From contig KE354349.1 in assembly GCA_000415505.1 (NCBI GenBank), positions 1 through 32,793 on the forward strand: a stretch of DNA of 32,793 bases. The letters run 5' to 3'. Shown one piece after another: positions 1 to 32,793 of the stretch. The notes under the pieces are model-generated. The model ran no database searches. It saw only the letters and a list, made by a program, of their open reading frames with translations, and was not told where the DNA came from. This stretch comes from Streptomyces afghaniensis 772 (GTDB lineage Bacteria; Actinomycetota; Actinomycetes; Streptomycetales; Streptomycetaceae). A program made the translations under genes and the position numbers. The stretch's first letter is position 1; every line of letters begins with the position of its first letter.

Positions 1-3596
<3,596 letters not shown>

Positions 3597-3600
<4 letters not shown>

Positions 3601-4580
3601 GACAGCCCCCGCAGATGGGCCACGAGGTGCGCGGCGCACCCCACTCCGTAGGTGGCCCGCAGCCGCGCCAGCAGCGCATCGCGGTACAGCCGGTACTCCT
3701 GTGTCCCGACGTAGTCCAGGACCGTGGCGGCCAGGACGCAGCCGAGTTGGGCGGCGCACTTCTCCGGTACGCCCCACGCCGCACCCGCGAGGAATCCCGC
3801 GCGGAAGGCGTCACCGACTCCTGTGGGGTCCACGACGCCCGCCACCTCGACGGCGGGAACGGCCAGGGCCTGGCGCCCGTCCTTGCGGATCCGGACGCCC
3901 GCTGCTCCGTGCGTGGTGACCCAGCAGCCGACGCGGCGCAGGATCTCCGCAACGGTCAGGCCGGTACGGTCCTGCAGCAGCGCGGCCTCGTACTCGTTGG
4001 TGAACAGCCAGCGTGCGCCGTCGATCAGTTCGAGGACGTCGTTCTTGCCCAGGCGCGCCAGTTGCTGGGACGGGTCGGAGGCGAAGGGGATGCCGAGGGA
4101 GCGGCATGCCCGGGTGTGCCGGAGCATGGCCTCGGGGTCGTCGGGCGAGACCATCACCAGCCCGAGCCGGCCGACCCGCTCCACGACCGTCCGCAGGTCG
4201 ATCCGGCGGGCTTCCGCCATGGCGCCGGCGTAGAACGTCCCGATCTGCTTCTGCATCCGGTCGGTCGTGCACACGAAGCGTGCCGTGTGCTGTTCCTCGC
4301 TGACCAGCACGGAGTCGGTGTCGACCCCGTGCTGCTTCAGCCAGATCCGGTAGGGCTCGAAGTCGTCGCCGACCGCGCCGACGAGCACGGGCCGCATGCC
4401 GAGCAGCCCGAGGCCGAAGGAGATGTTCGCTGCCACGCCGCCGCGACGGATCTCCAGCCGGTCGGCGAGGAAGGACAGGGAGACACGGTCCAGGCGGTCG
4501 GCCAGAAGCTGGTCGGTGAAACTCCCCGGGAACGACATCAGATGGTCGGTGGCGATGGAGCCCGTGACAGCGATGCGCAT
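3597..4580 (-). CDS. adoK: Adenosine kinase (PfkB family)
   Basis: This is a 327-residue ribokinase/PfkB-family protein. Its N-terminus (MRIAVTGSIATDHLMSFPG) and the segments RGGVAANISFGLGLLG, DPSQQLARL, FTNEYE and DPTGVGDAFRAGFL closely follow the mycobacterial adenosine kinase pattern as I recall it. The Asp in GVGDAFRAG is the catalytic base and the preceding Gly-rich loop forms the anion hole. In the SAM cycle it would convert adenosine released from S-adenosylhomocysteine to AMP, pulling hydrolysis forward. It starts 2 nt downstream of the metK stop and overlaps metH, so the genes are co-translated. A general sugar kinase is less likely given the AdoK-specific motifs and the neighbours. 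Confidence 0.85.
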
Positions 4581-4581
4581 C

Positions 4582-5790
4582 TCAGCCCCCCACAGCCCTG
4601 AGCAGGGCCTCGACCCGGTCCGTGGACTCCCAGGTCAGTTCCGGGAGTTCACGTCCGAAGTGGCCGTACGCCGCGGTCCGGGCGTAGATCGGCCGCAACA
4701 GGTCCAGGTCATGGATGATCGCGGCAGGCCGCAGGTCGAACACTTCGGTGATGGCGGCCTGGATGCGGTCCACGGGCACGGCTTCGGTGCCGAAGGTCTC
4801 GACGAACAGGCCGACGGGCTCGGCCTTGCCGATGGCGTAGGCGACCTGGACCTCGCAGCGGGAGGCGAGGCCCGCGGCGACGACGTTCTTGGCGACCCAG
4901 CGCATCGCGTACGCCGCCGAGCGGTCCACCTTGGAGGGGTCCTTGCCGGAGAAGGCGCCGCCGCCGTGGCGGGCCATGCCGCCGTAGGTGTCGATGATGA
5001 TCTTGCGGCCGGTCAGGCCGGCGTCACCCATCGGGCCGCCGATCTCGAAGCGGCCGGTCGGGTTGACCAGCAGCCGGTAACCGTCGCTCTCCAGACTCAG
5101 GCCTTGTTCGGCCAGCGCCTTGAGCGTGGGCTCGACGACGAGGTCCCGGATGTCGGGGGCCAGGAGGCCGTCGAGGTTGATGTCGGGGGCGTGCTGCGAG
5201 GAGACGACGACGGTGTCCAGACGTACCGGCCAGTCGCCGTCGTACTCGATGGTGACCTGCGTCTTGCCGTCCGGTCGCAGGTAGGGGCAGGTTCCGTTCT
5301 TGCGGACCTCGGTCAGTCGCTCGGCCAGCCGGTGCGCGAGGTGGATCGGCAGCGGCATGAACTCAGGAGTGTCGTCGCAGGCGTACCCGAACATCAGGCC
5401 CTGGTCGCCGGCGCCCTGCCGGGACAGCTCGTCCCCGCCGCCTTCGATCCGGGCCTCGTACGCGGAGTTCACCCCCTGCGCGATGTCCGGGGACTGCGAT
5501 CCGATCGAGAGCGACACACCGCAGGACGCCCCGTCGAAGCCTTTCGCGGAGGAGTCGTAGCCGATCTCGAGGATCGTGTCGCGCACCAGCTGGGCGATGG
5601 GAGCGTACGCAGTCGTGGTGACCTCGCCCGCGATGTGCACCTGCCCCGTGGTGATCAGGGTCTCCACGGCGACGCGCGAGGCCGGATCCTGTGCGAGCAG
5701 CGCGTCCAGGACCGTGTCGCTGATCCGGTCGGCGATCTTGTCGGGATGACCCTCGGTGACCGATTCGGAGGTGAAGAGCCTCCGGCCCAT
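4582..5790 (-). CDS. metK: S-adenosylmethionine synthase
   Basis: This 402-residue protein makes SAM from methionine and ATP. The family signatures are all present: [18 protein letters not shown] at the N-terminus (His of GHPDK contacts the triphosphate), [18 protein letters not shown] near residue 125, and [19 protein letters not shown] near residue 260. Length is normal and the frame is intact. The ATG lies one base past the stop of the carrier-protein gene, so it is translationally coupled to it rather than having its own leader. That placement in a biosynthetic operon suggests a pathway-dedicated paralogue rather than the housekeeping copy, which cannot be checked from this window. Confidence 0.95.
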
Positions 5791-5791
5791 C

Positions 5792-6034
5792 TCACTTCAC
5801 CCCCGCTCGGAAGAAGTTGGCGTCGATGGCGTCGAGGGTGCGGATGGCGTCGACCTCGAGGGTCTCCATCTCGATGGGGCGACCGCAGTGCTGTTCCAGC
5901 AGGAAGACGAACTCGACGAAGGACAGCGAGTCGATGAGGCGGTTCTCGATCAGGTCCAGGTCGCCCGGGATGTCCTCGCGGTCCGGGTGACGCTTGAGGA
6001 TCCAGTCCTTGACCTGCTGCAGGGCCTCGCTCAT
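5792..6034 (-). CDS. Stand-alone acyl/aminoacyl carrier protein
   Basis: This is an 80-residue acidic helical protein with the carrier signature [17 protein letters not shown]. The Ser in D-S-L (residue 36) is the phosphopantetheine site. I chose the ATG at 6034 because a GAGGAG ribosome site sits 6-12 bases upstream. The frame is open to 6148 but has no comparable site there. It follows a dedicated AcpS-type transferase and an amino acid:[carrier protein] ligase, so it is more likely an aminoacyl carrier than a fatty-acid ACP. It precedes metK by one base and heads the SAM-recycling genes. Confidence 0.85.
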
Positions 6035-6080
6035 GGGTGTGCTCCTCACATTGCTGTGTACAGGTGGGTGGGCAGGCGCC

Positions 6081-6518
6081 TCACGGCCGGAGGCCGGAGG
6101 GATCGCCGAGGATGGGGGCGGCCACGGCGACCGCGTAGTCCACGTCATGGCTGATGCTCACCGTGATGTCCGTGATGCCGGACTGCGCCGCCATGTCGGC
6201 GGCGCCTCGCCGCAGCTCGACGAGCGGCCAGCCACCGTCCGAGCGGCGCACCACGATGTCCCGCCACGGCAGGAAACGGCCCCGGACCCGCAGTGTCTTG
6301 AACGCCGCTTCCTTGGCCGCGATCCGACCGCAGAGACTGAGCAGGTCAAGCCCACTGGACGTGCGGCAGTCGGCGAGTTCTCCGGGGTCCAGCATCCGCT
6401 CGAAGAACCCCTCGCCGTGGTCCTCGAGGAGTCGGCGGACGCGCTTGACGGACACGATGTCCATGCCGAGGTTCGCCCAGCCCGGGCCGCCGCCTCCGGC
6501 GGTAGGGTGGGCCGGCAC
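6081..6518 (-). CDS. Holo-ACP synthase type 4'-phosphopantetheinyl transferase
   Basis: This protein of about 145 residues transfers phosphopantetheine from CoA to a carrier protein Ser. AcpS motifs are clear: GMDIVSVKRV near residue 18 (Asp is a Mg ligand), GRIAAKEAAFKTL near residue 65 (Glu is a Mg ligand), and the C-terminal VSISHDVDYAVAVA. The GTG at 6518 is taken as the start because it sits directly after the stop of the ligase gene. The GMDIV Met at residue 19 is an alternative and would match the usual AcpS length better. The neighbour downstream is its probable substrate, the 80-residue carrier protein. Confidence 0.85.
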   Translation of the reverse strand: MPAHPTAGGGGPGWANLGMDIVSVKRVRRLLEDHGEGFFERMLDPGELADCRTSSGLDLLSLCGRIAAKEAAFKTLRVRGRFLPWRDIVVRRSDGGWPLVELRRGAADMAAQSGITDITVSISHDVDYAVAVAAPILGDPSGLRP

Positions 6519-6519
6519 G

Positions 6520-7407
6520 TCACACCCCCGGTCCGACCGGGGAGAATCGGTCCCTGGCCGCGTGGACGGCCTCCGTGGCGGCGGCCCAGCTGCCGTGCCG
6601 CCGGGTGAGTGCGGACAGCCAGCGCTCCAGGCCGAAGGCGACGCAGCTGGTGAAGGCCGGACCGCCGGTGCCGGCGAGGGTGATGGAGCAGCGGTCGCCG
6701 AAGAAGTTGCGGTGGGTGTTGACGGAGGCGATGGCCAGGTCCTCGTAGAGGAATTCGTGCTTGACGGGCGACAGCCGCTGCAGCACCGCCTTGGAGCCGC
6801 CCTTGTCGTAGAAGGGGTCGCAGGCGGCTTCCTTGCGCAGCGGCAGGTCCAGCGCCCGGGCGAAGGCGGTGATGCGGTCGCTGAAGTCGCACAGGTGGCT
6901 CTCGGCGTGCTCGCGGCTGCCGAGTGCCACGATCTCCCGCATGCGGAAGCCGAGTTGGCGCCTGAGCCCCTCGTAGCGCTCCTCCTTGCGGAAGCACCAG
7001 CCGACGACGGTGACGAGGGTGTCGTCCGCCACCTCGCGGTCTTCGTGGTCGAGGTAGACCGCGTAACAGGACGCGGAGGGCAGACCGAGTTCGGCGGGTT
7101 GCAGAGTGCTGCAGGGAAAGCATCCCGTCTCGGCACAGAACTCACCGCGCCGGTCGACCTCGATCGCGGTGGCGACGACGGCCTGGTGCGGGAAGTTCTC
7201 GTAATAGTCCAGGCGCCGCAGATCCGCGGCCGGCAGCAGCGGGGGCATCGTCATGGAGCGTGCTCCGGCAGCCACTCCCCACCTTTCGAAGGTGTCGTCG
7301 AGGAGCCTCAGCAGGGCGGTGCCCTCCGGTCCGAGGGAGGGTAAGCCGCGGGCTTCCCGGGATGAGTCCGGTGAAGATCGCGGGGCTGTGAACGTGGTGT
7401 GGGACAC
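6520..7407 (-). CDS. Class II aminoacyl-tRNA synthetase-like amino acid:[carrier protein] ligase
   Basis: This is a 295-residue protein with a SerRS-like catalytic core but no N-terminal tRNA-binding coiled coil. Motif 2 is the CFRKEERYEGLRRQ stretch (138-151) followed by GFRMREIVALG, and motif 3 is SCVAFGLERWLSAL (254-267, with the invariant ER). Cys114, Glu142/143 and Cys255 fall where the family's zinc ligands lie. Family members (for example rhizobial enzymes described in the literature) activate small amino acids as adenylates and load them on a phosphopantetheinyl carrier protein rather than tRNA. The carrier protein and AcpS genes directly downstream fit this role. The amino acid is not predictable here. 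The start is GTG, with GAGAGGTGG upstream. Confidence 0.82.
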   Translation of the reverse strand: MSHTTFTAPRSSPDSSREARGLPSLGPEGTALLRLLDDTFERWGVAAGARSMTMPPLLPAADLRRLDYYENFPHQAVVATAIEVDRRGEFCAETGCFPCSTLQPAELGLPSASCYAVYLDHEDREVADDTLVTVVGWCFRKEERYEGLRRQLGFRMREIVALGSREHAESHLCDFSDRITAFARALDLPLRKEAACDPFYDKGGSKAVLQRLSPVKHEFLYEDLAIASVNTHRNFFGDRCSITLAGTGGPAFTSCVAFGLERWLSALTRRHGSWAAATEAVHAARDRFSPVGPGV

Positions 7408-7428
7408 GGTGGTTGACCACCTCTCGGG

Positions 7429-8319
7429 TCAGATGACCGGCAGCGTGTCGTCGGAGAAGATCCCGGTCTTGAGGAAGAAGGCGAGCGGCTTGCGGATGGC
7501 CTTGCGCTCGTGCGCGCGCCGGCGCTCGTCGGCGACGAGCGCGTTGCGCAGACCGAGCGGGTCGGCGATGCCGGCATCGCGGTAGACGTGCGGGTTGTAG
7601 AGGGAGTTGACGCTGAAGACGACATAGCGCTTGAGGTAGCTCTCCACCTCGCGCAGCCGCTCCTCGCCCACCGCGTCGCGCATCCGGGTGAACAGCAGCG
7701 AGACCAGCTCGCGCCCGAAGGCGATGTGGCGGGACTCGTCCTGGTGGTGGATGCGGTTGACCTGGCGGATGGTGTCGCAGAGTGTCTCGTCCTGCGCCAT
7801 CCGCGTGTTGTAGTGGTCGACCAGCTCCTCGAAGAACAGGATGCGGGCGAAGACGAGGAAGTTCTCGACCTCGGGTTCCCAGGCCGAGTCGGCGCGCATG
7901 GCGGTCGAGGCGTAGATCTTGTCGCCGTAGCGGCGGCAGAACTCGGCGAAGAACCACATGTGTTCGTTCTCTTCGCCGATGAAGTGGTGGAAGAAGTCGG
8001 ACGGCACCTCGAAGCCGGGCATGTGGATGCGGTGGACGACCTCGATGAGCAGTTCGCGGATGCCGTGCACATTGAGGCTGTAGAAGTTGATGGACTCCCA
8101 CTTGGACAGCCGGTGCAGGGTCTCCTCGCCGAGCTCGTCGAAGTACGGGGTTCCGTAGGGGGTGAGCAGCTCGGGGCTCATCCACAGGCGGTTCTCGTCC
8201 AGCTTCTCGGGCCAGTCGAACTGCTGGTACGGGTTGTAGTAGTCCTCGATGGCCTTCTCGCTGAGCCGTTCGAGCACTTCGAGGAAGCGGTCGGTGACGG
8301 GCAGGGCCGTGGCGGCCAT
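7429..8319 (-). CDS. AurF-family ferritin-like diiron oxygenase
   Basis: This 296-residue all-helical protein is most like the p-aminobenzoate N-oxygenase AurF family. The iron-ligand pattern is visible: Glu117-x-x-His120 in the EENEH helix, Glu164 in FFEELVDHY, and His191-x3-Glu195-x2-His198 in HHQDESRH. The spacing from Glu164 to His191 (27) and the last triad match AurF numbering, and a further Glu in KWES or GIREL would complete the set. The family usually oxidises amines to hydroxylamine, nitroso or nitro groups, though C-hydroxylation is known. Genes around it load an amino acid on a carrier protein and methylate, so a carrier-bound or released amino acid is the likely substrate (inference). 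AAGGAG precedes the ATG. Confidence 0.85.
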   Translation of the reverse strand: MAATALPVTDRFLEVLERLSEKAIEDYYNPYQQFDWPEKLDENRLWMSPELLTPYGTPYFDELGEETLHRLSKWESINFYSLNVHGIRELLIEVVHRIHMPGFEVPSDFFHHFIGEENEHMWFFAEFCRRYGDKIYASTAMRADSAWEPEVENFLVFARILFFEELVDHYNTRMAQDETLCDTIRQVNRIHHQDESRHIAFGRELVSLLFTRMRDAVGEERLREVESYLKRYVVFSVNSLYNPHVYRDAGIADPLGLRNALVADERRRAHERKAIRKPLAFFLKTGIFSDDTLPVI

Positions 8320-8365
8320 GGTCTCTCCTTACGCGGGCGGGTCGGGACCGGACGCGGTGCGCGGC

Positions 8366-9439
8366 TCAGGGCCGGACTTCGTACACGGCGTTGACCGGGG
8401 TCTCGGTCGCGCGCCGCCAGCGGGTGAAGCCGGCCTCCTCCGCGATGGCGCGGAACGCCTTCTCGCCGGAGTGGTTGCCGAGGGCGTGCGGGCCGCGCTG
8501 GGCGACGGCGACGGGCAGGCACATCACGGCGGACAGCGACATGAACATGCGGGCCGCCGGTGTGCGGGTGTCGATGTCGGCGGGCGAGACGTTGGACTCG
8601 ACGAGCATCCAGGTGCCGTCCCCGTCCAGGGACTTGTGGACGTGCTGGGCGGCGGCGACCGGGTCGCCCATGTCGTGCAGGCAGTTGAAGAAGGTGACCA
8701 GGTCGTAGCCGCTGCCCGGGTAGTCGTCGGCGGACGCGGTCTCGAAGACGACGCGCCCGGACAGGCCCGCGTCGTCGGCGAGCTGCCGGGCGATGGTGAC
8801 GGCCTCCTCCGAGTAGTCGAAGCCGTACACCCTGGCCTGCGGGAAGGCCTTGGCGATGAGCAGGGTGGTGTGCCCCACGCCGCAGCCGATGTCGGCGACG
8901 CTGCCGCCGTTCGCCAGCTTCTCGGTGACGCCTTCCAGCGCGGGCAGCCAGTCGGTCAGCAGCCGGTGCCGGTAGGTGGGCTGGAAGAAGCTGCCCATGC
9001 CGGTGTCGAGCGCCGGGTCGTGCTCGGCCCAGCCCACACCCTCGCCCGTGCGGTATGCGTCGACGAGTAGGTCCTCGGTGGCGTACAGCGCCTTGAGCGC
9101 GGTGAAGAATCCGGCGGCGTACGTGGCGGACCCGGCGTCGGCGAGGACGGCGGCGTGCGCCTCGGGCAGGGTGTACTTGTCGGACGACGGGTGGCGTTCC
9201 ACGTAGTCGGCGCTGAGCTGGGCGTGCAGCCACTCCTGCGCGTACCGCTCGGTGACGCCGGCGTGTTCCGCGAGTTCCGCGGGGGTGAGCGGGCCGTGCT
9301 CGGCGAGTGCGCGGTACAGGCCGAGCCGCTCGCCGAGGGAGATGGTCAGGCCGCGGACGGCGGCTGCGGCGTCGTCGATGACGCGCTGGTGGAAGGCAGT
9401 GGTCGGGTCGGCGCTCGGGGCGTGGGTCGGGGCGGTCAT
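8366..9439 (-). CDS. SAM-dependent methyltransferase with N-terminal winged helix
   Basis: This is a 357-residue class I methyltransferase. Residues about 15-90 form the winged-helix dimerisation-like domain seen in Rv2258c-type enzymes. The Rossmann core begins at SVADIGCGVGHTTLLIAKAF (motif I), with an acidic end of strand 2 at YGFDYSEEAV and a post-motif LVTFFNCLHDMGDP. It probably methylates an O, N or C atom of the cluster's small-molecule product. The acceptor cannot be read from sequence. Its start overlaps the stop of the upstream methyltransferase as ATGA, so the two are co-translated. Confidence 0.85.
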   Translation of the reverse strand: MTAPTHAPSADPTTAFHQRVIDDAAAAVRGLTISLGERLGLYRALAEHGPLTPAELAEHAGVTERYAQEWLHAQLSADYVERHPSSDKYTLPEAHAAVLADAGSATYAAGFFTALKALYATEDLLVDAYRTGEGVGWAEHDPALDTGMGSFFQPTYRHRLLTDWLPALEGVTEKLANGGSVADIGCGVGHTTLLIAKAFPQARVYGFDYSEEAVTIARQLADDAGLSGRVVFETASADDYPGSGYDLVTFFNCLHDMGDPVAAAQHVHKSLDGDGTWMLVESNVSPADIDTRTPAARMFMSLSAVMCLPVAVAQRGPHALGNHSGEKAFRAIAEEAGFTRWRRATETPVNAVYEVRP

Positions 9440-10266
9440 GACGTCGCCTCGTCTCGGGTCGCGGTGAACAGGAAGGACCGGGGCACGCGGGGTACCTCAC
9501 GTGGCGGCACGGGGTAGGGCCAGCGGCCGAAGTCGGCGCCGTCCTCTCCCGGCTGCCTGACCTCGCGCACCGTCCAGCCGCAGGAGGTGAGCAGCTGCTC
9601 GGGCTCCTCGGTGCCGAACAGCCAGGGATTTCCGTCCTCTTCGAGCGCCTTCATGAACGGCCGCGAGAGCGGGTTCTCCAGGGCCGCCTTGCTGATGACG
9701 TCCCCGAGGAGGGCCGAGCCCGGCGCGCTGTGCTGCCACAGGGTCGTGATCAGGGTGCGCACGGCGTCCTCGGGCAGGAAGAACAGCAGGCCCTCGACCA
9801 CCCACAGCGTGGGCTGCTCCGAGCGCCAGCCCGCTTCTTTCAGCGGGCCGGTCCAGTCCTGGGTGAGGTCGACGGCGACGGTGCGGCGTTCCCGGCCGGC
9901 CGGCTCCGGCTCATCGGCGAGCATGGCCGCCTTGGCCTCGAGTAGTGCGGGCCGGTCGAGTTCGTAGACGGTGACGCCCGTGGGCCAGTCGAGCCGGTAG
10001 TAGCGGGTGTCCATACCGGCCGCGAGGAACACGACCTGGCGGATCTCCCGCTCCCGCATCGCGCGGCCGATGGCGCGGTCCAGGTAGGTGGTGCGGATGG
10101 CGAGGAACGGCACGGTGCCTGCGCCCGCGTAGCGATCGAGCAGCTCGAAGCCGACGGTGCCGGCGACCGTGCGGGCGTAGGGATCGGCGAACAGCCGGTC
10201 CTCACGCTCGGTCTCCAGTGCCCGCGCGGCGGCGGTCCACTGGGCAGTGCGGGATACGGCCTCCAC
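9436..10266 (-). CDS. SAM-dependent methyltransferase, LCM/TIGR00027 family
   Basis: This 276-residue protein belongs to the leucine-carboxyl-methyltransferase-like family common in actinobacteria. Its segments are typical: a TAQWTAAARALE start, RLFADPYA, FLAIRTTYLDRAI, VVFLAAGMDTRYYRL (SAM motif I, AAGMDTR), VYELDRPALLEAK and LWVVEGLLFFLP. In biosynthetic clusters such enzymes methylate carboxylates or hydroxyls. The start is GTG with GGGAGA upstream. It overlaps the next methyltransferase by four bases. Two methyltransferases in series are consistent with the heavy investment in SAM recycling downstream. Confidence 0.85.
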   Translation of the reverse strand: MEAVSRTAQWTAAARALETEREDRLFADPYARTVAGTVGFELLDRYAGAGTVPFLAIRTTYLDRAIGRAMREREIRQVVFLAAGMDTRYYRLDWPTGVTVYELDRPALLEAKAAMLADEPEPAGRERRTVAVDLTQDWTGPLKEAGWRSEQPTLWVVEGLLFFLPEDAVRTLITTLWQHSAPGSALLGDVISKAALENPLSRPFMKALEEDGNPWLFGTEEPEQLLTSCGWTVREVRQPGEDGADFGRWPYPVPPREVPRVPRSFLFTATRDEATS

Positions 10267-10331
10267 AGGAGGTCTCCCTTCGGGAAGCTTGGGAAGCGAA
10301 GGTGGAGCGGGGGCTGTGCGGACGGCCGTGT

Positions 10332-10844
10332 TCAGCGCTCTCGTACACAGGGGACCGGGTCCTCCGCCGCGGACATCGACGCGGGGGATTCGGCGGAGGT
10401 GTCGGCAGGGCGCCGCCGGAAGATGCTGTGCAGGATCATGCTGAACACGACCGTCCCGTCGGGGGCCACCAGCTCGCAGCGCGGCTGGACGATGCCGGTG
10501 GCGGGATTACCGAACGAGGGGCGCGATCCGAGGATCCGGATCCGCGCGGTGAGGATGTCGCCCGGACGCACGGGCCGGTGGTAGCGGACCTCGTCGATGC
10601 CCGGGGATCCGACGCAGGCGCTGTAGGCGAGGAGCCCGTCGACGTAGCGCCGCATGAAGAGCGCCGAGGTGTGGAAGCCGCTGGCGATCAGCCCACCGAA
10701 GGGCGACTGCTTCGCGAGCTCCGGGTCGGTGTGGAAGGGCTGCGGGTCGTAGCGCCGTGCGAACTCCAGCACCTCCTCCTCGGTGACGGTGACGGTGCCC
10801 AGCTCGTGGATGTCACCGGTGCGGAAGTCCTCGAAGTAGCGCAT
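10332..10844 (-). CDS. MaoC-like hot-dog-fold dehydratase/hydratase
   Basis: This 170-residue protein has the single hot-dog fold of MaoC/R-specific enoyl hydratases. FARRYDPQPFHTDPELA (about 30-45) carries the catalytic Asp-x4-His arrangement and is followed by GFHTSALFMRR. A conserved VRYHRPVRPGD strand lies near residue 90. It would hydrate or dehydrate an acyl-thioester, possibly on the cluster's carrier protein. The ATG follows an AGGGGGG site. It is the first gene after a consensus promoter and probably leads the transcript through the methyltransferases and beyond. The last ~25 residues are low-complexity. Confidence 0.8.
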   Translation of the reverse strand: MRYFEDFRTGDIHELGTVTVTEEEVLEFARRYDPQPFHTDPELAKQSPFGGLIASGFHTSALFMRRYVDGLLAYSACVGSPGIDEVRYHRPVRPGDILTARIRILGSRPSFGNPATGIVQPRCELVAPDGTVVFSMILHSIFRRRPADTSAESPASMSAAEDPVPCVRER

Positions 10845-10885
10845 GACGCCCCCCTGGAGCCGGAGAAAAGATTCTCTTGACGTGC

Positions 10886-10930
10886 TCCAATCTACGAACG
10901 AGCCGTTTATTTTGTCAATCCAAATCTACG
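10886..10930 (-). repeat. Direct repeat flanking the operon promoter (possible operator)
   Basis: On the minus strand CGTAGATTTGGA (10930-10919) and CGTAGATTGGA (10896-10886) are near-identical, 33 bases apart. The first abuts the -35 and the second contains the -10. The spacing is about three helical turns. The upstream copy also contains the TAG stop of the PLP-enzyme gene. Confidence 0.4.
10889..10918 (-). promoter_or_regulatory. Probable sigma-70-type promoter for the maoC-methyltransferase-oxygenase operon
   Basis: Read on the minus strand, TTGACA (10918-10913) and TAGATT (10894-10889) are separated by 18 bases in an unusually AT-rich patch. The maoC-like ATG lies 45 bases downstream, and the 5' leader contains a small GAGAA/TTCTC hairpin. 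The -35 is a full consensus match. Confidence 0.65.
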
Positions 10931-12092
10931 GTCGAACCAAAGCTTGTTCGATGTCTCGCCAGAGGTCGTCCGGGTGCTCGATGCCCACCGACATCCGCAC
11001 CGTCCCGGCGCCGATACCGGCCGCCGCCAGGGCCTCCTCGCCGAGTTCCCGGTGCGATGTCGACGCCGGGTGAGCGACCAGCGTCTCCACTCCGCCCAGC
11101 GAGAGCGCGAGCCGGGCGAGTCGCACCCGCTCGATGAACGCGCGGCCGGCCGCCCGCCCGCCGGCGAGCTCGAACGAGACCATGCCGCCACCTCCGGACA
11201 GCACCTTGCGCGCCAGGTCGTACGACGGATGACCGGGCAACCAGGGCCAGTGCACGGCGGTGACCTGCTCGTGCTCGGCGAGACGACCGGCCAGCAGTCG
11301 TGCGCCCGCGCAGTGCTGCCGCATCCGCAGCGGCAGCGACGGCAGCCCGCGCAGGGTCAGCCAGGCGGCGAACGGGTCGGCGCAGGCTCCGAGTTCGACC
11401 GTGCGCGGCCACACCCGGTCGCGCAGCTCCACGTCGGCGAAGACGGCGACCCCGCCCAGTACGTCGGAGTGCCCCGCCAGATATTTGGTCGTCGAGTGCA
11501 CGACCACGTCTGCGCCGTGCTCCATGGGGCGGCACAGCACCGGCGACGCGAGGGAGTTGTCCACCACGCTCACCACACCGTGCCGCCGGGCAGCGGCCGA
11601 CAGGCCGGGAAGATCGGGTACTTGTCCGGTCGGATTGGCGATGGTCTCGAGATGCAGCACGCGAGTGGTGGGCCGCACCAGCCGCTCGAACTCGGCCGGG
11701 TCGTCGCCTCGTACGTACTCCACCTCGACGCCGTAGCGCGCCGCGAGGTCCGAGAGCACGGCGTACGTACCGCCGTACAGGCAGCGCTGGGCGACCACGT
11801 GGTCACCCGGCCGCAGCAGCGAGAGCAGCACCCCGCTGATCGCACCCATCCCGGACGCGAAGGCGATGGCGGCGGCTCCGCCTTCCAGCGCGGCGAGTGT
11901 GCGCTCGAGCGCCCGCACGGTCGGGTTGCCACGCCGCGAGTAGACGTACGGGCCGTCGGGTCCGGCCATGGCGCCGGCGAGCGCGTCAGCGGAGTCGAAG
12001 GCGAAGGCCGAGGACTGGACGATGGGAACGCTCAAAGGCTGACTGCCGCTCGGCATCGGCTCGTTCAGGATGTGCACGGCACGGGTCTGCAT
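10926..12092 (-). CDS. PLP-dependent Cys/Met-metabolism (trans-sulfuration family) enzyme
   Basis: This 388-residue fold-type I enzyme matches the cystathionine gamma-synthase/gamma-lyase/methionine gamma-lyase family. PLP contacts are present: YSRRGNPT (51-58, Tyr/Arg from the partner subunit), FASGMGA, NPTG near 153, VDNS (Asp178) and Schiff-base Lys203 in HSTTKYLAGHSD. The loop LYGGTY lacks the Cys that methionine gamma-lyases carry after YG, so a lyase or gamma-substitution role on cystathionine or O-acyl-homoserine is at least as likely. The ATG at 12092 lies 14 bases from AGAGGAG. The TTG at 12098 is better spaced (8) and may be the true start. It is probably linked to the methionine/homocysteine economy of the cluster. 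Confidence 0.83.
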   Translation of the reverse strand: MQTRAVHILNEPMPSGSQPLSVPIVQSSAFAFDSADALAGAMAGPDGPYVYSRRGNPTVRALERTLAALEGGAAAIAFASGMGAISGVLLSLLRPGDHVVAQRCLYGGTYAVLSDLAARYGVEVEYVRGDDPAEFERLVRPTTRVLHLETIANPTGQVPDLPGLSAAARRHGVVSVVDNSLASPVLCRPMEHGADVVVHSTTKYLAGHSDVLGGVAVFADVELRDRVWPRTVELGACADPFAAWLTLRGLPSLPLRMRQHCAGARLLAGRLAEHEQVTAVHWPWLPGHPSYDLARKVLSGGGGMVSFELAGGRAAGRAFIERVRLARLALSLGGVETLVAHPASTSHRELGEEALAAAGIGAGTVRMSVGIEHPDDLWRDIEQALVRP

Positions 12093-12125
12093 GTCCAAGG
12101 CGGGTGCTCCTCTCTGCACAGAACT

Positions 12126-12169
12126 CAGGGCCGCCCGGTGCCCCGGTTACCCGGTGCCGGACGGCCCTG
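12126..12169 (-). terminator. Hairpin between exporter and PLP-enzyme genes
   Basis: Two 13-base arms (12126-12138 and 12157-12169) are complementary except for one C-A mismatch, around an 18-base loop that is itself G/C-rich. It lies 73 bases past the stop of the exporter gene and ends 28 bases before the next start. A terminator or attenuator is likely. Confidence 0.5.
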
Positions 12170-12241
12170 CGGAGGTTCTCTTGTCCTGGTGGACGGCGGC
12201 GTTGCGCGACTCCCCCACCTGCCCACTGGGCGACCGGCCCG

Positions 12242-13684
12242 CTAGACGCCGGCCCGCTCGCCCCGCGCCGCGGAGGCGGCGTCGGCCTGGGGTGCGGCAG
12301 CCGCCTTGTCGCTGCGCATCACCAGCAGGGTGATCAGCCCGCCCGCAGCGGCGATGACGGCGGCCCAGATGAACGCGGCACTGAAGCCGTCCGTCAGCGC
12401 GGGCAGGTTGCCCAGCTGTCCGGCGCCCTGCGACGTGGCGACCGCGGTCAGCGCCGCGAGCCCCAGCGCGGAGCCCACCTGGTAGGTGGTGTTGACGATG
12501 CCGGACGCCAGACCCGCCTGCTCCTGCGGAGCCCCGGACATGGCGGCCATCATCGCCGGGATGTAGGCGAGCGACATGCCGAGCGCGGCGACCAGCGAGG
12601 CAGGCAGGACATCGACCACGAAGGTGCCGGTGGGCTCGACGGCGGACAGCCAGAGCAGTCCGGCGGCGAGGACCAGCAGACCACCGCCGATCATCGGCTT
12701 GGCGCCGAACTTGACCATCAGCTTCGCCGTGATCGCCGTCATGAAGATCATCAGCAGACCGGTCATCGGCAGCAGCGCGGCACCGGACGCGAACGCCCCG
12801 TAACCGAGGACCTGCTGCAGGTACAGGTTGAGGAAGTACCACATCGGGATCCATGCGGCACCGAGCAGCGTCATCGCGAGGTTGGCCGAGCCGAGCCGCG
12901 GGACGCGCCAGATACCGAGCGGCATCAGCGGCTCGCGCACCGTCTTCTGGATCACGAAGAAGAGCACGAGCAGCGCGACGGCACCGGCCAGCTGAAGCAC
13001 GGTCCCGGTGGAGGTCCAGCCGACCTCCGGCGCGCGGACGATGGCGAAGACCGCGAGCGCCAGGCCGGCCGTGACCGCGGCGGCTCCGAGCACGTCGACG
13101 GAACCGCGACGGCTGCCGACGGCGGGCAGGAGCTTGGTGGCCGCGAGGGTGGCGACGCCGATCGGGACGTAGATGATGAAGATCCACGGCCAGCTGAGCC
13201 ACTCGGTGAAGACTCCGCCGAGGAACACACCGGCCGTGCCGCCCGCGGGGGCTGCGGCGCCGTAGAGCGCCATGGCCTTGCCGAGCTCCTTCGGGTCGTG
13301 CGCGAAGAGCATCATCAGCAGCGTCATGGCCGACGGTGCGATCAGCGCGCCGCCCACACCCTGAACGGCACGGCCGACGACCTCCACCCACGCCGTCTGC
13401 GCGGCGGCCGCGACGACCGAGCCGGCGATCAGCACGACCCAGCCGGTGTTGAAGATCTTGCGGGCACCGATCAGGTCGGAGAGGCGGCCGCCGAGCAGCA
13501 GCAGTCCGCCGAAGGCGATGACGTAGGCGTTGAAGACCCACTGCAACTCACCCTGCGAGAAGCCGAGGTCCTTCTGCATCTCGGGGAGCGCCACCCCGAT
13601 GATTGACGTGTCCATGATGACCATGAACTGAGCGGCGGCGAGCACGACCAGTGCCCACCAGCGCCGGGGATTGACGGCAGACAT
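12242..13684 (-). CDS. MFS drug:H+ antiporter, DHA2 (14-TM) family
   Basis: This 480-residue membrane protein begins WWALVVLAAAQFMVIMDTSIIGVALP, the conserved first helix of DHA2 exporters (MD-TSI-x-x-ALP). Motif A is GGRLSDLIGARKIF and motif C-like glycines lie at LYGAAAPAGGTAG. Hydrophobic segments are consistent with 14 helices. It would export a small toxic product, and its orientation and position make it a candidate exporter of the neighbouring cluster's product. The ATG at 13684 is preceded by GAAGGGA. The frame is open further upstream, but that part overlaps operator-like palindromes. The presence of those palindromes suggests metal-, sulfur- or aldehyde-responsive control. Confidence 0.88.
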   Translation of the reverse strand: MSAVNPRRWWALVVLAAAQFMVIMDTSIIGVALPEMQKDLGFSQGELQWVFNAYVIAFGGLLLLGGRLSDLIGARKIFNTGWVVLIAGSVVAAAAQTAWVEVVGRAVQGVGGALIAPSAMTLLMMLFAHDPKELGKAMALYGAAAPAGGTAGVFLGGVFTEWLSWPWIFIIYVPIGVATLAATKLLPAVGSRRGSVDVLGAAAVTAGLALAVFAIVRAPEVGWTSTGTVLQLAGAVALLVLFFVIQKTVREPLMPLGIWRVPRLGSANLAMTLLGAAWIPMWYFLNLYLQQVLGYGAFASGAALLPMTGLLMIFMTAITAKLMVKFGAKPMIGGGLLVLAAGLLWLSAVEPTGTFVVDVLPASLVAALGMSLAYIPAMMAAMSGAPQEQAGLASGIVNTTYQVGSALGLAALTAVATSQGAGQLGNLPALTDGFSAAFIWAAVIAAAGGLITLLVMRSDKAAAAPQADAASAARGERAGV

Positions 13685-13704
13685 GGGTTGATCCCTTCTC
13701 TGAC

Positions 13705-13721
13705 ATACCCCTGGGGGGTAC
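13705..13721 (-). promoter_or_regulatory. CsoR-family-like operator, proximal copy
   Basis: ATACCCCTGGGGGGTAC is an A/T-flanked C-run/G-run palindrome of the kind bound by CsoR/RcnR-family repressors (copper, persulfide or formaldehyde sensors). It lies 20 bases upstream of the exporter ATG. No gene for such a repressor is in the window. Confidence 0.5.
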
Positions 13722-13740
13722 CTTCGGCTGCGAAGGTAGC

Positions 13741-13757
13741 ATACCCATAGGGGGTAT
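13741..13757 (-). promoter_or_regulatory. CsoR-family-like operator, distal copy
   Basis: ATACCCATAGGGGGTAT is a better palindrome of the same type, centred 36 bases from the proximal copy. Between the two sits another inverted repeat, TACCTTCG-GCTG-CGAAGGTA (13719-13738). Two boxes in phase argue for a real regulatory element. Confidence 0.55.
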
Positions 13758-13758
13758 G

Positions 13759-14002
13759 TAAGAGAGCCAGTGGAGATCCGTCCTGTGCTGTCAAAGCGAT
13801 GATTCACGCCCACGCTCCCGGACGTCAGTGACATCCGGGACTCTCTGCGCATGACGAGCCGTCATGTGACGCCGTCTCCTCAACGCACCTGCGACGAGAC
13901 GCAGTTCGGCAAGTAGTTGCTCCCCCGAGTTCACGATCACGACCTGATGTGGCTCCTACTACTGACGGAGCCCCCCGGAGGGGCACGCGAGAGGGAGACG
14001 CC
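13759..14002. other. Divergent intergenic region without a recognised gene
   Basis: About 240 bases lie between the operator region and the plus-strand small-membrane-protein gene. Apart from the ribosome site GAGGGAG at 13991-13997, no gene, strong promoter or hairpin was recognised. Promoters for both divergent units presumably lie here. Confidence 0.5.
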
Positions 14003-14254
14003 ATGGACAGGGCCACGATCATCATCGTGCTCGTCTCGATCGTTACCACCAAGTCATGCGCCTTGTTGGGCCTGTGGCTGCGCCTACGATGGCGGGTCCA
14101 CCGCGACCAGGCTCAGCACCAGTACCTCGTGGGGGTCGCTGAGGCAGTGGCGGGCCACGGTGAGGTGGAACTCGACGATCAGCACAGTGACGGCCGCCGC
14201 CTTCGCATGAAGATCGACCGCGCCCACGCGCAGGGGAAGGACAACGCAGCGTGA
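14003..14254 (+). CDS. Small single-pass membrane protein
   Basis: This is an 83-residue protein with one hydrophobic helix (about residues 4-25, rich in Ile/Val/Leu) followed by a basic [11 protein letters not shown] segment, suggesting the N-terminus outside and the rest in the cytosol. The remaining ~50 residues are polar with no recognised motif. GAGGGAGACGCC precedes the ATG. It overlaps the sigma-like gene as GTGA, so it is part of a three-gene unit. It is not recognised beyond that. An anti-sigma or anchoring role for the next gene is possible but unsupported. Confidence 0.65.
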
Positions 14255-14820
14255 GTGACCAGGATCCGGCAGAGGCCCCGGAGCAAACCGCAGCGGTACC
14301 CGCCGCGCAGAACGGCCCACCAAGTGCGCGGCAGCGGATGGACGAGGAGTTCTCCGCTTTCTATCGAAGCAACATATCGAGGCTCGCAGGCTTTCTGATC
14401 AACCAAGGCGCCGCCCTGCCCCTCGCCACCGACATCGCCCAGGACACGATGGTCAAGGCCTACCAACGCTGGGCAGATCTGGAGGACCCACGAGCCTGGG
14501 CGCACACGGTCGCTTCCCGAGCGCTGGTGCGTGCCATCGCCTCCGTAGAGGAAGACCCGGTCGAGCGCGTTCCCGAACCGACTTCCCTGCTGTCACGCCC
14601 GGATGCCATAGCAGAATGGGAAACCCGATACGACGCGCTCCCGATGCTGCGCAGCCTGCCTCCGCGCCAGCGCCAGATCCTGGCATGGACCCTGGCCGGT
14701 TACAGACCCATCGACATAGCCCACCACCTGGACCTACCGGCCGAGACGGTGCGCGGCAGTCTGGCCAAGGCACGCCGCGCCGCGGCCGCCTACCTCAAGC
14801 AGAGGGAGGAGGAGCAGTGA
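14251..14820 (+). CDS. ECF-type RNA polymerase sigma factor-like protein
   Basis: This 189-residue protein has a divergent sigma region 2 (about 33-100: [17 protein letters not shown], then [16 protein letters not shown]) and a good region 4 (about 128-185: [19 protein letters not shown], then [24 protein letters not shown], a helix-turn-helix). The AQDTMVKAY segment matches the usual AQDVFLRAW-type region 2.2. The first 30 residues are disordered and Pro/Ala-rich. The gene starts at GTG overlapping its upstream neighbour and ends overlapping the TerD gene, so all three are co-translated. It could direct transcription or, given the TerD partner, belong to a stress or conflict-type system. Confidence 0.75.
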
Positions 14821-15710
14821 CCCAGCACCCCGAGCCGCACGACGAGGCCGTGAACCGGCTGTTCGACGAGCATCAGCGCGCCTTGACCGACGGACTCGAC
14901 CGCGTCCTCGATGTCGAGGCCGGGCTGCGTGAGGTCCTCCTCCAGTCCCACCACGACACCGCTGTGGACGCCCTCGGAAACGTCCTCGATGTCGAGGCCG
15001 GCCTGGCCGCCATTCTGCCCACCACGTCCCCGCCGTCATCGACCGGCCAGCCGGACTCGACCGAGGAACCGGAAAGCGACCGAGCCGCCCGTGAACTGCC
15101 ACAGACATTCGGCTCCGACCGCTCCGGGGAGGCAGCGGACCGGCACGGGAGTCAGGCGTATGGCTTCAGCGAGACCGGCAAGGGCCTCAACAAGGGGATC
15201 CGGAAGGTTGAGGTCGCACTCAAGTGGGACCCGAGCCGCACGGGGCAGCCGCACGCAGATGTGAACCTCGTCGCCGCCGCCTACTCGACGAGTGACCCGT
15301 ACGGCGATCCCGCCTATCTGGTGCGTCTCGACAGCCGCTCCCCCGACGGCACCATTGTGCTGTACCGGAACAGCGAACTCGGCATGGGCTTCGGCTGGGA
15401 CGAGGTCATGACCCTGGAACTTGACCGGATCGACGGCCGGTACGCGCGTGTAGTCGTCGGCGTGGTCATACAACAGCGCTCCACACGCCAAACCTTCGCA
15501 GGCGTGCTCAACCCGGCCCTGCGCATCCGGGAGGGATACACGATCCTGGCCGAAGACGACTTCGGCGATGTTCTGGGCGCTACAGCGGCAACGGTCGCGG
15601 AGTTTTCCCGGGACGAGTACGGCCAATGGGACTTCCGCCCCGGCATGCACGGCTTCAACGGCGACACGGCCACTTTCACAGAGACCATGGGCAGGACGCA
15701 CGAGCGCTGA
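14817..15710 (+). CDS. TerD-domain protein with N-terminal 26-residue repeats
   Basis: This is a 297-residue protein. Residues about 130-290 fit the TerD/tellurium-resistance fold: KVEVALKWDP, DVNLVAAAY, a SPDGTIVLYRNSELGMG segment with acidic Ca-binding-type residues, LDRIDG, then QTFAGVLNPALRIRE, and a C-terminal WDFRPGMHGFNGD. The first ~70 residues contain two copies of a repeat with core VLDVEAGL, 26 residues apart. The start GTG overlaps the sigma gene stop and is preceded by GGGAGGAGGAG. TerD proteins act in stress and phage- or chemical-defence contexts. The function here is unknown. Confidence 0.8.
   Translation: MTQHPEPHDEAVNRLFDEHQRALTDGLDRVLDVEAGLREVLLQSHHDTAVDALGNVLDVEAGLAAILPTTSPPSSTGQPDSTEEPESDRAARELPQTFGSDRSGEAADRHGSQAYGFSETGKGLNKGIRKVEVALKWDPSRTGQPHADVNLVAAAYSTSDPYGDPAYLVRLDSRSPDGTIVLYRNSELGMGFGWDEVMTLELDRIDGRYARVVVGVVIQQRSTRQTFAGVLNPALRIREGYTILAEDDFGDVLGATAATVAEFSRDEYGQWDFRPGMHGFNGDTATFTETMGRTHER
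14903..15001 (+). repeat. Two exact 21-bp direct repeats inside the terD-like gene
   Basis: Bases 14903-14923 and 14981-15001 are identical and lie 78 bases (26 codons) apart in the same frame, encoding the repeated VLDVEAGL core. Identity at the DNA level suggests a recent in-frame duplication or gene conversion. Confidence 0.8.
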
Positions 15711-15734
15711 TCGTCAGCCGTTGTGATCACCGAG

Positions 15735-15780
15735 CGGCCCCTGCCCTCTCTTCCCTGATCCGCCGAGAGGGCAGGGGCCG
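15735..15780 (+). terminator. Strong hairpin terminator after the terD-like gene
   Basis: A perfect 16-bp stem (15735-15750 with 15765-15780) and a 14-base loop begin 25 bases after the stop codon at 15710. There is no T-tract, which is normal for actinobacterial terminators. Confidence 0.75.
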
Positions 15781-15885
15781 GCGATGCCGGCCGCGGCGCG
15801 GACACGGACCAGTGATGCCATGCACCATCGAGGTGGAACGCGCCGTTCATACCGAAGTCGGCGGCTACTGGTTAGCGTCCCTCCG

Positions 15886-16381
15886 GTGAATGTTCACCTC
15901 ATCAACGACGTACCCGGTGGTCTGACCCGACGAGCTCGATCGTTTGTAGGCGTGCATGGCGTCAAGGTCGACGTTCGGCCCGTCGAAGATCACAGGCAGT
16001 GGTGGCTTGAACGAGACATCCCCGCAGCAGTGATCGCCCGGATGGCGGCCTACCAGAGGCGATGCGGGTGGCCTGCTCCTGCCACTGCCACCCGCATCGC
16101 AGTACGACGGAGGTCCGAAGTACCTCGATCCGAACTCACCCGAATCAGACTCCGCAGGATGGTGGTTCGAAGCGGGGATGCAGCGGACCGCAGTCCCCTA
16201 CTCATTCATGATCAGTCCGTCCGGTGAGTTTGGCATTTACGCAGACAGGTGGGCGCCTCTCCACGCGACCGTCGAAGGCTGGGTGGAATCGTCGGCACTG
16301 GCCGACCACGCATCCATGTGGGCAAAGCAGGTGACCAAGCTCGTCGGCGATGACGTCGATGGCATCAGTTGGTGTTGTTGA
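15886..16381 (+). pseudogene. Frameshifted remnant of a conserved actinobacterial hypothetical gene
   Basis: Two frames together encode one protein. The first, from a GTG at 15886, reads VNVHLINDVPGG through RMAAYQRRCG. The second continues GLLLPLPPASQYDGGPKYL, GWWFEAGMQRTAVPYSF and APLHATVEGWVESSAL, stopping at 16381. The join needs removal of one T at about 16069. The second half resembles a cytoplasmic hypothetical protein I recall from many Streptomyces (Trp/Phe-rich, GWxFEAG and PLHASVEGW motifs), which continues for roughly another 60-80 residues. Here it stops after GISWCC, so the 3' end looks lost at the junction with the next gene. Function unknown. Confidence 0.6.
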
Positions 16382-16683
16382 CCGTCCTGGTCGCGTTCGG
16401 GGCCTGCCCGGCCGCCGCTGCGGAGACGCCGACATCTCCCGGCCCGAGCTCCGCAGCGGAGACGCGGCTCGACTGCGCGGTCATCACCAGCCAGCACTAC
16501 AACCCGGTACTCGACAGCTGGCGGGCGACGGTCCGCAACGACTGCGGCCGCAATATCTACGCGAGCGTGCAGGTCGATTTCATCTGGGATCCGAAGTGTG
16601 CCTGGATCAGCAACGGCCGGTCGCACCAATTCAGCTGGGGCGGGCTGCCGAACTCGAAGCCCAACTACGTTTACGCATGCTGA
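16369..16683 (+). CDS. Small secreted four-cysteine protein, alpha-amylase-inhibitor-like spacing
   Basis: From a TTG at 16369 it has 104 residues: a hydrophobic signal-like stretch (2-18) ending AAAAE, a Pro/Ser/Thr linker, then a mature part with exactly four Cys (36, 59, 77, 104). The gaps are 22, 17 and 26 residues. As I recall tendamistat, its gaps are about 15, 17 and 27, with a WRY inhibitory triplet just before the second Cys. Here WRA sits at the same place (51-53). A tendamistat-type inhibitor fold is therefore possible but the Tyr is missing. No ribosome site is visible and a stop lies 15 bases upstream, so the true start may have been lost at a deletion junction. Confidence 0.45.
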   Translation: MVLLTVLVAFGACPAAAAETPTSPGPSSAAETRLDCAVITSQHYNPVLDSWRATVRNDCGRNIYASVQVDFIWDPKCAWISNGRSHQFSWGGLPNSKPNYVYAC

Positions 16684-16686
16684 GAG

Positions 16687-16713
16687 GCTGCTTCTGAATT
16701 CCCCAGAGGCAGC
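16687..16713 (+). terminator. Hairpin terminator after the secreted-protein gene
   Basis: GCTGCTTCTG (16687-16696) and CAGAGGCAGC (16704-16713) pair over 10 bp with one G-U wobble around a 7-base loop, starting four bases after the stop codon. Confidence 0.7.
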
Positions 16714-17003
16714 GCCGTGATCTGGCCTGTGGTCGCTGGGGCCGCCCCAGACGGGAGCCGAGGCCCGCTGTTGTCCTGGCCGTTCCGTGCTGGGAACAGG
16801 TCGCCCGGCTGGCACTTGAGCACCTCGCGGGTTGGTGGTGGTCGTCCACGATCGTCTACCGGTCACAGGCTTTCGAACCGGCCACGATTGTCAAGACAGC
16901 GCCCGAACCGCCCCGACGCAAGCGTGAGCGGGCACCATTTCTCGATGGTTTCTCGCAGCACTTGGCGATCGAGTGGTCGAAATCCGCAGCCGCTCCTGCG
17001 CTG
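16714..17003. other. 290 bases with no recognised gene
   Basis: Open frames here give Arg/Pro/Ser-rich translations without motifs and overlap the end of the cupin gene. One frame is open for about 100 codons, but its composition gives no family hint. No hairpin for the cupin operon was seen. Confidence 0.4.
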
Positions 17004-17534
17004 TCATCGGCCGCATTCAGCGCCGACAAGGACGAAGGCCATCGTGACCGGTTGGTCACTGCAGTTGCGCCAGGCGTGACGGGTGCCGTTCTGGATGACG
17101 ATGTCTCCTGCGGAGAGCCGGGTGCGGTGGCCGTCGTCGAGTTCGAGGACGATCTCGCCCTGCAGCACGATGCCGTAGTCGACAGTCGGCGTGGTGTGCA
17201 TGCCGTCGGGTCCGATGAGTTCGGCGATGCCGGGCGAATCGGCCCGCTGTTCGCGGTCGAAGGCGACGGGGTCGAAAGCCGGGTCGCCCATCGCGGCGGC
17301 CGGCGGGAAGGTCAGGACGATGAATCGTGTTCCGCCGGGCGCCGGGAGCAGGCTGGTGACCTTCGGCGTGGGGTCCTCCCCGGTCCGGCTGACCTGCTCG
17401 CCGGGTTCGGTGGCCCATGGCAGGCGGGACACCCAGCCCGGCAGGCTGGTGAACTCCCGGCTGCGCGGCACGGGGCCGTCGCTGACGACGACAGCCTTCC
17501 CGTTCTCGTCATGGCCGGTGACGACTCTGCGCAT
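17004..17534 (-). CDS. Cupin-domain protein
   Basis: This 176-residue protein has a single cupin barrel in its second half. TVDYGIVLQGEIVLELDDGHRTRLSAGDIVIQNGTRHAWRN contains motif 1 without the usual metal-binding His pair, and motif 2 (GDxVxxxGxxHxWxN) with its His. Metal binding is therefore uncertain. The first ~90 residues begin MRRVVTGHDENGKAVVVSD, a pattern seen in small actinobacterial cupins near catabolic genes. GAGGAG sits 8 bases before the ATG. It is third in a unit with the D-2-hydroxyacid dehydrogenase and kinase, so it may act as an isomerase or dioxygenase on the same substrate. Confidence 0.75.
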   Translation of the reverse strand: MRRVVTGHDENGKAVVVSDGPVPRSREFTSLPGWVSRLPWATEPGEQVSRTGEDPTPKVTSLLPAPGGTRFIVLTFPPAAAMGDPAFDPVAFDREQRADSPGIAELIGPDGMHTTPTVDYGIVLQGEIVLELDDGHRTRLSAGDIVIQNGTRHAWRNCSDQPVTMAFVLVGAECGR

Positions 17535-17598
17535 GTGTGTCTCCTCGGTCGGTTCCGGCGGATCCGCCAGGCCCGCCGGATCCGTCGAGTCGGTTGGG

Positions 17599-18650
17599 TC
17601 AGTCGCGTGTGCAGCTGCCGGGGCCGGTCGGGGACTTGAGCGCGGTCGCCCAAGCGTCCAGGACGTCCGCCGTGGTGAGGACAGGTACCCGGAGCAAGGC
17701 CGACGCGATTGTCCGCACGAACTGCCGGTGCAGGTCATCCGTGAGGTACTCCACCGGGGACTTGCCGTCCACGCGCGCGAGCAGCAGCGCCGGCAGCAGT
17801 GACGCGGCCCGCGCCTCGAGGACGGGCACGGGCTCCCAGTCGACGCACCGGACGTACTCCTCGGCCAGCACCCTGGCGGAGCCGAGGAGATCGGCCCGGT
17901 GGCCGGGGACGACGAGGCTCTTGAGGAGCAGATGGTTGACGCAGAAGGCCAGATCGAAGGCAGGGTCTCCGTACCAGGCGCACTCGGCGTCCAGCAGCAG
18001 GGCCCCGAGGTGCCGACGAGGATGTTCTTGGGGCTGACGTCGCCGTGCACCAGGGCCAGGTGTGTGTCGGCCGTGCGGTCGGCGAGGCCCTGGAGGATGT
18101 CGCTCAGACCGGGGTGCGCGGCAGCGGTGGCCAGCAGGTACGGCTCGATGCGCAGCGCGTGGAAGTTGTCGTCGGTGGCGAACTCCTCGGCGAGGGTGGC
18201 ATCGCCCGCGCTCGCCGCGTGCAGGTTGCCGAGCGTTCGTCCGACGGCCGCGGCGGTCGTCGTCTCCACCTGGCCGTCGAGCAGCTGTGCCTTCCACACC
18301 GGGTACGCCTCGGGGGGCAGGAACGCCATCGCGAAGAGGCCGGCTTCGGCGTCGTGGGCCAGCAGCTCGGGCACGCTGTCCGGCCGGTGCCGGGATGCGA
18401 ACCGCATCCACGCCCATTCGTAGGCGTTGCGCGACACCGGCGCCTGCCAGTCGGCGGCGACCCGAAGCCGGGCCAGCGCCCGCTTGACACACAGCGACCG
18501 TCCCGGCAGGTCCACCCGCCACAGGTCGGACGAGACGCCACCGGCCAGCGGCGTCCAGTGGGCCGTTTCGCCGGGCTCGGCCAGCTTGTGGGCGAGCAGG
18601 AAGCCGGCCAGTGCGGGATCCCGACTGACCTGCGCGGTTGTCGTGCTCAT
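17599..18650 (-). pseudogene. APH/choline-kinase-like phosphotransferase, frameshifted
   Basis: The two frames together encode about 350 residues of a phosphotransferase (PF01636-type) fold. The N-terminal lobe has GGVSSDLWRVDL and the Lys of LCVKRAL. The catalytic loop is VHGDVSPKNIL and the Mg-binding DFG-equivalent is LLDAECAWYGDPAFDLAFC. The frame breaks between these two motifs at a G/C run near 18003-18006, where one base appears to be missing. Restoring it gives an uninterrupted product ending SPTGPGSCTRD. It would phosphorylate a hydroxyl of a small molecule, perhaps the hydroxyacid handled by the upstream dehydrogenase. The ATG overlaps the dehydrogenase stop as TGATG. It is either an error or a recent loss. 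Confidence 0.75.
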
Positions 18651-19651
18651 CACCGGTCACCCGCACCGGTGCTCGGGCCGCGGGGCGTGTTGCAGGCGTG
18701 GGCCGGCGCCTCGCCCGCGAGGATCCGTACGACCTCCTCGGCGGCGCGGCGGCGCAGTTCGGTGACCGAGGCGTCGGAGGAGAAGGCCACGTGCGGGGTG
18801 AGGAGCGCGCCCGGCTGGTCCAGCAGCTCGTCGGGGACGTGCGGCTCGGTCTCCAGGACGTCGAAGGCGGCCCCGTCCAGGTGCCCGCTGTCGAGCGCCT
18901 TGGTCACCGCGTCGGTGTCCACCAGGCCGCCCCGGCTGACGTTGACCAGCAGGCCGCCCGGCCTCATGAGCGCCAGCTGCTCGGCTCCGATGATGTGGTG
19001 GGTGCCGGGTGTGAGCGGCACGTGCAGGATGACCACGTCGCTGCGGCGCAGCAGTTCCTCCAGGCCCACCATCTCCACTCCGGGGGCGTCCTTCGGCGGG
19101 TGCGGGTCATGTGCCAGGATCCGGCATCCGAATCCGCCGAGCTTGCGCACCGTGGCGCGCCCGATCCGCCCGTACCCGACGACGCCACAGGTCAGCGCCG
19201 ACAGCCGGCGCAGCCGGGCGCTCGCGGGGTCCCAGTGGCCCGCACGGACTTCCCGGTCGAACACCGCCAGACCGCGCGTCCAGGCCAGCACCATGCCGAC
19301 GGCGTGGTCCGATACCTCCTCGACGCAGTAGTCCGGAACGTTGGTGACCCACGCGCCCCGCTCGGTGGCGGCGTCCACGGCGATGTTGTCGAGGCCGACG
19401 CCGAGCCTGGCCACGATCCGCAGATCGGGCGAGGTGCCGATCGCGGTGGCGGAGACGGGCGCCCAGCAGGTCAGGATCCCGGCCGGCCGGTGCTCGGCCA
19501 CCAGTTCCTCGATGGCCTCGGCGGAGGCGGGTTCGGCGGGGCCGGTCACGAGGGTGTGGCCCCCGCCTTCGACGACCGATCGCTCGACGGAGTCGTCGGG
19601 CCAGGCGTAGTCGGTGAGCAGCACAGTTGCCGGGCGGCTCGATGGGTTCAT
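18650..19651 (-). CDS. D-2-hydroxyacid dehydrogenase (NAD-dependent)
   Basis: This 333-residue protein belongs to the phosphoglycerate/C-terminal-binding-protein family. It has RLGVGLDNIAV, the NAD loop GVVGYGRIGRATV, an acidic LAHDPHPP end of strand 2, NVSRGGLVD (catalytic Arg), FDVLETEP (catalytic Glu) and LTPHVAFSS (catalytic His). All three catalytic residues are intact. It interconverts a 2-oxoacid and a D-2-hydroxyacid. The ATG at 19651 has GAGGA upstream. The frame is open to 19903, but that extension is Arg/Pro-rich and unlike the family. It heads a unit with kinase and cupin and sits about 270 bases below a promoter overlapped by a LacI-type operator. Confidence 0.88.
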   Translation of the reverse strand: MNPSSRPATVLLTDYAWPDDSVERSVVEGGGHTLVTGPAEPASAEAIEELVAEHRPAGILTCWAPVSATAIGTSPDLRIVARLGVGLDNIAVDAATERGAWVTNVPDYCVEEVSDHAVGMVLAWTRGLAVFDREVRAGHWDPASARLRRLSALTCGVVGYGRIGRATVRKLGGFGCRILAHDPHPPKDAPGVEMVGLEELLRRSDVVILHVPLTPGTHHIIGAEQLALMRPGGLLVNVSRGGLVDTDAVTKALDSGHLDGAAFDVLETEPHVPDELLDQPGALLTPHVAFSSDASVTELRRRAAEEVVRILAGEAPAHACNTPRGPSTGAGDR

Positions 19652-20397
19652 AGCAGGTCGTCCTCGCAATGATCGTGCGGCCGCGGCGGACAGCCGGGCG
19701 TCGCGCTCGGTCGCGTCCGGTGAGCGGCTTCTGGTTGCCACCCCGAAGGCGGCGGACGGCGTGTCCGATGGGCCGCCGGCCGCCGCGGGTTGGCAGGGAG
19801 GGGGTCGCTGGGCTCGGGTCGGGTGTCGCCGACGCTCGCCGACTTGTGGTCGGGGCAGGCGCGGCGGTACGCCCCTGGAACGGGTCACGGAGTGCCGGGG
19901 CATGTCGAGTCACTTTGTCACAGCCACGTGGTGCTAACGATAGCATTGATGGCCTTCGCCACGTCAAGAGTGCGGCGTTCACCTGATCTCCGAACACGGC
20001 AACAGCACCCATTTCAGAGCGGAGGAGCCCCGTCACCACAGGAAGGCGAGGACCGCCGAATAAATTCCACTGCTCACATCTTGACGGGCCAAGGAATTCC
20101 CTTCATGGTTTCTGCCAGCGCCGACCGTGTGACCCATGAGTGTCCGCACGAGGTCCGGCTGTCGAAGACGCCATAGCCACGGACGTCCCGACGGGCGGTA
20201 TACGGCTGAATTCGCATGCGGTGTCCCACCGCGCAGCAGCCCATCTCCCGCATTCCGCCGATCGGCGAAATCCTCGCCGTCGCCGGCTCAAGTCCGTGTT
20301 CAGCTCACCGCTTCCCGTCATCGCCCGTACATACAGCCCCGTACCGGCGATGGATCCGCCGTGGCCTGCCGCGGCCCATTCCTCCTCAGGAGCCGCC
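19652..20397. other. Divergent intergenic region of 746 bases
   Basis: Between the dehydrogenase (minus) and MFS (plus) genes no gene was recognised. The frame of the MFS gene is open back to 20140, but the translation is Arg/Pro/Ser-rich without family motifs. The region holds operator A with its promoter (19932-19967) and the MFS ribosome site AGGAG at 20388-20392. The ~270-base leader of the dehydrogenase transcript shows no strong hairpin to me. Confidence 0.5.
19932..19967 (-). promoter_or_regulatory. Promoter of the dehydrogenase unit overlapped by LacI-type operator A
   Basis: TGCTAACGATAGCA occupies 19932-19945. On the minus strand TTGACG (19967-19962) is followed after 16 bases by TGCTAT (19945-19940), a plausible -10 that lies inside the operator. 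Binding there would block polymerase. Confidence 0.65.
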
Positions 20398-21666
20398 ATG
20401 ACTCACTCAGTGCAAGTCGACACCAGCGTGGTGCCCGCCGGTGAATCACAGGAACGCAACCGGCCTTCCATTTCCCGCCCCATGATCGCGGTGGGCTTCC
20501 TGCTGATCGTCCTCTCCTACATGGTCAACGCGATGGACCGCCAGGTCTTCCCTCCCCTGCTCCCCAGCATCCGTGAGGATTACGGGTTCTCGCTGGAGCA
20601 GGGCGGACTACTGGCAACCAATTTCACCCTCGGCATGGCCCTGGCCGGCCTTCCCGCGGGCTACCTGCTGGACCGTTTCCGTCGCAAGACGGTCCTGCTG
20701 GTCAGCATCGTGATCTACTCCCTGGGCACGATGGCCACGCCGCTGGCGACCGGCTTCGCCGACATGAGCGCGTACCGGGTCGTCTCGGGCTTCGGAGAGG
20801 GCATGCAGTCAGCCGCCATCTTCGCGGCGATGGGCGCCTTCTTCGCCCACCGGCGCGGCCTCGCCTTCGGTGTCATCGGTGCGGGCTACTCCATCGGCGT
20901 CTTCATCGCCCCGCTGATCGGTGTACGGCTCATGAGCACGCACGGCACCTGGCACGCGCCCTTCTACGCGTTCGGCGGGGCCGGGCTGCTGATCGCGGCC
21001 GCCTCCCTGTTCCTCGTGAAGGCCGGCCTGACCGAGGCTTCCGTGGAGAAGGTCGCCGCGACGAAGACCTACGAGCACATGCCGTCTTCCGCCTACAACC
21101 GCAACACCATCGCCCTGGCCGTCCACGCGGTCGTCAGCGGCGTGGCCATCTACGGGTTCCTCGGCCTCTACCCGACGTACCTCATCACCTCGCTGCACTA
21201 CAGCACCGATCAGGCCGCGCTGGCCATGAGCCTCCTCGGATTCGGAGGCATGACGGCCATCTTCGGCGGCTGGCTCGGAGACCGCGTGAACCAGCGCACC
21301 CTGCTGATCGTGAGCCTGCTGGCCGTCTCCGCCATCAGCGTGTGCATCTACGAAACGCAGGCCGGCGTCGGCGTACAGTGCGTGTTCGCCTTCCTCATGG
21401 GTGCCTTCGGGCTGGGCTTCATCTACCCCAACACCAACAGCGCGATCCAGCGGGCCGTCCGCCCCGCACAGATCGGGCGCGCCTCCGGACTCGTCGTCAC
21501 CAGCTACTACGGGCCGGCGGCGTTCTCGGGCCTGCTCTTCGCCGCCCTGGTGGACTCCTTCGGCTGGAGCCGGGCCGGGCTGCTGCAGGTCACAGTGCTG
21601 CCGCTGCTGGGTGTCGCCGCCCTCGCCTTCGTCCGCACCTCGAAGTCCGACAACGCGCGCCGCTAG
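20398..21666 (+). CDS. MFS transporter, anion/aromatic-acid symporter type (12 TM)
   Basis: This 422-residue membrane protein has a first helix FLLIVLSYMVNAMDRQVFPPLLPSI, whose N-x-x-DR motif is seen in aromatic-acid and organic-anion symporters. It also has GYLLDRFRRKTVLL (motif A) and a second motif A-like GGWLGDRVNQRTLL after helix 8. Twelve hydrophobic stretches can be counted. It probably imports the substrate of the surrounding catabolic genes. AGGAG lies 5 bases before the ATG. It is divergent from the dehydrogenase unit. No operator of the LacI type was found close to its own start. Confidence 0.85.
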   Translation: MTHSVQVDTSVVPAGESQERNRPSISRPMIAVGFLLIVLSYMVNAMDRQVFPPLLPSIREDYGFSLEQGGLLATNFTLGMALAGLPAGYLLDRFRRKTVLLVSIVIYSLGTMATPLATGFADMSAYRVVSGFGEGMQSAAIFAAMGAFFAHRRGLAFGVIGAGYSIGVFIAPLIGVRLMSTHGTWHAPFYAFGGAGLLIAAASLFLVKAGLTEASVEKVAATKTYEHMPSSAYNRNTIALAVHAVVSGVAIYGFLGLYPTYLITSLHYSTDQAALAMSLLGFGGMTAIFGGWLGDRVNQRTLLIVSLLAVSAISVCIYETQAGVGVQCVFAFLMGAFGLGFIYPNTNSAIQRAVRPAQIGRASGLVVTSYYGPAAFSGLLFAALVDSFGWSRAGLLQVTVLPLLGVAALAFVRTSKSDNARR

Positions 21667-21687
21667 CGAGTCCGTTCCCGGGACATC

Positions 21688-21732
21688 TGTCGCCGTGTCG
21701 CACCCCGGCAAACCTGGTGCGACACGGCGACA
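21688..21732 (+). terminator. Terminator of the MFS gene
   Basis: A perfect 17-bp stem (21688-21704 with 21716-21732) with an 11-base loop starts 21 bases after the MFS stop codon. Confidence 0.8.
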
Positions 21733-21772
21733 CACCAGCGCCAGGGCACGTCGGCGCACCGCCGGCATGACA

Positions 21773-21809
21773 AGGGGCCTGCCCACCGCCGAGCGGTGGG
21801 CAGGCCCCT
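21773..21809 (-). terminator. Terminator of the FAH-family gene
   Basis: A perfect 16-bp stem (21773-21788 with 21794-21809) with a 5-base loop lies 13 bases past the FAH stop, back to back with the MFS terminator. Confidence 0.8.
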
Positions 21810-21822
21810 CGGGCGTCCCGGG

Positions 21823-22602
21823 TCAGGGGCTCTCGGCCACGACCGGGTTGCGCAGGACTCCGATGCCCTCGATCTCCACCTCGACCTCGTCGCCCGGACG
21901 GATCGGCCCGACTCCGGAAGGCGTACCGGTCATGATCACGTCGCCGGGCAGCAGTGTCAGATAGCGGCTGAGGTAGCCGACGATGTCGGGGACGGCGAGC
22001 AGCAGGTCGGCCGTGCTCGCCGACTGCAGGACGGCGCCGTTCACACGGGTCGTCAGCGCCAGCCCGGAAGGGTCGAGTTCGGTCGCGATGACCGGTCCGA
22101 GGGGAGCGAAGGTGTCCTGCCCCTTCCCGATCAGAAGCGTGCCGAATTTGCTTTCCTTGCGTTGGACGATGCGATCGCTCACATCATTGCCGCACGTATA
22201 GCCGAGGATGTACTCATGGGCCTCGGCGGGCTTCACATGGCGGGCTTCCTTTCCGATGACGACGACCAACTCGCCCTCGAAATGAATCAATTCGCCATCC
22301 GCCGGATAGACGATGGCGTCACCCGGCCCCACAACCGCCGTGCTCGGCTTCATGAAACACACGGGAACTTCCGGAACCTCACGGTCGGTCTCGTCGACGT
22401 GTGAGGCGTAGTTGTAGGCGAATCCGAAGATCCGGGGTTGCTCCAGCGGCGGGAGTACGACCACGTCGCCGACTTCGTCGATCCGCCCCGTAGGGGACAG
22501 CCCGGTAAAAGGATCACCGTCGAATCTGGCGATCCGGGCGTCATCGGCCTCCAGTTCACCGTAATGACACACACCGTCGACGGCATACCTGACGATCCGC
22601 AC
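21823..22602 (-). CDS. Fumarylacetoacetate hydrolase-family protein
   Basis: This 259-residue protein has the full FAH C-terminal domain: FGFAYNYASHVDE, KPSTAVVGPGDAI, the metal-binding EGELVVVIG (E-x-E) with GYTCGNDVSDR (Asp), KGQDTFAPLGP, and TGTPSGVGPIRPGDEVEVEI. Members cleave acylpyruvates or isomerise/decarboxylate 2-hydroxydienedioates, steps that follow extradiol ring cleavage. The HPCD-like dioxygenase 4 kb away makes a meta-cleavage role attractive. The start is GTG at 22602, with GGAGG five bases upstream. The transcript is controlled by palindromic operator B, 52 bases upstream of the start. Confidence 0.88.
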   Translation of the reverse strand: MRIVRYAVDGVCHYGELEADDARIARFDGDPFTGLSPTGRIDEVGDVVVLPPLEQPRIFGFAYNYASHVDETDREVPEVPVCFMKPSTAVVGPGDAIVYPADGELIHFEGELVVVIGKEARHVKPAEAHEYILGYTCGNDVSDRIVQRKESKFGTLLIGKGQDTFAPLGPVIATELDPSGLALTTRVNGAVLQSASTADLLLAVPDIVGYLSRYLTLLPGDVIMTGTPSGVGPIRPGDEVEVEIEGIGVLRNPVVAESP

Positions 22603-22653
22603 GGAAACCTCCGCAACTAGGCAGCCGGGGGCGGCTGCACGGCCCATCCAGCA

Positions 22654-22669
22654 GTGCTAACGTTAGCAC
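22654..22669 (-). promoter_or_regulatory. LacI-type operator B (perfect 16-bp palindrome) upstream of the FAH gene
   Basis: GTGCTAACGTTAGCAC is a perfect palindrome with the central CG typical of LacI-family operators. It lies between the divergent FAH and lacI genes, 52 bases from the FAH start. Confidence 0.8.
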
Positions 22670-22723
22670 AACGGCAATGATCAACCCGAGCCCACTCTCT
22701 CCGGCCACAGAGCGCGACACGAA

Positions 22724-22737
22724 CGCTATCGTTGGCA
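22724..22737 (+). promoter_or_regulatory. LacI-type operator C upstream of lacI (autoregulation)
   Basis: CGCTATCGTTGGCA differs from the best-matching half-site pattern at two positions and lies 49 bases before the lacI GTG, in the position expected for promoter overlap. It is the weakest of the five sites. No clear -35 was found at 16-18 bases. Confidence 0.6.
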
Positions 22738-22785
22738 CACGGAAAGTAAGCGGCATGGGACCAGTCACCCGAGGGGGCCCAGTAC

Positions 22786-23817
22786 GTGATCACCACCAAA
22801 GACATCGCCGAACGCCTCGGACTCTCCGTCTCGACGGTCGGCCGGGCGCTCTCCGACGACTCCCGCATCAGCGAGGAGACCAAGTTCCGGGTCCGCCAGG
22901 CCGCTTCCGAGATGGGCTACGTCGGCAACCGTGCGGCACGGATGATGCGGGGCGCGTCCAGCAACGTGGTCGCGCTGGCGATCCCGGACATCCGTAACAG
23001 CTTCTACTCGACCATCGCGCACGAGCTGTCCAAGAACATGGAAGCCGAGGGCTACCAGCTGATGCTCTCGGAAACCGACGACGACCGGATGGTGGAGCTG
23101 CGCCATCTGCGGGAGCTGTCCGCGACCCGCGTGGCCGGCGTCATCATCGTGCCTACCGCGCGCCCGCACAGCGACTCCGTCAGGCTCCTGCGCACGATGC
23201 CGCACCTGCAGCTGCTGCGCCGCCACCCGTCGCTCGGCTCCCAGTGGTTCGGCGTGGACGACCGTGAGGCACTGCGCCGGGCCACAGCCCATCTCCTGGA
23301 GCTGGGGCACACCCGCATCGCCTACCTGGGCGGCCCGGTCGAACTGCCCACGGGCGCGGATCGCCTGGAGGGCTTCCGCAGCGCCTTGCGAGAAGGCGGC
23401 CTCCCGGACGATGCCGGACGAGCGGAGCTGGGCCCGCCGTCGTCCGTGGACCACGGCCGCCAGGCGGTGCGCCGGCTGCTCGAGGAGCCGGATGCGCCTA
23501 CCGCGCTCGTACTGGGATCGATCCAGCTCACCCTCGGCGTCCTGGAGGAGCTGTCCGAGCAGGGTGTGAGGGTGCCCGGGGAACTGTCCGTGGTCGGGTT
23601 CGGGGACGAGCCGGGTTTCTCCTGGTGGGGTCCCGGACTGACCACGATCGGCCTGCCGATCCAGGAGATGGCCACCGGCTGCGCCCTGTGGATGATGCGC
23701 CGCCTCAAGACCGAGCCGAGCAACGACGGCCCGTACACCTCCGTCTCCCCCGGATCACTGGTCCTGCGCGGCAGCACGGCACCCCCCGGCGGCCCGGTTC
23801 CGTCCAGGCCTCACTGA
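22786..23817 (+). CDS. LacI-family transcriptional regulator
   Basis: This 343-residue regulator has an N-terminal helix-turn-helix at residues 3-24 (TTKDIAERLGLSVSTVGRAL), the hinge-helix region NRAARMMRGASS near 52 and a periplasmic-binding-protein-like effector domain (VVALAIPDIRNSFYS, ATRVAGVIIVPT, TRIAYLGGP, DRLEGFRSAL, LSVVGFGDEPG). It most likely represses the five operator-bearing units around it, including its own gene, and releases on binding a pathway intermediate. The GTG start follows GAGGGGG by 8 bases. It is divergent from the FAH gene. The effector cannot be named from sequence. Confidence 0.9.
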   Translation: MITTKDIAERLGLSVSTVGRALSDDSRISEETKFRVRQAASEMGYVGNRAARMMRGASSNVVALAIPDIRNSFYSTIAHELSKNMEAEGYQLMLSETDDDRMVELRHLRELSATRVAGVIIVPTARPHSDSVRLLRTMPHLQLLRRHPSLGSQWFGVDDREALRRATAHLLELGHTRIAYLGGPVELPTGADRLEGFRSALREGGLPDDAGRAELGPPSSVDHGRQAVRRLLEEPDAPTALVLGSIQLTLGVLEELSEQGVRVPGELSVVGFGDEPGFSWWGPGLTTIGLPIQEMATGCALWMMRRLKTEPSNDGPYTSVSPGSLVLRGSTAPPGGPVPSRPH

Positions 23818-23836
23818 GCCGCGGGCGTCGCCCCGC

Positions 23837-23889
23837 GGGACATGCGAAGGCGCCCGGAGCCGCGTGCTCCGGGCGCCTTCGCATGTCCC
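23837..23889. terminator. Bidirectional hairpin between lacI and FMN reductase
   Basis: The two 23-base arms (23837-23859 and 23867-23889) are perfectly complementary, and one further C-G pair closes a 5-base loop. It lies between convergent genes, 19 bases after the lacI stop and 43 bases past the reductase stop. Confidence 0.85.
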
Positions 23890-23932
23890 ACGGCTGGTCA
23901 GTACGTGCCGCTGCGCGGTGTTCCGCGACCAG

Positions 23933-24526
23933 TCAGTACGTTCCACTGCGCAGCCGTCGCATGACGCGGGCGGTGCGGACCAGCTCGTCGAGCACCTGCT
24001 CGGCAGCGGTCTCGTGAATCTTGCCGGGCCGGAAGGCTCCTTCCTCGACGCACTCGTTGACGAACGGGATGCTCACGGTCGGACCGATCGGCAGCATCCG
24101 CAGATTCGCCACGACCTGCTTGCCCATCTGAACCGCCCGGGTGCCCGCCGAGACGCCTCCGTAGCTCACGAAGCCGGCCGGCTTGTGATGCCACTCCATG
24201 AGCAGGTAGTCCCACGCGTTCTTCAACGGGGCGGGGAAGCCGCCGTTGTACTCCGGGGTGACGAACACGAACGCGTCCGACGCGTCGACGATCCGGCTCC
24301 ACTCACGGGTGTGACTCTTCGTGTACTGCCGCAGGGCGGGCGGATGCGGCTCGTCGAAGAAGGGCAGAGCGAGTTCCTGCAGGTCGACGGTGTGCGACTC
24401 GAACTCGTCGTACTCAGCCGCCCGGGTCGCGAACCAGTCCGCCACGGACCTGCCCACCCGTCCGGGACGAGTACTGGCCACCACAGTGGTGAGGGTCATC
24501 GGCGCCACAGAGGGCTCTGGTGCCAT
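23933..24526 (-). CDS. NAD(P)H-dependent FMN reductase
   Basis: This 197-residue flavodoxin-fold protein has the phosphate-binding loop VVASTRPGRVGRSVADW at the N-terminus, then VTPEYNGGFPAPLKNAWDYL (flavin ring contact, a family signature) and VSYGGVSAGTRAV. It would supply reduced FMN, and a partner is present at the far end of the island: an acyl-CoA-dehydrogenase-fold flavin monooxygenase that needs free FMNH2. I chose the ATG at 24526. The open frame reaches 24658, but there it would begin inside the operator and upstream of the predicted transcript start. The last bases are duplicated just downstream. Confidence 0.82.
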   Translation of the reverse strand: MAPEPSVAPMTLTTVVASTRPGRVGRSVADWFATRAAEYDEFESHTVDLQELALPFFDEPHPPALRQYTKSHTREWSRIVDASDAFVFVTPEYNGGFPAPLKNAWDYLLMEWHHKPAGFVSYGGVSAGTRAVQMGKQVVANLRMLPIGPTVSIPFVNECVEEGAFRPGKIHETAAEQVLDELVRTARVMRRLRSGTY

Positions 24527-24643
24527 ATCGGGCTCACTTTCTCTTTCGGCCGCGGCCCGGCCCGGCGGACCCGCCCCTTCCTGTGCTGTCCGTCCGTCCA
24601 GGAAGTGGGAAGGCCCGCCGGAGTCATCACCGGGGCGGACGTA

Positions 24644-24680
24644 TGCGAACGATAGCACTGGATCGAAAGAGGTCTAGCAA
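24644..24680 (-). promoter_or_regulatory. Promoter of the FMN reductase overlapped by LacI-type operator D
   Basis: TGCGAACGATAGCA occupies 24644-24657. On the minus strand TTGCTA (24680-24675) and TGCTAT (24657-24652) are 17 bases apart, and the -10 is half of the operator. This is the same layout as operator A. Confidence 0.68.
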
Positions 24681-24728
24681 AGGGAGGCAGAAAGCTTGCC
24701 CACAGGCATGGAGGCATCACCCGCCCCC

Positions 24729-24773
24729 TTGACATCGAGGCCGACACTTCGCACGATTGCGCTATCGTTAGCA
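24729..24773 (+). promoter_or_regulatory. Promoter of the enolase-like unit with LacI-type operator E
   Basis: CGCTATCGTTAGCA occupies 24760-24773. A consensus TTGACA is at 24729-24734 with CACGAT 17 bases later (24752-24757), so the operator would cover the start of transcription. The leader to the ATG at 25050 is about 280 bases and contains no recognised gene. Confidence 0.62.
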
Positions 24774-25049
24774 TTCAGTCGCGATGAGCGAGGACCCCTC
24801 GCCATCGCCTTTCTCACCCTCATGCCCTGGTCGTCCCGGCACGACGGCGAAGAGAGCCGCACGACACTTCGCCCGCCGCCGGTGCCATCGCACTCGGTCC
24901 GGAAGCGCACCGCTGGTGCGACCCACGGGTTCGTCAGCGAGACCTTGCACACGCCTCCGATGCCCGGGGCGTCCGCCCGGCCCTGGCCGGCTCCGGTACG
25001 GGACCCCGCTGTTGCCCCGATCGTCCGAACTCCGAAAGGTTGCACCGTC

Positions 25050-26360
25050 ATGACAGACGCGCGGATCGCCCGACTCCACGGCCGCAGGGTGTGGGATTCA
25101 CGTGGTCGGCCGACCGTCGAGGTCGAAGCTCACCTGGCGGACGGTGCGGTCGGGCGGGCCATCGCGCCGGCAGGGGCCTCGACGGGCCAGGGCGAGGCGC
25201 TCGATCGGCGCGACGGCGGCGACCGCTTCGGCGGGTTCGACGTCCGCCGCGCCGTGGGCTCGGTGAACGACGAGATCGCGCCCGCTCTCCTGGACCTCGA
25301 CGCGACCGACCAGGAGACCGTGGACCGGCTCCTGGTGGACCTCGACGGAACTCCGGACCGCAGCCGTCTCGGCGGCAACGCGATCGTGGCCACGTCCATG
25401 GCCGTCCTGCACGCCACCGCCGCGTCGGCCGGCGTACCGCTGTGGCAGCACCTGGCAGGCGGCCGACCGGTCCGCATCCCGCTTCCGGAGATCCAGATCT
25501 TCGGCGGCGGCGCCCACGCGGACCGCCGGGTCGACGTACAGGACTTCATGGTGATGTGCCCCGCGGCAGCCGGCTTCTCGGAAGCCCTGGACTGGACCGC
25601 GGAGATCTACCGGGCGGCCGGAAGCCTCATGCGTCGGGCGGGCAAGGCACAAGGAGTGGCCGACGAGGGCGGATTCTGGCCCGCGTTCGACTCCAACGAG
25701 GAAGCGTTGGAGACGCTCACGCGCGCCATCGAGGCCGCGGGCTTCGCTCCCTCGACCCAGGTGGGAATCTCACTGGACGTCGCCGCCTCGCAGTTCGGCA
25801 GTGGCGGGCGGTACCGGCTCGCCCTGGACGACCGCACGCTCGACACCGAAGCGCTGATCGACATGCTGGGCGGCTGGATCGAGCAGTATCCGATCCTGTC
25901 CGTCGAGGACCCGGTGGGCGAGGACGACCATGACGGCATGCTGGAGTTCACCCGGCGCCACGGCCACCGCTGCCAGGTGATCGGCGACGACTACCTGGTC
26001 ACGAACGCCAAGCGGGTGGAGGCGGCGGCAACCGCCGGAGCGGTGAACGCCGTCCTCGTCAAGCCGAACCAGGCCGGAACGGTCACGGAGGCGTTCCAGG
26101 CGCTGCGGGCCGGAAAGGATGCCGGGTTCGGCACGATCGTCTCGGCGCGTTCCGGGGAGACCGAGGACATCACCATTGCCCATCTGAGCGTCGGATGGGA
26201 CGCGGGCCAGCTGAAGGTGGGCTCGTTCACGCGCTCCGAGCGCATGGCGAAATGGAACGAGGTTCTGCGCATCGAAGAGTCTCTCGGTGAATCCGCGGAA
26301 TTCAGCGGATGGTCCGCCCTCGCATTCGCCGGAGCAGGGTCCAATGCGGCCAAGCCGTAA
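25050..26360 (+). CDS. Enolase paralogue with altered active site
   Basis: This is a 436-residue enolase-fold protein. Conserved parts include the GASTG loop (42-46), GGNAIVATS, GGGAHADRRVD, DEGGF (Glu206), metal ligands Asp243, Glu286 and Asp313 (SLDVAAS, VEDPVGEDD, GDDYLVTN), and Lys338 in VKPNQAGTVTE. In true enolases the motif SHRSGET carries an essential His. Here it is SARSGET with Ala366. The Glu of QEFM is Asp165, and the usual N-x-INGG start of the loop is QIFGGG. 2-Phosphoglycerate hydratase activity is therefore doubtful, and a related dehydration on a pathway acid is more likely. The ATG at 25050 matches the normal enolase N-terminus. The frame is open to 24696, but that part is non-homologous. 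Confidence 0.85.
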   Translation: MTDARIARLHGRRVWDSRGRPTVEVEAHLADGAVGRAIAPAGASTGQGEALDRRDGGDRFGGFDVRRAVGSVNDEIAPALLDLDATDQETVDRLLVDLDGTPDRSRLGGNAIVATSMAVLHATAASAGVPLWQHLAGGRPVRIPLPEIQIFGGGAHADRRVDVQDFMVMCPAAAGFSEALDWTAEIYRAAGSLMRRAGKAQGVADEGGFWPAFDSNEEALETLTRAIEAAGFAPSTQVGISLDVAASQFGSGGRYRLALDDRTLDTEALIDMLGGWIEQYPILSVEDPVGEDDHDGMLEFTRRHGHRCQVIGDDYLVTNAKRVEAAATAGAVNAVLVKPNQAGTVTEAFQALRAGKDAGFGTIVSARSGETEDITIAHLSVGWDAGQLKVGSFTRSERMAKWNEVLRIEESLGESAEFSGWSALAFAGAGSNAAKP

Positions 26361-26420
26361 AACGGCATCGAAGTATTACAGTCATCGCATTCCAGAGCCG
26401 ATCGGAGCACGGAGGCCCGC

Positions 26421-27425
26421 ATGCTGCCACCCGTCAATCTGCGCCCGAGTTTCAACATCACACGCTCCAGCCACGTACGTCTCACGGTCGCCGATCTGGC
26501 CGAGAGCAGGAATTTCTACGTGAACGCGCTGGGGCTCGTCGTCAGCGATGAGGATGAGCGCACCTGCTATCTGCGCGGCCTGGCCGAAGCCTGTCACCAC
26601 AGCCTCGTGCTGGAACTGGACGAGGAGGGCGCGGGCTCGTGCCGGAGGATCGGTTTCCGGGTCTTCTTCGACGAGGACCTGGATCTCGCGTACGCCTGGT
26701 TCCGTGACCGAGGGCTGCCCGCCGAGTGGGTCGACGTCCCGTACCAGGGCCGCACCCTGCACGTCAGCGACCCCATCGGTACCCCACTCGAACTGTGCGC
26801 GCATATGGAGACCCGGCCGCGGCTGCACATCGACTTCGAACGGTACAAGGGCGCCCACGCGCAGCGGCTGGACCACTACCAGATCTTCGCGCCCGACACC
26901 TTTGAGCTGTGCGCGTTCTACAGCGAGCTCGGCTTCCGCAACTCGGAGTACCTGGAGCACGGCGACAAGTTGCTGGGCGCGTTCATGTACCGCAAGGGCA
27001 CCTGTCTCGACCTGGCGATCGTGGAGAACACCGGTCCTGCCCTGCACCACTTCGCCTACACCGTCTCCGAGAGCCATGACATCTTCACCGCCTGCGACTG
27101 GGCGGGCATCCTCGGCTACGGCGACGGCGTGGAGCGGGGCCCGGGGCGGCACGGTCCGGGCGGGATGCTCTTCGCCTACCTCCGCGACCCCGACGGCCAC
27201 CGCGTGGAGGTCTTCAACAGCCACTACCAGACGATCGACACCGAGATCGAGCCCGTCCGCTGGGACGCTGCATCGCTGAGCACCAACGCCCGCTGGGGCC
27301 TCCCGGCCCTGGAGAAGTGGTACTTCGAGGCATCGCCCTTCGTCGGCGCGCCCCGGACCCCGCCGGCCGAACTGCCGAAGCCCATGTCGCTGGAGCGGTT
27401 CCTGCTCGAACAGCCCCTCCCCTGA
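26421..27425 (+). CDS. Extradiol ring-cleavage dioxygenase, homoprotocatechuate 2,3-dioxygenase-like (VOC fold)
   Basis: This 334-residue protein consists of two vicinal-oxygen-chelate modules. The C-terminal module carries the three iron ligands of type I extradiol enzymes: His152 in RLDHYQ, His210 in ALHHFAY and Glu263 in DPDGHRVEVFN. VERGPGRHG and the N-terminal SRNFYVNALGL and HHSLVLEL segments closely follow the Brevibacterium homoprotocatechuate dioxygenase pattern as I recall it. It probably opens a catechol next to a hydroxyl. The substrate may be a substituted catechol other than homoprotocatechuate, because the usual downstream genes are absent here. GGAGG precedes the ATG by 5 bases. 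It is second in the enolase-led unit. Confidence 0.87.
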   Translation: MLPPVNLRPSFNITRSSHVRLTVADLAESRNFYVNALGLVVSDEDERTCYLRGLAEACHHSLVLELDEEGAGSCRRIGFRVFFDEDLDLAYAWFRDRGLPAEWVDVPYQGRTLHVSDPIGTPLELCAHMETRPRLHIDFERYKGAHAQRLDHYQIFAPDTFELCAFYSELGFRNSEYLEHGDKLLGAFMYRKGTCLDLAIVENTGPALHHFAYTVSESHDIFTACDWAGILGYGDGVERGPGRHGPGGMLFAYLRDPDGHRVEVFNSHYQTIDTEIEPVRWDAASLSTNARWGLPALEKWYFEASPFVGAPRTPPAELPKPMSLERFLLEQPLP

Positions 27426-27458
27426 CCTTCCGTCCACCCCGTCCCCCAAGGAGACGTC

Positions 27459-28010
27459 ATGGCACGAGTTCCCTACCTGCGCCGCGAGGACGCGGACGAG
27501 TCGCTGAAGCCGCTCTACGACCGGCTGGAGACCGAACGCAAGGTACCGACGGCGAACATCTTCCTCGCCCTGGCGGGCGCCCCGGCCCAGCTGGACGCCT
27601 TCCTGACCTACGCCAACTCACTGCGGGCCGCCGACCTCAGCCCCAAGCTGCGCGAACTGGCCATTCTGACCGTGGGTCATGCCACCCGGTCCGTGTACGA
27701 GGTCGCACACCACCAGTCGCACGGACTCAAGGCCGGGCTCACCGAGGAACAGCTCGCGGCGGTCGCCGACTTCGAGTCGTCCGCCCTGTTCGACGCGACG
27801 GAGAAGGCGGTCATGCGCCTCGCCAAGGAGTCCACGCTCCAGGTCGACGTGTCGCTGGAGACGTGGCGTGCCGCCGCCGAGCACCTCACGGACCGGCAGA
27901 TGGTCGAACTGTCGTTGTCCATCGCCTGGTACAACTCCGGCGTCCGCATCATGGGCCTGCTGGACATCGACCTCGAGGACAATTACCCGCATCCGTTCCC
28001 GAATTCTTAG
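27459..28010 (+). CDS. Carboxymuconolactone decarboxylase-like (AhpD-fold) protein
   Basis: This is a 183-residue helical protein of the CMD/AhpD superfamily. The core LSPKLRELAILTVGHATRSVYEVAHHQSHGLKAGLTEEQLAAV holds the conserved E-x2-HH motif of the decarboxylase branch and lacks the CxxC of AhpD peroxidases. YDRLE near the N-terminus and WYNSGVRIMG near the C-terminus are typical of the family. A role in decarboxylation or lactone handling after ring cleavage fits its place 33 bases after the dioxygenase. AAGGAG precedes the ATG. Confidence 0.82.
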   Translation: MARVPYLRREDADESLKPLYDRLETERKVPTANIFLALAGAPAQLDAFLTYANSLRAADLSPKLRELAILTVGHATRSVYEVAHHQSHGLKAGLTEEQLAAVADFESSALFDATEKAVMRLAKESTLQVDVSLETWRAAAEHLTDRQMVELSLSIAWYNSGVRIMGLLDIDLEDNYPHPFPNS

Positions 28011-28049
28011 CTCTCGCCACCGTACGGCCCATAATTCAGGAGTATTTCA

Positions 28050-29159
28050 ATGGCGAAAATGCTCGCTGCCCGACTGCACACGCTCGGTGAGCCGATGTCG
28101 GTGGACACGATCGACGTGCCCGCCCCGCGGCCGACCGACGTGCTGGTGCGGGTGAAGGCATGCGGAATCGTGCCGAACATGGCCAACGTGATCAACAACT
28201 GGCCCACCTGGTACCCGCACCAGCCGCTGCCCAAGCTGCCCGCGATCTTCGGCCTGGACCCCGCGGGTGTGGTCGAGGCGGTCGGCGAGGCGGTGCTCAA
28301 CACCAAGCCAGGGGACCGCGTGTACGTGAGCCCGCTGCGGTCGTGCGGCAGTTGTCAGGTGTGCCGCGGCGGCGAGCTCAGCCGGTGCCGCTACTTCACA
28401 CTGAACGGCTACTTCAGCACCTCCCGCGACGGCCAGCGGATCTTCGACCTCTACCCTTACGGCGGCTTCGCGGAGTACATGACCGCCCCGCAGTACTCGA
28501 TCGTCAACATCCCGGACGGCATGACATTCGAGCAGGCCGGCAAGCTCGGCTACATCGGCACCTCCTACGGCGCCCTCAAGCACGCAGCGGCCGGCCCCGG
28601 CCAGGTCGCGCTGATCGACGGGATCACCGGCACGCTCGGCGTCGCCTCCACCCTCCTCGCGCTGGCCTCGGGTGTCTCCAAGGTCCTCGGAACCGGCCGC
28701 AACGAGGAACTCCTGAAGCGGGTCGAGGAGCTGGCCCCGGACAGGATCGAGGTCATGCGGCTGGGCGAGGGCTCCACAGGCGAGTGGGCCAAGTCCCGCA
28801 CCGGCGGCGAGGGGGCCGACTTCGTCATCAGCGCCCTGGGGGCCAAGGCGCCGGTCGAGACGATGCTCGACTCGATGCAGGGCGTCCGCCGGGGCGGCAA
28901 GGTGGTGAATGTGGGCGGCGTGGCCGACCGGTTGCCCGTGGACGTGAAATGGCTCATGGACGAGCAGGTCCAGCTGATCGGTTCCAACTGGTTCACCACC
29001 GCGCAGGGCCAGGAAGTCGCCGACATGGTGGCGACCGGCGCTCTGGACCTGTCCTACCTGATCACCAAGCCCTTCCCTCTGTCGAATGTCAACGAGGCGA
29101 TCTCGGGACGCGCCACGGACAGCGACGGCGGGTTCAGCAACTACGTAGTGATCCCCTGA
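28050..29159 (+). CDS. Zinc-type medium-chain dehydrogenase/reductase
   Basis: This 369-residue protein has the MDR architecture. A GroES-like domain has Cys38 (ACGI) and the structural-zinc lobe Cys99, Cys102, Cys105, Cys113 (C-x2-C-x2-C-x7-C). A Rossmann domain follows at IDGITGTLGVAS. The catalytic-zinc His of the usual GHE motif is replaced (FGLDPAG, Leu69), so classical alcohol dehydrogenase chemistry with a catalytic zinc is uncertain. AGGAG precedes the ATG by 7 bases. It is last in the enolase-dioxygenase-CMD unit and is followed by a hairpin. Its likely substrate is an alcohol, aldehyde or enone intermediate of the pathway. Confidence 0.82.
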   Translation: MAKMLAARLHTLGEPMSVDTIDVPAPRPTDVLVRVKACGIVPNMANVINNWPTWYPHQPLPKLPAIFGLDPAGVVEAVGEAVLNTKPGDRVYVSPLRSCGSCQVCRGGELSRCRYFTLNGYFSTSRDGQRIFDLYPYGGFAEYMTAPQYSIVNIPDGMTFEQAGKLGYIGTSYGALKHAAAGPGQVALIDGITGTLGVASTLLALASGVSKVLGTGRNEELLKRVEELAPDRIEVMRLGEGSTGEWAKSRTGGEGADFVISALGAKAPVETMLDSMQGVRRGGKVVNVGGVADRLPVDVKWLMDEQVQLIGSNWFTTAQGQEVADMVATGALDLSYLITKPFPLSNVNEAISGRATDSDGGFSNYVVIP

Positions 29160-29181
29160 ACCGCGGATCCCGCATACTCAT

Positions 29182-29219
29182 CCCGCGGCGGCCCTGTTCT
29201 GCCCTGACGCCGCCGCGGG
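29182..29219 (+). terminator. Hairpin terminator after the zinc-type dehydrogenase
   Basis: CCCGCGGCGGC (29182-29192) pairs perfectly with GCCGCCGCGGG (29209-29219) across a 16-base loop, 22 bases after the stop codon, separating the unit from the lysR-like gene. Confidence 0.7.
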
Positions 29220-29244
29220 GTGTCCCAGCAGGACGGAGGAGCCG

Positions 29245-30153
29245 GTGGAACTGCGCTGGCTGGAATCGTTCGTCACCGTCGCGGAGGAACTGCACTTCGC
29301 GCGGGCGGCGGACCGTCTGCATCTCGCCCCATCAGCACTCAGTGCCCAGGTCAGGGCGCTGGAGTCACATCTGGGCGTCCGCTTGATCGACCGCGGACGA
29401 CGCACCCGCCCGGCGCTGACCAGCGCCGGGCAGTTGTTCCTTGAGGAGGCGCGGCTGACGCTCGCCCAGGTCGCCCGGGCCGAGGCAGTGGGCCGCCGTG
29501 CCGGTCGAGGGGAGCTGGGGCACGCCCAGATCGCGTACGTCGCCTCGGCCGCGTTCTCCGGGGTACTGACCGACGTCCTCACCCGCTGCACGGCGTCTGG
29601 CACTCAGCTCACCGTGCAGGTACGCGAGTTGGAGACACCGGCACAGCTGGAGGCGCTGGCCTGCGGGGACATCGATGTCGGTTTCCTGCGCTGGCGGCCC
29701 GAGTACCCACCCGACGTCACGGCCACCTGTCTGCTCACCGAGAAGGTCGTCCTGGCGCTTCCGGCCGACGCGCCGCTCGCGGCGTACGACGCGATACCGG
29801 CGGCGAAGCTGCGCGACGAGCAGTTCGTGGCCCCGCACTTCGACGAGGAGTACGGCTGCCGCGACCAGATCCTGGAGGTGGCAAAGCGTGGGGAGTTCAG
29901 CCCGCGGTGCGTTCCCCCTGTGCGGGACTTCATCGCAGCCCTGACGCTGGTGGGTGGTGGTCTCGCGGTAGCCCTGGTCCCCGATTCACTGCGCCGCGTG
30001 CGGATCCCGGGCGTGGCCTACCGTTCGCTGGTGGACGTACCGCTGACCACCCGGCTGGTGGGCGCCTACCGCAGGGGCGAGACCTCGCCCGCGGTCCGCG
30101 CTGTGATCCGCCGTCTGCGCGAGGCGGCTGCCGCCACGGTCACTGCCGGCTGA
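29245..30153 (+). CDS. LysR-family transcriptional regulator
   Basis: This 302-residue protein has a standard LysR N-terminal helix-turn-helix, MELRWLESFVTVAEELHFARAADRLHLAPSALSAQVRALESHLGVRL (1-47), with the linker helix to about 90 and a periplasmic-binding-like effector domain (LEALACGDIDVGFLRW, VGGGLAVALVPDSLRR). It starts at GTG with GGAGGAG upstream. It stands alone after a terminator and may control the 3-hydroxyacyl-CoA dehydrogenase downstream or a distant target. Benzoate/catechol-type effectors are common for this subgroup but are not provable here. Confidence 0.88.
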   Translation: MELRWLESFVTVAEELHFARAADRLHLAPSALSAQVRALESHLGVRLIDRGRRTRPALTSAGQLFLEEARLTLAQVARAEAVGRRAGRGELGHAQIAYVASAAFSGVLTDVLTRCTASGTQLTVQVRELETPAQLEALACGDIDVGFLRWRPEYPPDVTATCLLTEKVVLALPADAPLAAYDAIPAAKLRDEQFVAPHFDEEYGCRDQILEVAKRGEFSPRCVPPVRDFIAALTLVGGGLAVALVPDSLRRVRIPGVAYRSLVDVPLTTRLVGAYRRGETSPAVRAVIRRLREAAAATVTAG

Positions 30154-30376
30154 AGCGACGGCGCCCCGCCGACGGGCCGTCCCCCACGCCCACCACGGCC
30201 TCCTCGTGCTCGCCTCTCCGTCCGGTCGATGACGAACCGACGCACGTTTGTACGCGGAAAACGCACCATCTGAGCAGGTCAGAAGGGGTGTACCAAGCCT
30301 ACGCTCAACACGGCACCAGACACCGTGGCGGCGGCCGTCGACCGCCGGCGGACGCAGAGTGCAGGCGGAGGAACAC

Positions 30377-31243
30377 ATGACATCGATCAAGCACGTGGGC
30401 GTCGTGGGCGCCGGACAAATGGGCCGGGGCATCACCGAGGTCTGCGCCCGGGCCGGGCTGCAGGTCACGTTGTGCGACGTGACCGAGGACAGGGCCCGTG
30501 CCGGACTGGCGGGTGTGGCGGACTCCCTGCTCAAGGCGGAGAAGCGCGGCGCCATCACCCCGGATGACCGCGCTCATGCCCTGGCCGGGATCTCGGTCAC
30601 CGCCGACCTCACCGGCCTGTCCGGGTCGGACCTGGTCATCGAGGCCGCAGTGGAGGACGAGCGGGCCAAGACGGCACTGTTCCGGCAGTTGGACGAGGTG
30701 GTCACCGACCCGGCCGCCGTGCTGGCCAGCAACACCTCCTCGATCCCCATCGCCCGGCTCGCCGCGGCTACCGGGCGGCCGGAGGCGGTGGTCGGCCTGC
30801 ACTTCTTCAACCCGGTCCCGGTCCTGCCGCTGGTCGAGGTGATCCCGTCATTGCACACCTCGAAGGCCACGGAACTGCGCGTGCGTGCCTTCGCCGGCGA
30901 GATCCTGGGCAAGAAGACCATCGTCGCCGAGGACCGCGCGGGCTTCGTCGTGAACTCCCTGCTCGTTCCCTACCTGTTGGCGGCGGTCCGGATGGTCAGC
31001 TCGGGCACCGCGACGGCGGAGGACATCGACACGGGGATGACCGCCGGTTGCGCCCACCCCATGGGCCCGCTGCGCCTTGCCGACCTCATCGGCCTGGACA
31101 CCGTGGCGGCGATAGGCGAGGCGCTGTACGAGGAGTACCGGGAACCGCTGTACGCCCCTCCCCCGTTGCTGCGCCGGATGGTCGAATCGGGGCTGCTGGG
31201 CCGGAAGTCGGGACAGGGGTTCTTCAGCTACCAGGCGGCCTGA
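30377..31243 (+). CDS. 3-hydroxybutyryl/3-hydroxyacyl-CoA dehydrogenase
   Basis: This 288-residue protein follows the FadB/Hbd-type pattern: NAD loop HVGVVGAGQMGRGITE at the N-terminus, DLVIEAAVEDE, ASNTSSIPI (catalytic Ser), GLHFFNPVPVLPLVEVI (catalytic His and Glu), VVNSLLVPYL and the C-terminal HPMGPLRLADLIGLDT. All catalytic residues are present. It oxidises 3-hydroxyacyl-CoA to 3-oxoacyl-CoA. GGAGGA precedes the ATG by 5 bases. The frame is open to 30248, but that extension is unlike the family. Its 3' end overlaps the araC-like gene on the other strand by 20 bases. Confidence 0.9.
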   Translation: MTSIKHVGVVGAGQMGRGITEVCARAGLQVTLCDVTEDRARAGLAGVADSLLKAEKRGAITPDDRAHALAGISVTADLTGLSGSDLVIEAAVEDERAKTALFRQLDEVVTDPAAVLASNTSSIPIARLAAATGRPEAVVGLHFFNPVPVLPLVEVIPSLHTSKATELRVRAFAGEILGKKTIVAEDRAGFVVNSLLVPYLLAAVRMVSSGTATAEDIDTGMTAGCAHPMGPLRLADLIGLDTVAAIGEALYEEYREPLYAPPPLLRRMVESGLLGRKSGQGFFSYQAA

Positions 31244-32070
31244 GGGGCGACGCTCCAGCACGGGCCGCGCGCGCCTCCCGGGGGCTCATGCCGTACACCG
31301 CTTTGAAGGCGTGGCTGAAGTGGGCCGGGTCCGGAAAACCCCAACGCCCGCCGACGGCACCGACCGGAAGGTGGTCCATGGCGGGATCGGCGAGGTCCTG
31401 CCGGCAGCGGGCGAGACGCTGTTCCCGGATCCAGCCCGCGACGGTGTACCCCTGCTCGGCCAGCAACTTGTACAGGTAGCGACGGGATATGCGGTGGGCT
31501 GCCGCTATGCCCTCGGGGCTCAGACGGGGGTCGGGGAGCCGCTGCTCCATGTACGCGAGGATGCGCCGGGTGAGCACGTCCGGGCCGTCGTCCTCGGCTG
31601 CCCGGTCCGCGTCGGCGCGCTCCGCGAGCAGGGTTCCGATCAGGTCGACCACGTTGTCGGCGAGCCGGGGCGTGCCGCGGGACTCCAGGTGCTCCACCTG
31701 CTGAGCCAGCCCGTACAGGAAGGGCAGTACGGCTTGGCCGAGCCCGTCGTGGCGCGACACCGGAGTCGCCGCCACCCGCGCCCGATCACGCTCCGCCATC
31801 TTCAACATGGCCTGCGGAAACATCAGCACCAGGGACGAAGTCGGGTGCGTCGGAGCCGATGTGCCTGCGGGTGCGGGCGATGCTGTGCGGTTCGGCGGTG
31901 ATGAGGGACATCAGTACCTGGCCGAACCGCGCGGCGTGCAGTGAGGCGTGGAAGTCGGAGCACTCGCGCGGCAGCACATCCAGGGGTGCCAGATTCCGGC
32001 TGACGGCGTCCCGCCAGCATTCCAGTCGCTCGGTGGCCGTGCCATCGCTAGGCGTCGTTATCCGGGCCAT
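31224..32070 (-). pseudogene. AraC-family regulator with out-of-frame internal deletion
   Basis: The N-terminal frame (32070-31786) begins MARITTPSDGTATERLECWRDAVSR after a perfect AGGAGGTGA site and runs through HSIARTRRHIGSDAPDF. The C-terminal frame (from about 31838) reads LVLMFPQAML and ends in an intact AraC double helix-turn-helix: LSPEGIAAAHRISRRYLYKLLAEQGYTV, then WGFPDPAHFSHAFKAVYGMSPREAR. Between them about 40-50 residues of the sensor barrel, as found in related AraC_binding_2 proteins, are absent and the frame shifts. A non-functional gene is likely. It is divergent from the flavin monooxygenase and overlaps the dehydrogenase gene end. Confidence 0.72.
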
Positions 32071-32328
32071 GCGGCTCACCTCCTGGCGCATCCGGACCCC
32101 GAGGAGATCTTTCGGCCGTCGCCGGCGTCCGGGAAGTGGTGCTCAGCCAAGCAAATGGTCAGTGCTCCCGTACACAAGCGGGACATGTGCCTCTCCCCAC
32201 ATCATTCGGGCAGTGACGAGGAGGCACCGGCCGCGGCCCGTGCGGGACGAGCACGACACGGCCCCGTCGACCGCCCCGCCGGAACCTTGTCCCTCCCCCT
32301 GGACCAAAAAGCATCCCAAGGACCGATC

Positions 32329-32793
32329 ATGACGACATTGCTTCAGCCCACTCCGTCCCAGGACCGGACAACCGACGACAGCGTGCTCGGCCGCGTGCGC
32401 GCACACCTGCCCGAGATCGCGGCGCGCTCCGCCCAGGCCGAGGCGGCCCGGGCGGTCCCCACGGAGATCATCACCGCGCTGCGCGAGGCCGGTGTGTTCC
32501 GCATGAGCCTGCCCAGGGTGTGGGCGGTGAACAGCTCCAGCTGGCGGAGAGCGCCCAGGTGATCCGCGAGATCTCACGGGCCGACGGCTCGACCGGCTGG
32601 ACCGTCCAGGCAGCCTCGATGGCCTGGTTCTTCGTACGGTCGCTGCCTCGGGAGACCTTCGAGAAAGAGGTCTTCGGCCACGGCGGCGACCTGATGCTCC
32701 GCGGAGCGATCGCTCCGAAGGGCAAGGCGACACCGGTGGAAGGCGGCTACCGGACGTCACCGGCCGCCTGGCCGCTGGCCTACGCGGCTCCTT
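32329..32793 (+). pseudogene. Acyl-CoA-dehydrogenase-fold flavin monooxygenase, partial and frameshifted
   Basis: The first 64 codons read MTTLLQPTPSQ, then VLGRVRAHLPEIAARSAQAE, VPTEIITALREAGVFRMSLP. Then one base is missing at about 32520/32521, and the protein resumes in another frame with GGEQLQLAESAQVIREISRADGSTGW, ASMAWFFVRSLP and LRGAIAPKGKATPVEGGYR to the window edge. This is the N-terminal region of the group D two-component monooxygenases (HsaA, 4-hydroxyphenylacetate hydroxylase C2 type), which hydroxylate phenols with FMNH2 from a separate reductase. A reductase gene is at 23.9 kb. AAGGA precedes the ATG. Whether the gene is broken or the base is a sequence error cannot be decided. 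Confidence 0.7.

Follow-up and report, generated by a model that had tools for sequence, protein, structure and literature searches.

Several described systems resemble parts of the locus analyzed here. According to PMC9967187, He and Ryan (2021) described a pathway in which a diiron oxygenase and a methyltransferase produce glycine-derived O-methyl nitronates, and the akazaoxime/A-76356 cluster has been proposed to use an NRPS for glycine loading. The enteromycin class follows the same glycine nitronate logic, with a diiron N-oxygenase and a nitronate O-methyltransferase acting on a carrier-bound amino acid. Lincomycin and celesticetin clusters combine DinB/MDMPI-type, PIG-L-type, fold-type-I PLP and SAM methyltransferase proteins (LmbV, LmbE, LmbF and LmbG), and in lincomycin biosynthesis N-deacetylation is required before the PLP lyase. 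In the plant glucosinolate route, which uses P450s, glutathione and SUR1, an N-oxidised amino acid becomes an electrophile that is trapped by the cell's thiol, and a C-S lyase then releases a thiohydroximate.

The window (the whole stretch of DNA analyzed, 32,793 nucleotides) contains a block of eight named genes at 5792–12119, all on the minus strand (Table 1). Third-position GC was of the coding type for the named genes except AcpS, which rests on its Pfam match. Of 20 regions retrieved around the best ligase matches in Streptomyces, 17 preserved the order PLP enzyme, MaoC, LCM methyltransferase, MTa, AurF-type oxygenase, ligase, AcpS and carrier, and because of this conservation the block is not a chance arrangement. 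MetK adjoined the block in 16 of these 17 regions (in one of them just a fragment where the contig ends), and an MFS orthologue adjoined the PLP gene in 15 (not in L031, and elsewhere in the locus in L040). The conserved-block proteins were ~50–98% identical across the Streptomyces regions. At least 18 of the 295 Streptomyces genomes sampled carry the cluster, its own genome counted. It extends past both ends of the stretch first noted, with the exporter (12242–13852) on one side and MetK, a PfkB-family kinase and MetH (133–5790) on the other, and it continues past the contig end. Our literature searches returned no paper that we recognized as describing this Streptomyces cluster, which is conserved but apparently undescribed.

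Table 1. Features of the locus, with positions in the window, strand and supporting matches.
Feature	Position	Strand	Evidence
Contig end	1..305	.	exact 305-bp identity with last 305 bp of contig C641, same genome
MetH, B12-dependent methionine synthase	133..3777	-	partial TIGR02082 matches and Pfam domains
PfkB-family kinase, probably adenosine kinase	3597..4580	-	PF00294, 135 bits
MetK, SAM synthetase	4582..5790	-	PF02773, PF02772, PF00438
Carrier protein	5792..6034	-	PF00550 sub-threshold, DSLS motif
AcpS-type phosphopantetheinyl transferase	6081..6464	-	PF01648, 44 bits (cut-off 25)
SerRS-like amino acid:[carrier protein] ligase	6520..7407	-	3mey match, zinc-ligand positions kept
AurF/CmlI-type diiron N-oxygenase	7429..8319	-	PF11583 AurF, 125.8 bits (cut-off 29.6)
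MTa, winged-helix and class I methyltransferase (Methyltransf_31), TnmJ/Rv2258c-like	8366..9439	-	PF21320 and PF13847
LCM-family methyltransferase, proposed nitronate O-methyltransferase	9436..10266	-	PF04072, 158 bits; TIGR00027, 218 bits
MaoC-fold hydratase/dehydratase-like enzyme	10332..10844	-	PF01575, 68 bits
Cys/Met-metabolism PLP enzyme, proposed C-S lyase	10926..12119	-	PF01053, 409 bits
MFS transporter	12242..13852	-	PF07690, 164 bits

An earlier note on this DNA had described a SerRS-like ligase with its own AcpS and an 80-residue carrier protein, and all three were found at 5792–7407. The 80-aa carrier scored 17.6 bits against PF00550, under the 20.8 cut-off; AcpS is 127 aa counted from its MDIVSV start, the PF01648 scan having used a longer stretch. 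The ligase (295 aa) is a SerRS-like core lacking the tRNA-binding arm, and its only solved relatives found were Bradyrhizobium Bll0957 (3mey) and a variant. Query residues 46–277 aligned with 3mey at E 1.5e-23 with 80 of 229 aligned residues identical (35%). C114, E158 and C255 align with chain positions 151, 196 and 299 of the Bll0957 structure (chain numbering +20), whose zinc ligands we take to be C131, E176 and C279. The window ligase has the catalytic core, zinc-ligand positions and partner carrier of Bll0957 but is shorter and is placed in an N-oxidation cluster. Its best NCBIfam match, ‘amino acid--[acyl-carrier-protein] ligase’ (NF005479), reached 125 bits, under the 357 cut-off, which points to a divergent relative working like aaCPS. 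Its predicted substrate is a small amino acid, with glycine the likeliest.

The AurF ligand spacing attributed earlier to the diiron oxygenase was also found. The protein belongs to the AurF/CmlI family by both profile and fold, and E117, H120, E164, H191, E195 and H198 were invariant in 30 sequences and are spaced as Dob3 E137/H140 and E198/H225/E229/H232 are. The six metal ligands and the seventh His of N-oxygenases are present, the candidates for the first-helix Glu being E75 (invariant) and E89 (nearly so). Together with the ligase, AcpS, carrier and LCM methyltransferase, the oxygenase forms a five-gene core that recurs in other actinomycetes, including locus L117 of Streptomyces albireticuli, an enteromycin species. 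Judged on the loci compared, the cassette common to the window, L113, L117 and L124 is of the enteromycin type. The earlier note knew of no characterized pathway with this exact gene set; the core does fit the published glycine O-methyl nitronate logic. The KASIII, ATP-grasp, decarboxylase, second-carrier and acyl-CoA dehydrogenase genes that are conserved in L113, L117 and L124 gave no match in either the window or C641.

Unlike the enteromycin class, the window cluster adds a MaoC enzyme, a PLP enzyme, a second methyltransferase, a SAM cycle and mycothiol genes. Profile matches bore out the two methyltransferases, the MaoC-fold enzyme and the trans-sulfuration-family enzyme seen previously. 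The MaoC protein matched a solved MaoC-like dehydratase (3exz) at E 9e-20. The closest solved relatives of the PLP enzyme were methionine gamma-lyases; it scored 372 bits against TIGR01328, under the 550 cut-off, and has Gly at the Cys position of the C. freundii enzyme (1y4i), presumably the active-site Cys115, and so lacks the active-site Cys of a methionine gamma-lyase. MTa matched solved TnmJ (8g5s) at E 5e-57 and had no match in the enteromycin-like loci L108–L124. It is proposed to be a late S- or N-methyltransferase, and, from their sequences, the PLP enzyme and this methyltransferase would fit the lincomycin-type C-S lyase and S-methyltransferase families.

MetK is the second copy in the genome, the other being on contig C487 (82%), and the PfkB-family kinase is probably specific for adenosine, judging from its SAM-cycle context. 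MetH was read in three pieces (2209–3777, 1394–1984 and 133–1416) and is a single 1215-aa frame in the relative L025. C641, which shares the 305-bp contig-end overlap, carries MetF, SAHH, MDMPI, PIG-L, AsnB-like, PrpF-like, SDR, MetRS-like, MshA, CsoR, CopA and CopZ genes, and the contiguous relative G009 has the same gene order as the joined contigs. AsnB, PrpF-like and SDR genes were not found in G038. The genes across the break thus include a mycothiol-dependent-type transferase (MDMPI), a hydrolase of the PIG-L family and a second copy of MshA, and some genomes also have copper genes there. Together with SAM recycling, they suggest that thiol chemistry, or protection by thiols, follows the O-methyl nitronate stage.

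A DinB/MDMPI-family mycothiol transferase, as in lincomycin-type sulfur donation, is part of the cluster. It gave no match in a PDB sequence search. Two His are retained, and Gly stands four residues ahead of the second, at the spacing of the zinc Glu of maleylpyruvate isomerase (reference residues His52, Glu144 and His148). The PIG-L-family hydrolase matched only BshB profiles, under cut-off (E 1e-10), and neither MshB nor Mca, models of which we take the profile library used to include; its closest solved relatives were diacetylchitobiose deacetylases and LnmX. The PIG-L gene was 16–30 kb distant in 8 of 12 genomes, so the neighborhood is loose there, and in G143, G268 and G004 it sits just outside the flanks retrieved. 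Compared with lincomycin and celesticetin, the electrophile and the PLP family would differ, and the PIG-L protein is not near the Mca/MshB models.

We tentatively propose, with somewhat less than even confidence, that the product of the cluster is a small metabolite, N-oxygenated and containing sulfur, made via a nitronate, mycothiol and a PLP lyase. AcpS would arm the carrier and the ligase attach a small amino acid, of which glycine is the likeliest; the AurF-type oxygenase would convert the carrier-bound amine to a nitro/nitronate, and the LCM methyltransferase would form the O-methyl nitronate. MaoC may assist conversion to a nitrile-oxide-like electrophile, or assist the addition, in which the MDMPI/DinB-type transferase would add mycothiol. 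PIG-L would then strip the glucosaminyl-inositol part, the PLP enzyme would cleave the C-S bond to a thiohydroximate or thiohydroxamate, MTa would methylate S or N, and the MFS protein would export the product. SAM would be recycled by MetK, the kinase, MetH, MetF and SAHH, as each molecule of product would consume two methyl groups. Loading, oxidation and O-methylation rest on homology and conserved context; the earlier note had likewise proposed activation, oxidation and methylation, but the small N-oxygenated or methoxylated amino acid it gave as end point omits the larger cluster; the MaoC, mycothiol, PLP and MTa steps are those that we infer. By analogy, the scheme would combine nitronate formation as in enteromycin, sulfur donation by mycothiol as in lincomycin, and the glucosinolate route, the last being a likeness in chemistry only. 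No N-deacetylase of the kind needed before the lincomycin PLP lyase was recognized in the cluster, and the scheme gives no role to the AsnB, PrpF-like, SDR and MetRS-like genes. If correct, it would link nitronate and thiol chemistry, give a further example in which mycothiol donates sulfur for biosynthesis, and suggest reactions by which a bacterial thiohydroximate pathway could be tested directly.

The main rival, which we consider unlikely, is that the final product is an enteromycin-like O-methyl nitronate and that MDMPI conjugates leaked electrophile, PIG-L trims the conjugate and the MFS protein exports it, for producer protection only. The enteromycin-type core agrees with this, as does the actinomycete detoxification system of mycothiol conjugation and cleavage, which lincomycin biosynthesis resembles; AsnB-like or MetRS-like enzymes could form an amide. 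The distribution of the mycothiol genes argues otherwise. Among the best 80 of 247 AurF loci, MDMPI occurred in 24 of 26 loci with PLP or MTa compared with 4 of 26 without (40% identity threshold, loci ≥20.6 kb), counts that are not phylogenetically independent, with three label changes on each tree. For the trees, the dense clade L045–L082 was thinned to 8 rows, and rows with a stop or <220 aa were excluded; the G-handle genomes and the 80 loci overlap (e.g., L061/G003, L060/G004 and L070/G162, pairs whose contigs match in length) and are not independent sets. L054 was without MDMPI, and L103 ends before its position. MDMPI and PIG-L were present without PLP or MTa in L092–L095, as protection would allow, but 22 of the 26 PLP/MTa-negative loci were without MDMPI or PIG-L, though those with the whole cassette should make the same electrophile. 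Protection also leaves MaoC, PLP and MTa with no role, and a search of the window and C641 did not find the amide-forming genes of L117/L124.

It is improbable that the PLP enzyme instead forms a C-C bond, a homoserine ester, methionine or SAM giving a vinylglycine-type intermediate on which attack by the nitronate carbon would yield a nitro or isoxazoline amino acid. Its Cys/Met family includes FUB7 (8erb, matched), which performs C-C bond chemistry, and the MetK gene in the operon and the Gly replacing the methionine-lyase Cys would suit such a reaction, but MDMPI, PIG-L and MshA, and the co-occurrence of MDMPI with PLP/MTa, would be unexplained. Equally improbable is that MshA, PIG-L and the MetRS-like protein (in L040, an MshC-like one) build a mycothiol-like pseudodisaccharide incorporated in the product. 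MshA scored above its cut-off, the MshC-like paralogue in L040 scored below its own, and a HIGH-type motif survives in the MetRS-like protein, though no KMSKS motif was seen by eye; against this, the MetRS-like protein was unmatched in L040, L086, L087 and L090, and MshA in L086 and L087, in the stretches examined. Denitrification of the nitronate to glyoxylate and nitrite, a branch that the title of He and Ryan (2021) mentions, may occur in nitronate monooxygenase cassettes such as the related plasmid cassettes of Streptomyces sp. NBC_01431 and Tistrella mobilis, but is highly improbable here, as neither monooxygenase matched the window or C641 (tblastn, E 1e-3) and the LCM methyltransferase is conserved.

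Within the preferred mycothiol and PLP lyase scheme, an unusual and rather doubtful variant would have MaoC eliminate methanol to give a nitrile oxide, mycothiol trap it, the PLP enzyme free the thiohydroximate, and N-methylation yield a minimal copper-binding, fluopsin-like thiohydroxamate. Such a path from carrier-bound glycine, if real, would be a bacterial counterpart of the glucosinolate route and a convergent metalloantibiotic route from a different amino acid. The Pseudomonas fluopsin route begins from cysteine. Copper genes beside some copies of the cluster suggest a metal-related product, possibly a copper-binding one. Of the copper-binding thiohydroxamates that this logic could produce from glycine, the simplest would be fluopsin C, a copper thiohydroxamate whose production in Streptomyces has been reported, a likeness by chemistry alone.

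All genes that the earlier note had named in this stretch were found on the minus strand of the window.

Genes recognised in the window and the basis of the weaker assignments
Gene	Position	Strand	Remark
MFS	12242–13852	−	
PLP enzyme	10926–12119	−	
MaoC	10332–10844	−	
LCM methyltransferase	9436–10266	−	
MTa, winged-helix methyltransferase	8366–9439	−	
AurF-type oxygenase	7429–8319	−	
SerRS-like ligase	6520–7407	−	Below NCBIfam cut-off; named from context and solved relatives
AcpS	6081–6464	−	
Carrier	5792–6034	−	Below Pfam cut-off; named from context
MetK	4582–5790	−	
PfkB kinase	3597–4580	−	
MetH, three pieces	133–3777	−	

MetH occupies three frames here versus one in locus L025 (L, loci fetched around matches; G, sampled genomes; C, other contigs of the window's genome), and because it lies at a contig end in a 1724-contig draft, an assembly error is possible.

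The cluster is real and conserved. Ligase matches occurred in 77 of 295 Streptomyces genomes, and of the 20 genomic regions retrieved from around the top-scoring ones, 17 contained the PLP–MaoC–LCM–MTa–AurF–ligase–AcpS–carrier block, 16 of them together with MetK. At least 18 of the 295 genomes, the window's own included, held the full block. The core is a known cassette; the extension is apparently undescribed, no description being recognised in the literature searched, with most subscription journals outside that search.

An oxygenase-alignment scan, in which the best 80 of 247 loci were examined, also placed the AurF–ligase–AcpS–carrier–LCM cassette outside the full cluster, for example in Streptomyces albireticuli NRRL B1670 (L117), S. 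achromogenes (L113) and Kitasatospora (L124). In all three it precedes KASIII-like, ATP-grasp, decarboxylase, second carrier and acyl-CoA dehydrogenase genes, none of which (0/5) was matched in the window or on C641. S. albireticuli is an enteromycin species. Because LCM is the methyltransferase that stays with the cassette, it, rather than MTa, would be the nitronate O-methyltransferase. Streptomyces sp. NBC_01431 and Tistrella mobilis have plasmid-borne cassettes that include a nitronate monooxygenase; neither monooxygenase was matched in the window or on C641.

Plasmid loci from Streptomyces and Tistrella (L002, L003, L004, L005) held more ligase–carrier pairs, with a nitronate monooxygenase in L002 and L005, PABA synthase and ketosynthase genes in L003, and no AurF match within 15 kb in L004 (S. 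clavuligerus pCLA1). One contig of Streptomyces sp. HNM0574 (L103, L053) carried both an enteromycin-like five-gene cassette and a PLP/MTa cluster, their oxygenase genes ~12 kb apart. L092–L095 combined the cassette with MDMPI, MaoC and PIG-L, without a PLP or MTa match, and may represent another branch of this chemistry; on L095's contig (L042) the genes that come next are of PCC-domain, FAD-NAD and PhyH type. The cassette-bearing contig L104, labelled Candidatus Melainabacteria, encoded actinomycete-like proteins, and contamination is possible. L100 is labelled Microtetraspora glauca, but a contig of equal length, G076, was assigned to the genus of the window's genome.

The cluster continues beyond the contig end. 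In the relative G009, MetH is followed by MetF (named by sequence resemblance alone), SAHH, an MDMPI-type protein and, in divergent orientation, PIG-L (these last three named by Pfam). The window genome's counterparts were located on C641, whose last 305 bp are identical to the window's first 305 bp, and which further encodes AsnB-like, PrpF-like, SDR and MetRS-like proteins, MshA (537 bits, cut-off 462, measured with G074's copy in L127), regulators, CsoR, CopA and CopZ. Elsewhere the genome has a second MetK (82%), a second SAHH (90%) and, on C510, a second MshA, with C366 giving a weaker match, so that the cluster apparently carries genes of its own for supplying SAM and mycothiol.

The MetRS-like protein adjoining MshA (L137 901–2466; L125, L127, L147) scored 170 bits to metG (cut-off 336). 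It has a HIGH-type motif along with Cys pairs resembling a zinc knuckle, and no KMSKS motif was seen by eye. Beside a rearranged cluster, an MshC-like paralogue (L040 2354–3616; 385 bits, cut-off 485) possibly replaces it.

PMC5518657 and PMC4351081 describe how, in lincomycin biosynthesis, LmbV swaps ergothioneine for mycothiol, LmbE takes off glucosaminyl-inositol and, after deacetylation, the PLP enzyme LmbF takes off the cysteine residue; LmbG is thought to S-methylate. For glucosinolates, PMC7582585 describes an activated aldoxime conjugated with glutathione and converted by a C-S lyase to the thiohydroximate, and names nitronates as one class of chemical precursors to nitrile oxides in glucosinolate synthesis. 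Compared with these routes, the window's cluster has every type of part. The AurF-type oxygenase would perform N-oxidation, O-methylation of the nitronate could create a leaving group, and the MaoC-fold protein would be the acid-base enzyme; the mycothiol-dependent-type transferase and PIG-L hydrolase would handle the thiol, and the PLP enzyme and second methyltransferase would act last. We infer all steps later than the O-methyl nitronate.

Several observations count against mycothiol donation. In NCBIfam at E 1e-10, PIG-L matched only BshB, below the cut-off; among proteins of solved structure, the closest to it are diacetylchitobiose deacetylases and LnmX, from leinamycin biosynthesis. In MDMPI, the position where spacing predicts the zinc Glu, four residues ahead of the second conserved His, is occupied by an invariant Gly. 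No N-deacetylase, as for the deacetylation in the lincomycin route, was recognised in the cluster. The AsnB, PrpF, SDR and MetRS-like genes have no role in the scheme; all four occur in L053, L069 and on C641, but G038 gave no match for SDR, PrpF or AsnB.

CopZ, CsoR or a close CopA lay near the cluster in 5 of 48 PLP/MTa-positive loci (L046, L061, L084, L085, L086) and near the cassette in 0 of the 32 others, among the best 80 of 247. Copper genes also flanked the cluster in G000, G009, G074 and G285, and CopZ adjoined MFS in G003 (L026); none occurred in the extended flanks of eight further genomes, with G038 a partial match. These genes are only suggestive of a link with the cluster. Fluopsin C is a thiohydroxamate complex. 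PMC6824035 and PMC7288723 report this copper compound from Streptomyces; any link with the window's cluster would be speculative. Near the copper genes of C641, a tyrosinase-like frame was seen by eye (L148 9170–10156).
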